Notes under the pieces: model-generated
What the model saw: the letters and a program-made list of their open reading frames with translations, nothing else
Told to the model about the DNA's origin: nothing
Database searches by the model: none
Assembly: GCA_016795105.1 (NCBI GenBank)
Contig: JAEUIH010000006.1
Location: forward strand, 124,001-188,000
Origin: Planctomyces sp.
GTDB taxonomy: Bacteria > Planctomycetota > Planctomycetia > Planctomycetales > Planctomycetaceae
Reading direction: 5' to 3'
DNA length: 64,000 nucleotides
Shown: one piece after another, positions 1 through 64,000 of the stretch
Numbering within the stretch: position 1 is the stretch's first letter
Layout of the letters: each line of letters opens with the position of its first letter
Position numbers and translations under genes: made by a program

Positions 1-1815
1 CAGAAGTGGAAGGAGTTCATGCTGTGTGACCAGAGGTTCGATACCGTACCAGGTCATCAGGGTCAGGTTGACATCATCTCGGATTGTTGTGGCGTTTTCC
101 GTCTTTGACAGAATGGCTGTGGCCAGTTCGGCTCGAGGCTCTGCTGGCAGTTTCTGGAGGACTGAGACAAGTCCCATGAGGACATTGGCAGGCTGCGGTT
201 TTGATGCTGTTTCTTTGAGAATGGGCAACAGAGCTTTTTGTCGCTCAGGTGTATCGCAGGCGAGGTAAACGGCGCGTTCAAGTGCTTCGGGCTTTGATGT
301 CTTGAGGGCATGTTCGAGGTAAGCAACGGTATTCGTACCGATCGCTTCACCGAACTGCAGTGCTGCCGGATGAGTGTCTCCCTGCGGCAGAGCGCCCCGC
401 ATGCTCAGCTTGCCCTCCCCCACCTGCTCCTGGATCAGTCTTCGTGAATGCCGAGCGAGCCATCCATTCTTTGACGCAACCAATGGAAACAATTCTGGTG
501 CGCTTCGATCAGCCAGAGACTTTCCGAGGTCGACTTTTTTGGGCGTACCATAGGCAATGCGATAGATTCGCCCGCTGGTGCGGTGGATACCATCGTGATC
601 GTGACATTCGCCGTTATCAGACCAGTCTGCGACAAACAGAGTTCCATCGGGCGCCTGCTTCAGGTCGACACCTCGAAACCAGGGGTTGTTCACGATCATA
701 AAGTCCGGCTCATGCCTGCCAACATATCCACTGCCTTCGCGGTCCAGTCGATCAACATTGATGCGTCGTCCGTGGGTGTTACACATGAAGATTTTGCCAC
801 GATAGGATTCCGGGAAGTTTTCTCCCTGATAAATCACGGCTCCGACATGAGAGTGCCCGCCTCCCATGTCATTTGCTTTACCATCGCGACTGTCGGTCCA
901 TTTACCGTTTGTATCCCAATGATAATGGTCGGCAGTCATGTCCATCAGTTCGTATGCATGAGGATTGAAGTCCTGTCCGTACATTCTCCGATAGTGGGCT
1001 CCAGGAATCACATGCCAGAGATGCCCCTGGACGTTGTTGGTCATGAAGAAATGACCATTTTCGTTGTAGTCCAGCCCCCAGGGGTTGGTTGTGCCGTTGC
1101 AGACGACTTCCACTTGTTCAGTCGTTGGATGAAACCTCCAGACACCACAATTCATAAACGGGCGTTCTTCCCGAGGCGTTCCCGGTTTTCCTGGATACGA
1201 CGTGTCGACGATTCCATGGCGTCCATACAGCCAGCCGTCCGGTCCCCAGACAAGACCACTCACGAAGTTGTGTCCGCAGTCTTTGCTCCAGCCATCAAGC
1301 TTCACAACCGGAGGACCATCGGGAACACCGTTGCGATCTTTGTCAGGAATCCAGGATAAAGTCCCATCGTGCAGGATCCAGCAGCCATCAAAGCCCCAGA
1401 TAAGGCTCGTCAGCATGAAACCCTGATCCCAGAATACTTTGCGTGAGTCGTGTTTTCCGTCGCCATCTTTGTCTTCAAAGATGACAATTCTATCTCTCAG
1501 TTTGGTTTCATACGGACCACCGCTATAGGTGTAGTTTTCCGCGACCCACAGGCGTCCCTGGTCATCGAAGTCCATACAAATTGGCTGCTGCACATCCGGA
1601 TCACCTGCGAACAATGAGATATTGAAGCCTTCCGGCAGCTTGATCATCCCAATCATCTCATCGGCCGAAGGAGGATTTTGTCCGTCTGCTTCGGTATTGA
1701 AGACTTTTGGGAATTCATCTGCGCATGCAGTTGAGGCGACGGCAGCCGCCAGGAAAATCTGCCGGAAACCGGAGAACAGAGTACGAACAGAGCTCAATAT
1801 CCTGGAATCGGTCAT
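1..1815 (-). CDS. PVC-type membrane-bound dehydrogenase, partial (C-terminus beyond window)
   Basis: I read an uninterrupted frame of 605 codons from an ATG at 1813-1815 down to base 1; the gene continues past the left edge. The product begins with a short hydrophobic export signal (about residues 15-30, AAAVASTACA-like), then a beta-propeller of the sugar-dehydrogenase type with repeated blocks such as MDFDDQGRLWVAEN, LVWGPDGWLYGRHG and LKQAPDGTLFVADW, and DxDGDGK-type calcium-binding-like loops. After about residue 440 the sequence turns into HEAT-like helices. This order matches planctomycete membrane-bound dehydrogenases, which usually end in a heme-binding CxxCH domain; that part is outside the window. 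Substrate is unknown. It is transcribed divergently from the symporter at 2038. Confidence 0.88.
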   Translation of the reverse strand, partial: MTDSRILSSVRTLFSGFRQIFLAAAVASTACADEFPKVFNTEADGQNPPSADEMIGMIKLPEGFNISLFAGDPDVQQPICMDFDDQGRLWVAENYTYSGGPYETKLRDRIVIFEDKDGDGKHDSRKVFWDQGFMLTSLIWGFDGCWILHDGTLSWIPDKDRNGVPDGPPVVKLDGWSKDCGHNFVSGLVWGPDGWLYGRHGIVDTSYPGKPGTPREERPFMNCGVWRFHPTTEQVEVVCNGTTNPWGLDYNENGHFFMTNNVQGHLWHVIPGAHYRRMYGQDFNPHAYELMDMTADHYHWDTNGKWTDSRDGKANDMGGGHSHVGAVIYQGENFPESYRGKIFMCNTHGRRINVDRLDREGSGYVGRHEPDFMIVNNPWFRGVDLKQAPDGTLFVADWSDNGECHDHDGIHRTSGRIYRIAYGTPKKVDLGKSLADRSAPELFPLVASKNGWLARHSRRLIQEQVGEGKLSMRGALPQGDTHPAALQFGEAIGTNTVAYLEHALKTSKPEALERAVYLACDTPERQKALLPILKETASKPQPANVLMGLVSVLQKLPAEPRAELATAILSKTENATTIRDDVNLTLMTWYGIEPLVTQHELLPLL

Positions 1816-2037
1816 GGTTTCTCTCGTTGGAACCGGAAGGATCAAACAGGCACCGTCAACGGCCATTGTTCATGTCGTGAGGTGTCCAGTTTGACACTGT
1901 TACGACTTTCTGGCAATCCAATTGATTTGTCAGTTCGATTCCACCTGCTGATCCTGCTGAATTTGCGGTTTGCATGGCGGTCGTGTTTAATTCCCTCTCA
2001 AGTCAACATCGATGCGACCTCTCACTCCGGATATCAC

Positions 2038-3672
2038 ATGACAGACTCTCACTCAGCAAAACAGCGGTGGCCGCTGCATTACCAGATTCTCGCGGCGATG
2101 ATTGTTGGGGTCGCCATCGGAGTGGCCATTAATCCGGGCAGCATTTCGGTATCTGATTCAGTGATGCTGAATGTGTCGCGTGATGGTGAAGGAGTAGTCA
2201 TGGTTGAATCGATGGCTGTCGAGGGTGCGACAGATCGATCAGAGCTGACACGACAGGCTTTTAACTCTGCGGCTGACTTCCGGCGAAGCTTTCCGAGACT
2301 GTTTGAACGGTTGGGTGATCAGGCATCGTTTGAACTTCCGGTCACGAAAGGAAATGTTCGAATCAACTATGGCTTGTCGGATGTTTCTGTGATCTGGCAG
2401 CGCGAACACGAAGGGAGCCCGGCTGTCACACAGATCAATGCAGCATCCGCCGAGAAGTTGCCGACCTTCTGGAAGGAGCTTGCTGCTCAACATCCGGCGG
2501 GAATTGGAAGTCAGATTACCAGCGGCGTGAAGTTCATTGGGGACTTGTTTCTGCGAATGCTCAAAATGATCACAGTGCCCTTGATTCTGACATCACTGGT
2601 GACCGGTGTTGCAGGACTTGGGCAGCATGGTGGTTTTGGTCGAATGTTCAGCCGAACGATGCTCTACTATCTCGTCACAAGCATGCTGGCAATTGTGACC
2701 GGAATTGTGCTCGTCAATCTGTTGCAGCCGGGAGCCGGTGCAATTCTTCCTGGAGGTGGCCGGGTTGTAGAGGCGCCTAAGGGGACGCTGCTGGAGATAT
2801 TGATGAATCAGATCATGCTCCTGATTCCAGCCAATCCGTTTCAGGCCCTCGCGAATGGCGACTTTCTGTCAGTCATCTCCTTTGCGATCCTGCTTGGTTT
2901 GTTTATCTCGCGTGTTGGAGGCGAGTACGGGAAGTTGCTGATTCAGATGTTCGAGGCCGCGTTTCAGGTCATGATGCGTATGACATCGTGGATTATCAGC
3001 CTCGCGCCCATCGGCGTTGGAGCATTTACCATTTACGCGACAGCCACTCAGGGGATTGAGGTTTTCGGAACGCTTGCTGGGTACATGCTGACGGTGTTTG
3101 TTGCACTGATCATTCACGCCTGCGTGACTCTGCCTCTGTTTGTTTTCATTGCTGGCCGCCGCAACCCATTCAGGTTTGCCCAGCAGATGGCGCCATCTCT
3201 CCTAACAGCTTTTTCAACAGCGTCGTCCAATGCTGCATTGCCGCTCACGATTACCTGCGTCGAGAAGCGAGCCGGGATTTCAAATCGAATCAGCTCATTT
3301 GTGCTGCCGCTGGGTGCCACGATTAATATGGACGGGACGGCCTTGTATGAAGCTGTGGCTGTCCTCTTTATTGCACAGGCAACCCCAGGCTTCGAGCTGA
3401 CACTCGCTCAGCAGATCATGGTTGCTCTGACAGCACTGCTGGCCAGCGTAGGTGCTGCGGGAATTCCGCACGCAGGACTTGTCATGATGGCCATTGTACT
3501 TCAGGCTGTTGGACTGCCTCTGGAATCGCAGGGGATCATCATTGCCGTTGATCGAATCCTCGATATGTGCCGCACAACCGTCAACGTCTGGAGTGACATG
3601 TGCGGTTGTGCGGTTGTGCATCGATCGATGGGTGAACCCTCCAGCGTTCCTGTGCCGGAGGCGGCCGACTGA
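2038..3672 (+). CDS. Dicarboxylate/amino-acid:cation symporter (DAACS/GltP family)
   Basis: This is a 544-residue inner-membrane symporter using a sodium or proton gradient to import dicarboxylates or acidic amino acids. The family signature is clear: the serine-rich re-entrant loop with SSNAALP (about residues 391-400), the NMDGTALYEA motif that follows, and the C-terminal DMCRTTVNV helix. I chose the ATG at 2038 because the reading frame upstream encodes no plausible N-terminus and the chosen start gives a normal short cytoplasmic tail before helix 1 (residues 16-31). An insert of about 120 residues (32-155) separates helix 1 from the helix starting near 165; most bacterial members have a much shorter loop there. 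The insert is hydrophilic, has no motif I recognise and should face the periplasm. The gene converges on its neighbour with only 3 bp between them. Confidence 0.9.
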   Translation: MTDSHSAKQRWPLHYQILAAMIVGVAIGVAINPGSISVSDSVMLNVSRDGEGVVMVESMAVEGATDRSELTRQAFNSAADFRRSFPRLFERLGDQASFELPVTKGNVRINYGLSDVSVIWQREHEGSPAVTQINAASAEKLPTFWKELAAQHPAGIGSQITSGVKFIGDLFLRMLKMITVPLILTSLVTGVAGLGQHGGFGRMFSRTMLYYLVTSMLAIVTGIVLVNLLQPGAGAILPGGGRVVEAPKGTLLEILMNQIMLLIPANPFQALANGDFLSVISFAILLGLFISRVGGEYGKLLIQMFEAAFQVMMRMTSWIISLAPIGVGAFTIYATATQGIEVFGTLAGYMLTVFVALIIHACVTLPLFVFIAGRRNPFRFAQQMAPSLLTAFSTASSNAALPLTITCVEKRAGISNRISSFVLPLGATINMDGTALYEAVAVLFIAQATPGFELTLAQQIMVALTALLASVGAAGIPHAGLVMMAIVLQAVGLPLESQGIIIAVDRILDMCRTTVNVWSDMCGCAVVHRSMGEPSSVPVPEAAD

Positions 3673-3675
3673 TCA

Positions 3676-4578
3676 TTAACTCCTGCGGAATTCAAGGCTT
3701 GCAGCGTTGCCTGTGGCAAGCTTGAAGCTGAATGCATTTTGACCAGAGCTGTTGAAAGCTCCACTCAGTTGCTGACTGTCTCCGGTGCGGATCAAAGCCA
3801 GTTGCCCGCCTGAGATCGAGTACGATCCCTGGAAGCTGGTAGAACTGCCGGATGCGCTCGTTGCGTTCCAGACGAACGAGCCGTCCTGCTGGAGCGTGAG
3901 TCTGACTTTGGCACCGTTGCCGAGTTCGGCGGTCCAGTTTCCTTCGAAGCCAGTGCCAGGAGCCGTTGACTGATTGGCAGTCGAAGCAGGTTGCTCAGGA
4001 ACCGATGCCTGAGGTGGTGCGAATGCGCCCAGTGCCTGGAGCGCTGAGAGTTCTGCGGCGTTACTGGTTGCTGCATCTGTTGCACCACTACCTGAGGGAA
4101 CCGAAACGCCGCCCGTGGCGGTTGACTGCTGATCGGAGGCTCCCGGCGTCGATACTGGTGCCTGCCCCGGTGCAGGTGCCTGGCCTGAGACTGGTACCTG
4201 ACCTGAGACCGGTACCTGGCTGGGTGTTTGAGCGCCTGTCAGGATTGAATCTGCGGATGGTGCAGAGGCAGATGGGTTTCCGAACGGGTTCAGAAACTGA
4301 GGCGACGCTGGCTGAGTTGGGATGCCGGCAGGTGTTCCGGGAGCCGCTCCCGGATACGGCTGTGCGATGATTGGCTGAGTCTGGATCACTTGTGGTGACT
4401 GAACATAGACGGGCTGAGAATAGACGACTCGAGGTGCCGCGTAGCTCACACGAGCGTGGCCGTAACCTCCATAGCTTCGGCCACTTCGGCCGTGGCATCC
4501 GGCTTCCGAGCTGATAGAAGATCCCGCGACTGCGAGTACAGCGAGAACGATACAGATTTTCTTTGAAATGCGTTTCAT
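3676..4578 (-). CDS. Secreted protein with hexapeptide repeats and C-terminal beta domain
   Basis: A 300-residue protein with a clear signal peptide (residues 1-26, ending near SSISSEA). The middle is low-complexity and rich in Pro, Gln, Ser and Ala; around residues 115-140 it has hexapeptide repeats of the form QVPVSG/QAPAPG. The last 90 residues form a compact domain starting FEGNWTAELGNG with alternating polar and hydrophobic strands (LTLQQDGSFVW, GSYSISGGQLAL). The same fold-like pattern ends the product of 6006-6971, two genes away. I do not recognise a function; a small beta-barrel (lipocalin-like) ligand or wall-binding domain is a guess. Start ATG 4576-4578 is preceded by a purine-rich AAAAAGGAACTC stretch. 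Confidence 0.75.
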   Translation of the reverse strand: MKRISKKICIVLAVLAVAGSSISSEAGCHGRSGRSYGGYGHARVSYAAPRVVYSQPVYVQSPQVIQTQPIIAQPYPGAAPGTPAGIPTQPASPQFLNPFGNPSASAPSADSILTGAQTPSQVPVSGQVPVSGQAPAPGQAPVSTPGASDQQSTATGGVSVPSGSGATDAATSNAAELSALQALGAFAPPQASVPEQPASTANQSTAPGTGFEGNWTAELGNGAKVRLTLQQDGSFVWNATSASGSSTSFQGSYSISGGQLALIRTGDSQQLSGAFNSSGQNAFSFKLATGNAASLEFRRS

Positions 4579-4661
4579 GGTCAGAGTTCCTTTTTGAGTT
4601 AGAGCGAGTTGTTACTGAGAAAGTTGAATTGAAGAACTGTTAGTGCAGGAAGATGGACGGA

Positions 4662-5852
4662 TTACTTGGCGAGCCACGCATCCAGAGTCTGAGACGCTGT
4701 CTGGCTATCCTGTTTAGGTTGTAGTGTTTTCTTTGATACGCTTGTGAGCTGGGCCACGTATTCCATGGTGCTTTTGACTGCATCGGGAGAAGCGGTGGCA
4801 TCCAGCTTGACGCAGTAGATGATCAGGTATTCTGACTGGTCGGTCTTTTCCACCGTCCATGCACCCATCTTTGTACGGGCATTCTGCTGAAGCAGGTCCA
4901 TCATGACTTCTGTGGTGGGAGCTTGTTTCGCAGTCGACGCCAGTGCCCAGACTCGTCGGACATCAGCACGTTCGAAGTATTCTGTCTCACGACTGACGAA
5001 GACGGTTTGAGTACTCTTGTCTTTTTGTTCAAAGCTGACTTCAAGATGGCCCGTTGTGTGTTCTTTCCATGTGAGGTCGGCCTTTGTCAGTACATCGGTG
5101 ATTGGCAACGGGGCCGGCTTCCATGGGCCTTCCAGGAGCCCTCGAATCTCAGCGATATCGACGCAGTAGGTGACCAGGCGTGCTTTGGGAGAGATCGCCT
5201 GAGCGATCGCAATCAATTCGCCCTGAGCATTGACGACCGGACCTCCACTGTCTCCGGAATTGATCGGAGCCTGTGTTTCAACAACTTTGAAGTCATGTTC
5301 ACCGGCGCCTGTGCTAAACGCCTTCTTGTAAACTGACCGTACTGTGCCTGATGAATAAACCCAAAGTGCTTCTGTTGTACCCGGGTTACCAATGGACTCA
5401 ACACTTTCGCCTGGCTTCACACTTTCCGCCGCCAGAGCAATGGGCACCGAACCTTCGGGAATACGATCCAGCTCGATCAATGCGAGGTCTCGCTTTCGAT
5501 CGACGCAGACGACTCTTCCGCGAACACCAAGTTTCTTTACATTGTCGAGATAGTGGCTGCGTTCAACAATTGGGACGCCGTCTTTGACTTCCGGGAAGAA
5601 GAGTACGGCGGCTCGAGCAGTACCGACGACGTGAGCGTTCGTGATGACCAGCTTCTTTTCAGCATCGACAAGAACACCGGCACCACTGCTGGTCTGGCCC
5701 TCGGATTTGGCGAGAACCCAGGTCGTTGACAGCAGAGTCTTCTGATAGATCTCAGTGTCTGCACTGGCTGACTGAAATGCGGCTGTGAGGATCATGGCGG
5801 TGGCTGTGATCGCCCAGAGCTTTATTGTTGAAATTGGATTTCTGGTCTTCAT
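4662..5852 (-). CDS. Secreted trypsin-like (S1) serine protease without PDZ domain
   Basis: The 396-residue product has a signal peptide (residues 1-31, ending ...SASA) and a chymotrypsin-fold protease domain. The catalytic triad is visible: His74 in TNAHVVG, Asp122 in RDLALIEL and Ser202 in NSGDSGGP. A further roughly 150 residues follow the protease and contain no PDZ motif; they resemble nothing I know. I selected the ATG at 5852 over one 18 codons upstream because it starts the signal peptide directly and has AGGGTG upstream. It lies between two genes whose products share a C-terminal domain (3676-4578 and 6006-6971), so all three may form an envelope-associated group; this is inference. 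Confidence 0.85.
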   Translation of the reverse strand: MKTRNPISTIKLWAITATAMILTAAFQSASADTEIYQKTLLSTTWVLAKSEGQTSSGAGVLVDAEKKLVITNAHVVGTARAAVLFFPEVKDGVPIVERSHYLDNVKKLGVRGRVVCVDRKRDLALIELDRIPEGSVPIALAAESVKPGESVESIGNPGTTEALWVYSSGTVRSVYKKAFSTGAGEHDFKVVETQAPINSGDSGGPVVNAQGELIAIAQAISPKARLVTYCVDIAEIRGLLEGPWKPAPLPITDVLTKADLTWKEHTTGHLEVSFEQKDKSTQTVFVSRETEYFERADVRRVWALASTAKQAPTTEVMMDLLQQNARTKMGAWTVEKTDQSEYLIIYCVKLDATASPDAVKSTMEYVAQLTSVSKKTLQPKQDSQTASQTLDAWLAK

Positions 5853-6005
5853 GGGATCACCCTGACAGGCCGAAGTGGCACTTGGAAAACGTTTTGGAAT
5901 GAACAAGCTTCAAAACACGTACGGGACAAGTTGTTGTCTGTTACAGTCGAGTCGCGATTTACATGCTGATTCACGGGACATTGCCACGCGTTGATCTAAG
6001 GTCTT

Positions 6006-6971
6006 TCAGGACTGTGCTTTACGAAACGTGAGCGGCTGAGCGGCTGTGTTCTTTTCCGAGCCTGGTGAAAAGAGAAATTCCGTGGCCGATTTCTGTTGAA
6101 ATGAGCCGGACAGAGGACTTCCGTCGGCGCCGGTCAAGGTGAGGTTTTTCGAATCCAGCGTGTAGGAGCCGTCCGAACGTGTCTGTTTGCCGGCTTTGAG
6201 GAAGACGAGTGAAAACTTTCCATCCGCTTTGAATTCAACGGCGAATGCTTCGGTGCTGGAACGGGATGCAGACCATCGACCGATTAGAGCCTTGTTCGAG
6301 GAATCCGCAATCGAAGTGGTTTTTGGCAGCGGAGCAGTTGAATTCCCCTGCTGAACGGTTGTGCCTGGAGTCACCGTTCCCTGTGACGAACCGGAGTCGG
6401 CCGCCTTCCAGACGAGTTCGTGTTCCTTTGCAAGAATTGCCAAACGATTGATTTCGTCTCGGAGGCTTGTCCCGTTGAGTCCTCGGTTTTCAAGTCTGCC
6501 GAGGATCTCAGTGCGCCTTCGTTCGCGATTCCATGTGAAGTCTGCTGACGAGATCTGTTCGTTCAGTTCAAGAAGATCGAGCAGTTTATCGGCTGTCATG
6601 TCTTTCGCTGTTGAAACTGTTGCCAGGCCGAGACTGATCAGAACAGTTTGCTCGTCTTCGGACAGCTTCAACTGAACCGGGAAGTTCCATGGGGGAAGAG
6701 ATTTCGTTGTTGATACGGCTTTCTGATCAGTCGACGTTGCTTCGAACCCGCCTTCACGAACGAGTTCAGCGAGTCGATCAATACTGAGGATGCGGGATTC
6801 AACCGGATTAACGGTGTCTCCGTTTGTCCCCGTCGATTCCGAGGAATTACTAAAGACAGACTTCCCGCGGATCTCAGAGAAGAGGCTGTCGTCTTCAGCA
6901 CACGCCGAAAGGCACGATCCGGCCAGTAGTCCGGCAGAGAAGAGACTGCGAAGAGAGATGCGAGTTTTCAT
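6006..6971 (-). CDS. Secreted protein with C-terminal lipocalin-like beta domain
   Basis: A 321-residue protein starting at ATG 6969-6971 (AGGAA upstream), with a signal peptide ending near LSACAED. Residues about 70-185 are alpha-helical and charged, including a block reading ADKLLDLLELNEQI. The last 85 residues start LIGRWSASRSS and share layout with the C-terminus of the protein at 3676-4578: a G-x-W opening, a strand with DGKFSLVF, then DGSYTLDSKNLTLTG and a final FLFSPGS-type strand. A GxW opening followed by alternating strands recalls small lipocalin-like domains, but I cannot assign a family. The longer upstream frame (to 7115) lacks a better start. No function is known. Confidence 0.75.
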   Translation of the reverse strand: MKTRISLRSLFSAGLLAGSCLSACAEDDSLFSEIRGKSVFSNSSESTGTNGDTVNPVESRILSIDRLAELVREGGFEATSTDQKAVSTTKSLPPWNFPVQLKLSEDEQTVLISLGLATVSTAKDMTADKLLDLLELNEQISSADFTWNRERRRTEILGRLENRGLNGTSLRDEINRLAILAKEHELVWKAADSGSSQGTVTPGTTVQQGNSTAPLPKTTSIADSSNKALIGRWSASRSSTEAFAVEFKADGKFSLVFLKAGKQTRSDGSYTLDSKNLTLTGADGSPLSGSFQQKSATEFLFSPGSEKNTAAQPLTFRKAQS

Positions 6972-7199
6972 AAGAGAAGTTCCTGACAGCTGAAGACAGA
7001 AAGATTCAGAAGATGCACACGTACGCATGTACGCGAGCGGGCACAGCGTGTTACAGACAGCCATTCCGAACGGCTCTGAAGAAAATTCTGTAACAACATC
7101 GGACAACGAACGCATGTGATGTCATGAACGAACGGAATCGCTGGTGACCGGCCACCAGCGAGACCAATACAACTCACTGCCGGCTTGAGGAGAAGTCCG

Positions 7200-7592
7200 A
7201 TGTTGAAGCGAATTCTTTTTGCTGTGCTGCCATTGACCATGATCGCCACCTGCGTGCAGGCCGATGACAGCGAACTGTCCATTGATGTTGCATCGATCAG
7301 CGATGCAGGCGTCGAAACGGTTGAACCAGTGCTGGATGCTGATGTTGATCAGCTGACAGCCAATGCGGGGAGTGAAGCGTCAGGAGATGCCGTGGAAGCC
7401 TGCTTCCGCAGTTTCGGTTATCGATGCGGTGGCTGGGGATATGGTGGTGGATACAGCTCATGCTACAGCAGTCACTACTGGAGTTGTTACCGACCATGTT
7501 ACAGCTACCCGACCTACTATTGTGTTCGGCCTGTTTATCAGTACTCATACACATGTGCACCGGTCTACAACTGCTACTGGGGCTGCTACTGA
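7200..7592 (+). CDS. Small secreted Cys/Tyr-rich protein
   Basis: A 130-residue protein starting at ATG 7200-7202, with an ideal ribosome site (GAGGAGAAG) 4 bases upstream. Residues 1-21 are a signal peptide (cleavage near CVQA-DD). The middle 50 residues are acidic. The last 60 residues are dominated by Tyr, Cys, Gly and Ser in irregular C-Y pairs (SSCYSSHYWSCY, RPCYSYPTYYC), with more than ten cysteines. Such tails occur in planctomycete exported proteins and would be disulfide-rich outside the cytoplasm; a role in the proteinaceous wall or surface is inference. A strong intrinsic terminator follows at 7637-7678. Confidence 0.75.
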   Translation: MLKRILFAVLPLTMIATCVQADDSELSIDVASISDAGVETVEPVLDADVDQLTANAGSEASGDAVEACFRSFGYRCGGWGYGGGYSSCYSSHYWSCYRPCYSYPTYYCVRPVYQYSYTCAPVYNCYWGCY

Positions 7593-7636
7593 TCCGATTC
7601 GAGGACCAGATGTCTCTTGTGGATCACTCATTTCAG

Positions 7637-7678
7637 GGCCCGATGTCTGCCGAGTGCGGAGATCGGGCCTTTTCTTTT
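7637..7678 (+). terminator. Rho-independent terminator
   Basis: An 8-bp perfect stem (GGCCCGAT at 7637-7644 pairing with ATCGGGCC at 7662-7669) is followed by TTTTCTTTT. It ends the Cys/Tyr-rich gene. The T tract runs directly into the AAGGAG ribosome site of the next gene, so terminator and translation signal are packed together. Confidence 0.85.
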
Positions 7679-7692
7679 AAGGAGTATTTTTC

Positions 7693-8514
7693 ATGCGTAC
7701 GAAGACACTTATAAAGACGTGTGTGTTTCTGATTGCAGGAGCCACGCTGTTTTCAGGTCAGAAGAGCTGCAGTGCTCAGATGCCAGTTGTGCAGAATCAG
7801 GGACTCGCTCCCGCTGTTGAGCTTCAGGATTCGGGTCAGGTGCTGGGGATTCCATCAACAGACTGCATGCACGTCATTGAACAGCTGCATATGAATCGAT
7901 TTCTGCAGAACGCAGGCCTGCGAGGCGCCGAAGGAGGTCCGGGAATAATGGTTCCTGGTTTTTCACTGCCGATTCAGCCTGGTGATGTTGAACTACAGGG
8001 AGTTCAGCTGGTTTCTGAAGGTGACGGAGTGACGGGGCCAGCCTATATGCTGACTCTGCAGAATCACAGCGAGATTCCAGTAGGAGATTTCCGGATTACT
8101 CTTGTGGCTGTGCAGGGGAGAATTCATCCATCTTCTCCGTCGGTCACTGCTCTGGTGAAGCGGATCGAAGTTGGAGCGGTTGCACAGTTTCAGCTGCAGC
8201 TTCCTGCGAGTGCGATGCAGATGAGCAACGGAACGGGGCAACTTGCTCCGTTTGATACACTCGTTGTGTCTGTTGACAGTTTTGATCAGTTGATGGAACG
8301 CGATGAACTCAACAACGTGCGAATTCTTGTTCGCACGGCCGTGCCAGCAGTTGTTGTCGTTCCGGCAGTTCAGTCTGAGGAGGCTGTTCAGGGTGGCGCG
8401 ACTCAACAGCCTGTGCAGGCGAATCCAGCAGAGGCGACACCCACTACGCCTGAAAGCAGTCCGACCGAGAAGAGTCCCTCTCCTCTTGATCAGATTGACG
8501 TCGACAAGCTGTGA
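7693..8514 (+). CDS. Secreted protein with CARDB-like Ig-type domain
   Basis: A 273-residue protein with AAGGAG 10 bases before ATG 7693. It has a signal peptide (residues 1-29, ending SCSAQ). From about residue 95 to 215 there is a single beta-sandwich region: LTLQNHSEIPVGDF, then a conserved-looking turn, then FDQLMERDELNNVRILV. The DELNN turn followed by a strand is typical of CARDB domains that occur in secreted and wall proteins of many bacteria. The C-terminal 50 residues are Pro/Thr/Ser-rich and probably disordered. No enzymatic motif is visible. A strong hairpin terminator lies 70 bp downstream. Confidence 0.7.
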   Translation: MRTKTLIKTCVFLIAGATLFSGQKSCSAQMPVVQNQGLAPAVELQDSGQVLGIPSTDCMHVIEQLHMNRFLQNAGLRGAEGGPGIMVPGFSLPIQPGDVELQGVQLVSEGDGVTGPAYMLTLQNHSEIPVGDFRITLVAVQGRIHPSSPSVTALVKRIEVGAVAQFQLQLPASAMQMSNGTGQLAPFDTLVVSVDSFDQLMERDELNNVRILVRTAVPAVVVVPAVQSEEAVQGGATQQPVQANPAEATPTTPESSPTEKSPSPLDQIDVDKL

Positions 8515-8582
8515 TGCAGGTGGACGATCGACGGCCAGGTCCAGGTGCGTTGCGGCCACAAGACCATTTTCGCGTGAACAGA

Positions 8583-8626
8583 GAGCTCGACTGAATCGAA
8601 ATCGACAGTCGAGCTCGTCCTGTTTT
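8583..8626 (+). terminator. Rho-independent terminator
   Basis: An 11-bp perfect stem, GAGCTCGACTG (8583-8593) with CAGTCGAGCTC (8606-8616), a 12-nt loop, and a downstream GTCCTGTTTT. It separates the CARDB-like gene from the alpha-galactosidase gene. Confidence 0.8.
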
Positions 8627-8671
8627 GAGGGATCGCTTGAAGTCGGCCGGCGCTGATCCCATCATTCCGGA

Positions 8672-10591
8672 ATGAAAACCATATTTTACCGAATCCTCGT
8701 CGTTCTTGTTCTTATCCCTGGTCTTTCCGGATTGGCAGACGAAGCCGAACGGAGCCGGCTGCTCCTTGCACCAGATTTTGCAATCCGCGAGACCACAGGA
8801 ATGCCCGGAGCATCTCGCTCGGTCGGACTGAGTGTTCAATCACATGAGTACCCGAGGTATCATGCTGTTGAGTGGCAGGTTGCAATCGAGGCTCCTGCAG
8901 GTGCTGGCAGTCTGCTGTTTGACTCGATTCAGTCTGCTGACTGCGAGATTCTGTTTCCGGCCGATACAGAAATGACACTGCACTGGAGTCAGGGCAGTCA
9001 CGCAGAAGTAAAAGACTTTCAGCCCCGACAGGAAGTACTGTTAGACGGGCAGACGATCACGAAAGAATCCTTTGGTGGTCGTTCATCGGACGGGGTAATG
9101 CCGTACTTCAATATCGCCGGAGAGGGTGGTGGCGTCATTCTTGCTGTCGGCTGGCCTGGAGACTGGCAGGTTTCTCTGACTCGGCTGAATCCACGAACCG
9201 TTTCAATTCGAGCTGGTCTGAAGCGAAGTCACTTTCGACTTGCGGCCGGTGAACGGCTTCGACTTCCTTCAATTATGATGATGGCATGGAAGGGGAATGT
9301 CGTTGACGGCCAGAATCAGTTTCGGCGACTGATGCTGGAACATTTCACGCCGAAAGATCATTCTCCTTCGGAGCTGATGCCGGTGGCGGCCAGTGTTCAT
9401 GGGATGATTGGCTTCAATGATACGAATGAACAGAATCTGAAACGGCTTGCTGCCAAAGTCAAAGAACTGGAAGTTCCGGTTGATACCTTCTGGCTGGATG
9501 CAGGCTGGAATATCGGCGGGTTCCCGGCCGGGCAGGGGAATACACAGGCTGCTCCCGATCGCTTTCCTGATCAATTGAAGTCTGTCGGAAAAGCAGTCGA
9601 CGACACGGACCGCAGATTTCTGGTTTGGTTTGAGCCTGAACGCGCGATGCGCGGGACAGAGATGGATCAGAAACATCCTGAATGGCTTTTGAAGCCCACA
9701 TCTACACCAGATGCACTTCGTTACCAGGAGAACGACGGTTTTCTGCTGTTCGATTTTGGAAACTCTGAAGCTCGCAAATGGGCGGTTGAACTGGTGTCGA
9801 AACAGATCGCAGACTTTGGGGTTGAAATCTATCGGCAGGATTTCAATCTCTACCCTTCCTTTTTCTGGCACACGAATGAAGCACCGGAGTCCATTGGATT
9901 GACAGAAGTACGGTTTGTGAATGGGCTCCTTGAATTCTGGGATGAACTTCGAGCTCGGCATCCGGGGCTGATTATTGACAACTGTGCCAGTGGAGGTCGA
10001 CGGCTGGACTTTGAATCCATGCGACGCAGTGTTGTATTGTGGAGAAGTGACAGCTGCTGGGGCGACGCCGAGTATCCTCGCAACGTGCAGGCAATGACTC
10101 ACGGACTGTCCAACTGGTTGCCATTGCATGGTCTGGGAGCTGCATCAGCGGATACAGCAGCACTTCGCAGCGGTATGGGAGTTTGCGGATCATTCGCCAT
10201 CAATTACGACGATCCGTCCGCCGTTGAACAACTTCGAAGGCATTTGGCCCGATATTTGCCGATCCGAATGTTCTACTCGGCTGACTACTATCCGCTTGTC
10301 TCATGGAATACCGACCCGAAAGAGTGGCTTGCGTTTCAGTTTCATCGTGAAGGGGAGGGGGGTGTGGTTCAGGCGTTTTGCGGGAAGGAACCGAACCATT
10401 CGGAACTGAGGCTCACGCTGAAGGGACTCGGCGCAGATCATCGCTATCGAATTGAAGACTGGGATCGCCCGGACGAAGCGACTGAGTTAACCGGGGCTCA
10501 GCTGATGAAAGACGGAATTGTTGTCCATGCGACTGCCGGACAGGAAACAGCGATCGTTATTGAATATCGACGGGTGGAACGGCCGCGGTAA
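8672..10591 (+). CDS. Alpha-galactosidase, GH36 family
   Basis: The 639-residue product has a signal peptide (residues 1-22) and the layout of family GH36: an N-terminal beta-sandwich (to about 230), a TIM-barrel catalytic domain starting near DTFWLDAGW, and a C-terminal beta domain. The retaining mechanism residues are visible: nucleophile Asp390 in YRQDFN and acid/base Asp460 in RSDSCWGD, with NCASGGRR between them and WFEPERAM upstream. It should hydrolyse terminal alpha-galactosides (melibiose, raffinose, galactan side chains) outside the cytoplasm. No transporter or other glycosidase sits next to it. Its last 35 bp overlap the end of the convergent RidA-type gene. Confidence 0.92.
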   Translation: MKTIFYRILVVLVLIPGLSGLADEAERSRLLLAPDFAIRETTGMPGASRSVGLSVQSHEYPRYHAVEWQVAIEAPAGAGSLLFDSIQSADCEILFPADTEMTLHWSQGSHAEVKDFQPRQEVLLDGQTITKESFGGRSSDGVMPYFNIAGEGGGVILAVGWPGDWQVSLTRLNPRTVSIRAGLKRSHFRLAAGERLRLPSIMMMAWKGNVVDGQNQFRRLMLEHFTPKDHSPSELMPVAASVHGMIGFNDTNEQNLKRLAAKVKELEVPVDTFWLDAGWNIGGFPAGQGNTQAAPDRFPDQLKSVGKAVDDTDRRFLVWFEPERAMRGTEMDQKHPEWLLKPTSTPDALRYQENDGFLLFDFGNSEARKWAVELVSKQIADFGVEIYRQDFNLYPSFFWHTNEAPESIGLTEVRFVNGLLEFWDELRARHPGLIIDNCASGGRRLDFESMRRSVVLWRSDSCWGDAEYPRNVQAMTHGLSNWLPLHGLGAASADTAALRSGMGVCGSFAINYDDPSAVEQLRRHLARYLPIRMFYSADYYPLVSWNTDPKEWLAFQFHREGEGGVVQAFCGKEPNHSELRLTLKGLGADHRYRIEDWDRPDEATELTGAQLMKDGIVVHATAGQETAIVIEYRRVERPR

Positions 10592-10919
10592 TGATCATCT
10601 CAACCAGACACGCTTTTCCCAGGGTCGTGCCGACGCAGGCTCGGATGGGCGCTTGACCTTTGAGTACCCATTGATCCCATTGGGCGTTGAGTTCATTGAT
10701 GTGCTGCAGGTCTGAGAGGAACACGACGACCTTCAGCAGTTGAGCCTTTGTTGATTTGAGCTGCAGGAGAGTTTCGTCGATCTGACGGAGCACCTGCTGC
10801 ACCTGACCAGCAGCATCTGCTGTCATATCTGTTGCAACTTCGACCCATTCAGCCACATTCTGATGGATGACCACGTCGGACCATCGCTGAGAATCACCAA
10901 TACGTCGGATCTGGTTCAT
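10557..10919 (-). CDS. ridA: RidA family protein (enamine/imine deaminase type)
   Basis: A 120-residue RidA (YjgF/YER057c/UK114) protein. RidA members hydrolyse reactive 2-aminoacrylate-type enamines; the substrate-carboxylate arginine is visible as Arg93 in APIRACVG and the family glutamate as Glu107 in LVEM. I chose ATG 10917-10919 because it overlaps the upstream rhodanese stop codon (ATGA), implying translational coupling; an upstream in-frame Met would place the N-terminus inside the rhodanese gene. The 3' end overlaps the alpha-galactosidase gene by 35 bp in convergent orientation. It is the last gene of an ArsR-rhodanese-RidA group. Confidence 0.85.
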   Translation of the reverse strand: MNQIRRIGDSQRWSDVVIHQNVAEWVEVATDMTADAAGQVQQVLRQIDETLLQLKSTKAQLLKVVVFLSDLQHINELNAQWDQWVLKGQAPIRACVGTTLGKACLVEMIITAAVPPVDIQ

Positions 10920-11437
10920 GCACGGTTCCATGGCATTTTTGCGAGTATCATTCCCATGCCACACGTGTCTGTGATCCCTGCGAAGATCAACCCTGCGCCG
11001 ACGAAAGCAGACAGTCCTGCAAAGCCAGGGTGAAGAAAGCTGAGACCGATTCCTGTCAGAACCAGGGTTCCGGCCGCGATCCGGACCTGTCGTTCCAATG
11101 ACATCACCTTAGCACCACGTACGACCGGCAGTCCAGCCTGATCCCAGGCCAGGGTTCCGCCGTCGAGGTTGATCACGTTGGCACATCCTGCCGCAACAAG
11201 TTTCTCACAGGCTTGACGCCCTCGGCTTCCGGATCGGCAGATCACATAGAGCGGAAGGTCTTTTGATTTTCGTTCGCCAGCAATCTTCGAACAATCCAGC
11301 TGATCGAGAGGAACGTTCTTTGCGAACGTGACATGCACTTCCTGAAACTCTTTGGGAGTTCGGACATCGATGAGTTCGATCGCTTGTCCGCTTTGTGCGA
11401 GTTCATGGAGTTGTCTGGGTGAGATTGTTGAGGTCAT
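10916..11437 (-). CDS. Rhodanese-like sulfurtransferase with C-terminal DUF2892-type membrane domain
   Basis: Residues 1-105 form a rhodanese domain with the active-site loop VICRSGSRG, whose Cys67 would carry the persulfide. Residues 115-173 hold two membrane helices followed by TDTCGMG, the DUF2892 arrangement found in YgaP-type membrane rhodaneses. It probably moves sulfane sulfur at the inner membrane. It lies 57 bp downstream of an ArsR-type regulator on the same strand and overlaps the RidA-type gene by 4 bp. That arrangement is common for sulfide or polysulfide detoxification genes, which supports, but does not prove, a sulfur-responsive operon. Confidence 0.88.
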   Translation of the reverse strand: MTSTISPRQLHELAQSGQAIELIDVRTPKEFQEVHVTFAKNVPLDQLDCSKIAGERKSKDLPLYVICRSGSRGRQACEKLVAAGCANVINLDGGTLAWDQAGLPVVRGAKVMSLERQVRIAAGTLVLTGIGLSFLHPGFAGLSAFVGAGLIFAGITDTCGMGMILAKMPWNRA

Positions 11438-11494
11438 TGTGCGGTTTCTGATGCTGCGGACTTGAGGCCCACATAACGCAATGGTTGAGAACTT

Positions 11495-11809
11495 TCAGAC
11501 GGCAGAACAACCAAATCGTTGTTCGATACATTTCAGAATGTTGCCGAGATGCGGCTCCACGACTTTGTAGTACACACGCCGACCATCTTTCTCGCTTGTC
11601 AGGAATCCACATCGCTGCATGAGACGCAGATGTTCTGATGCCATCGCGCTGGGAAGTTCGCAGGCTTCCGCCAAATCGCCCACGGTGTAGTCACCCTGCA
11701 ACAGCATTTGAACCATTCGCAACCGGTGAGGGTGGGCCAGCGTTTTGAGGCATTCAGCTGCCTGTGATAACGCATCAAGGTCTGTCAGCCGTAGTCGAGA
11801 TGTGGTCAT
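11495..11809 (-). CDS. ArsR/SmtB-family transcriptional regulator
   Basis: A 104-residue winged-helix protein. LAHPHRLRMVQML begins the DNA-binding unit; the recognition region reads LPSAMASEHLRLM and the wing EKDGRRVYYKV. Five cysteines are present (20, 50, 67, 94, 101). Cys50 sits at the recognition-helix side and Cys94/Cys101 in the C-terminal helix. ArsR members sense metals or, in the BigR/SqrR group, polysulfides through a cysteine pair. The downstream rhodanese favours sulfur sensing, but I cannot match the exact BigR/SqrR cysteine positions, so metal sensing stays possible. A ribosome site AAGGGAGAAA lies upstream. The promoter is shared with the divergent cytochrome gene. Confidence 0.88.
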   Translation of the reverse strand: MTTSRLRLTDLDALSQAAECLKTLAHPHRLRMVQMLLQGDYTVGDLAEACELPSAMASEHLRLMQRCGFLTSEKDGRRVYYKVVEPHLGNILKCIEQRFGCSAV

Positions 11810-11943
11810 GATTGCGAGTTTCTCCCTTTAAGTTAAATGTATCGGAATGTCTCGATCTGTTTAATAGACTAGTTTCCGGAATTTTTCAGGATGGCAATTC
11901 AAGGGGAGATTGGTTGTTTTCGAGGGGCCCGATTTTTGTCAGA

Positions 11944-14900
11944 ATGGCGATGTTGATGGCTAAATGTGCAGCACGTGTCGCAAATCCAGTAGAGGGTGAT
12001 TGCGTGACTTATCCGCCGCAAGAGATCGCGAAGTTGCTTTTTGCAACAGTCCGTTTAACCGTTTTGTTTGCTGGATTTTTTGGAGTCCCTGCTTTGGGGA
12101 CGCCGACCCTGACGCCCGTTCTGATGGCTGACTCAGAGGAATTTGAAAACGGGCCTGCTCGCTTACTGATTCGCCGCTGTTTGGAATGTCATCAGGGAAG
12201 TCAGCCATCCGGAGGGCTATCCCTGTCCAGTCGGGAGGGATTGCTGAAAGGCGGGGATAGTGGGGCAGTGCTTGGGGGCGACAGTGGGGGCGGCCTGTTG
12301 GTGGAGAGAGTGAAATCCGGAGAGATGCCGCCACCATTGCGAGGTGTTTCGCAGAAGCTGTCTCCTGAAGAGGCGCAAGTGCTTCAGAGCTGGATTGAAG
12401 CAGGAGCTCCGTGGCCCAAAGGTCGAGTGCTGGACCTTTATGAAGCGACAACAGATGTGCGTGGCGGTCGAGATTGGTGGTCGTTTCAGCCGATTGCGCG
12501 TCCCGAGGTGCCGTCCGTCAGGCATCCCTCCGGAAGTCAGAATCCGATCGATGCGTTCATCTACAGCCAACTGAAGACTGAGGGCATGGAACCTGCTCCT
12601 GAAGCGGACAGCAGAACACTTTTGAGAAGACTTCACGCAGACGTCACCGGGCTCCCGCCAACAGCAGCGGCGCTGGACGAGTTTGCTGCCAATGCTTCTA
12701 TGGTTCGATATGAACAGCTTGTGGACGAGCTGCTTGCTCAGCCACAGTTCGGAGAGCGATGGGCGCGGCACTGGCTGGACGTTGTTCGTTATGCTGAAAC
12801 CAGTGGATACGAACGCGACCAGCCGAAACCGCATGCCTGGAAGTATCGCGACTGGGTCGTGAATGCCATGAACTCGGACCTGCCATACAACGAATTTGTC
12901 CGGCAGCAGCTTGCCGGAGACGAGTTGCCTGATCGCACTGAGCAAACAGTGATTGCAACGGGGTTTCTGCGACTGGGAACCTGGAATGATGAGCCCAACG
13001 ATCCGGAAGACTATCAATATGAGCGGCTGGAAGATCTTGTGCATGTCACGTCTTCAGCATTCCTCGGACTCACCGTGAAGTGTGCTCGATGTCATGACCA
13101 CAAGTTCGATCCGATCCCTCAGACGGACTACTATCATATGGCGGCTTCGTTCTGGGCAGGGCCAATTGGAACTCGGGGGCGCGATCTGCTGGGAGGTCCA
13201 TCAGCTGAAGAATTGGGATACTCAGAGGTGCTGGGCTGGACGGACATTTCCCGAGAGCCGCCACCGTTATTCCTGTTGAAGAACGGTGATCGCCATCGTC
13301 CGCTGGATGAAGTGCAACCCGCCACTCTTTCGCTCGTTCCTGGCCAGTATTCAAAGTTCACGTCCATTCCGACTGATACTCCGGGAACGACGGGCCGGCG
13401 CAGGCAGTTGGCGGACTGGATTGCGTCCGATCAGAATCCTCTGACGGCACGAGTGATCGTAAATCGACTGTGGCTGCATCATTTTGGCCAGGCTTTGGTG
13501 AGGTCTCCCGATAACTTTGGCTATACGGGCGAGAAGCCAACACATCCGGAACTTCTGGACTACCTTGCGAGCGAGTTGATTCGTGGTGGCTGGAAACTGA
13601 AACCGCTCCATCGACTGATTCTGACGTCCGCAACCTGGCGACAGTCATCTTTGCATCCTCTCGCCGAAGAATACAATCGAAAGGATGCGGCGAATCGATG
13701 GTGGTGGCGAGCGAACCGAAGACGGCTGGATGCGGAATCTTTGCGGGATGCGTTTCTTGCTTCTTCAGGTGAAATCGACCTGCGAGTTGGAGGTCCGAGT
13801 TTCTATCCCACAATCAGCGCGGATGCCCTTGAAGGTCTATCGAGAAAGTCGGGTGCTTGGACTGCTTCTCCTGAGAAGGAGCAACGCCGACGCAGCCTGT
13901 ACATCTTTACTCAGAGAAGCCTGCTGTCGCCGATGATGACCACGTTTGATATGAGTGATACCACGTTGCCCTGTGGTCAGAGAGACGTGACGATTGTTGC
14001 TCCTCAGGCTCTGACCCTGCTGAATAATGAATTTGTGCATCAGCGGTCGGAGAATCTTGCTGAAGCGATTGTGCAGAGAACGTCCGATCCGCGTGATCGA
14101 ATCATTCAGATTTGGCGGTCGATATTGCTTCGCGATCCTGTTGATGAAGAGCTTCAGATTGCGGAACAACATGTCAATCGACAATTGAAGAGGTTCAAAG
14201 ATCTACGGGAGTCATCAAACCAGTCAGGAGATCTTTCACCTGCCGTTAAGGTCTCGATCCCGTCTGACATGGTACTGCATCTGAATGCTTCAGAAGGTGT
14301 GTCGACATCAGACGATGGCCGGGTGACTCGGTGGGTTGACGGAAGCGGGCAGGGACATGATGCGGTGTCTGTTGAGATTCAGCAGAGTCCGCAGTTTGTT
14401 AGTGATGCGATTCACGGTCGGCCGGCTATCCGATTTGGCGGACGTCCTCAGTTTATGAGAATCACAGGACCTGTTCTGTCTTCCGATGAAATGTCCGTCT
14501 TCGCGGTCGTTACCGATCGCAGCTCAGCCGGGCATCGCGAGATTGTGTCGAACTGGAGCGGAAACGACGGAAATTCCGGGAGTTCTGTTTTCGTTGGCAT
14601 GACCGGAGAATCGGCCGTGCGATTCAGTGATGCTGTGTCAGGTGTTGGCGAAATCCGCGATCGAACATCTCCGTTTCTCCTCACTGCCGTTAACGGTCCG
14701 CACGGGGTAAGTTTGTTTCAGCAAAACACCTCTGTTTATTCCTCGACGCAGCGACTTCCGGAACGTCGTCTCGATACGCCGTGGGTTCTGGGGCAGCAGG
14801 GGAATATTGACGGCGAGTACTGGGTTGGAGAAATCGCAGAACTGATTGTCTACAACCGTGAACTCAGCGATGACGAACGGAAAGCTGTTACAGCCTCTCT

Positions 14901-15027
14901 GATGGAACGTTATCAGCTGCCTGAGCTGAGTGGGCCGGCAGCCATTGTTCGCACACCCGAAATTCAGGCATGGGCGTCGCTCTGCCTGGTCCTGCTCAAT
15001 TCCAACGAATTCGCATACATCGACTGA
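11944..15027 (+). CDS. Planctomycete cytochrome / DUF1549 / DUF1553 protein with inserted LamG domain
   Basis: A roughly 1027-residue exported protein. A hydrophobic segment (about residues 27-60) precedes the planctomycete cytochrome c domain with CLECH heme-binding motif (Cys79-His83). DUF1549 follows, including CARCHDHKFDP at about 380, then DUF1553. Between about residues 770 and 995 lies a concanavalin/LamG-type beta-sandwich (from MVLHLNASEG to LIVYNRELSDDE), and the usual DUF1553 ending (LCLVLLNSNEFAY) comes only after it, so the lectin-like domain is inserted into DUF1553. The start is uncertain: ATG 11944, 11950 or 11956 all lack a strong ribosome site, and a TTG at 11812 is open as well. 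Its DUF1501 partner follows 11 bp downstream. Function is unknown; the pair is thought to act in the envelope. Confidence 0.88.
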   Translation: MAMLMAKCAARVANPVEGDCVTYPPQEIAKLLFATVRLTVLFAGFFGVPALGTPTLTPVLMADSEEFENGPARLLIRRCLECHQGSQPSGGLSLSSREGLLKGGDSGAVLGGDSGGGLLVERVKSGEMPPPLRGVSQKLSPEEAQVLQSWIEAGAPWPKGRVLDLYEATTDVRGGRDWWSFQPIARPEVPSVRHPSGSQNPIDAFIYSQLKTEGMEPAPEADSRTLLRRLHADVTGLPPTAAALDEFAANASMVRYEQLVDELLAQPQFGERWARHWLDVVRYAETSGYERDQPKPHAWKYRDWVVNAMNSDLPYNEFVRQQLAGDELPDRTEQTVIATGFLRLGTWNDEPNDPEDYQYERLEDLVHVTSSAFLGLTVKCARCHDHKFDPIPQTDYYHMAASFWAGPIGTRGRDLLGGPSAEELGYSEVLGWTDISREPPPLFLLKNGDRHRPLDEVQPATLSLVPGQYSKFTSIPTDTPGTTGRRRQLADWIASDQNPLTARVIVNRLWLHHFGQALVRSPDNFGYTGEKPTHPELLDYLASELIRGGWKLKPLHRLILTSATWRQSSLHPLAEEYNRKDAANRWWWRANRRRLDAESLRDAFLASSGEIDLRVGGPSFYPTISADALEGLSRKSGAWTASPEKEQRRRSLYIFTQRSLLSPMMTTFDMSDTTLPCGQRDVTIVAPQALTLLNNEFVHQRSENLAEAIVQRTSDPRDRIIQIWRSILLRDPVDEELQIAEQHVNRQLKRFKDLRESSNQSGDLSPAVKVSIPSDMVLHLNASEGVSTSDDGRVTRWVDGSGQGHDAVSVEIQQSPQFVSDAIHGRPAIRFGGRPQFMRITGPVLSSDEMSVFAVVTDRSSAGHREIVSNWSGNDGNSGSSVFVGMTGESAVRFSDAVSGVGEIRDRTSPFLLTAVNGPHGVSLFQQNTSVYSSTQRLPERRLDTPWVLGQQGNIDGEYWVGEIAELIVYNRELSDDERKAVTASLMERYQLPELSGPAAIVRTPEIQAWASLCLVLLNSNEFAYID

Positions 15028-15038
15028 GGAATCCGGAT

Positions 15039-16496
15039 ATGTCAAAGTTCCCCTGCGGAAATACTCGACGCGAAATGGTATGGCAGATGGGCGGTGGATT
15101 TGCGGGGCTGGCCCTGACTTCATTGCTCTACGAGGATGGTTTCCGTGGACTGCAGGCGGCAGGTCCGGCAGATGCCGGAGTGCACTCGGTCGTCGCAGAT
15201 CAGAGCCGTGCACGGTTGCCGGGCGGGGCGAAGAGCTGCATCTTCCTGATGATGAATGGTGCCCCCAGCCAGGTTGATACGTTTGACTACAAGCCGGCGC
15301 TGGAAAAGTATGCCGGGCAGCCTCTTCCCGAAGGAAAGAAGTACATCAATTCCGGAGGTCGAAAAGTTGGCTATCTTACCCCGGCATTCAGGAAGTTTCA
15401 TCCAGGAGGTGAGAGCGGACTTCTGATCTCCGATTATTTCCCCAAAGTCCGCGAGCATGCCGATAAGCTGGCTGTGATCCGATCGTGTCACACGGACAGT
15501 CATGCGCATGGTTCTGCACTCGTTCAGATGAACACTGGGAAGACTTTTATCGGAAGACCTTCGCTTGGTTCGTGGTGTGTTTACGGACTGGGAAGTGAGA
15601 ACCAGAGTCTGCCTGGTTATGTGGTCATTCTGGATCAGCGTGGAGGTCCAATTTCGGGCCAGCCAAACTGGTCGAGCGGCTTCATGTCAGCTGCCTATCA
15701 AGGTACGCTGTTCAGGCCCGCAGGGGATCCAATTCTGGATTTACGAGGTCCGAAGCATGTCACGGCAGCGGCTCAGAGAGATCAGCTCGACTTACTCGCA
15801 GAACTGAACGCAAAGCACCTGGCGGCGCGACCAGGCGGTGCCGAACTGGCTGCAAGAATTGGTTCTTATGAGCTGGCATATCGCATGCAGGCAGAAGCGC
15901 CCGAGGCTGTTGATCTCAGCCGCGAGTCTGAACAAACGCTGGCCATGTATGGAGTCGGGCAGCAGCCCACGGATGAATTCGGCCGCAACTGTCTTGTGGC
16001 CCGAAGACTTGTTGAACGTGGAGTGCGGTTTATTCAGCTGTATTCGGGGGGAGGTCATCTGGAAGAAACCTGGGATGCTCATGAGAGCATTGAGAAGAAC
16101 CACGGACGTCATGGTGCAGAAGTCGACCAGCCAATCGCAGCCCTGCTGACAGACCTTGAGCAGCGAGGACTTCTGAAAGATACGCTGATTGTCTGGGGAG
16201 GGGAGTTTGGGCGGATGCCATTCAGCGAGGGACAAAATGCGCCCGGACGCAATCATAATCCGTACGGATTTTCTATGTGGCTGGCAGGGGCCGGCGTCAA
16301 AGGTGGGGTTGCCTACGGGGAAACAGACGAATTTGGCTTTGAAGCCGTTGTGGATCCGGTTCATCTGCACGACCTGCACGCCACAATCCTGCATCTGATG
16401 GGGCTGGACCACGAACTGTTGACGTACTTCCATCAGGGCCGTGATGAAAGCCTGACCGATGTGTTTGGTCACGTTGTGACTGGAGTGCTGACGTAG
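15039..16496 (+). CDS. DUF1501 family protein (sulfatase-like fold), Tat-exported
   Basis: A 485-residue protein following the DUF1549/DUF1553 gene by 11 bp, the standard pairing in planctomycetes. The N-terminus has a twin-arginine signal (NTRREMVWQMGGGFAGLAL). Family landmarks are MMNGAPSQVDTFDYKP, CHTDSHAHGSAL, WGGEFGRMPFSEG and the late DLHATILHLMGLDH, which resemble the metal-binding strands of alkaline phosphatase/sulfatase-fold enzymes. The substrate is not known. ATG 15039 has TGAGGA upstream and is preferred over a longer frame that would overlap the previous gene. The stop codon abuts the 9-bp tandem array. Confidence 0.9.
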   Translation: MSKFPCGNTRREMVWQMGGGFAGLALTSLLYEDGFRGLQAAGPADAGVHSVVADQSRARLPGGAKSCIFLMMNGAPSQVDTFDYKPALEKYAGQPLPEGKKYINSGGRKVGYLTPAFRKFHPGGESGLLISDYFPKVREHADKLAVIRSCHTDSHAHGSALVQMNTGKTFIGRPSLGSWCVYGLGSENQSLPGYVVILDQRGGPISGQPNWSSGFMSAAYQGTLFRPAGDPILDLRGPKHVTAAAQRDQLDLLAELNAKHLAARPGGAELAARIGSYELAYRMQAEAPEAVDLSRESEQTLAMYGVGQQPTDEFGRNCLVARRLVERGVRFIQLYSGGGHLEETWDAHESIEKNHGRHGAEVDQPIAALLTDLEQRGLLKDTLIVWGGEFGRMPFSEGQNAPGRNHNPYGFSMWLAGAGVKGGVAYGETDEFGFEAVVDPVHLHDLHATILHLMGLDHELLTYFHQGRDESLTDVFGHVVTGVLT

Positions 16497-16747
16497 ATCG
16501 GTCGGATCGGTCGGATCGGTCGGATCGGTCGGATCAGTCGGATCAGTCGGATCAGTCGGATCAGTCGGATCAGTCGGATCAGTCGGATCAGTCGGATCAG
16601 TCGGATCAGTCGGATCAGTCGGATCAGTCGGATCAGTCCGATCAGTCCGATCAGTCCGATCAGTCCGATCAGTCCGATCAGTCCGATCAGTCCGATCAGT
16701 CCGATCAGTCCGATCAGTCCGATCAGTCCGATCAGTCCGATCAGTTG
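16496..16747. repeat. 9-bp tandem array, 28 GATC-containing units
   Basis: GATC occurs 28 times at an exact 9-bp spacing from 16496 to 16739. The units fall in three homogeneous blocks: four GATCGGTCG (16496-16531), eleven GATCAGTCG (16532-16630) and twelve GATCAGTCC (16631-16738), plus one degenerate last unit. Block structure points to local expansion by slippage or unequal exchange after point changes. The array begins at the DUF1501 stop codon and ends 11 bp before a long palindrome. The same unit occurs inside the following gene (17172-17235). Confidence 0.97.
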
Positions 16748-16757
16748 TTCACCCTCA

Positions 16758-16801
16758 GTGTGTTTAATACAATGCCCCGTGGGGTATTGTATTAAACACA
16801 C
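16758..16801. repeat. Long near-perfect palindrome upstream of four-helix gene
   Basis: A 21-bp arm at 16758-16778 (from GTGTGTTTAATAC to GCCCC) is the reverse complement of 16781-16801 (GGGG to ACACAC) with one mismatch, which would be a G-T pair in RNA, and a 2-nt spacer. It lies 17 bp before the ATG at 16819, so as RNA it would be a very stable leader hairpin just before the ribosome site AGGGA. It lacks a T tract after it, so I do not call it a terminator. It could be an inverted terminal or processing structure of a small element. Confidence 0.9.
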
Positions 16802-16818
16802 GATACAGGGATTCTGCA

Positions 16819-17595
16819 ATGGGACGGATTCGAAAGAGCGGTGGGTATCGGCAGCTGGCTTCATTCCAGACGGCGACCATGATTTACGACGCCACCTACT
16901 GGTTTTGTGAACGCTTCCTGGACAGTCGTTCCCGAACAGTTGATCAAATGATCCAGGCGGCTCGATCTGGTCGGCAGAACATTGCAGAAGGTAGTCGTGC
17001 AGCTGCAGTCTCTTCGCAGTCAGAACTTCGCCTGATGAACGTGGCTCGGGCCAGTATGGAAGAACTGTTGCTCGATTTCGAAGACTACCTGCGACACCGA
17101 AAACTGCCTCTCTGGTCGTCTGACTCGCCGGAAGCGGCTGCTGTGCGACAAGTCGCACGCCGCAGTCATCGGTCGGATCAGTCGGATCAGTCGGATCAGT
17201 CGGATCTGACCGATCTGACCGATCTGACTGATCGGCAGCGGTGGAGCTGCTACCGGGACTGGCTGGAGAGTGACGATCCTGGAATACGAGCAAACGCGGT
17301 CATCTGTCTGATCCATCAGGTGAACTATTTGTTGGACCGCCAGCTCTCTGCACTCGAGTCCCGGTTTATCAACGAGGGCGGATACACTGAGCAACTTGCG
17401 AACGCTCGGCTCAATGTGCGACGACACGACCAAATTAGCCAGGGCGAACAGCTAAAGCCAAAAATGGCCGGTCCATGTTGTTCGCGATGTGGCCGGGTTA
17501 TGGTGCTTCGCATGGCAAAGCATGGCCGAAACTCGGGCCAGATGTTCTGGGGATGTTCAGGATATCCGGACTGCGTGGAAACTCAGCCTGCATGA
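16819..17595 (+). CDS. Four-helix-bundle 'suffix' protein with topoisomerase-type zinc ribbon
   Basis: A 258-residue protein. Residues 1-115 and 145-210 match the four-helix-bundle family related to 23S-rRNA intervening-sequence proteins and Avd: GGYRQLASFQTATMIYD, QAARSGRQNIAEGSR and SELRLMNVARASMEELL. Residues 118-140 are SDQ and DLT triplets encoded by the same 9-mer that forms the array before the gene. The C-terminus (216-258) is a C4 zinc ribbon like those of topoisomerase I, with Cys221, Cys224, Cys246 and Cys252 (CSRCG and WGCSGYPDC), suggesting nucleic-acid binding. This domain order is that of 'four helix bundle suffix' proteins. Biological role is unknown. The stop codon touches the stop of the convergent nitrilase gene with no base between. 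Confidence 0.88.
   Translation: MGRIRKSGGYRQLASFQTATMIYDATYWFCERFLDSRSRTVDQMIQAARSGRQNIAEGSRAAAVSSQSELRLMNVARASMEELLLDFEDYLRHRKLPLWSSDSPEAAAVRQVARRSHRSDQSDQSDQSDLTDLTDLTDRQRWSCYRDWLESDDPGIRANAVICLIHQVNYLLDRQLSALESRFINEGGYTEQLANARLNVRRHDQISQGEQLKPKMAGPCCSRCGRVMVLRMAKHGRNSGQMFWGCSGYPDCVETQPA
17172..17235. repeat. Intragenic 9-bp array with inverted halves
   Basis: Seven GATC at exact 9-bp spacing (17176 to 17230) lie in frame inside the four-helix gene. The first three units are GATCAGTCG, identical to the main unit of the upstream array; the next units are GATCTGACC/GATCTGACT, close to the reverse complement. The two halves can therefore pair into an imperfect hairpin. The product is an SDQ/DLT linker. 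Confidence 0.93.
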
Positions 17596-18960
17596 TCATT
17601 CAGGACGATGATGAGGAATCTGAGCTCGGAAGTCGCCGAGGCTTTGCCAGTAGAGTGGTTTCGACAAATCGGCTTCGTGGATTGCGATGGTGCCGAACTC
17701 TTTGGCCTGAGCAATCGGGATACCCGCATGATCGTAGATCGCTGAAATCATCCAGTTGGCGGACACGTCAGTGTAAGTGCTGCTGATCAGCCAGACGTGA
17801 TTTTCACAGGCTCTTGCCTGTGCGAGCATAGGATTGCAGCCCCACACTGGCCATGCGATGATTTCTGCTCCGTTGTTGCTGAGTTCACGAGCGACTTCAG
17901 GGAAGAATCCATCATAGCAGATCATCATTCCGACCCTGCCGAATCGAGTTTGGAAGACCGGGTAATCGTGTCCCGGAGTAATGCCGGCTTCGATTTCACC
18001 TCTCGGTAAAGTGACTTTGCGATATTTTCCGGCGATCGAACCATCGGGGCCCAGGAGTACTGCCACGTTATAGATCAGGTGTTGATCGCGTTCGACGAGT
18101 CCGGCGACGATGTACATATTGTGTTGTTTGGCAAGCTTTCCGAAATAGTCAGTGGAAGGCCCTGGGACAGGTTCTGCAACTTCCGGGAAGTCTTTGCCAG
18201 TTGCGAAATATGTCAGTGTTTCGGGCAGCACGATCAGGTCGACTTTTTGTTCAGCCGCCTTCTTAATCAAAGGTGCAAACTGCTGACACTTTTCAGCGGG
18301 AGTCGTTCCTGCGGATGGGCAAAAATGAACTGTGGCCATCCGCACGATTCTGGGTTGGATCGGGTCAGATTCAATGAGAGTCGGAATGGTCCATTCGATC
18401 CGTCCTGAAGGCTCCCAGCGGTAATGAAGCTCCACCAGAACCTGCGTCGCAGCTTTTGGGGCGGCGTAAGTGCCTGCAACGAGAGTCCAGTCGCCTCGCT
18501 CATCTGGTTGGTCGTGTACATATTCTGGTTCTGCCTGTGGGATATCTCCGGGGCGATAGGTTGGAAACGATGGTTCATCGCGGCGAACGGAAGCACCATT
18601 CTTATCCTGCCACCTGAGACGAACGACGGCTGTTCGGCGAGTTGTTTCAATTCCGCTGGACCTGCGCCATGTCTCAAAGCGATATGTCTTTCCACCTTGA
18701 ACGGGAAGGACTTTTGTCCAGGTTCCCATCAGGCCTTCTCGTTCGTCTGCTTCGACTACGAGCGTTGGCTGCTGATCCGGGCCACCGGAATTTGTTGTTG
18801 AGAACACTGGACGGATCTCATCACGGGGCGTAGTCGAGATCCATCCGTGAGCGTCGGCGTCCGGGCCTTTTGGCAAAGGCGGTTCCGAGGCCAGGAGCAG
18901 CAGCGACGTGAGTACGCGAAACAGAATTGCGAATGGAAACGTCAGTCCGGCGAATGTCAT
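17596..18960 (-). CDS. Nitrilase-superfamily (carbon-nitrogen) hydrolase with N-terminal beta domain
   Basis: A 454-residue exported protein. Residues 1-25 are a signal peptide. Residues about 65-200 form an extra beta-rich domain (GKTYRFETWRR, WTLVAGTYAAP, ATQVLVELHYRWE), similar in layout to carbohydrate-binding modules. Residues 205-454 are the C-N hydrolase domain with the Glu247 (VLPETLT), Lys315 (KYRKVTLP) and Cys348 (MICYDG) triad. Family members hydrolyse amides or nitriles; the substrate here is unknown, and the extra domain plus export point to an extracytoplasmic amide. The start ATG overlaps the chrA stop (ATGA), making it the third gene of the ribBA-chrA operon. Confidence 0.9.
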   Translation of the reverse strand: MTFAGLTFPFAILFRVLTSLLLLASEPPLPKGPDADAHGWISTTPRDEIRPVFSTTNSGGPDQQPTLVVEADEREGLMGTWTKVLPVQGGKTYRFETWRRSSGIETTRRTAVVRLRWQDKNGASVRRDEPSFPTYRPGDIPQAEPEYVHDQPDERGDWTLVAGTYAAPKAATQVLVELHYRWEPSGRIEWTIPTLIESDPIQPRIVRMATVHFCPSAGTTPAEKCQQFAPLIKKAAEQKVDLIVLPETLTYFATGKDFPEVAEPVPGPSTDYFGKLAKQHNMYIVAGLVERDQHLIYNVAVLLGPDGSIAGKYRKVTLPRGEIEAGITPGHDYPVFQTRFGRVGMMICYDGFFPEVARELSNNGAEIIAWPVWGCNPMLAQARACENHVWLISSTYTDVSANWMISAIYDHAGIPIAQAKEFGTIAIHEADLSKPLYWQSLGDFRAQIPHHRPE

Positions 18961-20336
18961 CGAAGGAACCTCTCAGCCTGCAGGAACAGAATACCGAGTG
19001 CGCAGCAGATCAGCAGCGTCCAGCCGATCCCGCGTTTGTACCAAAAGACTATTACAGAAGCGATGGTGGTCATCGCCAGAGCCGGAAGACTGAGCGATTC
19101 GAGTATTGGCACTGGAAATCGGAACCAGCCATTTTCAGGGACTTGAACCTGGGAGAAAAGTGTGTTCATTGCGAACCAGAGTGTAATGTTCAGAATGACG
19201 CCAGCTACGGCGGCACTAATTGATGTCAGCATTCCCCTGACAGTTCGACTACGTCGCATTCGTTCGACGAAGGGCGCGCCGAGAAAAATCCAGTAGAAGC
19301 ACGGTACAAATGTAACCCATGTGGTCAGGCAGGCTCCCAGGATTCCGGCTAACAGGGGATCGAGGTTTCCCGGGTTTCGATAAGCACCCAGAAATCCAAC
19401 AAACTGAACCACCATGATCAGAGGGCCTGGCGTTGTTTCGGCCATGCCCAGTCCATCAAGCATTTCTCCTGGTTTGAGCCATCGATAATTGTCGACTGCC
19501 TGTTGAGCGATATATGCAAGCACTGCGTAAGCTCCGCCAAATGTCACGACGGCTGTTTTGCTGAAGAAGAGTCCTTCTTTCAGAAACACGGAGTCATCCG
19601 GGGCGAAGTATGCGAGCAACAGGATGGGGAGCCACCACAAGGTCAGAAAGACCGCAGAGACCCTTAGAGCACGCGACCACGTCGGCGCTGGTGCATACAA
19701 CTCCAATCGCGGATTGGACTCAGGCACAGCCTGCGAAGAATGGGCAGCCTGTTTTGAGGACTCAGCCTGTGAAGCCTGAGCGGACGCAAACCAGTCCGGA
19801 AAGAATCGTTCGCTGATCAGCCCGATGAGTGCTGCGGCTGCCACAACAAATGGAAAGGGAATCGCGAACAGGAAAACGGCAAGGAACGAGCATCCTGCAA
19901 TCAGCCACGAATACCGACTGCGCAGGACTCGGCGAGCAATTCGAATCAGCGATTCAGCGATGATTGCGACAACAGCCGGCTTCATTCCAAAGAACAAAGC
20001 GGTGATGAAAAAAGTCTCCTGCCAGAGAGCGTAAATGATACTCAGCACCATCATGGTGACGAAGCCTGGCAGTACAAACAGAATGCCGGCCATCAGGCCG
20101 CCGCGAGTGCGGTGCATGAGCCAGCCGATGTAAGTCGCCAGCTGTTGAGCTTCGGGGCCGGGCAGGAGCATGCAATAGCTGAGAGCATGAAGGAAGCCGG
20201 TTTCGTCAATCCATTTTTTCTCGTCGACAAGGATGCGGTGCATGACGGCAATCTGTCCTGCCGGTCCGCCGAAACTTTGCCCTGCGACTCGACACCAGAC
20301 CGCAAACGCATCCTTGAAGGAGACTGGATTTGTCAT
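18957..20336 (-). CDS. chrA: Chromate transporter ChrA (two-domain, long chain)
   Basis: A 459-residue membrane protein of the CHR family, which exports chromate. Both CHR halves are present: the N-terminal one with QSFGGPAGQIAVMHR and LPGPEAQQLATYIGW, the C-terminal one with VVTFGGAYAVLAYI and TTPGPLIMVVQFVGF. A hydrophilic Ser/Gln-rich stretch near residues 190-215 links them. The start codon overlaps the ribBA stop by 4 bp and its own stop overlaps the nitrilase-type gene, so the three genes are probably translated in series. Sulfate-like anions are other possible substrates in the family. Confidence 0.93.
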   Translation of the reverse strand: MTNPVSFKDAFAVWCRVAGQSFGGPAGQIAVMHRILVDEKKWIDETGFLHALSYCMLLPGPEAQQLATYIGWLMHRTRGGLMAGILFVLPGFVTMMVLSIIYALWQETFFITALFFGMKPAVVAIIAESLIRIARRVLRSRYSWLIAGCSFLAVFLFAIPFPFVVAAAALIGLISERFFPDWFASAQASQAESSKQAAHSSQAVPESNPRLELYAPAPTWSRALRVSAVFLTLWWLPILLLAYFAPDDSVFLKEGLFFSKTAVVTFGGAYAVLAYIAQQAVDNYRWLKPGEMLDGLGMAETTPGPLIMVVQFVGFLGAYRNPGNLDPLLAGILGACLTTWVTFVPCFYWIFLGAPFVERMRRSRTVRGMLTSISAAVAGVILNITLWFAMNTLFSQVQVPENGWFRFPVPILESLSLPALAMTTIASVIVFWYKRGIGWTLLICCALGILFLQAERFLR

Positions 20337-21580
20337 TGCAGATTTGAGTTCGGGCGCTGGATTGAGGCTTCGGGCAGCAGGTGTCCCATCTTATCTTTCT
20401 TGGTCGCCATATAGACGGCTCGATGTTCGTCGGGTGGTGCGATGATCGGAACCTGTTCTACGACTTCCAGATCAACGCCCGTATAGACAAATGCGTCTGT
20501 CTTCTTGGGATTATTCGTAAGCAGTCGGACCTTTGTGAGCCCAAGATCCTTCAGGATTTGCAGGCCGACCATGTAGTCTCGCATATCGGCCTTAAATCCG
20601 AGTCGATGGTTGGCTTCAACCGTGTCAAGGCCTTCATCCTGCAGCTTGTAGGCCTTGAGTTTTGCCATGAGGCCGATACCCCGTCCTTCCTGAGGAAGAT
20701 AGACAACGGCCCCGGTACCTTCATTGCAGATCATCTGCATGGCCATCTTCAACTGATCCCCGCAGTCGCAGCGGAGTGAATCGAGTACATCGCCGGTGAA
20801 GCAGGACGAGTGCATTCTTACAAGAGGGGCTGGTACGCTGGAAAGGTCGCCCCATACGAGGGCCAGCGGTTCCTGAGCCTCATGAGCCACTTGATACGCA
20901 ATGACTGTTGGATTACCGAATCCCGCAGTCGGGATCTCTACGGACACCGCTCGTGTCACAAGACGTTCGCGGAGACGTCGATAACGAATCAAATCTGCGA
21001 TTGAAATCATCGGGATCGAATACTGTTTGCTGATGTCCTGCAGTTCACGAAAGTCGGCCATCCCATGGCCATGAGGACTGCAGATTTCGATCAGTGCGCC
21101 AACCGGACGGCGACCGGCCAGCCGGACCAGATCCACAGTAGCTTCGGTGTGACCCGCTCGACGCAGCACGCCTCCGTCCATAGCCAGCAAAGGATTTACA
21201 TGTCCGGGAAGCAGAAAATCTTCCGGAACTGCATTGATGTCTGCGAGAGCACGGATCGTCTTTGCACGGTTTTCAGCGCTGACCCCGGTTCCTGCGGTGA
21301 CATGATCGACAGCTCGGAGAAAGGCAGTGCGGTTGGGCGCTGTATTTGCGCTTTCTTCAACGACGGGGCGGAGTTTGAGGCGAGCGACATCATCCGTGGA
21401 CATCGGGACGCACAGCGTGCCGCGACCGACACGCAGCATGATATCCACCTGTTCCGGCGTGATCGAATCCGCAGCGCAAACGAAGTCACCTTCGTTTTCT
21501 CGATCTTCGTCATCAACAACGATGATCAACTCTCCCCGACGGAGAGCATCAATAGCCTGATCAATAGAGTGCAGTGGCAC
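20333..21580 (-). CDS. ribBA: Bifunctional DHBP synthase / GTP cyclohydrolase II
   Basis: A 415-residue fusion for the two entry reactions of riboflavin synthesis. Residues 1-205 are 3,4-dihydroxy-2-butanone-4-phosphate synthase (DDEDRENEGDFV, DHVTAGTGVSAENRAKTI, RAGHTEATVDL). Residues 210-415 are GTP cyclohydrolase II with the zinc ligands Cys260, Cys271 and Cys273 (SSCFTGDVLDSLRCDCGD), the active loop YLPQEGRGIGL and TNNPKK. It leads an operon with chrA and a nitrilase-like hydrolase. I looked for an FMN riboswitch in the 233-bp leader and saw none. The remaining rib genes are not in the window. Confidence 0.95.
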   Translation of the reverse strand: MPLHSIDQAIDALRRGELIIVVDDEDRENEGDFVCAADSITPEQVDIMLRVGRGTLCVPMSTDDVARLKLRPVVEESANTAPNRTAFLRAVDHVTAGTGVSAENRAKTIRALADINAVPEDFLLPGHVNPLLAMDGGVLRRAGHTEATVDLVRLAGRRPVGALIEICSPHGHGMADFRELQDISKQYSIPMISIADLIRYRRLRERLVTRAVSVEIPTAGFGNPTVIAYQVAHEAQEPLALVWGDLSSVPAPLVRMHSSCFTGDVLDSLRCDCGDQLKMAMQMICNEGTGAVVYLPQEGRGIGLMAKLKAYKLQDEGLDTVEANHRLGFKADMRDYMVGLQILKDLGLTKVRLLTNNPKKTDAFVYTGVDLEVVEQVPIIAPPDEHRAVYMATKKDKMGHLLPEASIQRPNSNLQ

Positions 21581-21682
21581 GACTTCTTTTCCTCAATCGC
21601 AGATCGATTCGGAATACTCTGCGACTCATAATGACATTACGCATTCCATAAACTGTCAGAATTGTACGCTCATCGCGTTGTG

Positions 21683-21707
21683 GAACCAATCTGGGTTCGA
21701 TTGGTTC
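21683..21707. promoter_or_regulatory. Inverted repeat in divergent ribBA / aldolase promoter region
   Basis: GAACCAATC (21683-21691) and GATTGGTTC (21699-21707) are perfect reverse complements with a 7-bp spacer, about midway between the divergent start codons at 21580 and 21814. It could be an operator or a leader hairpin. No T tract follows. Confidence 0.4.
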
Positions 21708-21813
21708 ACTCGGAACACAATCAAAATCCGGTCGGAATTCTCGTTTTAGTGAATTCCCGAAGATAGAATAGCGGTTTTCCTGGAAGGGTTCAGCAGTGAT
21801 TTTGGGAGCGGAG

Positions 21814-22785
21814 ATGACAGAGGTATCAAGGGTTTCAGGCCTGATTCAGAGAAATCGCCGGATCACGGGTATGTCTGCGGTCCTGCTGCCCTTTTTCAGC
21901 GATCATTCCGTGGACTGGGTTTCATTTGAAAACCACATTCAGAGGACGCTGGACTCGGGGCTGACGCCCGCCGTCAATATGGACACAGGCTACATCAACC
22001 TTCTGGACGAACGTACTCGACTGGAGGTCTTGCGCAGGACCCAGGCAATTGCGTCGGGACGGATGTTTGTGGCCGGTGCATTTGTGAGCGATCGTCCGGG
22101 TGCTGAATTTCAGGCAGGGGCCTACGCTGCCGTGATGGAAGAGATCCTGCGATGTGGTGGTACGCCGGTCATCTTTCAGTCGTTCGGACTGACTCAGCAG
22201 TCAGACGAAGCCATCCTTCAGTCCTATCGAACACTGGCGGGATATTCCGATCGCTTTATCGGTTTTGAGCTTGGTCAGATGTTTGCTCCATTCGGAAAGA
22301 TCTACTCGATTGATGTGTTCAGGGGTCTGTTGGAAATCCCACAGTGCATTGGTGCAAAGCACTCGTCTCTGCAACGTGATCTGGAATGGGAACGTTTGTT
22401 CCGGAGAAACGAAATTCGCCCCGACTTTATGGTTCTGACGGGGAATGACCTGGCTATAGACATGGTGATGTATGGAAGCGACTATCTGCTGGGGTTGAGT
22501 AGTTTTGCGCCGGATTTATTTGGGCTGCGAGACAGAATGTGGTCCGCAGGTGATTCAGATTTTTATTCGCTCAACGATGTGCTTCAGTACCTGGGCTTCT
22601 TTGCATTTCGAAACCCCGTACCGGCTTACAAGCATTCCGCGGCGATGTTCCTTAAGCTGCGGGGATGGATCTCTGAAGACGAAACGCATCCACGAAGTAT
22701 TCGACGTCCTGACAGTGATCGGCACGTATTGAGGGAAATCATTGAGATGCTTCGTCCGTGGGAAGAAAGACTGGTTGTGACATGA
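21814..22785 (+). CDS. Dihydrodipicolinate synthase/N-acetylneuraminate lyase family aldolase
   Basis: A 323-residue TIM-barrel protein of the DapA/NanA family. The Schiff-base lysine is in IGAKHSS, and the early [20 protein letters not shown] block corresponds to the substrate-binding GTTGE region of DapA, but with altered sequence. So it is probably not a true DapA; sugar-acid or keto-acid aldolases are more likely. I prefer ATG 21814, preceded by GGAGCGGAG, over a GTG six codons upstream. Its stop overlaps the ruvX start (ATGA). Confidence 0.8.
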
Positions 22786-23309
22786 GTCTGCCGTCAGAAG
22801 GCGTATTGATCGGGATCGACTATGGCACAAAGCGTGTCGGTGTTGCAGTCAGTGACATGTATCAGAGGTACTCAAGTCCGTATCAGAATTACCAGCGACA
22901 GGGACTTCAGCCGGATGAACGCTTTTTTCGGAAGGTTGTCAATGAATTTCGGGCAGTAGGGCTGGTCGTTGGGCTTCCGATTCACCTGAGTGGTGACGAA
23001 AGTCAAAAGTCCGGAGAAGCTCGAAAGTACGCTGATTGGCTGTCTGCGATCACTGGTTTGCCTGTCGATTTTCAGGACGAGAGATTCAGTTCAGCGGCTG
23101 CTGAGTATCTGTTGCTTCAGGCTGAGATGACATCAAAGCAGCGAAAAGCCAGAATGGACAAACTGGCTGCTCAGATTCTGCTTCAGACTTACCTGGATGC
23201 ACGGCTTCCACCGGCACCCGCTGCGACTGTTGAGCCACAGTTTGACGAGATCGACGAATCAACTGAAGATGAATCAACTGAAGATACTGAACGTGGAGAC
23301 GATCAATGA
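22782..23309 (+). CDS. ruvX: Putative pre-16S rRNA nuclease / Holliday junction resolvase (YqgF/RuvX)
   Basis: A 175-residue RNase H-fold protein. The N-terminal [15 protein letters not shown] carries the first catalytic Asp, [12 protein letters not shown] the middle strand, and DERFSS plus [19 protein letters not shown] the C-terminal part. YqgF proteins process the 16S rRNA 5' end and are essential in E. coli. A short acidic Glu/Ser/Thr tail ([15 protein letters not shown]) is appended. ATG 22782 overlaps the upstream stop, and its own stop overlaps the next start, so translation of three unrelated functions appears coupled. Confidence 0.9.
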
Positions 23310-24289
23310 TGTGCACAAGATCAATGTCGGGGCTTGCAATGCTGTGTCTGTGCCAGATGTCGGAGGCCACTGTTTCGGCCAACGTCACTGTTTCGGCCAA
23401 CGTCGCTGTTTCGGCCAACGTCACTGTTTCGGCCAACGTCACTGAGGAGGTGCCGTATTGTGAGGGAGTCGCTCCAGCTGCGGGCCGTACGATTGAGCCA
23501 CCATCCGAAATATCTTCGGAGGCCGTCTCGGTGAAGGAACTTTCAACACCGGAACTTGATGCCTGGACTCATCAGTCGAATCTCTATTTTGTCGTGGGTC
23601 AGCTTCCTGCGGACAAAGTGATACGGATTCCTCGCCTGGCGAATTCCGTGAAATCGATTTACTGGAAGATCGCAGCCGACAACAAGATGAATCTTCGTCC
23701 GGAACCTGCAGAATGGCTGATTGACCTCGCACCGCTGCCAGCAGATGCATCTGCGATTCTTGTTATGGAACTGGATGGGCCACTGACATTGTTCAGCGAA
23801 ACACTGTCAGATTCACCTGACAAGGAAGGGGTCATTCGCCTGCCTGCCAGCCATGCGACAACGAGTGGAGCGAATCTGCGATACGAACCTCAGCCCCACA
23901 AGAATACGGTCGGATACTGGAGTATTGAGAAGGACACGGCATCATGGAAGTTTCAGGGAACTGAGGCTGGAGACTATGAGATCGATATTCTTCAGGGCTG
24001 CGGCAAGGGGCATGGCGGCAGCTCTGTCAAACTTGTTGTGACAGACAATACGGCTGATACTCAGCAGGAACTCAGTTTTGAGGTTCAGGAGACGGGCCAC
24101 TTTCAGAATTTTGTCTGGCGGAAGCTGGGTACGGTTCGGATTTCTTCAAGCGGCAAACAGACGGTGCAGTTAATTCCTGTCCGCAAAGTTGCCGGCGCAG
24201 TCATGGATGTCCGAGAAGTCCGAATTGTTCCAAAGGGAACCGATCGGACCTTCGAACCTCAGCTGCAGGATCCAGGGGCATTCAGGTAG
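23306..24289 (+). CDS. Secreted protein with repeat-bearing N-terminus and CBM-like C-terminal domain
   Basis: A 327-residue protein whose ATG overlaps the ruvX stop. A short hydrophobic stretch (SGLAMLCLCQM) is followed at residues 23-46 by four copies of VSANVT (one reads VSANVA). Residues about 75-170 resemble the C-terminal beta domain found after alpha-L-fucosidase-like enzymes (LYFVVGQLPADKVIRIPRL, WLIDLAPLP). Residues 195-310 look like a carbohydrate-binding beta-sandwich (VGYWSIEKDTASWKF, GDYEIDILQGCGKGHGG, VRIVPKG). No catalytic domain is present, so it may bind polysaccharide on its own. The signal peptide is unusually short, so export needs confirmation. Confidence 0.65.
   Translation: MMCTRSMSGLAMLCLCQMSEATVSANVTVSANVAVSANVTVSANVTEEVPYCEGVAPAAGRTIEPPSEISSEAVSVKELSTPELDAWTHQSNLYFVVGQLPADKVIRIPRLANSVKSIYWKIAADNKMNLRPEPAEWLIDLAPLPADASAILVMELDGPLTLFSETLSDSPDKEGVIRLPASHATTSGANLRYEPQPHKNTVGYWSIEKDTASWKFQGTEAGDYEIDILQGCGKGHGGSSVKLVVTDNTADTQQELSFEVQETGHFQNFVWRKLGTVRISSSGKQTVQLIPVRKVAGAVMDVREVRIVPKGTDRTFEPQLQDPGAFR
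23372..23443 (+). repeat. 18-bp coding tandem repeat, four copies
   Basis: Four adjacent copies of GTTTCGGCCAACGTCACT (one base changed in copy two) encode VSANVT x3 and VSANVA x1 just after the putative signal sequence of the secreted protein. Near-identity at DNA level, including third positions, implies recent expansion. Confidence 0.95.
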
Positions 24290-24336
24290 ACGCGTCTGGT
24301 ATTGTGGTGGTTGCTGAATTGCAGAGAGTCGCGAAA

Positions 24337-27135
24337 CTATCGATGGCGAATATGAAGGAGCACTGGAGTCGTCGTAATGCCATCGACATTTGAAGACAGA
24401 TGGAACATTCGGCTGGTTTCCGGGACCCACTTTGCGACGGTAATGAAGAATTCCCGTTGATCCTGTCCTTCGAGGATCATCAACCCATTGAGACCGATGT
24501 TATCGACGAATACTCCGTGTGGCATGTTACGCCCGGAGTATTCATGGCCAAATTCGATATGACCAGCGAAGTCATTTCGCTGAGCCTTGATGAATGCGCG
24601 TGTTGTTTCCCCGGCGTAGACGGTGAGTTCCGGGGTATGCTGCCAGTCACCGGCTGCAGCCTGTTCAGACGTATGGATTGTGAGAGTGACCTTTGGCTTT
24701 TCCAGCAGCTTGAGTTCGCTGAGACCGCCGAGGTCATGAACAATTTCCTGTCCATCAATTGTTGCTTTGCCGATGAAACGGATCTTTCGAATGTCTTCTT
24801 CCGATGGCTGAACGGCAGAACTTTCCGCCAGCAAGGTGGCAAATGCTCGCAGCTGTTCCGTTTCAATTGTCGTGGGGAGTGATGATGAAAATCCTGGAGG
24901 AAGTCCTTCAACAGAAATCTCTATAGGCCCGTTATAGCCATCGATTCTGTGAGTCCTGAAAGAGATCTCCTGGCCGGTTCCTTTGGGAACGCTCACTTTG
25001 TCCCCTCCGAGTGAGACTTTAAAGTCTTCGCGGGGCGGTCGAATGGTGAGTTCATAGCGAAAGTCCGGGCCAGAGAAGCCGCGAGCATCAGATATTCTTA
25101 CCAGGTATTTTCCATCGGCCGGAGCCTGAAAGAAGAGCCTCGAATCGGACTTCCATTCGCGGTACGGGTCATCATCGTTTTCAAAATATACAGGGAAGAC
25201 CGGCAGGCCATTTTCGACAAGTGGTTCATGAGGTTCTTTGGGTACGACAATGAATGCCGGAGCCTGAAGTGCGTGCGAAGACGGTGTGGTTCCGAAATAT
25301 GTGAATCGCTGGTCGAAGCCTGGATAAACTTTGAAGCCGGAATCCGGACCTCTTGGATACAGCCAGAGACGCACGACTTCACCGTCAGCATACAGGTATT
25401 CGTTGAGTTCCATTTCCTGCCAGTTAAACATACGAAAGTCGTCACTGGTGTCCGAGTCTTTGCCTCGGAATGTGAAGTAAGAATCCCGCACGGCCTGAAG
25501 ACGTTTCTGAAGAACAGGTTGACCCTGTTCGTTAAGAACTTCAATACGGGAGTCCAGCGGAGATTTGTCACGCTGGGCATTCACCTCGATCAGAAATCGC
25601 TCCCCGGCGGACGCGTTGAACGAAAACGAATCCTGATCTTCCCGGGAAACTAAATTCGCTGCAGACGTGGCTGCGGGTTCGCCGGAATAAATCAGGCCAC
25701 TGATTTTCGCAGGTGTCGTAATACTCTGAGGAGAGTCAACTGCATTCGGTTCAGCTTCCTGAATCACTGCGACTTCAACCGGGCTGATCGGGGAATGAAC
25801 GGATGGAGTTGGGCTGCTGGCGGGATTTGTTGAGCTGACCTCGGTGGTTGTCGCAGAGAGGGTCAGTTCGCCCGAGGGTGTGCCAAGGATCAGGCGGTTT
25901 CCATCCAGAAATGCCAGCGAAGTCACTGGTGTCTTATCCCCGGATTTGACAACCGTCTGCAGCATTGAGGATGTGTCCCAGACTTTCCATGAGAGATCTT
26001 CAGCAGCGGAGGCCAGTTGACTTCCATCCGGAGAGACGGCGAGTGAAGTGATGGCGGCTTCATGTGCAAAGCGGGATTCCACCAGAGGATTGATCGCAGC
26101 GGCCGTTGCCGAGACGAGTTTCCACTTGCGAATTCTGTTATCTGCACCAGCCGCGTAAATGAATTGTCCGTCGGGACTGAAGAGTACAGCATATTGTTCG
26201 GCGAGAGGCTGGCTGAGAGTATCGAATCGTTCTCCTGTTGCCACATGCCAGATCTTGATGGTTGCATCAGCACTGGCGCTGGCGAGCAACGTATTGTCGG
26301 GGCTGAAGGTCAAATCAAAAACAGCACCGTTATGACCGGTGAGTTCCTTAAGAATCTGACCACTCTCCAGGTCGTGAATCAGAATTTTTCGGTCATAACC
26401 GGCTGTTGCAACAAGTTGGCCATCAGATGAAATACAGGCGGCATACAACAGGTCGTCGTGTCCTCCGAATTCGCGGACCAGTGTTTGCTTTGCAATGTTG
26501 TACAGTGTGGCAGTTCCAGACAGGCCCGGAACACCTCCGGCAAAAATCAGATCGTCCGTTCCATGGAATCTGATATCAGTAATCTTTGCAGTCGATATGG
26601 GAATAGTCTTCGGGTTAACAAGGTCATTCTGGTCGTGAAGCTGAACGAGGCCACGGCCTGATGATGCTGCAACTCTGGCTCCTCCAGGAGCGACGGCCAC
26701 GGTGATGATGGATTTTCGGATAGGGCCGGACACGGGTATTTCAGGAACGATCAGTTTCGCCGGGTTCGTTCCGTCGAACGGTGCTCCAGCCAGAATCCAG
26801 GCTTTCAGGAGACTCAACTCATCCTGAGAGAGTTGCGGCTCGTCTGCAGGAGGCATGTGATCATCTTCCGATGATGTGATGACCTGCAGGAGGCGGCTTG
26901 AGTCCGGAGTTTCACGGGAGATGACCGGTCCATCGCTTCCGCCTTTGGTAATTGCTTTCGCCGAAAGCAGCGAAAGCCCACCTTCTGCGGTCACGGAATT
27001 GTGACACCCCACGCAGTACTTCTGAAGAATCGGGGATGCCTGATTCCGATACGACGGTGCATCCTGTGCATATATTTGAACACAAGGAAACCCAGACATC
27101 AGTGCCAGCACCAATGCAATGTGCAATTGTCTCAT
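24337..27135 (-). CDS. Exported cytochrome-WD40 protein with C-terminal beta domains
   Basis: A 932-residue protein with a signal peptide (1-24), a planctomycete cytochrome c domain with CVGCH (Cys41-His45) and the DHMPP methionine-bearing loop near residue 95, then a WD40 propeller (about 140-430; VFDLTFSPDNTLLASASADATIKIW is the clearest blade, in part). A Pro/Ser/Thr linker (430-470) leads to C-terminal regions with LVRISDARGFSGPDFRYEL, typical of pre-peptidase-like beta-sandwiches in planctomycete proteins. A peripheral c-type heme protein with a protein-interaction propeller is the safest description. ATG 27135 has AGGTG 6 bases upstream; a GTG 9 bases earlier is less likely. Confidence 0.87.
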   Translation of the reverse strand: MRQLHIALVLALMSGFPCVQIYAQDAPSYRNQASPILQKYCVGCHNSVTAEGGLSLLSAKAITKGGSDGPVISRETPDSSRLLQVITSSEDDHMPPADEPQLSQDELSLLKAWILAGAPFDGTNPAKLIVPEIPVSGPIRKSIITVAVAPGGARVAASSGRGLVQLHDQNDLVNPKTIPISTAKITDIRFHGTDDLIFAGGVPGLSGTATLYNIAKQTLVREFGGHDDLLYAACISSDGQLVATAGYDRKILIHDLESGQILKELTGHNGAVFDLTFSPDNTLLASASADATIKIWHVATGERFDTLSQPLAEQYAVLFSPDGQFIYAAGADNRIRKWKLVSATAAAINPLVESRFAHEAAITSLAVSPDGSQLASAAEDLSWKVWDTSSMLQTVVKSGDKTPVTSLAFLDGNRLILGTPSGELTLSATTTEVSSTNPASSPTPSVHSPISPVEVAVIQEAEPNAVDSPQSITTPAKISGLIYSGEPAATSAANLVSREDQDSFSFNASAGERFLIEVNAQRDKSPLDSRIEVLNEQGQPVLQKRLQAVRDSYFTFRGKDSDTSDDFRMFNWQEMELNEYLYADGEVVRLWLYPRGPDSGFKVYPGFDQRFTYFGTTPSSHALQAPAFIVVPKEPHEPLVENGLPVFPVYFENDDDPYREWKSDSRLFFQAPADGKYLVRISDARGFSGPDFRYELTIRPPREDFKVSLGGDKVSVPKGTGQEISFRTHRIDGYNGPIEISVEGLPPGFSSSLPTTIETEQLRAFATLLAESSAVQPSEEDIRKIRFIGKATIDGQEIVHDLGGLSELKLLEKPKVTLTIHTSEQAAAGDWQHTPELTVYAGETTRAFIKAQRNDFAGHIEFGHEYSGRNMPHGVFVDNIGLNGLMILEGQDQREFFITVAKWVPETSRMFHLSSNVDGITTTPVLLHIRHR

Positions 27136-27616
27136 GTGACTCACCTAAGACTCGTGATCCTGCGGAATTCCCCACTCAGAAATTGTAGTTTCATGAGCGA
27201 CGGATTGGAATTCCGTCGAGATATATCATGCATTGAGAGAGAGCTAAGGAAGTGAAGCGAGGCACTTAGGGTATTTGTGGTGGCTGTCTTAGCGGTATAG
27301 GAGAGCCCTTCAGAGTGGGCGATTTCAGGCGAAATTCCGGACTCAATATGGATCGATTTTGTATCAATATCTGAACGACTATTGCCCATACTTGAATTGC
27401 GATATGATTCCTGCAACATTCAAACAAGGTATTTGCACTAAGAACCTCCGATTCTTTCGACAGTGAGTTGAGAGTTTCCGAGTAGTCATCGAGTGCGTCA
27501 CTTAAGAGTCGAACGATCTTTTGGATAGATCGCATTTAGTTTTGCTGCAGGGATTGCAATGCAACGGATGCTCAGGTTTGAAACCCGGTCATCGTATCTC
27601 TCAGGGATTTAATTCA
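27136..27616. other. Gene-free region between divergent genes
   Basis: This 481-bp stretch separates the cytochrome-WD40 gene from the small basic protein gene. It is locally AT-richer and should hold both promoters. I see no convincing ORF, RNA gene or extended repeat; an open frame from 27521 is continuous with the next gene but has no better start. Confidence 0.5.
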
Positions 27617-28030
27617 ATGGCAAAGCGTGAAGGTTCAGAGTTCAACATGGCGGAGGAGATTCGCACTCTGCTGAAGGAAGACAAGAAGCTGACGGGGCGT
27701 GAAGTATTTAATGCGTTGAAAGAGAAGTTTCCAAAGCAGCCCATCAATCTGAACAGCTGCACAGTGGCGTTTTCCAATGCCCGCAAGTCAATGGGGCTTC
27801 GCTCTGTTCGTCGTCCTCGACCTGCGAAGTCCAGTGGTCCGATTGGTGCAGTGCGACCCTGGGCGGGAAAGAAGGCTGCTGCCAGTTCTTCAACGAGTTC
27901 AGCAGTTCCGACTGCTCTGGCCGGGATGGATCTGTTGCTGGCAGCGAAGCAGCTGCTCCAGCATTGTGGTGGTGATAAAGATGCAGCAATGGCAGCCATT
28001 CGTCAGGTTGCTTCTCTCCAGATGTCCTGA
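27617..28030 (+). CDS. Small basic protein, possible nucleic-acid-binding (function unknown)
   Basis: A 137-residue protein starting MAKREGSEFNMAEEIRTLL. Residues 10-60 look like a helix-turn-helix-like unit (GREVFNALKEKFP, then NLNSCTVAFSNARKSMGL). The middle is basic and Ala/Ser/Pro-rich (RRPRPAKSS, KKAAASSSTSS). The last 35 residues contain AKQLLQHCGGDKDAAMAAIRQV, a compact helical pair. I have the impression of a family kept in planctomycetes, but I cannot name it. A DNA-binding or nucleoid role is a guess from composition. Confidence 0.7.
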   Translation: MAKREGSEFNMAEEIRTLLKEDKKLTGREVFNALKEKFPKQPINLNSCTVAFSNARKSMGLRSVRRPRPAKSSGPIGAVRPWAGKKAAASSSTSSAVPTALAGMDLLLAAKQLLQHCGGDKDAAMAAIRQVASLQMS

Positions 28031-28055
28031 ATGGTCAGAATCTGTGAACATCAGA

Positions 28056-28080
28056 CCATCGTCAGCCGGGCTGACGATGG
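28056..28080. terminator. Hairpin between convergent genes
   Basis: CCATCGTCAGC (28056-28066) pairs perfectly with GCTGACGATGG (28070-28080) around a 3-nt loop. It covers the stop codon of the permease gene (28062-28064) and lies 25 bp after the stop of the small basic protein gene. No T run on either strand, so it may be a weak bidirectional terminator or an mRNA-end stabiliser. Confidence 0.55.
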
Positions 28081-29267
28081 CTTCTGAATGCACTGAATCG
28101 ATGGCTATATCCGAGCCACGTGATCCGAACCAGCAGGCCGACGCTAATCAGGTCGGCCAGCCAGCCGGGCAGGAGAGAGCCGTGTTCATGAGTATGCAAG
28201 TGGCCTGCCGACCGAAGGTCCGGAAGTATTGAGTCAACGGCAAGTCCGATAAGAAATGACATGCCCACAACGCCAAACAGATATCCAGCGAGTGCCGACT
28301 TCCCAAGTTCCCGGCGTACGACGGCCGCGCTGGAGAAATTTGACGCCGGACCTGCCAGCAAAAACACGAGTACAGTTCCGGGGCTCATTCCGGCAGCCAG
28401 CAATGAAGCCGCGATTGGTGTCGATGCTGTTGCACAAATATAGGTTGGCACGCTGACTGCCAGAACGGCAAGCATGACGATTGGTCCGCGTCCCCAGGAC
28501 GCAAGAGAATCCGCCGGAAAGAACTGTTGAATCACCGCGGCCGTCACTACGCCGACAAGTACCCAGCCAGCGATATCGGCCAGCATTCTGGAGAACGCAT
28601 AATTCAGACATTGATACCATCGAAGCTGATTGCTGCGCTCCGGCGATTCAGCCGGGTTTGATGCGCAGCAGGGACGAGGCTGACAACATGGAGCCATCGG
28701 TGACTCACTCGCCGGATGACCTGCAGGATTCTGACTCACCGGCAGAATTGGTATCGGCTGCATTCCCAGTTCAATGACCGGCAGCAGCAGGGATGGCTGT
28801 TTGTTCTGCAGGCTGGATTTTATTGTCGCGCGATTTGTGGACTGTTGTTCAAGCAGACCGGCAAGAACGCCAGCCACCGAAGCGCTGATCAGGGCGGCTG
28901 AAACTCTGAGGACTGTCATCCATGGACCGAGCAGAGCCCAGCTCATGGCGATGGAGTCGGCACCGTTTTCCGGAGTGGCGACGAGAAACGCGACAGTCGC
29001 GCTTGAGGATGCCCCGGACCTGTGCAGCTGAATTGCCGCTGGAAGTACACTACACGAACAAAGGGGAAGCGGGGTCCCTATGACTGCCGCCCTGAGTGCC
29101 GACATCAGGCCAGATTTTCCCAGCCATCGATGGACAAGCTGAGTGGGGAACCAGGCTTTCAACAGACCGGCTGCTATCAGCCCCAGGACAAGCCAGGGAG
29201 CCATTTCCCTCCAGATCATCCAGGCATTCTGAGAGACTGCCCGCACTGATTCCCCGAACTCACTCAC
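28062..29267 (-). CDS. SO_0444/YraQ-type permease (possible Cu/Zn efflux)
   Basis: A 401-residue membrane protein starting at a GTG with AGG upstream. The N-terminal half has GTPLPLCSCSVLPAAIQLHRSGAS and VATPENGADSIAMSW, the C-terminal half VSVPTYICATASTPIAASLLAAGMSPGTVLVFLLAGPASN; these are the paired motifs of the permease family to which the SO_0444 transporters belong. A Cys-rich cytoplasmic stretch near residues 190-205 (CCQPRPCCAS) and a His-rich GHLHTHEHG near 365 suggest metal binding. It follows thiol peroxidase by 38 bp on the same strand. Metal efflux is inferred from family and Cys/His patches. Confidence 0.82.
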   Translation of the reverse strand: MSEFGESVRAVSQNAWMIWREMAPWLVLGLIAAGLLKAWFPTQLVHRWLGKSGLMSALRAAVIGTPLPLCSCSVLPAAIQLHRSGASSSATVAFLVATPENGADSIAMSWALLGPWMTVLRVSAALISASVAGVLAGLLEQQSTNRATIKSSLQNKQPSLLLPVIELGMQPIPILPVSQNPAGHPASESPMAPCCQPRPCCASNPAESPERSNQLRWYQCLNYAFSRMLADIAGWVLVGVVTAAVIQQFFPADSLASWGRGPIVMLAVLAVSVPTYICATASTPIAASLLAAGMSPGTVLVFLLAGPASNFSSAAVVRRELGKSALAGYLFGVVGMSFLIGLAVDSILPDLRSAGHLHTHEHGSLLPGWLADLISVGLLVRITWLGYSHRFSAFRSHRQPG

Positions 29268-29305
29268 GTTCGCCTACCGATCTGCGTGTACTCTGAGATT
29301 CATGC

Positions 29306-29827
29306 TTATGCCTGCTTTGCGGCAGCGAGTACTGCATCGTAGTTTGGATGCTCTGCGATCTCGCTGACATATTCGACGTGGGAGATTTTTCCATTGGCAT
29401 TAACTACGAAGATTGCTCGTGCAAGGCAGCGATCGAGTGGGCCACCCTTAATCAAAACACCGTAGTCTTCTCCGAACTGAGTGCAGCGGTGAGCGCTCAG
29501 GGTCTTGACTTTGTCAACATTCTCTGCACCGCACCATCGTTTCTGGCCGAACGGCAAGTCCATGCTGACCACGAGGATTTCCACGCCTGGAAGTGTTGCA
29601 GCAGCATCGTTGAACTTCTTCGTTTCGGTATGGCAAACGGAGGTATCCAGTGATGGAATTGTGACAATGATTCGAGTCTTCCCACTGCTGGATGCGAGGG
29701 AAACATCTTCAAGCCCGGTATTCTGCAGGCTGAAATCAGGTGCAGTCGCGCCTGGTGTCAGCGCTGTTCCTGCAAGATCAACTGGATTACCCTTGAGTGT
29801 AACGGCGCCTTTACGAATGTTACTCAT
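29306..29827 (-). CDS. tpx: Thiol peroxidase (Tpx)
   Basis: A 173-residue atypical 2-Cys peroxiredoxin. The peroxidatic cysteine is in SLDTSVCHTETKKFN and the resolving one in LPFGQKRWCGAENV, as in E. coli Tpx. It reduces peroxides with thioredoxin. I chose ATG 29827 (MSNIRKGAVT) because the family starts there; the frame stays open far upstream but that part is non-conserved. It is divergent from moeA (216 bp apart) and precedes the metal-type permease, possibly as one stress-linked transcript. Confidence 0.95.
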   Translation of the reverse strand: MSNIRKGAVTLKGNPVDLAGTALTPGATAPDFSLQNTGLEDVSLASSSGKTRIIVTIPSLDTSVCHTETKKFNDAAATLPGVEILVVSMDLPFGQKRWCGAENVDKVKTLSAHRCTQFGEDYGVLIKGGPLDRCLARAIFVVNANGKISHVEYVSEIAEHPNYDAVLAAAKQA

Positions 29828-30043
29828 GCTCTGATTTCTCTCTTGTTTAGTGTTGTGGCGGAAGTCGTTGCGGGGACGTACATTGTCCATGAAGTGTGGC
29901 AGTATGAACTTCGTGAGCCGGTATGCAACCGGATCAGAACCGCAAATCGTGGAACAGTCTTCATTGATTCGAATAAGATGCTGCGAACGTGTAGAAGATC
30001 TTAAATCTGATTCGAACATCCGTTTTACGAATGTTGAGCCCAA

Positions 30044-31339
30044 ATGCTTACCGTTTCTCAGGCAATAAATCTGATTCTTTCTGAGACTCATGCCGGATTG
30101 AATGAGTCTGTTTCAGTGGGGGCGGCCCTGAATCGGGTACTCTCATCCCCCGTTTTGACTCCTCATGACTCGCCGCTGTTTGACAAATCGCTGATGGACG
30201 GTTTTGCCGTCAACTCCGCTTCGCTGTTGACGGCGCAGGTTTCGGATGGAACGATTTCCGGTGAGAGAACTCTCGGTGATTCAGTTTCGTTAAACGTCTG
30301 CGAAACTCTGACAGCTGGCACGCACTCCGAGAAGTGGCTGTCCGAAGGGCAGGCCGTGCGCGTGATGACGGGGACCGCGATTCCACCCGGTGCGGACTGT
30401 GTTGTTCCGTTTGAACAGGTTACGGTGTTTCCGATCGAGCGCGAAGTCGATCAGATCGATCGCGAAGTTGTTTCGATTCCGCGGCGGGCGATTTCTAAGG
30501 GAAACTGTGTCCTGAGAAGGGGACAGTCTGCCAGGAGCGGAGACGTGCTGCTGACTGCAGGAGTTCGCCTGTACGCTCAGCATCTGGCAGCGCTGGCGGA
30601 GTTTGGGATTCCTGAAATTCAGGCCCGTCGACTGCCTCGATGTGCGGTCCTTGCGACCGGCGATGAGCTCGTGGAGTATACTCAGAATCCCGGACCTGGG
30701 CGAATCCGAAATTCAAATGAGCCGATGCTGCTGGGGCAACTGCGTCAGAACTACGCAGAACCTTTGGGTCTGGGAATTGCCAGGGACGACCATGATGTTC
30801 TGCGTTCAGGAATTCAGCAGGGGCTGAAGTGTGACTTTCTGATCCTGACAGGCGGAGTCTCTGTCGGTATCCGCGACCTTGTTCCCGCTGAACTGAATGC
30901 TGCCGGAGTTCGAAAAGTTTTTCATGGCGTACACATGAAGCCTGGCAAGCCGTTGTGGTTTGGCGTCTATGAAAAGGGTGATCATCGATGTTGTGTGTTT
31001 GGACTGCCAGGAAATCCCGTAAGTGCGCTGGCGTGTTTTGAATTGTTCGTGCGACCTGCTTTGCGGAAGTTCAGCGGAATCTGCAATCCGGATCCACTCC
31101 CGATGAAAGCCATACTTATGGAACCCTATCAGGTTCGCGGAGATCGCCCCGTCTATCACCCGGTTAAAATCGAGGCTGGTGATCAGGGTTTGACGGTACG
31201 GCCATTGCGCTGGATAGGTTCGGCGGACCTGCGAGCAACTGTGGATGCAAACGGGATGGCACTGTTCGAGCCCTGCGGAAGTCCGATTGCGACGGGAACA
31301 TGCGTGTCTGTCTGGCTGTGGGCAGGATTGAACGAATGA
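30044..31339 (+). CDS. moeA: Molybdopterin molybdenumtransferase MoeA
   Basis: A 431-residue protein that inserts molybdate into adenylylated molybdopterin. Landmarks are SLMDGFAV near residue 50, GTAIPPGADCVVPFEQV, the domain III block ATGDELVEY followed by NSNEPML, and LTGGVSVGIRDLVP with PGNPVSALACFELF near the end. The four-domain length is normal. No other molybdenum cofactor gene is adjacent. It converges on the desaturase fusion gene with 10 bp between stop codons. Confidence 0.95.
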   Translation: MLTVSQAINLILSETHAGLNESVSVGAALNRVLSSPVLTPHDSPLFDKSLMDGFAVNSASLLTAQVSDGTISGERTLGDSVSLNVCETLTAGTHSEKWLSEGQAVRVMTGTAIPPGADCVVPFEQVTVFPIEREVDQIDREVVSIPRRAISKGNCVLRRGQSARSGDVLLTAGVRLYAQHLAALAEFGIPEIQARRLPRCAVLATGDELVEYTQNPGPGRIRNSNEPMLLGQLRQNYAEPLGLGIARDDHDVLRSGIQQGLKCDFLILTGGVSVGIRDLVPAELNAAGVRKVFHGVHMKPGKPLWFGVYEKGDHRCCVFGLPGNPVSALACFELFVRPALRKFSGICNPDPLPMKAILMEPYQVRGDRPVYHPVKIEAGDQGLTVRPLRWIGSADLRATVDANGMALFEPCGSPIATGTCVSVWLWAGLNE

Positions 31340-31349
31340 TGGGTGGACT

Positions 31350-33767
31350 TTAGCTGTGGTGATCGGTGGCCGTTGTTTGTGTCTGCGCGATTGATGCTCC
31401 GGATGCCGGGTTCTTCCAGAGATTCGGAAGAGTATCGATTGCAGCAGCGAGATAGCTGCCAAACAGACGCTGCTGCAGTTGTTTGTCCCGACTGACATGT
31501 TTTGTCATCAGGCCCGCAAGGTCTTCATGAGAAGCTTTTGGGTATCGATGGTGAGGACCGTGGGTTGCGATATCAAAGTTGAAGTATCTGCATATACGAG
31601 AAAACAGGTTCCCTCCTGCGATGGTGCGTGTACCCATGAGAGGATCATCACTGTTGAGCCCGAGATGCTCAATGAATTTTCTTGCGGTATTGAGAATTGG
31701 CGCCAGAATGAGGGGAAGCAACCACGTGAGTTGTCGCAACTGAAACGGAATTCCGTGGGTCAACATCCATGTGAACACGACAGCCGGCAATGCTGTCCAG
31801 AACAGGACGACGAGGATGTACTCAAATGTGATTGCGTTGCGTGTCTCCGGGCGGAGTCGAGGATCGCGAAGAAAATAGATTCTCCCGTAGATCAAAGGAG
31901 CCGTGATGATCCCGAAGAACAAATCGAGCCATACGAAGATTCGACGAAAGGAAAGAGAGCAGCGAGGGTCGGAGTAGGGCCAGAGTTCATAGTCATCAAC
32001 TGTATTCAGGTAGGCGTGATGGCGCCGATGAGTCTCCCGATAGGTTGTAAGCGGGATGGCGATCAGGGTTCCAATACATCTCCCAATGAATCGGTTCGCG
32101 AAACGGCTTCGAAAAAGTGTATCGTGCGCTGTTTCATGAAACATCCCCCCGACACAGAACCAACAGTAGGTCAGGCCCGCCGTCCAAAGTGTAAGTTCGG
32201 TCAGTGAAGCGGTTGATGTTGCCGCAATGAAGAACGGATAGAGCAACACAGCCAACGCCGGAAACAGCAGAAATCGGGCCCAGAATCGAAGTGAGCGGCG
32301 GTAAGCGACAGTCCTGGCCGGTTGTACCAGGTGCGAATGCGATGGTGCACTATCGCTTGCGGAGAAGTCTGGTTCGTGGCTGGTCTGCTGCTGATTCAGA
32401 TCTGCTGTGCGACAACACTGACGAAGTGAGTGAATAAACGAGTCCGCGAATTCGTCGCGTTCTGTCTCCGAAAATTCACTGGTTGCGAAGTTCATGTTGA
32501 TGTAAAGTCGTCCTGCGTACTTGCCGATTGAGGTGGCAATATGAGTTCCTCTGCGAACCGGGGCTGCGCCAAGGAGATATTCAAGTCGAATGTTCCCGGC
32601 AATGCAGCGACCCTCCTGCACGGGGAAAATGGCACCCAGCTGTCGGCGCACGTCTCCGACGTTTGCAAGGATCGTCGAACAGATATTCCAGGGGACTCGC
32701 GTGGCAAGTTTCATGAAACCGGGGATCAGGCAGCCAAGTTCCATCGTCAGCAGTACAAGTCCTGTATCACTGCTTCGAGCGACTTCGAGCGTTTCGGAGG
32801 TTACGTATTTGAGGAGGGACTCTTCATTGAGCAAATCCGCGCCTCGTCGAGTCAGCAGTATATAGGAGAGAATGTTTGCAGCCGGACTGTGATCATGTTC
32901 CGGAGTCCGCGTAGAAGCCGGTAATCCAATACGAATAATCGTGTCGTCGGAGTCAACACCGAGACGACTTTGCCATTCCCGAAGAGTGACGAACAAGCAG
33001 CAGGCAACGAGGTCGTTGAGAGAACATCCTCGTGCTGTGGCTTCTCCTCTAAGGCGAGCTGCGTCATGGTTGTCGAGTATGCGAGTGATGAATGGCAGTG
33101 ATGCCGACTCTGAGAGTGGTCGGGAATCGCTTGTCCTTCGGCCATACACAGCGGAGGGATGAATGCTCATGATGTCCCAAACACGCCACAGGAATCGGCG
33201 AAAGAGCTGAGGCGGTCGATGTCCCTCAAACCACTTCCTGCCTCGGAATGCGAGCACACTTCTGTCGAATTCACGGGGGGTAGGGCGACGGTCGTCGGAT
33301 TCTGCCGTGAACTGACCATAATGCGCGAGAACGTCTCCGATGAATTCCATCGCCCCGATTCCGTCGGTTGCCGCATGATGGAACTGAAAAATTAATCGAC
33401 TCTCTCCCGCAGAGCAACCGACCCAAACGTTCAGACCTGGGGAAGTCCTTAGGTCAATGTGCCGTTGATCCGGGCTCGGCAGAGGAGGCATCCCTTCATG
33501 AAACAGAATTTTCGGGGCGGCTGAGAGTGGAGTCCAGTACCACCGAAGCCATCGCCGCGCGACGATCGCGTTCAGCAATGGATGTCGATCGACAGACTTC
33601 TGAATCGCTGAAGTCAGTGCTTCCTGATTGAGATTTCCGCTGACTCCGATTTCAATGAAAAAGCACATCGGGAATTCGGGCCGATCGTCGGCCAGCATGA
33701 CTTCTTCAAACGCGGACAGCCTCAGTGGAAACAGTTCCTCTGGATCGGACCTGTCTGAGGTGCTCAT
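31350..33767 (-). CDS. Fusion of HHxxxDG acyltransferase and fatty-acid desaturase
   Basis: An 805-residue two-enzyme fusion. Residues 10-450 match the condensation/wax-ester-synthase-like acyltransferase fold, with the catalytic His130-His131-x-x-x-Asp135-Gly136 (FHHAATDG). Residues 455-485 are a linker. Residues 495-760 are a membrane fatty-acid desaturase with three histidine boxes: HETAH (544-548), HRRHH (580-584) and HGPHH (736-740), plus FIEHLG at 698. Helices at about 495-520, 525-545, 615-632 and 650-695 flank them. It likely desaturates or hydroxylates an acyl chain and transfers an acyl group; substrates are unknown. ATG 33767 lies 2 bp after the DUF962 stop in a five-gene operon. 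Confidence 0.88.
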   Translation of the reverse strand: MSTSDRSDPEELFPLRLSAFEEVMLADDRPEFPMCFFIEIGVSGNLNQEALTSAIQKSVDRHPLLNAIVARRWLRWYWTPLSAAPKILFHEGMPPLPSPDQRHIDLRTSPGLNVWVGCSAGESRLIFQFHHAATDGIGAMEFIGDVLAHYGQFTAESDDRRPTPREFDRSVLAFRGRKWFEGHRPPQLFRRFLWRVWDIMSIHPSAVYGRRTSDSRPLSESASLPFITRILDNHDAARLRGEATARGCSLNDLVACCLFVTLREWQSRLGVDSDDTIIRIGLPASTRTPEHDHSPAANILSYILLTRRGADLLNEESLLKYVTSETLEVARSSDTGLVLLTMELGCLIPGFMKLATRVPWNICSTILANVGDVRRQLGAIFPVQEGRCIAGNIRLEYLLGAAPVRRGTHIATSIGKYAGRLYINMNFATSEFSETERDEFADSFIHSLRQCCRTADLNQQQTSHEPDFSASDSAPSHSHLVQPARTVAYRRSLRFWARFLLFPALAVLLYPFFIAATSTASLTELTLWTAGLTYCWFCVGGMFHETAHDTLFRSRFANRFIGRCIGTLIAIPLTTYRETHRRHHAYLNTVDDYELWPYSDPRCSLSFRRIFVWLDLFFGIITAPLIYGRIYFLRDPRLRPETRNAITFEYILVVLFWTALPAVVFTWMLTHGIPFQLRQLTWLLPLILAPILNTARKFIEHLGLNSDDPLMGTRTIAGGNLFSRICRYFNFDIATHGPHHRYPKASHEDLAGLMTKHVSRDKQLQQRLFGSYLAAAIDTLPNLWKNPASGASIAQTQTTATDHHS

Positions 33768-33769
33768 CT

Positions 33770-34126
33770 TTATGCATCCTTTGAGGGACGCTGTGCGTCT
33801 TTTTGAACGTGCCCAGGATCACGACCGGAAATCATCAGCAGTGTCAGTTTGTAGTCCGCCAGCAATGACTGCCATGGATATCGAATTGAAAGCGGCCGGT
33901 TTCGCTCCACCAGTACATGTCCGAGCCATGCAAGACCATACCCTGCGAGCGGCATCAGAAGAAGCAACCACCATAACCTGATCCAGACGGCGACGATCAG
34001 AATGATCCACGAAGCAAGAGTTCCAGTCACATGCATCCAGCGATTGAGTTTCCTGTCATGTTCCTGAAGATAGAGAGTCCAGAAACGCTGAGTGGAGTCC
34101 GTTTGAGGGGGCTGCGTGACTGTCAC
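33770..34126 (-). CDS. DUF962/Mpo1-like membrane protein
   Basis: A 118-residue protein starting at GTG 34124-34126, with GGAGGG 6 bases upstream; GTGA overlaps the stop of the acyltransferase gene. The family pattern is clear: YLQEHDRKLNRWMHVTGT, two hydrophobic segments, then LAWLGHVLVERNRPLSIRYPW in part. Yeast Mpo1, the characterised member, is an iron-dependent dioxygenase acting on 2-hydroxy fatty acids in alpha-oxidation; the conserved His in EH, MHVTG and GH are candidate ligands. Its position between two acyltransferases, one fused to a desaturase, supports a fatty-acid substrate. Confidence 0.85.
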   Translation of the reverse strand: MTVTQPPQTDSTQRFWTLYLQEHDRKLNRWMHVTGTLASWIILIVAVWIRLWWLLLLMPLAGYGLAWLGHVLVERNRPLSIRYPWQSLLADYKLTLLMISGRDPGHVQKDAQRPSKDA

Positions 34127-35520
34127 AGTGAACCCTCCGTTTCGCTTGCCGTCCTTTCCAGTCGCTTCACGAAAGCCGTCATAAACCGGTGAGTCTGTTC
34201 GATGGAGAAATGGTGTGGATTCATACGCACATTGAGAATCAGTTGACCATTCATCAGCATAGTTGCCAGCACGACATGAGTGTGAGGGCGAATTGGCGGA
34301 ATACACCGAATTGATTCGAGTTCGACATTTCCGACGAGCACTTTTCCATCGCGAGATGGCAGTCTTGATGTGATGCTGTTCAATGCATTTCCAAGGTGAG
34401 AGAGTACCGCGGTACTCATGCACCTCTTCTTTGACTGCCTTAGGTACAGCCTAAGGATTGGCCCATATTGCTGCAGTGCCCTGATGGCCTGCAGAAAGAA
34501 CCAGCCAGCCTGATATTTATGAACAAGCTGCATCTCGTCTCTCAGGCTGCACAGCAGATCACCAGAGTGTTTCATGCGTGAGATGTTGCGAGTCAGAAAG
34601 ACATAGCCAACGACATTTGCAGCAGGCATTGCGTCGTCTGATGGTCCTCGGAGACTGTTTGGAGTCAGCACGCATATGGAATCTCGTGATCGAGGTGGCC
34701 CGACATCAGCATTCCATTCTGCGGCAACGAGCATCAAGTCCCGGACAAGCACATCGTTCAGAGTGGCTGAATGATGTTTGGCAACATTTCGGAGCGATCG
34801 AGTTGTTGTCCGGGAGAGCACCTGAGAGACAAGCCCGGTATCAAGATCCGAAGCATCCGATCCGGATTCTGAGCAGTGGGCAGCAAGTGGTACGATTCGC
34901 TGTTGAAGGTATTTGAGAGTGTACTTTGTAATGACCCCAAATCGCCGGAACACGGATCCAGACAGATTTGCAATTCTGCGGCCGGCTTCTGAATTTCGTT
35001 CACGCAGCAGTTGAGAATTCAGGGCTCGGAGTTGTGGGGCCGATTGTTCAGGATATTCATGTGCAAAGTGGCGGCTGTAGATTGCAGCGATATCTTCAAG
35101 GAACTGGCTGGCTCCGATTCCGTCACAGCAGGCATGATGGAACTGAAGTGTGATTTCTGTGACATCGTCCTGAAGTTCAGCCCAGCCTTCGATCCCGATG
35201 TTCGTCCTCAGGTCTCGTGGCTGCGACCATGGGCGTTTTTGTTTCCACTGATCGCTGTTCCATTCAATGGGCTGACGAAGTTCAGGCGCCCAGATCCAGT
35301 GAGGTATTGTTCCGATCAGTTCAATGCGGCAGCACAGCAAAGGGTGTCTGTTAAGTGCTTCATCAACCGCGTCTTCGATGAATTCGCGAATCAGTGTTCC
35401 TCGCAGACGAATCTGAAGAAAGAACGTCATCGGGTAGTCTTCGGATTCGTCTGACAGGATGTATTTTTCAAAAGCTGTCAGTGGAAGTGGGAAGAGACCG
35501 TCGGGCTTCTTCAGCGTCAT
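34123..35520 (-). CDS. Condensation/WES-like acyltransferase (HHxxxDG)
   Basis: A 465-residue protein homologous to the N-terminal half of the fusion at 31350-33767: both start with (L)FPLxLxAFE and carry the motif His128-His129-x-x-x-Asp133-Gly (FHHACCDG). The C-terminal half has SICVLTPNSLRGPSDD and LILNVRMNPHHFS. Such proteins transfer acyl or aminoacyl groups to alcohols or amines (PapA, wax ester synthases, condensation domains). I chose ATG 35520 because it overlaps the stop of the PTPS-like gene (ATGA). It was probably duplicated from, or gave rise to, the fusion partner two genes downstream. Confidence 0.85.
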   Translation of the reverse strand: MTLKKPDGLFPLPLTAFEKYILSDESEDYPMTFFLQIRLRGTLIREFIEDAVDEALNRHPLLCCRIELIGTIPHWIWAPELRQPIEWNSDQWKQKRPWSQPRDLRTNIGIEGWAELQDDVTEITLQFHHACCDGIGASQFLEDIAAIYSRHFAHEYPEQSAPQLRALNSQLLRERNSEAGRRIANLSGSVFRRFGVITKYTLKYLQQRIVPLAAHCSESGSDASDLDTGLVSQVLSRTTTRSLRNVAKHHSATLNDVLVRDLMLVAAEWNADVGPPRSRDSICVLTPNSLRGPSDDAMPAANVVGYVFLTRNISRMKHSGDLLCSLRDEMQLVHKYQAGWFFLQAIRALQQYGPILRLYLRQSKKRCMSTAVLSHLGNALNSITSRLPSRDGKVLVGNVELESIRCIPPIRPHTHVVLATMLMNGQLILNVRMNPHHFSIEQTHRFMTAFVKRLERTASETEGSL

Positions 35521-36047
35521 GAGTGTTCCTGCGTCGCGACTGGCGACGGGCACAGCCTGAAGTCAGCCCACTGCCCAAAGTTTTCTTCGACGCTGACACG
35601 CAGTTGATGAATGCTGCGACGCTGTTGATCGGTGATGCGTTCAAGAAAGCGAAGAGCAATCCATTGAGCGATGAGTTCCGCGGTCGTATTTGCGATTGGC
35701 AGAATTCTGCAATCCTCTGAAGGGAAGACCCAGCGGCGATCTGAGAACACCGCCGTCACTTCTCGCCCATCGGACGACGTGGAGACTCGAATCTGCGGAT
35801 GAAATTCGGGCAGCAGAACGCTGTGGTCAAGTTGAGCCACAATCAGCTGCAGGCCGTCGCGGAGGGCGATAAAGTCAAACACGTACTGGTTTTCGTCGAG
35901 AGGCCCGGAGACTTCTGCTTCGACTCGCCAGTTGTGGCCGTGCAGGCGTTCACAGATGTTTCCATTGAACGTGATGAAGTGAGCAGCACTGAAGACGAGA
36001 GAGTCTTTGAGAACTCGAACAGAATATTGCCCAACCGATGTTGTCAT
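35517..36047 (-). CDS. 6-pyruvoyl-tetrahydropterin synthase/QueD family protein
   Basis: A 176-residue protein with the zinc ligands His23 (SAAHF), His36 and His38 (RLHGHNW) and the catalytic-type Cys32 (NICERLHGH), plus VEENFGQWADF near the end. PTPS-family enzymes act on 7,8-dihydroneopterin triphosphate, giving pterin or deazapurine precursors. No queC/E/F gene is nearby, and the adjacent CitG-like gene and the distant Fae homolog make a pterin cofactor role more attractive than queuosine, but this is inference. Start and stop both overlap neighbours by 4 bp (ATGA). Confidence 0.87.
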   Translation of the reverse strand: MTTSVGQYSVRVLKDSLVFSAAHFITFNGNICERLHGHNWRVEAEVSGPLDENQYVFDFIALRDGLQLIVAQLDHSVLLPEFHPQIRVSTSSDGREVTAVFSDRRWVFPSEDCRILPIANTTAELIAQWIALRFLERITDQQRRSIHQLRVSVEENFGQWADFRLCPSPVATQEHS

Positions 36048-36922
36048 TCATAATCCCCTGAAACCCACCAGTCGCCATCCGGACTGATCCAGCCTTCACG
36101 CAGGCCGGAGAACAGTATAGCAGCGATCAGGTCTGCGGTTGTACCGGGATTTCGTCGATGTCCATCGGCTCTCAAAAACGAGTCGAACTCGGCATATCGA
36201 GCATGTGCGGCTGTTTCCATGGGCCATCCGCAGAGCAGTACTTCACCGGCAAGGCGCTTCACGTGACTGCTCATGTCTTCTCCGCATTTTCTGCGGATCA
36301 GGCTGTCTCCGTAACGAGACAGGAGTTTCAGGGCAACCCACGTGATCCGCTGTGGCTGGTTATCGATCAGTCGTCGAGCTTCACGGAGCAGGTCAGGTCC
36401 ATCGCACAGTACCTGTTCAAACCCATTGACATACTGTCGTGCAATCAGGTCAATGTCTGCGGAGAGTCTCATGCATTCGCGGAGGTTCATCGTGGGAGGT
36501 TGCCGGATATCCTGTGAGTCAGTCGTGCCAAGTCCGCCCGGGCATGCAATACGGATTGCCTCATAGACATCATGACTGTCGTCAATCGTCAGTTTGTCGA
36601 GAACTGAATGGATGCCTTCGGCAAGTGAATCCTGGGGGGGGACCGCCGCCAGAGGTGTGATCAGAAGTATGATTCCGAGGTTCGTGTTATGAGACACCTG
36701 CGATCGAGTTGCAGATACGGCGTTGCGAATTGATCGTCCCAGAGGTTGTTCGCATGCCGACGCCATGGGAGCCGAAGCGAGTGCCGCTGAGCGGAGGAAA
36801 TCGCTGACCCCTGCGTCTGCGAAATCGTGGCCCGGACAGACATTACCGGGTTTGGCGCACATGACCTCCATCCGGCAGGCAAGATCAATCCATTTTGTCA
36901 GCTGCATCTGCCAGAACGACAC
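36044..36922 (-). CDS. Triphosphoribosyl-dephospho-CoA synthase-like (CitG/MdcB family) protein
   Basis: A 292-residue helical protein of the CitG family. Landmarks are CRMEVMCAKPGNVCPGHDFAD in part, SHNTNLGIILLITPLA, and the late HRRNPGTTADLIAAILFSGL. CitG/MdcB make the prosthetic group precursor of citrate and malonate lyases; no lyase genes are here. A CitG-like protein is also a recognised member of tetrahydromethanopterin gene clusters in methylotrophs and planctomycetes, which fits the adjacent PTPS gene. The start is GTG 36922 with GGGGAG upstream; ATG 36907 is the alternative. First gene of the five-gene operon. Confidence 0.82.
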   Translation of the reverse strand: MSFWQMQLTKWIDLACRMEVMCAKPGNVCPGHDFADAGVSDFLRSAALASAPMASACEQPLGRSIRNAVSATRSQVSHNTNLGIILLITPLAAVPPQDSLAEGIHSVLDKLTIDDSHDVYEAIRIACPGGLGTTDSQDIRQPPTMNLRECMRLSADIDLIARQYVNGFEQVLCDGPDLLREARRLIDNQPQRITWVALKLLSRYGDSLIRRKCGEDMSSHVKRLAGEVLLCGWPMETAAHARYAEFDSFLRADGHRRNPGTTADLIAAILFSGLREGWISPDGDWWVSGDYE

Positions 36923-37022
36923 GTACGGTACTCCCCGAGTGAACTGCTGTTCGTTCGGAGAATAACCAGAAATCGTCAGACGCTCAAACTTCAGGTCCGC
37001 GAGAAATCGGGCTCAGGGGCAA

Positions 37023-38513
37023 CTATTTCTTCGTACCCTTCAGATCGATACTCCCAACCATGGTCTGCGACCCACCGCGGAGAATCTGATACGAGAGCAC
37101 TGTCAGCGACTTCAGCTGGCGCTCATCAAGAATGAAGCGAAGATTGTCCGGCCCGAGTGTCTCATAGCCATCGAGTCCGACGAGAACGTCGCCGCTTCGA
37201 ATCCCATAGCGGGACGCCAGGCTGTCATTGCGAACCTGAGCCACTTTCATACCACCCTTGTAACGTCCTCGCAGCAATGACTGTTCCTGCGTGTTGAGCG
37301 TGTCGAGTCGAATTCCCAGCAGTTCCCATGCTTTACCCAGTATCGGGTCTGCTGCTTCAGGCAGTTGAACTGAAGGAGATACATCGGCTACAGCTGACTC
37401 CCCGATGACCGGCAGTTCTCCATCGGCAACAACCGGCGGGGCACTGGAGCTTGAAACAGTTCGGGTGTCTGGCGAGGAGTTTCGTGGAGCCGCCACAATG
37501 CCATTCTGGCTGGCAGGACGCCCCACTCCGACCGTGTATTGGAGTGTTTGTTCCCGGCCATCGCGTTGAAGCACAACGTCGACGACTTTTCCAATCGGGA
37601 GGTCCAGGAGTGATCGTTCAAGGTCCGTTCCATCCTGGATCTGAACGCCACGGACACTGCGAATGACGTCGCCCGGCTGAAGGCCGCACTTTTCTGCTGC
37701 ACTTCCCGGACTGACTGCATCCACAAGCAGTTTCTTTTCGGTTGGAGTCTTCACGTCTGTGGTATTCAGACCATGAGGAATTCCGTTCAGACGTTCAACG
37801 CTCATCAGGCGAGCGATTGAGCGTCGAGCATCATCAATCGGGATCGCAAACCCGATCCGTTGAGCTCCTGCACGAATTGCAACGTTGATTCCGATGACTT
37901 CCCCATCCAGATTCAGGAGCGGGCCACCGCTGTTTCCTGGATTGATGCTCGCATCTGTCTGAATCAGGTTTTCATAGGACTGAGTTTCGTCGACTTCGAC
38001 ATCACGGTGCAGAGCACTGACAATTCCGGAGGTAATCGTGTGTTCATAACCGAACGCATTCCCCACAGCGAAAACCGTCTCTGCCAGCATCAGGTCTGAA
38101 GATGTACCCATGGGCATCACGGGAAGTGGTTCGGAGGCTTCAATTCGAATGATTGCGAGGTCCTGTTTTCGATCAAACGAGACCGGCCGGGCATCAAAGG
38201 TGGCTCCACTGTCAAGTGTCGCGATAATACGGTCAACATCCTGAATCACATGGTAGTTGGTAACAATGTAACCACGTTCATCAACGACAATTCCGGTTCC
38301 CATCCCGGTGATCTTGCGGGACTTCGATGAGAAGAACCGGGCTTCTTTATCGTCGGCTGCCGTCTTTTCGGTGTGAATATTCACAACCGACTTACGGCAC
38401 TGCTGAACAGCCTTGACGAGGGGCGTTTCTCGATTTTCAGCGGCCACAACTGAACTGATCCCGATCGCGAGAGCGACGAGAGACAGAGTGGCACGTTTCA
38501 AGGCTCCTGACAT
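37023..38513 (-). CDS. HtrA/DegP-type serine protease with two PDZ domains
   Basis: A 496-residue periplasmic protease. Signal peptide 1-25; protease domain with His88 (TNYHVIQ), Asp118 (KQDLAIIRI) and Ser195 (NPGNSGGP). The first PDZ domain covers about 255-330 (GSAAEKCGLQPGDVI) and the second 400-490 (GMKVAQVRNDSLASRYGIRSGDVL in part), with a Ser/Pro-rich linker between. Such enzymes degrade misfolded envelope proteins. It is one of three S1-type proteases in this window and the only one with two PDZ domains. An inverted repeat sits about 40 bp upstream of its start. Confidence 0.93.
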   Translation of the reverse strand: MSGALKRATLSLVALAIGISSVVAAENRETPLVKAVQQCRKSVVNIHTEKTAADDKEARFFSSKSRKITGMGTGIVVDERGYIVTNYHVIQDVDRIIATLDSGATFDARPVSFDRKQDLAIIRIEASEPLPVMPMGTSSDLMLAETVFAVGNAFGYEHTITSGIVSALHRDVEVDETQSYENLIQTDASINPGNSGGPLLNLDGEVIGINVAIRAGAQRIGFAIPIDDARRSIARLMSVERLNGIPHGLNTTDVKTPTEKKLLVDAVSPGSAAEKCGLQPGDVIRSVRGVQIQDGTDLERSLLDLPIGKVVDVVLQRDGREQTLQYTVGVGRPASQNGIVAAPRNSSPDTRTVSSSSAPPVVADGELPVIGESAVADVSPSVQLPEAADPILGKAWELLGIRLDTLNTQEQSLLRGRYKGGMKVAQVRNDSLASRYGIRSGDVLVGLDGYETLGPDNLRFILDERQLKSLTVLSYQILRGGSQTMVGSIDLKGTKK

Positions 38514-38923
38514 TCAGAACCTGCCCAATTCTTCACGGATGGTTGAGATCACCATTGCGCACAAAGCAATGGTTATGCTGACCCATCACCGTGAATCGAC
38601 TCCCCGAGTTTTTACGCTTGAAAGGCTGAATTGCTGAGAGTCAAACTCTGCCCGGTTTATCTCGCTGTGAAACTGGGGTGTCTTTGAAGGTGCGTATGTA
38701 TGAAGGTTCGCAGTTTTTCTGAAGTTTGAGTTTTGGTTCAACTTTTGAACGGAGACACCCAGGGGACGGCAAACACTGTGAAAGTCGCGGTTTTTTCGGT
38801 GTGGGCTTGAGAAAGTGGGGGTGAGTCGAGTGTTTTGCAGAGGTTTTTTGCCAGTTTTTTTGGTACTTTAGGGAGACTTTCGGGGTTAATCCGAGGAAAC
38901 CAGGTTCCCTCAGGAGTTGCAAC
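38514..38923. other. Gene-free divergent promoter region with an inverted repeat
   Basis: This 410-bp region lies between the HtrA gene and the TPR gene. At 38551-38573 there is an 8-bp perfect inverted repeat (ACCATTGC ... GCAATGGT, 7-bp spacer), within the expected leader or promoter of the protease gene. The right half is rich in T and G runs. I see no credible ORF or RNA gene. Confidence 0.5.
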
Positions 38924-39913
38924 ATGAGTGAGAGCAAGTCAGACGTTGACGTTCTTCGGCAGGTTCGATTGCTGCTGCGAAAAAAGCAATTTGATGAAGC
39001 GACAGTGCTTCTGCAGAAACTGCTGAACGAGTCCCCGAAAAACTGCGAATTTCGAGAGTTGCTGGGAACTGCCTGCTTCCTCAGAAAGGACTTCAAAGCC
39101 GCGAGGGACGAGTTTGAGCAAGTGACAAAACTCGAACCGCTGAGGGCATCCGGGTGGATTAACCTGGGGGCGATCGAGAACAAGCTGGGTGAGTATCGCA
39201 AAGCGGCGGATGCAATTCGTCGAGGGCTTACGAAGGATCGAAAGAACGCAGAGGCTTACTACAACCTTGGGATTGCCCAAAAGGGACTGAAACTCAACAC
39301 CATGGCCATCTCTGCCTACAAAGAGGCCGTGAAACTCAAGCCGGACATGGTGGATGCATGGGTCAACCTTGGACATCTCTATTTTGAAATGAAGAACTAC
39401 AGTCTGGCTCAGCAGTGCTGTCAGGCGATTCTGAAACTGGATCCGGAGTCTCGAAAGGCCAGAGCGTTGATGGCCCAGATTTCGGATTCGCATTCAAACG
39501 CTCGTCGAAGTGCTTCTCCGTTTGGTCGGCTTGTTGACGAACAGGCACTTGCCACAAAGCAAAAAGATGTGTCGCGTCGGATACTCGATCCAGCCGCACG
39601 AAATTCCGAACGCGATTTGATCAGAGAGATTACCAAACCCTGCCGAAAGGCTGGACGGGCGATGACGGAACTTCTTACCACACGTTTTCAGTCAGAAGTG
39701 CACCATCTGCAGGTTGTGGCACTACATGGAGATCCACGGATGGCGAATCCGGAGCTCTATGAACAGTTTGTGTCCAGCGTTGCGGCTTTGAGAGACTATC
39801 GCCGTCAGATTTTGCTGGGAATCGAGCAAATTCGAAATCATCTTGCAGATCCCGATGCCGCGATTCAGCGGACTCGAGAGGCGATTGATATTGATGGTGA
39901 TTCGGAGGACTGA
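38924..39913 (+). CDS. Tetratricopeptide-repeat protein
   Basis: A 329-residue cytoplasmic-looking protein with AGGAG 8 bases before the ATG. Residues 15-180 contain at least four TPRs (for example NCEFRELLGTACFLRKDFKAA in part, AEAYYNLGIAQKGLKLNTMA, VDAWVNLGHLYFEMKNYSLAQ in part). The C-terminal 150 residues are charged and helical. TPR units mediate protein-protein contacts; no partner can be deduced. It precedes a MoxR-type ATPase by 135 bp on the same strand. Confidence 0.87.
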   Translation: MSESKSDVDVLRQVRLLLRKKQFDEATVLLQKLLNESPKNCEFRELLGTACFLRKDFKAARDEFEQVTKLEPLRASGWINLGAIENKLGEYRKAADAIRRGLTKDRKNAEAYYNLGIAQKGLKLNTMAISAYKEAVKLKPDMVDAWVNLGHLYFEMKNYSLAQQCCQAILKLDPESRKARALMAQISDSHSNARRSASPFGRLVDEQALATKQKDVSRRILDPAARNSERDLIREITKPCRKAGRAMTELLTTRFQSEVHHLQVVALHGDPRMANPELYEQFVSSVAALRDYRRQILLGIEQIRNHLADPDAAIQRTREAIDIDGDSED

Positions 39914-40048
39914 TTCGGAGGACGAAGTCAGGCAGGTGCAAGCTGGTGTCATCGGAGCTGTGAGAGTGGCGAGAAGGCAGCCGCTCGCGTATCATTGATC
40001 TGCGAGGTTTCGTTTCGCTGAACTCAAAGAGAAAATCGATCGTACGAT

Positions 40049-41062
40049 ATGAACAGCACCCATCAGGTGGAGGGAGTGACGCTTCGTCTGGCGTCTCCGG
40101 ATATCAGTAAAGGCGAGTGGATTGGTCAGGGGGAAGTTCTGAAGCAACTGATGGCCTGCTGGCTTGTCGTTGATGCTCGCGATTTGCCGTTGACGCCGCG
40201 ATTGTTGGGAACTCCCGGAATTGGCAAGACAACACTGGCAATCTCCGGTGCTCGGCGGCGAGGCCAGGAGCTTTATATCTATCAGTGTACCGCGGATACT
40301 CGACCGGAAGACCTGCTTGTCACCCCGGTGCTCGCAGAGAGCGGCCGGATCGCGTATCACGCTTCGCCCCTCGTGACTGCAATGATTCGAGGTGGCATTT
40401 GTATCCTGGACGAAGGCAACCGCATGAACGAGAAGTCGTGGGCGAGTCTTGCCCCGCTTCTCGACCAACGTCGTTATGTGGAATCGATTGTGGCCGGGAT
40501 TACAATTCACGCGAGCCCTGACTTTCGATGTGCGGTCACGATGAACGACGATGAATCTACGTTCGAAATTCCGGACTATATTCTCAGTCGACTTCAGCCA
40601 ACGCTGACCCTTGGACATCCATCTCGGGAAGATGAACTCTCGATCCTGAAGTACCATCTTCCATTTGCTGACGATCAGATGCTGAACCTGACTGTATCTT
40701 TTCTTCAGGAAGCTCATTCGCTCAATCTGGATTTCTCAACCCGCGATGGCATTAATGTTCTGCGTTACGCGTTAAAGCGAATTGCGCAGGATCCGGATCA
40801 TCCGATTTCCCGGGATGATGTATGGAGGGAAGCCATTGAACGCTGTCTGGGGGAAGATGCAGCCGACTTGAAGACGCTTGCTGATAAACGAAGTCAGTCG
40901 CTTGGCGGAAACCAGGTTCCCATGGGACTTGGTGACTTTTTCTTTTCACCCGGCGACCCCCTGCACCCGGACGCTGATGACGATGACCTCGACGAATTTG
41001 AGGAGGAAGACTTCGATGACGATGACGACGCTGATGAAGATGATGACCGGAGTCCATTTTGA
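40049..41062 (+). CDS. MoxR-type AAA+ ATPase with polyacidic tail
   Basis: A 337-residue AAA+ ATPase. Walker A is GTPGIGKTT (about residues 55-63), Walker [11 protein letters not shown], followed by sensor-1 region VTMNDDES and the DYILSRLQP arginine-finger segment. MoxR-type ATPases remodel proteins or help insert metal cofactors, usually with a von Willebrand factor A partner. The last 30 residues are almost only Asp and Glu. No VWA-domain gene is adjacent; the DUF58 gene at 57048, a family that often partners MoxR, is 16 kb away. Confidence 0.88.
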
Positions 41063-41224
41063 GCTTTGATTTGCGAGAGTGAACGGCAGAAACTGCGGGT
41101 TGAGATTTTCCTGTGGAGTGGCTGGGGGGCACTGAGCGGCGAATTTGTTGACAAAGCCCTGTCTGACGGACTGTCAGATCATCTATGATTTGAGCTCTGT
41201 GGGAGTTGTTTTGGAGACAGATCA

Positions 41225-42340
41225 ATGTGCGGGCGAAACTGCATCTGCAAAAAACTGAGTTCCCCCTGCGTAATCGCAGTTTTGGGTTTTGTACTTCTGA
41301 CGGACATCAGCATGTCTGGTCTGCGAGCACAGGAGCCCATGAACCTGAAGCCACCGCGTGCCTACAATCAGGAAGGCCTGACTCCTGATGAAGCGGCCGC
41401 CGTTTATGTCTATGAATCCAATAATCGCAGTGTGGCGAACATCGCGACTCGCATTGGAAACCCGCGGGTTATGTTTCTGGAGAACCCGACTGAAGATGCG
41501 GGCTCAGGATTTGTCCTGGACAGCGAAGGCCACATCCTGACCAACTTCCATGTCATCGAGAATGCTCAGCGAATTCAGGTGACACTCTTCAGTGGTGAGT
41601 CATATGAAGCTGACCCTGTGGGAGTTGATCCGATCAATGATATGGCCGTGATTCGCATCAAGGCGCCTCCCGAACTTCTCTTTCCTGTACGACTCGGTGA
41701 TTCCGCCGGTTTGCGAGTGGGGATGAAGGTCTTTGCAATTGGCAATCCGTTTGGGCTGGAGCGAACGATGACGACCGGAATTATTTCCAGTCTGAATCGA
41801 AGTCTTCCGGTGACAAAGGCTCGCTCGATTAAATCTGTTATTCAGATTGACGCGGCCATCAATCCCGGGAACTCAGGAGGGCCACTGCTGAATTCTCACG
41901 GTGAACTCATCGGGATGAATACTGCAATCGCAAGTCGTACCGGACAGAACTCAGGAATCGGTTTTGCAATTCCAGTGAATCTAATTCGGCGAGTGGTTCC
42001 GGAGTTGATCGAACATGGTCGCGTGATTCGTCCGGACAGCGGCATTCTGGAAGTATTGCGAACGGAAGAGGGGCTGAGAATTCTGCGACTGGACCCGGAT
42101 GGTGCTGCCACGAAAGCAGGGTTGAGAGGCCCGGAGCTCAGGAGAACGAAACGCGGACTGCTGACATTTGAAGTTGAAGACCGAAATTCAGCGGACCTGA
42201 TTGTGGGGGTTAATGGAAAGAAGACACTGCAGGTTGACGAGTTTCTTTCGGAAGTTGAGAGCCATCGTCCCGGAGAACAGATCACAGTTGAAGTGATTCG
42301 CGGCGGGAAGCCGGTGTCTGTTCCCATGAAACTGCAGTGA
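41225..42340 (+). CDS. HtrA-like S1C serine protease with one PDZ domain
   Basis: A 371-residue secreted protease with GGAG 8 bases before ATG 41225. Signal peptide to about residue 35 (LRAQ), then triad His109 (TNFHVIE), Asp139 (NDMAVIRI) and Ser217 (NPGNSGGP). A single PDZ domain follows (about 270-371), with an internal charged insert (RGPELRRTKRGLLTFEVEDRN in part) between the usual GAATKAGL and DLIVGVNGKK blocks. The N-terminus has four Cys (CGRNCICKKLSSPC) before the hydrophobic core, unusual for a signal peptide. A hairpin follows the stop. Confidence 0.92.
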   Translation: MCGRNCICKKLSSPCVIAVLGFVLLTDISMSGLRAQEPMNLKPPRAYNQEGLTPDEAAAVYVYESNNRSVANIATRIGNPRVMFLENPTEDAGSGFVLDSEGHILTNFHVIENAQRIQVTLFSGESYEADPVGVDPINDMAVIRIKAPPELLFPVRLGDSAGLRVGMKVFAIGNPFGLERTMTTGIISSLNRSLPVTKARSIKSVIQIDAAINPGNSGGPLLNSHGELIGMNTAIASRTGQNSGIGFAIPVNLIRRVVPELIEHGRVIRPDSGILEVLRTEEGLRILRLDPDGAATKAGLRGPELRRTKRGLLTFEVEDRNSADLIVGVNGKKTLQVDEFLSEVESHRPGEQITVEVIRGGKPVSVPMKLQ

Positions 42341-42356
42341 GTCGGACTGGAAATGA

Positions 42357-42390
42357 AGTCAGGCCGATCACCTGAGTGATTGGCCTGACT
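42357..42390. terminator. Hairpin between convergent protease and isomerase genes
   Basis: A 15-bp stem, AGTCAGGCCGATCAC (42357-42371) with GTGATTGGCCTGACT (42376-42390), one G-T pair and a 4-nt loop. It lies 16 bp after the HtrA-like stop and 35 bp beyond the stop of the convergent gene. No T run follows, so it may serve as a bidirectional terminator with weak release. Confidence 0.65.
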
Positions 42391-42425
42391 CCCTGTAGAG
42401 ACAGATTTGCACCTGCAAAAGCCGA

Positions 42426-43421
42426 TTAGTCACCGAACGCTGCGTCGAAGGCTCGAGCAGATGGGGCAAAGTCAACGTTCTTGCAGAACTGTGCAGCTTC
42501 GGCTGCACCATGTTCGCGATCCATTCCGCTGTCTTCCCATTCGACCGACAATGGCCCGGTATACTTTACGGCATTCAGGGCTCGGATGATCTCTTCAAAT
42601 CGAACCCCACCACGACCAACACTGCGGAAGTCCCAGCCGCGGCGCTGATCACCGAATGAGAGATGGCTGCTGAGGATACCGGTTCGGCCGTTGAGATTGA
42701 CAGAGGCATCCTTCATGTGAACATGATAAATGCGATCCGGGAAATAGCGGATGAATTCAACAGGATCCACGCCCTGCCAGATCAGGTGAGACGGGTCGAA
42801 GTTGAAGCCGAATTCTTCGCGGTGATTGAGCGCCTGAAGTGCTCGTTCAGCTGAATAAATATCGAACGCAATTTCTGTCGGATGGACTTCGAGGGCAAAC
42901 TTGACGCCACATTCCTGAAACACATCGAGGATTGGGTTCCAGCGTTCCGCCAGAAGCTCGTATCCTTTGTCATACATGGACTTTGGCGTTGGCGGGAAAT
43001 CGTAGATCAGATGCCAGATGCTGGAGCCGGTGAAGCCATTGACAATGCTGACGCCCAGTTTGCGGGCAGCTCGAGCCGTGTTCTTCATTTCTTCGATTGC
43101 GCGGGCGTTTACTCCGGCTGCATCTCCGTCACCCCAGACATAGGGAGGCAGGATGGCTTTGTGACGAGCATCAATATTGTCGAGTACGGCCTGACCGACG
43201 AGGTGATTCGAAATTGCGAACAGCTTGAGTTCGTGTTTTTCAAGGAGTTCACGTTTTCGTGTGCAGTAGGAGTCGTCTGACAGAGCTTTATCCACTTCAA
43301 AGTGGTCACCCCAGCAGGCAAGTTCCAGCCCGTCGTAACCGAACTGACGAGCTTTTTTGCAGAGTTCTTCCAGTGGCAGATCAGCCCACTGGCCGGTGAA
43401 CAGTGTAACCGGGCGTCCCAT
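42426..43421 (-). CDS. Sugar phosphate isomerase/epimerase family (AP endonuclease 2-like TIM barrel)
   Basis: A 331-residue protein of the xylose-isomerase-like TIM-barrel family. Metal-site strands are visible: [41 protein letters not shown] and [13 protein letters not shown], with the Glu, Asp, His and Glu ligands expected for a divalent metal. Family members isomerise or epimerise sugars; substrate is unknown. It has no signal peptide, so it acts in the cytoplasm. No sugar transporter or dehydrogenase is adjacent. Confidence 0.9.
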
Positions 43422-43633
43422 TCAATCTCTCCTGTCAATTTCTGATACAGATTTCAATCATTCCTGCCGGATTGCGGACTCTGAAGCTACGCCTCAACCG
43501 TTCAGATGTCAATTGTACGGCCGTTTTCCTTTGCTGAACTTGGTATTCTCTGAACTACCGGCCGTTCTATACATTACGCTGGTCTTCCTCTGCACTTCGA
43601 ATCGGGCAGGGGGCTGCCAGGAGAACGAGTGGG

Positions 43634-45472
43634 ATGCGAGCAATTGCGAGTCAATTGAGGAAAACAGTGTGCCTGCCGAAGTCGGGAGACGGTCTATTGT
43701 GTCAGTGGATCGTTTCGGTCTCTCGGCAGTTGACCACGTATTTCCTTGTTTATGGCTTCAGCATCGTTTGTGGGCTTTGCATCGGTCCGGGGTTCTGTCT
43801 TGCCAACACACCACTGGCGGCTGCAGATGAATCGGCAACTCGAGAACGGCGTTATCACGAATTCTCAGAACAGCGGTTGCAGCTGCAGGAAGCACTAAAC
43901 GCGGATCTCGACGCCGTTGAACGCTGGTGTCTGGAGCGACAGCTGAATGATGCACAGCGTCAGGTCAGTGAGCTGCGCGCGACGCTGAAGTTTGACTCAA
44001 AGTCTCCCCGTCCTCCACGACTTGCTCAAAGTCCTGTAGCCGAAAGCCTGCCTGTGGAAGAACAACAATGGCAGCTTCAGGTGTTGCATCATCGAACTGA
44101 ACGCGCAAAAGAAATGTATGCGAAGGCTCGATCAGCACTGAGAGCTGGGTTTCCTTCACTGGCGTATGCAATGATCGGTGATGTCCTGCAGATGGACCCG
44201 GACCACAAGCTGGCTCGATCGATTCTGGGACAGCAGTTGTTCCGAGACCCATTGCGAAAAGATGACGCGGCATATGCAGGGGAATGGGTTTCCAGTTTTG
44301 AAGCAGAGAAACGCAGTGGCGGAAAGCCTCATATTTATGATTCTCGATTTGGCTGGATTCCGGCGAGCACGCTCGCGAGATATGAGCAGGGGCTTCGACC
44401 GTGGAAAGGAGACTGGGTCAGTGTCTCCAAGGAAGCTGAACTGAGGCGGGACTTTCGAAATGCATGGGTCGTTGAAAGTGAACACTTCCTCGTTCGCACA
44501 AATGTTGGTCTGGAAGAGGGCGTTCGACTGACAGAACAACTCGAGTTGTTTTACGACTGGCTTCAGCAGAACTTTGCGGCTTTCTTCGAAACGCCGGAGA
44601 CGATGAAAGAGCGTTTTGAAGAAGCAACCACAAAACGCATCAAACGTCGACAATCAGCACCACTGGAAGTTCATTACTTTGCGTCTCGTGACGAATACAA
44701 TCGGCGGCTGCAGGGCAAGATTCCGGCAAATCGTGAGACAAACGGGCTGTATTGGCAGCCGGATCGTACCTGTTATTTCTTCCGGAGTGAGCACGGCGCC
44801 GATTTAACGACACTCTATCATGAAGCGACTCACCTGATCCTTGACGTTCATACAGATGACGATCGCCGTAAAGCAGCGAGAGCGAGAGCATTGAAGCTGA
44901 AGCAAAAGTCACCCGAGGACTGGGGCCTTTGCGAACGATCTAACTTCTGGATTGTCGAGGGGCTGGCGTGTTATTTTGAATCCTTCGAATCGACCGAGGA
45001 CGGAATATCAGTTGGCGATCCTTCTTATGTGCGATTCGATACGGCCAGACAACGACTGCTTGAACCGGATGTCTTCTTCTATATGCCCTCACGCCAGTTC
45101 TTTGCTCTCGGAAAAGACGGCTTTCAGAAACACCCCAATATCAGTCAATTGTACACTCAGGCCTCGGGGATGGTGCACTTCCTGATGCACTACAAGGACG
45201 GTGTTTACAGGGACGACTTCGTCGAATTGCTGTCTCAGGTTTACCGCCCCAATCTGAAGGACATTCTGAAAGAGCCTTCGCTGATTGATATTACGGGCGT
45301 CACGGGCGACGAGCTGGATCGTCAGTACCGAGAACACATGAAGGATCTCGAAGAACAAGTACTGCGGAACGCATCACGTTCCGGTACAGAGTCCTCGGGC
45401 ACAGAGTTCTCCGGTACTGAAACACGTGGCATCGTTGAACCGATCCGCAGCGGGACAGGGGATGCGCCCTGA
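43634..45472 (+). CDS. Exported zinc-metallopeptidase-like protein (HEATH motif, DUF1570-like)
   Basis: A 612-residue protein. A hydrophobic segment at about residues 33-58 would anchor or export it. Residues 65-150 are helical with heptad character. The zinc-peptidase motif HExxH appears as YHEATHLILD near residue 397, followed by FWIVEGLACYFES, the downstream Glu-bearing helix typical of gluzincins. The C-terminal 30 residues carry short SGTE repeats. DUF1570-type proteins of planctomycetes share this layout. It is a predicted extracytoplasmic peptidase with unknown substrate. Confidence 0.8.
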   Translation: MRAIASQLRKTVCLPKSGDGLLCQWIVSVSRQLTTYFLVYGFSIVCGLCIGPGFCLANTPLAAADESATRERRYHEFSEQRLQLQEALNADLDAVERWCLERQLNDAQRQVSELRATLKFDSKSPRPPRLAQSPVAESLPVEEQQWQLQVLHHRTERAKEMYAKARSALRAGFPSLAYAMIGDVLQMDPDHKLARSILGQQLFRDPLRKDDAAYAGEWVSSFEAEKRSGGKPHIYDSRFGWIPASTLARYEQGLRPWKGDWVSVSKEAELRRDFRNAWVVESEHFLVRTNVGLEEGVRLTEQLELFYDWLQQNFAAFFETPETMKERFEEATTKRIKRRQSAPLEVHYFASRDEYNRRLQGKIPANRETNGLYWQPDRTCYFFRSEHGADLTTLYHEATHLILDVHTDDDRRKAARARALKLKQKSPEDWGLCERSNFWIVEGLACYFESFESTEDGISVGDPSYVRFDTARQRLLEPDVFFYMPSRQFFALGKDGFQKHPNISQLYTQASGMVHFLMHYKDGVYRDDFVELLSQVYRPNLKDILKEPSLIDITGVTGDELDRQYREHMKDLEEQVLRNASRSGTESSGTEFSGTETRGIVEPIRSGTGDAP

Positions 45473-45481
45473 AAACCTGAA

Positions 45482-46027
45482 TCACAATTCGCCATCAAGC
45501 GCCATTTGATGGAAGCAGTGAGTGATTTTATCCTGGTTCTCGAGCAGCCAGTCGATGGAAGGTTCGTTCCTCATCGCTTTGCCAATGGCTTTGCTGATTG
45601 CAGCACGATGAGTCCTGAAGAGGATTTCGTGATCGATGGTCTCTGTGATAACGGCGGGATCGAGCCAGACAGAGACGATGATTCCGAGATCATTGGCCTT
45701 TTCTTTGGGGATGTCACCTGCGCGTACAGCATCGAGTACACCATTAGCGATTGCCGCCTGTACGGTTCCCATCAGGATATTGGTGTAGCGTTCGCTGGAA
45801 ACCGTGACTTTGCTGACCATGACTGTCACTGGTCGAACCTGGACGTCGCAGTTGAGAATCGCGAAGACCTTGGAATGGCCTTTCGACTGATCACCCATGA
45901 GATTGGCGATCGCATTGCCAACGGGTCCATCAAGTTCACCAATCACAACCTCCGGTTCGGCTGCTGACCATGAGGCTTCATCTTCAACAAGGGCTTCGCC
46001 TGTACGCATGACAATTCGCTGGCTCAT
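45482..46027 (-). CDS. Formaldehyde-activating enzyme (Fae) family protein, divergent
   Basis: A 181-residue protein. The segment PVTVMVSKVTVSSERYTNILMG in part, followed by AAIANGVLDAVRAGDIPKEKANDLGIIVSVW in part, matches the core of Fae (TLMFNKVTI, then [22 protein letters not shown] in part). The N-terminal GEALVEDEASW corresponds to GEALVGDGNEV. Fae condenses formaldehyde with tetrahydromethanopterin. The histidine that canonical Fae carries a few residues after that N-terminal motif is not present here; the aligned stretch reads SAAEPEVV. So it is a Fae paralog with possibly changed activity. ATG 46027 gives the family length; a TTG upstream is unlikely. Confidence 0.8.
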   Translation of the reverse strand: MSQRIVMRTGEALVEDEASWSAAEPEVVIGELDGPVGNAIANLMGDQSKGHSKVFAILNCDVQVRPVTVMVSKVTVSSERYTNILMGTVQAAIANGVLDAVRAGDIPKEKANDLGIIVSVWLDPAVITETIDHEILFRTHRAAISKAIGKAMRNEPSIDWLLENQDKITHCFHQMALDGEL

Positions 46028-46251
46028 AAGAAACGGTCTTTTCCCTGGAACAGAGTTGGATAAGAAAGTGGAGATGCCGGGATTCAAAACGCAGGAGTGG
46101 AATGTTATTCAGTTGTGAGGCGGATTGCTTCTGAGAGGTAAGGAATTCCTGGATCAGCGTGGTTCAAATTCGATGAGAGCCTACAATCCATCGGAAATTC
46201 AAACGGTCTTCTGATTCAGTCACACAGCCCGCAGACAGCAGGATTCATTCC

Positions 46252-47976
46252 ATGGCCAAACGTGCTCCATCCGGAAAGACAAAGCTCAGCAGTCGGACAC
46301 CGGAGAAAAAGGCCGCTGCCGTGCGGCGTTCGAATGGTAAATCTTCACCTCGGCACACGATTGGCAGTTATCTGATCCAGAGACTTCAGGACTATGGCGT
46401 CAGAGATATCTTTGGCATACCGGGAGATTTTGTTCTTCAGTTCTACGGAATGCTGGAAGAGAGTCCCATTCGCGTGATTGGTACAACGAATGAAGCGTGT
46501 GCCGGATATGCGGCCGACGGTTATGCGCGTGTCAATGGAATCGGGGCGGTCTGTGTGACGTACTGTGTGGGAGGATTGAGTCTCTGCAATTCTGTAGCAG
46601 GCGCATATGCAGAAAAGAGCCCTGTGATTGTGATTAGTGGTGCCCCCGGGATGGGGGAGCGGCGATCAGACCCATTGCTGCATCATCGTGTCAAAGACTT
46701 TAATACTCAGAGAGATGTCTTCGAAAAGATCACGGTTGCGTCGGCTGCTCTTGATGACGAGCTGACAGCGTTCCGGGAAATTGACCGGTGTCTTGAAGCG
46801 AGTGTTCGATTTAAGCGGCCTGTGTTTCTGGAGCTTCCCCGGGACAAGGTGCTTGCGTGTCCGGGGAATCCGCATGTTCCCCATGTTGAAAAACCACAGA
46901 GCGACCCAAGTGTTCTGAAGGAAGCACTTCAGGAGGCACGAGACAGTATTCGCGACGCAAAGCAGCCGGTCATCATCGCCGGAATTGAAATTCATCGATT
47001 TGGACTGCAGGCAGAGATACTGCGACTGGCAGAGCGAAACAACATCCCGGTCTGTGCCACTCTGCTTGGAAAGTCGGTCGTCAGCGAACGGCATCCTTTG
47101 TACATGGGGATTTATGAAGGAGCAATGGGGAGAGAAGAGGTCCGGAAGTATGTCGAAGACAGCGATTGCGTCATCCTGCTGGGCACATTTATGAGTGACA
47201 TCAACCTCGGCATCTTTACGGCTCGACTGGATCCCGGCCGATGTCTCTATGCGACCAGCGAGAAACTAAGGATTCGGCATCATCACTTTCATGATGTCGT
47301 GTTTTCGGACTTTGTCAAAGCCCTTGCAGAGCACAAGATTGGTCCAAAACGACCGCAGCCTGAAAATACTCAGGCACCCATTCCTCCCTGGAAGCCCTCG
47401 GCCGGCACAAAGATGACGATCAAACGCCTGTTTCAAAAGATCAACACGGTTCTGGATGAAGCCGTCGTGGTGGTTGCAGATACCGGCGATTCACTGTTTG
47501 CTGCTGCGGATCTGACAATCAGTCGCCACACGGAGTTTTTGAGCACTGCGTATTATACGTCGATGGGATTCGCTATACCCGCTGCTGTTGGTGTTCAGGT
47601 TGCAAACAGAGCTCTGCGACCGCTTGTGCTCGTGGGTGATGGTGCGTTTCAGATGACATGCATGGAACTGTCAACGGCAGTTCGACACGGATTCAATCCG
47701 ATTGTGATTGTTCTGAACAATAAGGGATATTCGACGGAGAGATTTATCCAGGAAGGTCCATTCAATGATATTCACAACTGGAACTATCATCGGATGCCTG
47801 AGCTGCTCGGCGCTGGCTGGGGTTTTGAAGTGCACACAGAAGACGACCTTGAGAAGGCCATGAAGGCAGCATTTGCAAACCAGGACAGTTTCAGTCTGCT
47901 CAATGTTCACCTCGACAAACTGGATGTCAGTCCCGCTCTGAAACGACTGGCAGAGCGGCTTGCTCGCAGTCTGTGA
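46252..47976 (+). CDS. TPP-dependent 2-oxo-acid decarboxylase (pyruvate/indolepyruvate decarboxylase type)
   Basis: A 574-residue thiamine-diphosphate enzyme. The first 35 residues are a basic Lys/Arg/Ser tail; then come [12 protein letters not shown], the Glu of [15 protein letters not shown] that activates TPP, and ITVASAAL in the linker. The C-terminal TPP domain has [20 protein letters not shown] in part and [12 protein letters not shown], the GDG...NN metal-binding motif. Overall it is closer to pyruvate/indolepyruvate/phenylpyruvate decarboxylases than to acetolactate synthase. Product would be an aldehyde, of interest beside a Fae homolog on the opposite strand, but no common operon exists. 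Confidence 0.9.
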
Positions 47977-47981
47977 ATGAA

Positions 47982-48017
47982 CAGGGCCCGGACGGAATGT
48001 GAATCCGACGGGCCCTG
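47982..48017. terminator. Hairpin between convergent genes
   Basis: CAGGGCCCG (47982-47990) pairs with CGGGCCCTG (48009-48017), and CGGA (47993-47996) with TCCG (48004-48007) extends the stem after small symmetric bulges. It lies between the stops of the decarboxylase and the coiled-coil gene. A weak T-containing stretch (GCTTCTT) follows on the plus strand. Confidence 0.7.
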
Positions 48018-48044
48018 GACGCTTCTTAGTGGTTGTGTGCCGAA

Positions 48045-48797
48045 TTAGTTGGCTGATGGTTCGGCCGGAGTCTCTGGTTGTGGTTCGGTGGCTGGTTCAG
48101 CTGGCTTTGGTTCTTCTCCACCGCCGGCAGGGTCACCTTCCTTCTTTTCTTCTTCTTCAACTTCAGGCTTCTTTGATTCAGCGGCTTCCTGCTTGAGTCT
48201 GGCAAGTTCGTCCTGAGCAGTTTTCATTTCGGCCTGCATTGAAGCGACCTGCGCCTGGAGTTCAGTATTCGCTGCCTTGAGGCTGTCGCGTTCTTCTGAA
48301 ACGGACTTCACCTGACTTTCGGCCGCAGCCAGTTGGTCCTGAGTTTTCTTTTGAGCGTCGCGAAGAGTTGCTACCTGTTCGATGCAGTCCTTGTGAGCTG
48401 CTTCTGCCTTTTCAGCTCGTTCCTTTTGGGCAGTGGTTGAATTTTGTTCAGCGGCAAGCTGGTTTCGGAGTTCCGCAATTTGCGATTCCAAAGCCGTCTT
48501 TTGTTCTTCGGCCAGTTTGCGAGCAGCTTCTGTTTCGGCTTTGGCAGCGGTGAGTTCTTCACGAACGGCGCGGAGCTGAATTTCCATGTCGTCTGCATCT
48601 TCAGCACGACTTAAAGCAGCTGCATATGGAAGCTTTTCACGGAATGTGCCATCTTTGGCTTTGTACCAGCCATGAGATGGACTGCACTGACCGGCCGGCG
48701 CCGTGAAGTTGGACGGAACGCAGCATTTTTGGTTTTTTCCAGCCTGAGCTGAGCTGCACAATGCGGCTAATGCCAGGAGAGTTAAGACAGGCTTCAT
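48045..48797 (-). CDS. Secreted coiled-coil protein
   Basis: A 250-residue protein starting at ATG 48797 (MKPVLTLLALAALCSSAQA signal). After a short Cys-bearing segment (KCCVPSNFTAPAGQC), residues 60-205 are one long coiled coil rich in Glu, Ala, Lys and Gln (ELTAAKAETEAARKLAEEQ). The tail is Pro/Glu-rich (PAEPATEPQPETP). It would be exported and elongated, possibly spanning the periplasm or wall. No enzyme motif is visible. A longer frame adds 15 residues but no better start. Confidence 0.78.
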   Translation of the reverse strand: MKPVLTLLALAALCSSAQAGKNQKCCVPSNFTAPAGQCSPSHGWYKAKDGTFREKLPYAAALSRAEDADDMEIQLRAVREELTAAKAETEAARKLAEEQKTALESQIAELRNQLAAEQNSTTAQKERAEKAEAAHKDCIEQVATLRDAQKKTQDQLAAAESQVKSVSEERDSLKAANTELQAQVASMQAEMKTAQDELARLKQEAAESKKPEVEEEEKKEGDPAGGGEEPKPAEPATEPQPETPAEPSAN

Positions 48798-49291
48798 CGG
48801 AGTACTCTTTAAACGTAGTGAGTAGTTGGGAGGGGGGAACAAATCGACGATTCAGGACGTCATGAATCGCTGTTAAGGTCGCTCAGAAATCAGGGAAACA
48901 CAACAAAAATCCCTGAACCGATGGTCGACTATTGGGAGGGTTGCGTTGTCTGTGGAATCTGCAACAGCTGTAGGGGTTGTGCAAAGATTATGCAGAGCGG
49001 GAGCGGGTTTGAATATGAGGTACTGGTGGTTTTCGGCAATGAGAATTCCGGGTAAAATTGAGGGAATTCGAGCAATAGTTTCGATGATTTTTCGAGTTGT
49101 AGACGTCCTCCACGGGAGGGGAATCCGGAGAAAGAGGGGTGACCCCGTAGGTGCATCAGCGTAAACTGTGTTTTGACAGGGAATGCGACGCGATGAGTAT
49201 GGTATCGCGGGATGTCAGGATTCGCGATTTTCGTGAGTTCCAGAAGAGTTGGGGCCGTGATTGATCCGGCAAACAAACGAATTGAGATCCA
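48798..49291. other. Gene-free divergent region
   Basis: This 494-bp stretch separates the coiled-coil gene from the kinase gene. The only structure I see is a short stem (CAGGGA with TCCCTG, around 48893-48917) and G-rich runs near 49115-49150. It should contain both promoters. No ORF with a plausible start or composition. Confidence 0.45.
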
Positions 49292-50458
49292 GTGACTACC
49301 AGGAACTTAAAGCGATCGCCGGGGGCTCGAGACTCGCGGGTGGTCGAGCGTTTAGATGTCTTTGAGAAGCTCCAGCGGCAGCCAACGATGGAGTGGCGAG
49401 CGGAGCGTTCGTTCCTGAAGCAGTTGGGAACCGGAGGCCAGGGCAGTGTGCATTTGGCTGAACGGCGTGGAGCAGCAAGTTTTCGGATACCTGTTGCGCT
49501 GAAGTTCTTTTCGCCCGGACCATTTGAGTCACTGGATCGCTATGAGCGCGAGATGGATCGACTCGCTGAGGTGACCGCCATTGTGGCCAGGATTCAGGAC
49601 GACCATCTGGTTTCGGTGCATACGTTTGATGCTGAGAGTGGAATCTACTTTCTGGAGATGGAGTGGATTGACGGATTTGACCTGTTGAGAATTTTGCGGC
49701 GGGATACTTTGGAGATCGTGCAGGATGCAGTTTCGGAACGCCGTTGGGCCAGCATTACAGAGCGAGTGATCACAACGGGTGAGGTGGATTGCCGTTTGAA
49801 GCCCGGGATGGCGGTTGCCATTCTACGTGAGTGTCTGGAGGGCGTCTCAGCCCTGCATCGTGGTGGAATTGTTCATTGTGATCTGAAGCCTTCGAACGTG
49901 ATGGTGAAAAGAACGGGTCAGGTGAAGATCATTGACATTGGGTCGGCTTATTGGGTTGAGCGTCCACCGGAGGGTCAGCCGTGCACACTCGAATATGCGG
50001 CGCCTGAGGTACTTGCGGGTCAGAGAGCGACACCGCAGTCGGACCTGGCAAGTCTGGGTTATATGTTGATTGAAATGTTGTCTGGTTCCCGTCCGTTTTC
50101 CGGGCTGAAATTTGACCAGTTGATACAGGCAAAGATGGAGATACTGGATCGCCTTCCATCATTACTACCGCTGGAGGAATTCCAGTTCAGCGAATCTTTG
50201 ATTGTGCTTCTCCGTGGGCTTTTGCATCCGGATCCACATCAGCGATTCCCGACGGCGGAAGTCGCGGAACTTTCCGATGAGGGAGCAGCCGGCTTTCTGA
50301 GAGAGCTCGTCAAGAGTGACCTGAGCGACGAGTATGCCAACGAGCTTCGCAAGTGGATTACAGAGCTGGATTCAAATATTGGTGAGAGCATCGAATCGGT
50401 GGGTCAAAAGGTTCCAAACGGAACGACTCGACTGATCGGCATCAATGAGCTTTCCTGA
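49292..50458 (+). CDS. Serine/threonine protein kinase
   Basis: A 388-residue soluble Hanks-type kinase beginning at GTG 49292. The glycine loop is LGTGGQGSVHLAE, the ATP lysine in VALKFF, the catalytic loop HCDLKPSNVM (Cys in place of the usual Arg of HRD), the metal-binding Asp in IIDIGSA (Ile in place of Phe of DFG) and the APE motif AAPEVLAG. The region after about 325 is short and helical; no membrane segment or sensor domain follows, unlike many planctomycete kinases. HxD without Arg suggests activation without activation-loop phosphorylation. Its 3' end overlaps the convergent gene by 17 bp. Confidence 0.93.
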   Translation: MTTRNLKRSPGARDSRVVERLDVFEKLQRQPTMEWRAERSFLKQLGTGGQGSVHLAERRGAASFRIPVALKFFSPGPFESLDRYEREMDRLAEVTAIVARIQDDHLVSVHTFDAESGIYFLEMEWIDGFDLLRILRRDTLEIVQDAVSERRWASITERVITTGEVDCRLKPGMAVAILRECLEGVSALHRGGIVHCDLKPSNVMVKRTGQVKIIDIGSAYWVERPPEGQPCTLEYAAPEVLAGQRATPQSDLASLGYMLIEMLSGSRPFSGLKFDQLIQAKMEILDRLPSLLPLEEFQFSESLIVLLRGLLHPDPHQRFPTAEVAELSDEGAAGFLRELVKSDLSDEYANELRKWITELDSNIGESIESVGQKVPNGTTRLIGINELS

Positions 50459-51680
50459 ATCGTCGTTGAACGCTGCGGAAGGCGATCAGGAGAACAGGAA
50501 GCGAGATCGCAGCCATGAACGCTGCAACGGTCCTGAAGGACAGCCACGAATTTGCTGCAGGTCTGAGGATTGCCGAGGACTCCGGGGACGGGTTTGGAGT
50601 TGATGCTTCGGCAATCGTCTCGGGAGTCTCTGTCTCGGGAGTTGTCAGCTGAAAGTCGTTAACAAATGTTTTTGTGCGGAGAGTGCGTGCAGGAACGATG
50701 AGGAGTTCTTCGGGGATTTTTTCATCGAGGACGACTGAATCTACGGTCCAGAAATCTTCGTGAGTCTGGATTCCGCTTCCGTCCGGGTTGTTTCGTTCGT
50801 ATCGGATAGTTCCGGATCGAGGAAACCAGAATCCGTCACGAATTTCTTCGATTTTTGCGGCTTCCCAGATATCACGTTCCGGCAGCGATTCTTCAGAGGG
50901 GGCTTCGGCCTGATTTGACCATTCTTTTCGAACCGGGATGCAACCTGCTTCGAGATCGAACCACCACTTTGATGTCCGATTCGCTGTGGCTTCAATGGCT
51001 GATCCGGGAGTGATTTTGAGTACGATGCACGTTCGTCCATTCACGAGCTCCCTGCCAAGGGACTCTATGTGTTCCGTTCGATGAATCCACTCACTGACCC
51101 AGCAGCACTCTGCGTTGTGCCACAAGCCGTCAAGGATTCTCGATACCGTTTGATGTTGAAGGGGATGAACAGACGAAAATTTGATTTTTGGCGATGCAAC
51201 TGGCTGCAGGGGCATGAGTGTTATGGATTCAAACTGTTCAGGATCGTCAGGACTGGAGAGAGCGATCCAGTAACGAAATCCGTCAACAGCGTTCCGGCGA
51301 CGATAGGTCAGTTTCGATGCAATACGGGACTCCGTCAGTGAATGAAAACGGAATCGATTTTCGTACCACAAAGTTGTGGTGTCTTCCTGAACAACAGGTT
51401 CTGTGAGCGGCAGATTGACCGTGCCAGGTCGGAGAGGTCTTCGGCGAGAGTTGGTTGTTCGTGTTTGATGGGTTGTTAGTCGGATCGACTGAAATGAATC
51501 TCGCCAGACTCTCAGCTGATCAATGACAAATGAGATTTGTCGATCTGCTGACTCGTGCTCAGCTGGAGGAGTTTGAGCCAGCAATGATTGGGAGCTGATC
51601 AGAATGCAGACGAATCCGGCAGCGATGTAGTGAGTAAGAAGTCTGACGACAGGGGAGCGTGTGACGGCAGGCATAGACAC
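50442..51680 (-). CDS. Exported membrane-anchored protein of unknown function
   Basis: A 412-residue protein with a hydrophobic N-terminal signal (about residues 12-36) and one C-terminal membrane helix (about 380-402) followed by a basic tail (RSVQRRFRKAH), so the body should face the periplasm. The central part (120-330) is beta-rich with many Trp and Arg (TTLWYENRFRFHS, KWWFDLEAGCIPVRKEW), a pattern seen in lipoprotein-sorting/LolA-like planctomycete proteins, but I cannot assign a family. A Pro/Glu/Thr linker precedes the anchor. It follows the MFS gene by 25 bp. Confidence 0.72.
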   Translation of the reverse strand: MSMPAVTRSPVVRLLTHYIAAGFVCILISSQSLLAQTPPAEHESADRQISFVIDQLRVWRDSFQSIRLTTHQTRTTNSRRRPLRPGTVNLPLTEPVVQEDTTTLWYENRFRFHSLTESRIASKLTYRRRNAVDGFRYWIALSSPDDPEQFESITLMPLQPVASPKIKFSSVHPLQHQTVSRILDGLWHNAECCWVSEWIHRTEHIESLGRELVNGRTCIVLKITPGSAIEATANRTSKWWFDLEAGCIPVRKEWSNQAEAPSEESLPERDIWEAAKIEEIRDGFWFPRSGTIRYERNNPDGSGIQTHEDFWTVDSVVLDEKIPEELLIVPARTLRTKTFVNDFQLTTPETETPETIAEASTPNPSPESSAILRPAANSWLSFRTVAAFMAAISLPVLLIAFRSVQRRFRKAH

Positions 51681-51705
51681 AACGCTCCTTCCTGAACGCT
51701 GTTGG

Positions 51706-52971
51706 TCAGCCTGTTCGCTGAGCCGCCAGCGCTGTTAGTCGTTGAAAGATCATGCAGTAAATACTGATCGCCATGAGAATAACAAAAAACGTCGTAATCC
51801 AAACACTGGCGGCCCCAAAACGGGACAGGATTTCTCCTCCGACGGGCGGTCCGACGGCCATCGCAACGGAATGTGACATTGTGAAGACTCCCTGATATCG
51901 GGCGCGCAGTTCTCTGGGAGCCATATCAGCGACGATTGCCTGCTTAAACGGTGCCTGAATGATCTCGCCAAGCGTCCAGATCACGATGGTGCCAAGAAAG
52001 TGCCATGTGGTGGTTGCGAACGCAGTCAATCCGAAGCCGATTCCCAGAAGGAGTTCGCCGGCAAGGATCAGGCTGACGCGGTTGAACCGACTGAGAAAGT
52101 GTGTCATTGGAACCTGCAAAAGAACGATCAGGATCCCGTTGATGCAGATCATTCTGCCGTAGTCGCCTTTAGAATAGCCAAGTTCTCTCATGTAGAGTGG
52201 CAGGGTTGAGAACGCCTGCATGAACACGAGGCTGGTCAGCAGGTTGCCGAGGCACCATGCCATGAAAGTGCGATCCTTCAGGATGATTCGGACGGCGGCT
52301 CTGAGTGGAATGTCGGCATGTGTTGTATGATCGGGTGAATGGGAGCTGGAGTTCGTCTGTGCAAATCCGGGATGAGTTTCACGAATAAACAGCAGGATCA
52401 CAAATCCGTAGAACGCGGTCGTTACGGCATCACCCCAGAACAGCAACTGGAATGAATGATCCGCAAGCAGACCACCGACTGGCGGTGCAACTGCAAACCC
52501 CAGGTTAATGGCGATATACATCAATCCGAACGCAAATGCTCGCTGGCTGGGCGGGACGAGGTCGCCGATCATTGCAGCGGAGGCCGGGCGGTACATTTCG
52601 GCAATGACAGCGAAGACAAAGACACAAAGCATGAACGTCAGGCCATCGTTAACGACGCTGATCAGTGCCAGCATGACCGCACCTCCCCAGAGTGCGAAGA
52701 TCATTGTTGACCGGCGTCCAAATCGGTCGGCGAGTTGACCTCCGATCAGTGCAGACAGGATTGAGCCAACTCCGAATGCGCCGATGCAGCGAGTCGCGAA
52801 TGTTGCATCAAGTTTGAGATGTTCGGTGACGTAGAGTGTCATGAAGACGATGACGAACGAACCGGCTTTGTTCAGGAATGTACCGGCGCAAAGAATGTGG
52901 AGTGCGGCTGGCAGCTGGAGATAGTTCCTGAAGATGCTGCTCGACGCGGTCGAAGCGGGGGCGGAGCACAT
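51706..52971 (-). CDS. Major facilitator superfamily transporter
   Basis: A 421-residue protein with about twelve hydrophobic segments. The MFS loop 2-3 signature is GGQLADRFGRRSTMIF, and a related loop 8-9 segment reads MTHFLSRFNRVSLI. Composition resembles the drug-exporter (MDR, DHA1) subgroup. Substrate unknown. It heads a two-gene unit with the membrane-anchored protein at 50442-51680 and is divergent from the DEAD-box helicase. Confidence 0.88.
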   Translation of the reverse strand: MCSAPASTASSSIFRNYLQLPAALHILCAGTFLNKAGSFVIVFMTLYVTEHLKLDATFATRCIGAFGVGSILSALIGGQLADRFGRRSTMIFALWGGAVMLALISVVNDGLTFMLCVFVFAVIAEMYRPASAAMIGDLVPPSQRAFAFGLMYIAINLGFAVAPPVGGLLADHSFQLLFWGDAVTTAFYGFVILLFIRETHPGFAQTNSSSHSPDHTTHADIPLRAAVRIILKDRTFMAWCLGNLLTSLVFMQAFSTLPLYMRELGYSKGDYGRMICINGILIVLLQVPMTHFLSRFNRVSLILAGELLLGIGFGLTAFATTTWHFLGTIVIWTLGEIIQAPFKQAIVADMAPRELRARYQGVFTMSHSVAMAVGPPVGGEILSRFGAASVWITTFFVILMAISIYCMIFQRLTALAAQRTG

Positions 52972-53405
52972 AGCAAAATCCGTTTTCCTGACCGCCGAAC
53001 GACGGGGTTATGGGATCCGAAAATCTGAGTGGTACGTGGCCACAGGACACGCAATCCGGGGGCAGGGTGCACAAGAAACTGGTGTGAATTCGTTCACAAT
53101 GTAACGGGAAGTCAACACCTTTGGGTTGCGGGAAGTAAACATAACCGGACTTTTCGGGGCCGTGGATTCGCAATCTTCAGGATTTCAGGCCCCCTCCCGG
53201 AATTGGCTCGCATGTCAGGCGAAAACGCGGTAATCTATGCGATTCAGTCGGGTGAGTGAAGAAGTCTGTGAAACCCTTCCGACCCGGTTTTCTGCTTGAT
53301 GCCAATGCCCGCGAGACACCGGAGCGACTGCTCCTGCCGCTCAAATTCAGGGTTTTCTCAACGTTTCGGGCAGTTGTCACTTACGCTTTCAGGGTGTTCA
53401 AGTTC
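52972..53405. other. Gene-free divergent region / long helicase leader
   Basis: This 434-bp stretch lies between the MFS gene and the helicase ATG at 53406. The helicase frame stays open upstream to a GTG at 53256, but those 50 codons are not helicase-like, so I treat them as leader. DEAD-box cold-shock helicases often have long leaders; I found no specific element. Confidence 0.45.
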
Positions 53406-55493
53406 ATGAGTTCTCTCGCCGAAGGGCCCGCTTTTTCTGCACTTGGATTGTTGCCCGGAGTTCAGGCCGCCGTTGATGACAAAGGCTACTCCGTACCAAC
53501 ACCAATCCAGGCTCAGACCATTCCATTTCTGCTTGAAGGACGCGATGTTCTTGGGCAGGCCAGTACCGGAACCGGAAAGACGGCAGCATTTGCTCTGCCA
53601 CTGCTTTCAAAACTCGATGTCAGCATTCCAAAACCTCAGGTTCTGGTCCTCGCCCCCACGCGAGAACTGGCAATCCAGGTTGCTGCATCCTTTTCGGGTT
53701 ATGGTGTACAGCTGCCAGGTCTGAATGTTCAGGCAATCTATGGTGGTGCTTCCTACTACCATCAGCTGAAAGAACTGCGACGTGGTGTTCACGTTGTCGT
53801 TGGAACTCCGGGTCGAGTGATGGATCACATGCGACGCGGAACCCTGCAGCTGGACGGTTTGAAATGCCTGGTGCTCGACGAAGCCGATGAAATGCTTCGT
53901 ATGGGATTTGTTGATGACGTCCGATGGATTCTGGAACAGACTCCACCGGAACGACAGATCGCTCTGTTCTCCGCCACGATGCCGGATCCGATTCGCAGAA
54001 TTGCTCAGGAATACCTGAAGAATCCGGCCACCATTACAATCGAAGCCTCTGCATCTGCCACTCCAACAATTCGACCACGGTTTCTTGTTGTCTCTCCGCG
54101 TGACAAGACAGATGCTCTGATTCGAATCCTCGAGACCGAGGATGCTGATGGCGTGATCGTGTTTGTAAAGACTCGGGAAACCACTGTTCGCGTTGCGGAC
54201 GTGTTGAACGAGCACGGGTTCTCTGCAATTGCCATCAATGGCGATATTGAACAGAAGCAGAGAGAGCACACGATTGAGCAGCTTCGGAACGGCCGGTTTG
54301 ATATTCTGGTTGCCACCGATGTTGCCGCCCGAGGGCTGGATGTTCAGCGAATCAGTCATGTGATCAATTATGACCTTCCTCATGACTCGGAAGCATGGAT
54401 TCATCGCATTGGTCGAACCGGCCGCGCTGGTCGATCCGGAGAGGCGTTGCTGTTCCTGAGTCACCATGAACGCCGACATCTGCGAGGGCTTGAACGAGCG
54501 ACTCGACAGGTGATTACAGAAATGCAACTCCCTTCATCAGCCGCCGTGAACCTTCGGCGTAAGGCAGAATTCAAGAAGCAGGTCATCGAAGCGATTGACA
54601 AGACAAATCATGCGGCGTTTCGCGCTTTGCTGCTGGAACTTCAGCAGGAAAGTGGCAAGTCGATGGAAGATCTGGCCGCCGCAGTCGCTGTCATTATGCA
54701 GGGTGATCAGCCCTTTATGCTGGAAGAGCCCAAACGGCCTGAACGTCCATCTCGTCGGCCTGGTCCGGGCGAGCATGGTGGGTTTGACGATCGCCGCGGG
54801 CGAAATGATCATCGCCATGCTGAAGGTACTCGCGGACAAAATGGTCAACGTGGCCAGAATACTCCTCGTGGACGCAGCCGTGACGAGAAAAAGCCTCATG
54901 CGTTCGTGCCGGGGGCAGTGCCTGTTGAAGCCAGTTTTGTTGAGCATAGACATCGAGCCGAGCAGGGCGGCCATCGAGGTCCCTCTCACATTGCTCGCGA
55001 CGCAGGGTCTGGTCGTTCAGCCGGTGGCGACGGGCGAAGTATGAATGACAGCCGAGGGATGAATGACGGCCGAGGTGTAAGGGAAGGGCGAAGTGACGGA
55101 CGATCAGCCGGCGGACGGCCTCGACGTGGCGGTGAATCCGGGATGGAAACGTTCCGGCTGGAAATCGGGCTTGATCACGGTGTGAAACCGTCGAATATCG
55201 TCGGGGCAATCGCCAACGAAGCCGGGCTCGATTCGAAGAACATCGGACGCATCGAAATTCGCGATAACCACAGCTTCGTTGATCTTCCGGAAGGAATGCC
55301 GAATGACGTTTTCCGGGGATTGAAAGAGGTTGTTGTACTCGGTCGACACCTTCGAATTTCGCGAACACGTGCGGAACGCGGTGGCGGTCAGTTTCATACT
55401 CCAGGTCGAGGACCTCGACGTGACCGTGAAGAATCTGCGAGCGGCCATAAGAATCGACGTCCGGCCGTACGACGTAAACGACCGCAGGAGTAG
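53406..55493 (+). CDS. DEAD-box ATP-dependent RNA helicase (DeaD/CsdA type)
   Basis: A 695-residue helicase. Motifs in order: Q motif near PTPIQAQTIP, Walker A ASTGTGKT, PTRELA, TPGR, DEAD, SAT, then ARGLD and HRIGRTGRAGR. Residues about 440-600 form a low-complexity Arg/Gly/Asp/His linker (RPSRRPGPGEHGG, GRGVREGRSDGRS), and the last 85 residues are a DbpA-type RNA-binding domain (FRLEIGLDHGVKPSNIVGAI in part, FVDLPEGM) with a basic end. Such enzymes unwind RNA in ribosome assembly and cold adaptation. GTG-started gene 55500 follows 6 bp after the stop. Confidence 0.95.
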   Translation: MSSLAEGPAFSALGLLPGVQAAVDDKGYSVPTPIQAQTIPFLLEGRDVLGQASTGTGKTAAFALPLLSKLDVSIPKPQVLVLAPTRELAIQVAASFSGYGVQLPGLNVQAIYGGASYYHQLKELRRGVHVVVGTPGRVMDHMRRGTLQLDGLKCLVLDEADEMLRMGFVDDVRWILEQTPPERQIALFSATMPDPIRRIAQEYLKNPATITIEASASATPTIRPRFLVVSPRDKTDALIRILETEDADGVIVFVKTRETTVRVADVLNEHGFSAIAINGDIEQKQREHTIEQLRNGRFDILVATDVAARGLDVQRISHVINYDLPHDSEAWIHRIGRTGRAGRSGEALLFLSHHERRHLRGLERATRQVITEMQLPSSAAVNLRRKAEFKKQVIEAIDKTNHAAFRALLLELQQESGKSMEDLAAAVAVIMQGDQPFMLEEPKRPERPSRRPGPGEHGGFDDRRGRNDHRHAEGTRGQNGQRGQNTPRGRSRDEKKPHAFVPGAVPVEASFVEHRHRAEQGGHRGPSHIARDAGSGRSAGGDGRSMNDSRGMNDGRGVREGRSDGRSAGGRPRRGGESGMETFRLEIGLDHGVKPSNIVGAIANEAGLDSKNIGRIEIRDNHSFVDLPEGMPNDVFRGLKEVVVLGRHLRISRTRAERGGGQFHTPGRGPRRDREESASGHKNRRPAVRRKRPQE

Positions 55494-55499
55494 TCGAGA

Positions 55500-55940
55500 G
55501 TGGATGCCGAAGACTCCATTGAGTTGTCTCACAACGAGCAGGGGGGCGAATATCGTCCTTACGCCCCGCCTGTTTCTGTGGATGAAGAATTCAATGCGAG
55601 TCTGAAGCGAAAACTGGCAGCGATCCTCGTTGGGTGTGTTGTCTTCTTCTCATCGTTTTTCGTATTGGCCGCTTTTGCCTTCGGACTTGTCATCCTGATG
55701 CAGGGTGAGAGTGGAGCACTGCCCGTAAATCTGCGGGATCTGCAGTGGGATGCCGCGTGGAAGGAACTGGTGTTCTATGCACTTCCGGGTGTGGTAGTCC
55801 TGTTTTCTCTGCTGTTGGCGGTTTTCAGTGCGAGGAAAATTGTCTGGGTCTCTGAAAAGGAACGCCTGCACCGACAGCGCGTTCAGCAACTATCGCGTGC
55901 CGTCGATGAATGTCGTCTTCAGGCAACCAATGGTGAATAA
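55500..55940 (+). CDS. Small two-helix membrane protein
   Basis: A 146-residue protein starting at GTG 55500, with AGGAG about 9 bases upstream that overlaps the end of the helicase gene. It has two membrane helices (about residues 40-67 and 92-112), a hydrophilic loop between and a charged C-terminal helix (SEKERLHRQRVQQLSRAVDE in part). No family is recognised. Close coupling to the helicase suggests co-transcription. It converges on the EEP-family gene with 3 bp between. Confidence 0.68.
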   Translation: MDAEDSIELSHNEQGGEYRPYAPPVSVDEEFNASLKRKLAAILVGCVVFFSSFFVLAAFAFGLVILMQGESGALPVNLRDLQWDAAWKELVFYALPGVVVLFSLLLAVFSARKIVWVSEKERLHRQRVQQLSRAVDECRLQATNGE

Positions 55941-55943
55941 CGG

Positions 55944-57035
55944 TTACCTCGACCTCTGCAGATGTATGGTAATTGGAAAGTGATCACTGAAACCTGAACC
56001 GGAGTCCATGCGGAATTCCCTGGGGCGGTTCTTTCGTCCGATCATTGCTTCTGGTCGAGCAATGCGAACATCCGGAATGCCGAAACTGGTTTCGCCGGTG
56101 GAGATCCCGGCAAGACCAAGACAGATGCCTCTCGACAGGACAAATTGGTCGGTCAGAACAAGGGGCAGGCTGGGATCGGTGGTTCTTGTTCCCTGGTCTG
56201 GCTGAGTAAGCAGTGACCACATCGGGTTGAACAAAGGCACAGCACGCCCGTAGTAGGACTTCCATGAAGGAAGATTTCCCCGACTCATGCGAATCGATTC
56301 GTCCATATGTTCCCGACTGTACGCTGCATTCAGGCTTCGACGAATGCTGATATCCCACGGTTCATCATTGAAATCTCCCATGACGAGCACATTTCGATTC
56401 CATCGCTGGTTGAGTCTGAAGAGGGACACATCATTGTCATTCATTTCCAGGTATTCACGGCGACTGACTCGAACAGCATCTCCAATGATTCTTGAACAGT
56501 GGCTTGCAGCGGCGATGCGGAGCGGTTCTGTGGCTGACGCCGAGGGCTTTCGTGAGGGCCAGTGATTCACAAGGACCATCAGATCGGCTTCATCATCAAT
56601 CGTTGTCAGGTGAACTTCCAGGATGTCACATGTTGGAAATCGATGGTCAATCAGATGTCCTCGATTTGGTTCTGAACTCTGCCTGAATACTCGGTCCGAA
56701 TAGATCAGGGCTGTGTCCCAGGATGAAAATCCCGGATTGGAAACGACCGCCAGTTGGTAGTCGCTGCGGCCAATTTCCTTCAGGAGGCGTCGAGCAATGC
56801 GTTCATTTTCGATTTCACAGAGCCCAATCAGGTCCGGCCCCTCACCATCAAACAGGTTTGAAATAATGCCGGCGAGATTCTGGATCTTCAGTTCCAGCGA
56901 TTTTCTGTCCCATCCAAACACGGCCGTGTATTCCAGTTCGGCTGCGACGGATGACCCATCAAGGTCGAACAGGTTCTGAACGTTCCAGAACGCAACCCGG
57001 ATTCGTTCCGGATGAGATGCTGTTTCCGTACTCAC
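55944..57035 (-). CDS. Endonuclease/exonuclease/phosphatase (EEP) family protein
   Basis: A 363-residue protein with the EEP metal and catalytic motifs: VAFWNVQNLFD, DLIGLCEIENE (metal Glu), VLVNHWPSR, MGDFNDEP (Asp/Asn pair) and the final SDHFPI. No signal peptide is evident. Family members cleave phosphodiester bonds in nucleic acids, lipids or inositol phosphates; an endonuclease of the bacterial extracellular-nuclease type is possible but the lack of export signal argues against secretion. It is the third gene of an operon with a pseudouridine synthase and a DUF58 protein. Confidence 0.88.
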   Translation of the reverse strand: MSTETASHPERIRVAFWNVQNLFDLDGSSVAAELEYTAVFGWDRKSLELKIQNLAGIISNLFDGEGPDLIGLCEIENERIARRLLKEIGRSDYQLAVVSNPGFSSWDTALIYSDRVFRQSSEPNRGHLIDHRFPTCDILEVHLTTIDDEADLMVLVNHWPSRKPSASATEPLRIAAASHCSRIIGDAVRVSRREYLEMNDNDVSLFRLNQRWNRNVLVMGDFNDEPWDISIRRSLNAAYSREHMDESIRMSRGNLPSWKSYYGRAVPLFNPMWSLLTQPDQGTRTTDPSLPLVLTDQFVLSRGICLGLAGISTGETSFGIPDVRIARPEAMIGRKNRPREFRMDSGSGFSDHFPITIHLQRSR

Positions 57036-57047
57036 AGAAAGAATCCT

Positions 57048-57944
57048 TCAAAACCGAGCCTGCCGCTGAAACAGATATTCGAGAAGTGCTTTGTCGAACG
57101 GCATGCTGGTATCCAGAGCCACATAGTCGGCACCAATGTGCATGCAGGTTTCTTTGTAACGAGTTCTCATTTCATTGAGCGCATCCAGATACTCAGACCG
57201 TATCGCTGCAGCATCGACAATCTCATGGTCCTGACTCTCCGGCTCAAGCAGGTCGACACTCCCGCTGAACGGAAATGAAACTTCGGCTTCATCAAGTATG
57301 TGAAACACGATCACATCGTGGCCTGCATGACGGAGCATCCGAATCGCACTGATCGTCTCATCCGGGTCGGCAAGCAGATCGGAGAAAAGCATCATCAAAC
57401 TGCGATGCCGAATCATGGCTCCAATTCGGCGGAGGTTTTGAGCGAGTCCTGTAGATCCGGTTGGTGCTGACTTCTGAAGAAGTGCAAGCATATCCCCCAG
57501 ATGGGATCGCCGACTTCGAGCAGGCAAACTGGCTCGCAACTGATCGTCAAAAGTCATTAAGCCAACAGGGTCCTGCTGGTGGATCATCAGATAGCTGAGC
57601 GCCGCAGCGAGGCAGATTGCATAGTCGAACTTCGTGAGCGTCTGTCGATACGTGTACGCCATGCTGCGGGACAGATCCATCAGCAGATAACCGGTAATGT
57701 TGGTCTCGGCCTGATATCGCTTGATGTAGAGCCTGTCTGTGCGTGCAAATACCTGCCAGTCAATGTCCTTCGGATCGTCTCCGGAGCTGTAACGTCGATG
57801 TTCACTGAATTCGACGCTGAACCCATGGAAGGGACTTGAATGCAGACCCGTCAGAAAGCCCTCGACGATGAACTTCGCTCGCAGATCAAGACGAGCGATA
57901 TTCTGGATGACTTCGGGTTTCAGGTATTGCTCGGCAGATGTCAT
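57048..57944 (-). CDS. DUF58 domain protein
   Basis: A 298-residue protein with the DUF58 signature EFSEHRRYSSGDDPKDIDWQVFART in part, followed by a von Willebrand factor A-like domain (LLMDLSRSMAYT, MLFSDLLADPD). DUF58 proteins often work with MoxR ATPases in envelope or metal-insertion roles; a MoxR-type ATPase exists at 40049 but not adjacent. The ATG at 57944 lies exactly at the junction of a 19-bp tandem duplication. Gene spacing to both neighbours is 12-15 bp. Confidence 0.9.
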   Translation of the reverse strand: MTSAEQYLKPEVIQNIARLDLRAKFIVEGFLTGLHSSPFHGFSVEFSEHRRYSSGDDPKDIDWQVFARTDRLYIKRYQAETNITGYLLMDLSRSMAYTYRQTLTKFDYAICLAAALSYLMIHQQDPVGLMTFDDQLRASLPARSRRSHLGDMLALLQKSAPTGSTGLAQNLRRIGAMIRHRSLMMLFSDLLADPDETISAIRMLRHAGHDVIVFHILDEAEVSFPFSGSVDLLEPESQDHEIVDAAAIRSEYLDALNEMRTRYKETCMHIGADYVALDTSMPFDKALLEYLFQRQARF

Positions 57945-57962
57945 ATTGCTCGGCAGACGTCA
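57925..57962. repeat. 19-bp tandem duplication at gene junction
   Basis: TATTGCTCGGCAGATGTCA (57925-57943) is followed directly by the same sequence with one base changed (57944-57962). It spans from the first codons of the DUF58 gene to the stop of the pseudouridine synthase gene. The ATG of the DUF58 gene is formed across the junction. Confidence 0.95.
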
Positions 57963-58727
57963 GTCAGTGTTGAGTTCCGATTCCGGACGGATTTCCGGGG
58001 AAGCCTGATGGAGATATACCCGATATGGGAGAAGTTTTGTAATTAGTGACTCAAAACTGTGGTCCGGCGGGCAATGTACTGAGATCGGTGAACCGGTGAA
58101 AGGGTGAGTAAATTCGAGTCTCGTAGCGGCAAGCATCAGTCGGTCGAGTTGAAACTGTTGGCGGAAGAAGCGGTTTTGAGTGTTATCGCCGTGACTCGTG
58201 TCGCCAAGAATCGGGTGATGAATATGGTTCAAATGGCGACGAATCTGGTGCCATCTGCCGGTTTGAGGCTCTGCGGTCAACAAGGTACATCGAGTTGTTG
58301 GATATCGGTCGGAACAAATTGGAAGTTCAAAAAACTGATCCGACTGATAGTTCGTCACCGACGGCTGAGCATTCTTAGGGGCTCTTCCGGGTTTTGGGCG
58401 AGGCCGAAGCGGCTTGTCAATCACGCCATTTGCCGGTGTAAAACCCCTGACGAGCGCCAGATACGTTTTGTTGACCTTTCTGTCCAGAAAAAGCTTTCCG
58501 AGCTCTGAGGCTGCCTGTTGAGTTCTTGCGAACATCAAAAGTCCGGATGTCGCCCGATCCAGTCGATGCACGGGAAAGACCGGAAAGCCCAGTAAGTCTC
58601 GGATTTTCTGTAGAAATGGAGTTTCGCCGGTCCCCCAATCTTCCGGACGATGGACAAACACTTTTTCGGGCTTGTGGGTGACAATCAAGTGATCGTCTGT
58701 AAACACAATGTACGTAAAATCAGTCAT
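57960..58727 (-). CDS. RluA/TruC-family RNA pseudouridine synthase
   Basis: A 255-residue pseudouridine synthase. The catalytic Asp is in HRLDRATSGLLMF; further blocks are VNKTYLALVRG and GRWHQIRRHLNHIHHPILGD in part. No S4 domain precedes it, and the short length plus the start (FTDDHLIVTHKPEKVFVH) fit the TruC-like group, which modifies tRNA, better than RluC/D, but the target cannot be fixed by eye. First gene of an operon with the DUF58 and EEP-family genes. Confidence 0.88.
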   Translation of the reverse strand: MTDFTYIVFTDDHLIVTHKPEKVFVHRPEDWGTGETPFLQKIRDLLGFPVFPVHRLDRATSGLLMFARTQQAASELGKLFLDRKVNKTYLALVRGFTPANGVIDKPLRPRPKPGRAPKNAQPSVTNYQSDQFFELPICSDRYPTTRCTLLTAEPQTGRWHQIRRHLNHIHHPILGDTSHGDNTQNRFFRQQFQLDRLMLAATRLEFTHPFTGSPISVHCPPDHSFESLITKLLPYRVYLHQASPEIRPESELNTD

Positions 58728-58876
58728 TTTTCTGTTTTACCACCAATTCAGTTTTTTTGTGTCCGGTTTCGGGAAGGCAGTGCGATACCAAATATGGCCG
58801 TCTTTGCATCATGCTCATCCCGTTCGATCAGACCGTCCACAGCAAATTCACTCGCTGTTTTTGGTGTTTCTCAGGC

Positions 58877-59545
58877 ATGTCTCAAGTCTTTTCAGTTCAT
58901 TCCGACGACCCCGCAATCCTGCGGACATTATGCCAGTCAGACCCAACACCGTGGTGTTTTATTCCTTTTGGGGAGAAACGGCTCACAAGGTGTTCAGATG
59001 CGTTCGTTCGGCTTTGGGATATTTCTGAACTTTGTTGTGAAAGTGTGTGTGGGTCGATTTCTCTGGATGATCCACGATTTCAAAGGGCGTTTTCTCGTCT
59101 GGGACTGTCCAGTGAGTTTCTGAATGATATCGCAGACGGAATTCACAGTACTTTTGAATCGGCATCATTGCTGGTGAGGAATGACGGGATTCGCTTGCGG
59201 ATCGCGTTGTCGTCTGTGCTTGACGACAACGGTCGGCCAGCTGGTCGGCTCGTTCGCTTTTCCCCCATTATACCCAGTCAGCTGACGGAGCAGATGGTTG
59301 CCAGCGTTGCGGAAGCACGTCGTCGTCTGACGATCCTGACAGAGCGGGAGAGCGAGGTAGTCGATTTGTTGTTTGAAGGGCGGACGAATAAGGCGATCGC
59401 CATTATGACTCGGCTGAGCGAAAAGACGATTGAGAAGCATCGCTCCCGGATCATGCAGAAGCTTCAGCTATCAAGTACTGCGGAGCTAGTGAAGCTGATC
59501 GCAAGGGCTCGACTGTTCGAAGAATCTCCCAACTACGGGTTCTGA
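58877..59545 (+). CDS. LuxR-family regulator with PAS-like sensor domain
   Basis: A 222-residue protein if translation starts at ATG 58877; an ATG at 58811 would add 22 residues and neither has a strong ribosome site. Residues about 10-140 resemble a PAS domain (WCFIPFGEKRLTRCSDAFVRLW in part, VLDDNGRPAGRLVRF). The C-terminal 65 residues are a LuxR/GerE helix-turn-helix: LTERESEVVDLLFEGRTNKAIA in part, SEKTIEKHRSRIMQKL. There is no receiver domain, so it probably senses through PAS. The last 13 bp overlap the convergent HEAT-repeat gene. Confidence 0.82.
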   Translation: MSQVFSVHSDDPAILRTLCQSDPTPWCFIPFGEKRLTRCSDAFVRLWDISELCCESVCGSISLDDPRFQRAFSRLGLSSEFLNDIADGIHSTFESASLLVRNDGIRLRIALSSVLDDNGRPAGRLVRFSPIIPSQLTEQMVASVAEARRRLTILTERESEVVDLLFEGRTNKAIAIMTRLSEKTIEKHRSRIMQKLQLSSTAELVKLIARARLFEESPNYGF

Positions 59546-61560
59546 CCTGGTCGCGGGCTTTGGCCGGCTTGTGGCGGGCGTGGACCTGGAGGACCAGCAG
59601 CTCCGGGAAGAGGGCGGCTGCTCCGAGAATCTCTCTGGGGATTCGGTGAATCAGAACGAGGTTCTGGTGCCACTACTTCAGGTTCTGGTTCAGGGGTTGG
59701 CGTTTCGGTGGGGATTGCGTCAGCTGGCAGCAGTTTCCATCCGCCAACACCGAAGACCAGAGGTTTGACTGGTGGAGGTTCGGGAGCACCCAGAATTGGA
59801 AGTGCCCAGCGAGCGGCTCCCGGAATCACTGAAGATGGCGAATCCACCTTATATGCATCTTCGACGACCGGAATCATGGATCTGGAATTCATGAAGCCCA
59901 GTGCTGTGACCGACATTCTGCGGACGATTTCGGCTTCTGGTGGAATGGTGTTGCGGTCTTCGATGCGTCCTTTAAATTTCTGGCTCAGGTCCGCATCATC
60001 CTGAAACTCATGAGTGAGGCCGAGTGCCCACATGGAGGCGCCGCGTTTTGGCAGGCCCCCGGGAGCTGCTTTACTGAAGTCCTTTTCAAAGAGGGGTCTT
60101 AGCGATTGTTGTCGCAGGAGTGCTGCAACATGAATCAGGTGTGCCATCTGCAGTCCAACCGCTTCGTAGTCAATTCCGCCTGGTGGATTTGCGAAGACAC
60201 CATCAAGTTCCTGAATCCTGGCAACGACTGGTTCTGTGACTGCCGCATCCGGATACAATTCCATCAGCCATGCAGAGGTGACCAGAACTTCTGAGCGAGG
60301 ATGCTTCAGGAGCGTCAGGCAGGCGGTTGAATGAGTGTATGAGCGGACCTGAGCCAACACGACCAGCGACTGTTCAATACCCTGCCAGTCTTCCGGATTT
60401 CCGGCAATCACGGCCGCGCATTCACCGATGATCTGTTCACGGAGTGCGGGGTCAGCTTCAGCAACCATCACCAGCATTTGACGTGCGACGTTTCGAACTT
60501 CCAAATGAAAGTCGCTGAGCATCTCACGAAGCCAGGTTGTGTGCTGGGCGGAAGGAAATTTCTGCATGACTCGTGCAGCCGTCATTCGAACGACTGCATC
60601 AGTATGTGCCTTTCCGTGCGGGATGATACTGACGAGCGATTCACGATTCTGTTCGAAGAGGGTGGTCCAGGCGGAAGCGGCGACTGCCTGCGAGGGATCG
60701 AGGCAAAGAGATGCGAGAGTCTGGATAGACTCCGGCTGCGTGTTATTCATGAATGTAATTGTCAGGAGTTTGTCTTCGATCGAACCTGCAGCAAGTTTCT
60801 TCGCAGGATCAACGGTATCTTCCGGGCTCATTGCACAGACGGCCTGAGCGGCTGCTGACCTGCGAGCATAGGAGTTCTCTGGATTCGCTGCTTCCTGGAG
60901 CAACGCCGGCACAGCCTCTTTTGCATTGAGAGCGGCAAGGCCTGCGCAGGCAAGTCGGACGCTGTTCACCGACTCGAGGGGCTGGTTCAGTCGGCTCATC
61001 CACAATTCAACAGCCGGCATGTATTTCCACCGTGCGAGGGATGGTTCAACTGCCAGTCGAAGACTGTCATTGGATGCTGTGACCTGTTTGAAGAGCTGAT
61101 CCGCGCTTGATGAATCGTCGGCCCAGATAAGTGCCAACGCGCATGCGTGGCGAATTCTGGGGTCGTTTGTTTCAGCGAGTATCGTACGAAGTCGATCGAG
61201 CGAGCTGCTGATGTCTCCGAGTTTTTCGCGTGCAATTCTGCCGAGGGACAGGGCTGCAATTTCGACAATCTCAGGGTCCGATGATTCTCTCAGAGTCTTA
61301 TCAAAAAGGGGCTGATGTCTGGGGTCAATGTGGAATTCATCCGGTGGCCCCACGAGCAATGGTTCAAGTTCCATTCGCATAGGAAGCCGCGTGTAGCGAA
61401 CGATATGAGGCAGATCCAGAGGACCAGTGTATGGTCCGGCGGGAAACTGCACCTTCTTTTCGTCGGCTGCTTCGCCAATTGCCGCTCCATGGCCGCAAAC
61501 GGTCAGGCTTATCAGAACTGCAATTGTCAGGAACCGAGTATTTATGAAAGAGATCATCAT
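59533..61560 (-). CDS. Secreted HEAT-repeat protein with Pro-rich tail
   Basis: A 675-residue protein with a signal peptide (1-32) and about 500 residues of HEAT-like helical repeats (IVEIAALSLGRIAREKLGD, VVRMTAARVMQKFPS, HLEVRNVARQMLVMVAEAD). The last 60 residues are Pro/Arg-rich. It is clearly paralogous to the product of the upstream gene 61596-63470: both share DP(R)xQPLFDxTLRES, NPxDWQGIEQxLxVLxQVRS and a VFGVGGWKLLPA or VGVGGWKLLPA ending, so they arose by tandem duplication. Function unknown; HEAT arrays act as binding scaffolds. Confidence 0.85.
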   Translation of the reverse strand: MMISFINTRFLTIAVLISLTVCGHGAAIGEAADEKKVQFPAGPYTGPLDLPHIVRYTRLPMRMELEPLLVGPPDEFHIDPRHQPLFDKTLRESSDPEIVEIAALSLGRIAREKLGDISSSLDRLRTILAETNDPRIRHACALALIWADDSSSADQLFKQVTASNDSLRLAVEPSLARWKYMPAVELWMSRLNQPLESVNSVRLACAGLAALNAKEAVPALLQEAANPENSYARRSAAAQAVCAMSPEDTVDPAKKLAAGSIEDKLLTITFMNNTQPESIQTLASLCLDPSQAVAASAWTTLFEQNRESLVSIIPHGKAHTDAVVRMTAARVMQKFPSAQHTTWLREMLSDFHLEVRNVARQMLVMVAEADPALREQIIGECAAVIAGNPEDWQGIEQSLVVLAQVRSYTHSTACLTLLKHPRSEVLVTSAWLMELYPDAAVTEPVVARIQELDGVFANPPGGIDYEAVGLQMAHLIHVAALLRQQSLRPLFEKDFSKAAPGGLPKRGASMWALGLTHEFQDDADLSQKFKGRIEDRNTIPPEAEIVRRMSVTALGFMNSRSMIPVVEDAYKVDSPSSVIPGAARWALPILGAPEPPPVKPLVFGVGGWKLLPADAIPTETPTPEPEPEVVAPEPRSDSPNPQRDSRSSRPLPGAAGPPGPRPPQAGQSPRPGQNP

Positions 61561-61595
61561 TCAACTTCTTTAGACAGCTTTGTGATAACGATCAC

Positions 61596-63470
61596 TCAGG
61601 GGGATAACAGCAATTCGGCTGGCAGTGGTTCAGCAGGAAGCAGTTTCCAGCCACCAACACCCACTGTGTCGCCTTTAGGTTCGGGGAGTTCCTCCAGCCC
61701 CAGTCGCAGCATGACCCAGCGTGCAGACTGAGGAATCAATGCGACGGGTGGGTCCATTTTCCATGAATCCTTCAAAGTCTCTTCTGAGGAGCTGGAATTC
61801 ATCCATCCAAGAGCCATCACCGACATGCGACGAACAACTTCACGTTCCGGGTTTGGACCGGTCCGGTCACGAACTCGGCTTTCAAGCTGCCCCACAATTT
61901 CCGGGAGTGGCTCATTTTCATGGCTGAGGCCAATCGCCCACATCGCAGCAGCTCGCTTCACTTCGCCGCCTCGGCAGGTTTTGCTGTAGTTTTCAGACAG
62001 AAGCTGCAGCTGCGAACGTTCTCGAAGAAGTCCGCATAGTTGAAACAGGTGGGCGAGCTGGAAGCCAGCATTGAGTACCATATCCGGATCATCGTCGACG
62101 GTCTTCAGAAGAGCTTCCCGATCCTCAATTTGCTTTAGAACAGCGAGCCGGCATTCAGCGTTTGGATCCGGATAGAGGTGCATCAGCCATGCTGCGGTTA
62201 CTTCAACTTCTGCCCGTCCGTTCGTGAGCAGCGGCAGGCACGCGAGAGAATGCCGGGCAGATCGAACCTGTCCGAGTACGAGCAAAGCCTGTTCGATTCC
62301 CTGCCAGTCAGCTGGATTTCCCGAGATCTTCGTGGCGGCCTGATCGATAATCTGTAGACGCAGAGTTTCGTCTGCGGCTGCATTCAGAACCAGCATCTGA
62401 CGTGCCACATTTCTGACTTCGATATGAGCATCGCTGAGAAGTTCATTGAGCCATGTACAGTATTCCGGCGTTGGGAATCGGTTCATGACTCGAGCTGATG
62501 TCATCCGAACAACAGCATCCGAATGTTTTCGACCCGTCTCAAGAAGAGGCTTAAGCGCATCAGCGTTCTGATCAAACAGAGTCAGCCACGCCGCTGACGC
62601 AACCGCCTGGCTTTCGTCGATACAGAGCCTTGAAAGTAGTTGAGTTGATTCTGCCTGTTGATTTGCTGAAGCAGCAACTGCCAGCAGGCGATCAGATACC
62701 GGGCCGGTGGAGAGTGCTGAAGCCGACGTCAACGCCCGTTGTGGACCGAGTCTTGCAAGTGCCGCAGCCGATGCCATCCTGCGAGGGAATGGATTCGAAC
62801 GATCATCAAGTTCCCTCTGAAGAACCTCGGCCGCTTCCACCGATTCAAGAGTGATCAGTCCCTCACAGGCGAGTCTGATTCCGCTGGATGACTCGAGTCG
62901 GTTACTGAGTCGCCCCATCCAGACCTCAGCAGCAGGTTTAAACTTCCAGCGTGCGAGAGAGGGTTCAATCACAAGACGGATTGAGTCATCCGCTTTTGCG
63001 GTGAAGTCCAGTAGTTGCGGGGCACTACTGATACTCTCAGACTGGATCAGTGCGAGAGCACAAGCCTGACGGATCCTTAAATCCTGACTGGAGGTCATTG
63101 TCTGTGTCAGGACATCAACCGAGGAAGCAATGTCGCCATGTTTTTCCCGAGCGATTCTGGCAAGTGACAAAGCGGCTATTTCAAGGAACTCGGGGTCTCC
63201 GGATTCTCGAAGGGTTCGATCGAACAGCGGCTGCAGACGGGGGTCGATTCGTCGGATTTCGGGCGGCGCGACAAATGCCGGTTGCAGGTCCATTCGGCCT
63301 GGCAGCTTTCTGAACCTGGCAATGTGGGGGATCGGTAGATCTCCCTCGTAGTTTCCCGAAGGAGCCGGAATGGCGGCTTCCTGTGCAGGTACGGACCCAC
63401 CGAACAGCAGAAGGCAGATACCTGCTGCGAGCAGTGGGGCGAACCTGTTTCTGTTGGAGCAAAGGATCAT
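61596..63470 (-). CDS. Secreted HEAT-repeat protein, tandem paralog
   Basis: A 624-residue protein with a signal peptide (1-29, ending VPAQ) and HEAT-like repeats through most of its length (FLEIAALSLARIAREKHGD, VVRMTSARVMNRFPT, HIEVRNVARQMLVLNAAAD). It ends just after GVGGWKLLPAEPLP, without the Pro/Arg tail of its paralog. Gaps to its neighbours are short (35 bp to the paralog, 13 bp from the ABC-2 permease gene), so all three are probably one transcript. Co-occurrence with an ABC permease hints at an envelope complex. Confidence 0.85.
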   Translation of the reverse strand: MILCSNRNRFAPLLAAGICLLLFGGSVPAQEAAIPAPSGNYEGDLPIPHIARFRKLPGRMDLQPAFVAPPEIRRIDPRLQPLFDRTLRESGDPEFLEIAALSLARIAREKHGDIASSVDVLTQTMTSSQDLRIRQACALALIQSESISSAPQLLDFTAKADDSIRLVIEPSLARWKFKPAAEVWMGRLSNRLESSSGIRLACEGLITLESVEAAEVLQRELDDRSNPFPRRMASAAALARLGPQRALTSASALSTGPVSDRLLAVAASANQQAESTQLLSRLCIDESQAVASAAWLTLFDQNADALKPLLETGRKHSDAVVRMTSARVMNRFPTPEYCTWLNELLSDAHIEVRNVARQMLVLNAAADETLRLQIIDQAATKISGNPADWQGIEQALLVLGQVRSARHSLACLPLLTNGRAEVEVTAAWLMHLYPDPNAECRLAVLKQIEDREALLKTVDDDPDMVLNAGFQLAHLFQLCGLLRERSQLQLLSENYSKTCRGGEVKRAAAMWAIGLSHENEPLPEIVGQLESRVRDRTGPNPEREVVRRMSVMALGWMNSSSSEETLKDSWKMDPPVALIPQSARWVMLRLGLEELPEPKGDTVGVGGWKLLPAEPLPAELLLSP

Positions 63471-63483
63471 GATCGTAGGACCT

Positions 63484-64000
63484 TTACTCTGGTCGAGTCA
63501 GTTGTCGAATTCGCAGATAGAGAACAATGACGAGAACAGAGCACAGACCTCCGGCAAAGTACCAGGCGGCCGGGATGAGATTGTAGGATTCAAACCCGGT
63601 GGCCTGTATCGCATTCAGTGCGGCGGCCATTGGATTCAGTACAAGACTCTTCTCCACGAACGTATGACCAAACGGGGCATCTCGATTCATCCAGATCAGC
63701 ATCGGGCCTGCAAAGAGCAGAATCAGGAGTGCATACGAAACCGTTGTGGCGCCCGCCGTTGAACGGAAGAAACTGCTGACAGTTGCACTGACAAACATGG
63801 AGACCAGTGCTGCCATCACCAGGCTGATCAGCACCTGCCAGACCTGTTCCTGGAGCGATGGCTTAATGAGCATAATAATGGCATAGCCCGGAAGCGTGGC
63901 ACAGAGCAGCAGTGCAAGGGTAATGCAGACACTGATGAGCTTTCCTCGCAGAATTTTGCCTGCGGAGATAGGAGTCACTCTCAGCAGATTCCATCCGCCT
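63484..64000 (-). CDS. ABC-2 type transporter permease, partial (N-terminus beyond window)
   Basis: The frame is open from the stop at 63484 to the right edge; the visible 172 codons start GWNLLRVTPISAGKILRGKL in part. The WxLLRxTPxSAGxI pattern is the conserved cytoplasmic coupling segment of ABC-2 permeases of the ABC-type exporter class, so the true start lies outside. Five or six membrane helices follow, ending in RIRQLTRPE. Its ATPase partner should lie beyond the window. The next gene begins 13 bp downstream. Confidence 0.8.
   Translation of the reverse strand, partial: GGWNLLRVTPISAGKILRGKLISVCITLALLLCATLPGYAIIMLIKPSLQEQVWQVLISLVMAALVSMFVSATVSSFFRSTAGATTVSYALLILLFAGPMLIWMNRDAPFGHTFVEKSLVLNPMAAALNAIQATGFESYNLIPAAWYFAGGLCSVLVIVLYLRIRQLTRPE

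Follow-up and report, generated by a model that had tools for sequence, protein, structure and literature searches.

Gene organization

The window analysed here is a 64,000-nucleotide stretch of a Planctomyces sp. contig (JAEUIH010000006.1, positions 124,001 to 188,000). Checking the sequence between positions 31350 and 36922 confirmed five minus-strand open reading frames, chained end to end and open at the coordinates listed in Table 1. The junctions of the original prediction (4-bp overlaps at three borders, 2 bp between genes at the fourth) proved exact: ATGA overlaps join the CitG-like gene to the PTPS gene (36044-36047) and the PTPS gene to AT1 (35517-35520), a GTGA overlap joins AT1 to the Mpo1-like gene (34123-34126), and 2 bp (33768-33769) separate the latter from the acyltransferase::desaturase gene. 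The family names proposed for the five products are also right.

Table 1. Genes of the five-gene locus and its upstream neighbour
Product	Coordinates	Strand	Remarks
CitG-like protein, H4MPT-island type	36044..36922	-	292 aa; GTG start; operon start; Pfam CitG
PTPS-family protein	35517..36047	-	176 aa; Pfam PTPS; CERLHGHN motif
AT1, condensation-type acyltransferase	34123..35520	-	465 aa; ATG start; HHACCDG
Mpo1-like (DUF962) protein	33770..34126	-	118 aa; GTG start; Pfam Mpo1-like
Acyltransferase::desaturase fusion	31350..33767	-	acyltransferase ~residues 1-460 (HHAATDG), membrane diiron desaturase ~485-805
HtrA/DegP-like serine protease	37023..38513	-	upstream, 100 bp gap; outside overlap chain

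The overlaps had been taken to mean that the genes are very likely co-translated, which is plausible. Of 27 same-strand neighbours in a mechanical gene call of the window, 7 had tight junctions (-4 to +2); two of these lie in the five-gene locus, where the call missed both junctions flanking the Mpo1-like gene because a longer ORF was chosen. Tight junctions being common in the window, the packing argues for one transcript and not for one pathway.

Lipid genes

AT1 has matches in Pfam only below the cut-offs (Condensation, 23.4 vs 30.6; WS_DGAT, 20 vs 23.6), and with 27.2 against TIGR02946 (cut-off 309.95) and 21.5 against PapA5 (cut-off 396) it attains neither a WS/DGAT nor a PapA score; a weak match to the PapA5 structure 1q9j was found at E 0.019. 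The desaturase part of the fused protein scores 99.6 bits against Pfam FA_desaturase (cut-off 29.7). The acyltransferase (AT)/desaturase alignment mixed separate proteins, and acyltransferase rows strayed into its desaturase region, so that it is usable only at its N-terminal end, for the acyltransferase, and in its desaturase half. HHxxxDG is kept in 17/17 acyltransferase rows, and the histidine boxes HExxH, HxxHH, [E/D]H and HGxHH are present in the window protein and in 16/16 aligned homologues. Both halves of the fused protein have fold matches, the acyltransferase half to the condensation fold (Foldseek/VIA), in a model with a mean pLDDT of 71.3 that is weak in residues 275-408.

The fusion itself is seen only in the window locus: in all 17 relatives' loci compared, the acyltransferase and desaturase are adjacent ORFs split by a stop. 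Open-frame lengths had suggested fused frames in G018, G024, G044 and G097; in the two of these that were checked, L091 (G018) and L084 (G024), stops lie between the ORFs.

The Mpo1-like protein matches its Pfam family with 96.4 bits (cut-off 24) over profile positions 3-94 of 95. This near full-length match is its likeness to the Mpo1 alpha-oxidation dioxygenase family (DUF962), from which it differs in being bacterial and in adjoining acyltransferase and desaturase genes; we know of no activity for it. Of the 19 places where strong homologues lie, its own included, 10 have an adjacent acyltransferase. The literature matches listed for Mpo1/DUF962 with a desaturase and for planctomycete acyltransferase/desaturase/MMPL genes mentioned nothing of the window's lipid module in their titles and the starts of their abstracts.

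Mycobacterial complex lipids involve PapA-type or condensation acyltransferases together with MmpL exporters. The genes considered here resemble these systems in their HHxxxDG acyltransferases and in the order AT1-AT-desaturase-MMPL found in three relatives (L080, L091 and L132), whose AT1 homologues, 46-48% identical, lie upstream of AT-desaturase. The window locus differs from them, with no MMPL gene among the 11 window genes scanned (28062-42340, less the ORF 29306-30091) and a PapA5 similarity that is marginal. The lipid half recurs elsewhere as a module in its own right, made up of an Mpo1-like protein, a condensation-fold acyltransferase, a diiron desaturase and sometimes an MMPL transporter gene. 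Its two acyltransferases would transfer acyl chains, the diiron enzyme would desaturate or hydroxylate them, and the Mpo1-like enzyme may shorten 2-hydroxy acids.

CitG-like and PTPS proteins

The CitG-like protein scores 194.8 bits against Pfam CitG (cut-off 27). Its AlphaFold2 model (pLDDT 93.6) has a sole clear fold match, 3h9p of Archaeoglobus fulgidus (Z 23.3, rmsd 2.5, 219 aligned). The protein thus shares with CitG/MdcB triphosphoribosyl-dephospho-CoA synthase the Pfam family and the fold of 3h9p, which was deposited under that name. Unlike CitG and MdcB, it lies far under the equivalog cut-offs of NCBIfam (18.0 bits against 282.35, and 13.9 against 280, with TIGR03125 unreported at E 0.1), and its context is that of genes for tetrahydromethanopterin (H4MPT), a one-carbon carrier. 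The ADP-ribosyl hydrolases ARH3/DRAG, considered as fold relatives, match weakly (Z ~2.4-3.5), which for an all-helical fold is no evidence. A K-x-G-N-V segment is invariant in the clade of the window protein and presumably reads differently in true CitG.

The PTPS protein scores 78.9 bits against Pfam PTPS, over the cut-off, and its best PDB relative is 1y13, a Plasmodium PTPS. Its CERLHGHN is a CExxHGH motif and includes the ExxHGH of PTPS-III; CExLHGHN recurs in 19 of 20 homologues scanned. FolB has no match in the same genome in a search that was positive in 10 of 14 controls, an absence that marks a vacancy and not its filling by PTPS. The motif, the Plasmodium relative and the lack of a FolB match liken the protein to the PTPS-III and PTPS-I/III hybrids of COG0720, as these are described in parts of PMC5041015 and PMC2229834; it differs from them in its site beside an H4MPT-island CitG-like gene, to which it is once fused. 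With CExxHGH in the protein and no FolB in the genome, the PTPS is probably a 6-hydroxymethyl-7,8-dihydropterin synthase, either PTPS-III or a PTPS-I/III hybrid.

Association with H4MPT genes

H4MPT and methanofuran genes have long been known in Planctomycetes (PMC5020050, in part). Across 244 genomes, CitG (over the cut-off) and MCH occur together in 45, singly in one each (CitG without MCH in G275, MCH without CitG in G332) and both are missing from 197, counts that leave out three sub-cut-off CitG matches; that is, 45/46 CitG genomes have MCH and 45/46 MCH genomes have CitG. In 7 of the 45, CitG and mch share a strand and lie within 2 kb of each other. A survey of named CitG loci covered the best 80 of 560 confirmed stretches, with planctomycetes only among those 80, and found an MptN/MyfB(Orf5)-like gene at 31 and mch at 24 of them. 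In L136 the genes form an operon, mch-MptN/MyfB-like-CitG-PTPS-SDR-DHPS-like-PabB, and the island set is present in deep-branching relatives. PTPS adjoins CitG in 26 of 58 relatives' loci, and a natural CitG::PTPS fusion occurs in L137 (G241). A PTPS of at least 126 bits is found in 40/244 genomes, all 40 with MCH and 35 with the gene less than 1 kb from CitG; this high-scoring form is missing from 6 of the 46 MCH genomes.

The genome of the window has MCH, encoded with its MptN/MyfB-like partner on another contig (C343, locus L144) away from the five-gene locus, so that the island link of the window copy rests on relatives. It also has a divergent beta-RFAP synthase match of 76.4 bits, under the cut-off of 113.5.

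The H4MPT gene island of Methylosinus trichosporium reads mch-orf5-orf7-fae (PMC3615186, in part). The planctomycete island is similar: after mch comes a gene for an MptN/MyfB(Orf5)-like ligase and then a third gene, which in planctomycetes is the CitG-like one. The window differs from the methylotroph island, its CitG-like/PTPS pair lying apart from mch and adjoining lipid genes instead. We take Orf7 of methylotrophs to be CitG-like. The literature search found nothing linking CitG with tetrahydromethanopterin or triphosphoribosyl with methanopterin, and COG1767 and triphosphoribosyl-dephospho-CoA are absent among the literature matches listed.

For methylotrophs and archaea, the CitG-H4MPT link is drawn from control genomes and papers. 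The 14 control genomes gave CitG matches in E. coli and four archaea, and these four are exactly the controls positive for beta-RFAP synthase. The Sulfolobus control has CitG and beta-RFAP synthase matches and no MCH match, and the Haloferax control matches all three. According to a review, however, haloarchaea use tetrahydrofolate, not methanopterin, and the RFAP activity of the haloarchaeal homologue is doubtful (PMC8305020, in part); the set of CitG, MCH and beta-RFAP synthase is therefore by itself no proof of H4MPT.

The PTPS could instead be solely QueD, acting in queuosine synthesis and lying beside CitG incidentally. CExxHGH does include the QueD cysteine (PMC5041015, in part), and the QueD equivalog model of NCBIfam gives 66.5 bits; that score, however, is under the cut-off of 89.25, and the missing FolB match, the confinement of the high-scoring form to MCH-positive genomes and the fusion with CitG make this reading improbable. 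We consider it more improbable still that the CitG-like protein is a true CitG or MdcB making triphosphoribosyl-dephospho-CoA for a citrate-lyase-type acyl carrier, as the Pfam match might suggest, given its equivalog scores, the tracking of MCH by its family, its clustering with H4MPT genes and its fusion to PTPS in G241.

The pair is better explained as a fragment that would have split off from the H4MPT biosynthesis island. In it the PTPS most likely supplies 6-hydroxymethyl-7,8-dihydropterin, standing in for FolB, and the CitG-like protein most likely catalyses a step in building the non-pterin side chain of H4MPT that depends on a nucleotide. This pair is the useful part of the locus: in planctomycetes it co-occurs almost perfectly with Mch, which together with the natural CitG::PTPS fusion points to a specific role for a protein of the H4MPT island that owes its family name to citrate lyase.

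Possible role of the CitG-like protein

The chemistry of CitG on dephospho-CoA and that of the H4MPT side chain suggest a candidate for this role, namely the missing alpha-ribosyltransferase of H4MPT biosynthesis. A nucleoside triphosphate would serve as ribosyl donor, the base leaving as it does with CitG and dephospho-CoA, and inversion would turn a beta-N-riboside into an alpha-O-riboside on the ribitol hydroxyl of the aminophenyl-ribitol precursor. The proposal is made because of this chemistry and of the co-occurrence of CitG with beta-RFAP synthase in the four archaeal controls. One of these is Haloferax, said to use tetrahydrofolate (PMC8305020, in part), which lowers the odds somewhat, and we regard the assignment as tentative and rather unlikely. 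Under it, the CitG::PTPS fusion would link the branch for the pterin with that for the side chain. No enzyme assigned to the alpha-ribosyl step was found in the portions of the literature examined; the step is untreated in the relevant part of PMC6787355, and PMC6193120 gave no matches. If the ribosyl step is true, a gap would be closed in the biosynthesis of a carrier central to methanogenesis and methylotrophy.

Probable origin of the operon

The original prediction linked the two halves functionally and offered two readings, a new acyl-modified compound or the attachment of C1-cofactor genes to lipid synthesis. None of the relatives examined has the two halves together: a match to the acyltransferases, the Mpo1-like protein or the desaturase near the CitG-like gene occurs at none of the 58 relatives' loci and at none of the 80 named planctomycete CitG loci (the best 80 of 560 confirmed stretches). 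A congener (G054, locus L054) has the order htrA-citG-ptps without the lipid genes, and Fuerstiella sp. MAG loci L188 and L216, among the same best 80 of 560, have this order as well. Wherever the lipid module is found in relatives, its neighbours are other than CitG-like and PTPS genes, and the recurring partners differ by half, being mch, MptN/MyfB-like, DHPS-like and PabB genes for the one and desaturase and MMPL genes for the other. With the halves apart throughout, a joint function is unsupported. That a single pathway uses all five enzymes to make a new pterin or CoA-type compound with an acyl modification is accordingly very unlikely, for all that the four gene borders are tight, as this separation and the different partners stand against it and tight junctions are common in the window.

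The second reading fits. The locus is very probably a composite operon, in which a detached piece of the H4MPT island (CitG-like and PTPS) is joined to an independent lipid module, the enzyme roles being those we infer above. In the host lineage the module would have landed directly downstream of ptps, with which it is probably co-transcribed, and a striking five-gene overlap can thus arise where two unrelated modules meet. The halves, packed like one transcription unit, may recently have become functionally linked in the host lineage. Within its four-genome genus, AT1 is found in its own genome only, the other three (one 66% complete) having only homologues of 30-31% identity. The GC content of the lipid-half genes (0.51-0.53) is slightly under that of citG and ptps (0.54-0.56).

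Gene organization of the locus

Five ORFs on the minus strand, from the CitG-like gene to an acyltransferase::desaturase fusion, were confirmed in the sequence with the strand and junctions of the original prediction, which had read them as an operon, very likely co-translated, joining cofactor and lipid enzymes. The best start for AT1, the first condensation-type acyltransferase of the set, is the ATG at 35520, which yields 465 aa and a 4-bp overlap, while the Mpo1-like gene begins with GTG at 34126. A mechanical gene call of the whole window gave tight junctions (-4 to +2) for seven of 27 same-strand neighbours, two of them in this locus. The tight packing of the five genes favours a single transcript and co-translation is plausible; as evidence for a single pathway it is weak. 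Two related HtrA/DegP-like proteases lie near each other in the window, and the one at 37023-38513 adjoins citG in a congener as well.

Features of the window and of related loci (G, genome searched; L, stretch around a locus in a relative)
Feature	Position	Strand	Assignment
CitG-like	36044-36922	-	Pfam CitG
PTPS	35517-36047	-	Pfam PTPS
AT1	34123-35520	-	Condensation/WS-DGAT-like; divergent acyltransferase, below both Pfam cut-offs
Mpo1-like	33770-34126	-	Pfam Mpo1-like
Acyltransferase::desaturase	31350-33767	-	Condensation-type acyltransferase fused to fatty-acid desaturase
Efflux transporter	28062-29267	-	SO_0444 family Cu/Zn; NF033936, 371 bits (cut-off 300)
Protease	37023-38513	-	HtrA/DegP-like trypsin-PDZ
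Protease	41225-42340	+	HtrA/DegP-like trypsin-PDZ
CitG::PTPS fusion	L137:8517-9938	+	473 residues; both Pfam domains above cut-off
Reverse-transcriptase locus	L074:4663-7967	+	RVT_1
Second Mpo1/DUF962-like family (example)	G000:C221:14760-14957		Profile positions about 4-69 only

Separation of the two halves in relatives

In 150 genomes of the order, own genome included, matches were found to CitG in 140, PTPS in 145, the Mpo1-like protein in 109 and the fused acyltransferase::desaturase in 101, every listed row coming from one family. The surroundings of CitG (up to 8 kb per side) were retrieved from 58 other genomes, representing 52 of the 53 genera in which CitG was matched; the partial CitG match of G101 was excluded, and five of the 58 stretches fall below 10 kb at contig ends. 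No acyltransferase, Mpo1-like or desaturase gene was detected near CitG in any of these 58 loci (tblastn, 1e-4); the same search placed PTPS in 26 of them, never more than 265 bp from CitG. A second survey, of named genomes, covering the best 80 of 560 confirmed CitG loci (up to 6 kb per side) and sharing some records with the first set, likewise gave no lipid genes in these 80; PTPS was present in 39 (once at a distance of 4 kb), an MptN/MyfB(Orf5)-like gene in 31 and mch in 24. The lipid genes thus lie apart from CitG in both surveys, the outcome that the original prediction had named as weakening the functional link between the halves, and a single pathway for the five genes is not supported.

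Within the genus (four genomes including our own, one of the others 66% complete) AT1 is confined to the window's host, its nearest congeneric homologues reaching merely 30-31% identity. One congener (G054) keeps htrA-citG-ptps, followed by an opposite-strand gene, and another (G112) has citG without ptps inside the fetched stretch; the htrA-citG-ptps order also occurs in two Fuerstiella MAG loci. On the evidence of the genomes searched, the locus is a lineage-specific join of a tetrahydromethanopterin (H4MPT) gene pair of known kind and an uncharacterised lipid module.

The CitG-like/PTPS pair

The CitG-like/PTPS pair is, judging from related loci, a piece of an H4MPT/methanofuran island, and this pairing is the part of the locus worth following. 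Among 244 planctomycete genomes with a completeness of 90% or more, 46 carry CitG (counted above cut-off) and 46 carry Mch, 45 having both and 197 neither (Fisher p = 7e-47, for related and hence not independent genomes). The sole exceptions are G275, with CitG only, and G332, with only a divergent Mch (242 bits); sub-cut-off CitG matches in G180, G208 and G268, covering just 98 profile positions, were left uncounted. Seven of the 45 genomes having both carry CitG on the strand of mch and no more than 2 kb from it. The order in L136 is mch, RimK-family ligase (top model MptN, 220 bits, below the cut-off of 350), CitG-like, PTPS, SDR, dihydropteroate-synthase-like (DUF6513 and Pterin_bind above cut-off; TIGR00284 below, at 163.6 bits) and PabB. 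Among the named loci, L171 (Singulisphaera) and L204 (Aquisphaera), for example, show mch-orf5-citG-ptps followed by MfnD-like and hydantoinase-like genes. The natural CitG::PTPS fusion of L137 is located within the H4MPT gene cluster of a deep-branching planctomycete. Orf7 of the methylotroph island is presumably CitG-like. The order of that island is given as mch-orf5-orf7-fae (PMC3615186), MyfB (Orf5) is described as a glutamate ligase for methylofuran (PMC8141765), and H4MPT genes were already known in Planctomycetes (PMC5020050).

The PTPS motif, CERLHGHN, matches the CExxHGH given for PTPS-I/III hybrids in PMC5041015, which states a role of PTPS-III members in H4MPT biosynthesis for some archaea. 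Its top PDB relative (1y13, E 2.4e-20) is the Plasmodium enzyme, which carries Glu in its FRETLH motif and is reported to form 6-hydroxymethyl-7,8-dihydropterin (PMC2229834). FolB gave no match in our own genome, and 10 of 14 control genomes were positive in the same search. High-scoring PTPS (at least 126 bits) occurs in 40 of the 244 genomes, every one with Mch, and within 1 kb of CitG in 35 of them; six Mch genomes are without it. Lower-scoring relatives (at most 110 bits) are present in 49 further genomes, none with Mch.

The AlphaFold2 model of the CitG-like protein (pLDDT 93.6) has the CitG fold (3h9p: Z 23.3, rmsd 2.5, 219 aligned). Identity as a CitG or MdcB equivalog was rejected by NCBIfam equivalog scores. 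CitG forms an alpha-O-riboside from ATP, adenine leaving, and H4MPT has an alpha-ribosyl-ribitol bond. The chemistry fits attractively, and the CitG-like protein might conceivably catalyse the alpha-ribosyl step of H4MPT, a candidate role that we regard as unlikely. Of the 14 controls, those positive for CitG were E. coli and four archaea; exactly these four were positive for beta-RFAP synthase, and three of them for Mch. Against the ribosyl-step reading, however, Haloferax is among the four, and a review (PMC8305020) assigns it to tetrahydrofolate and doubts the RFAP activity of its RFAP-like protein. An account of 2011 estimated that seven proteins of H4MPT biosynthesis were still unknown (PMC3087415). 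The model also gave recurrent weak matches (Z about 3) to the ADP-ribosyl hydrolases ARH3 and DRAG, which likewise act on ribosyl bonds.

The lipid module

The 150 genomes contain 19 places with an Mpo1-like match of at least 83 bits. An acyltransferase match adjoins at 10 of these, own included, with a desaturase too at nine; the other nine places have no neighbouring acyltransferase among the matches listed. L081, L082 and L083 each show a 4-bp overlap between the Mpo1-like gene and the acyltransferase gene. L080, L091 and L132 share a gene order in which an AT1-like gene (46-48% identity to AT1) is followed by acyltransferase, desaturase and an MMPL-family gene, the last of these assigned by Pfam in L091 and L132 and by clustering with these in L080. 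A stop codon splits acyltransferase from desaturase in all 17 relatives' loci with both adjacent, L076, L084 and L085 being weaker rows because their ORFs are further broken. In L075, L076, L077 and L091 one in-frame stop is the sole separation; therefore the window's fusion could have arisen by loss of one stop codon. The desaturase histidine boxes and the acyltransferase HHxxxDG are intact. Our best guess is that the module would make a lipid, acylated and unsaturated, that is either secreted or part of the envelope, and that the Mpo1-like protein would trim 2-hydroxy acids.

In L074 the reverse-transcriptase gene lies directly upstream of the acyltransferase-desaturase pair and is preceded by a 562-aa gene without Pfam match. 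A second, lower-scoring Mpo1/DUF962-like family occurs order-wide and makes up the majority of Mpo1-like matches in the 150-genome search.
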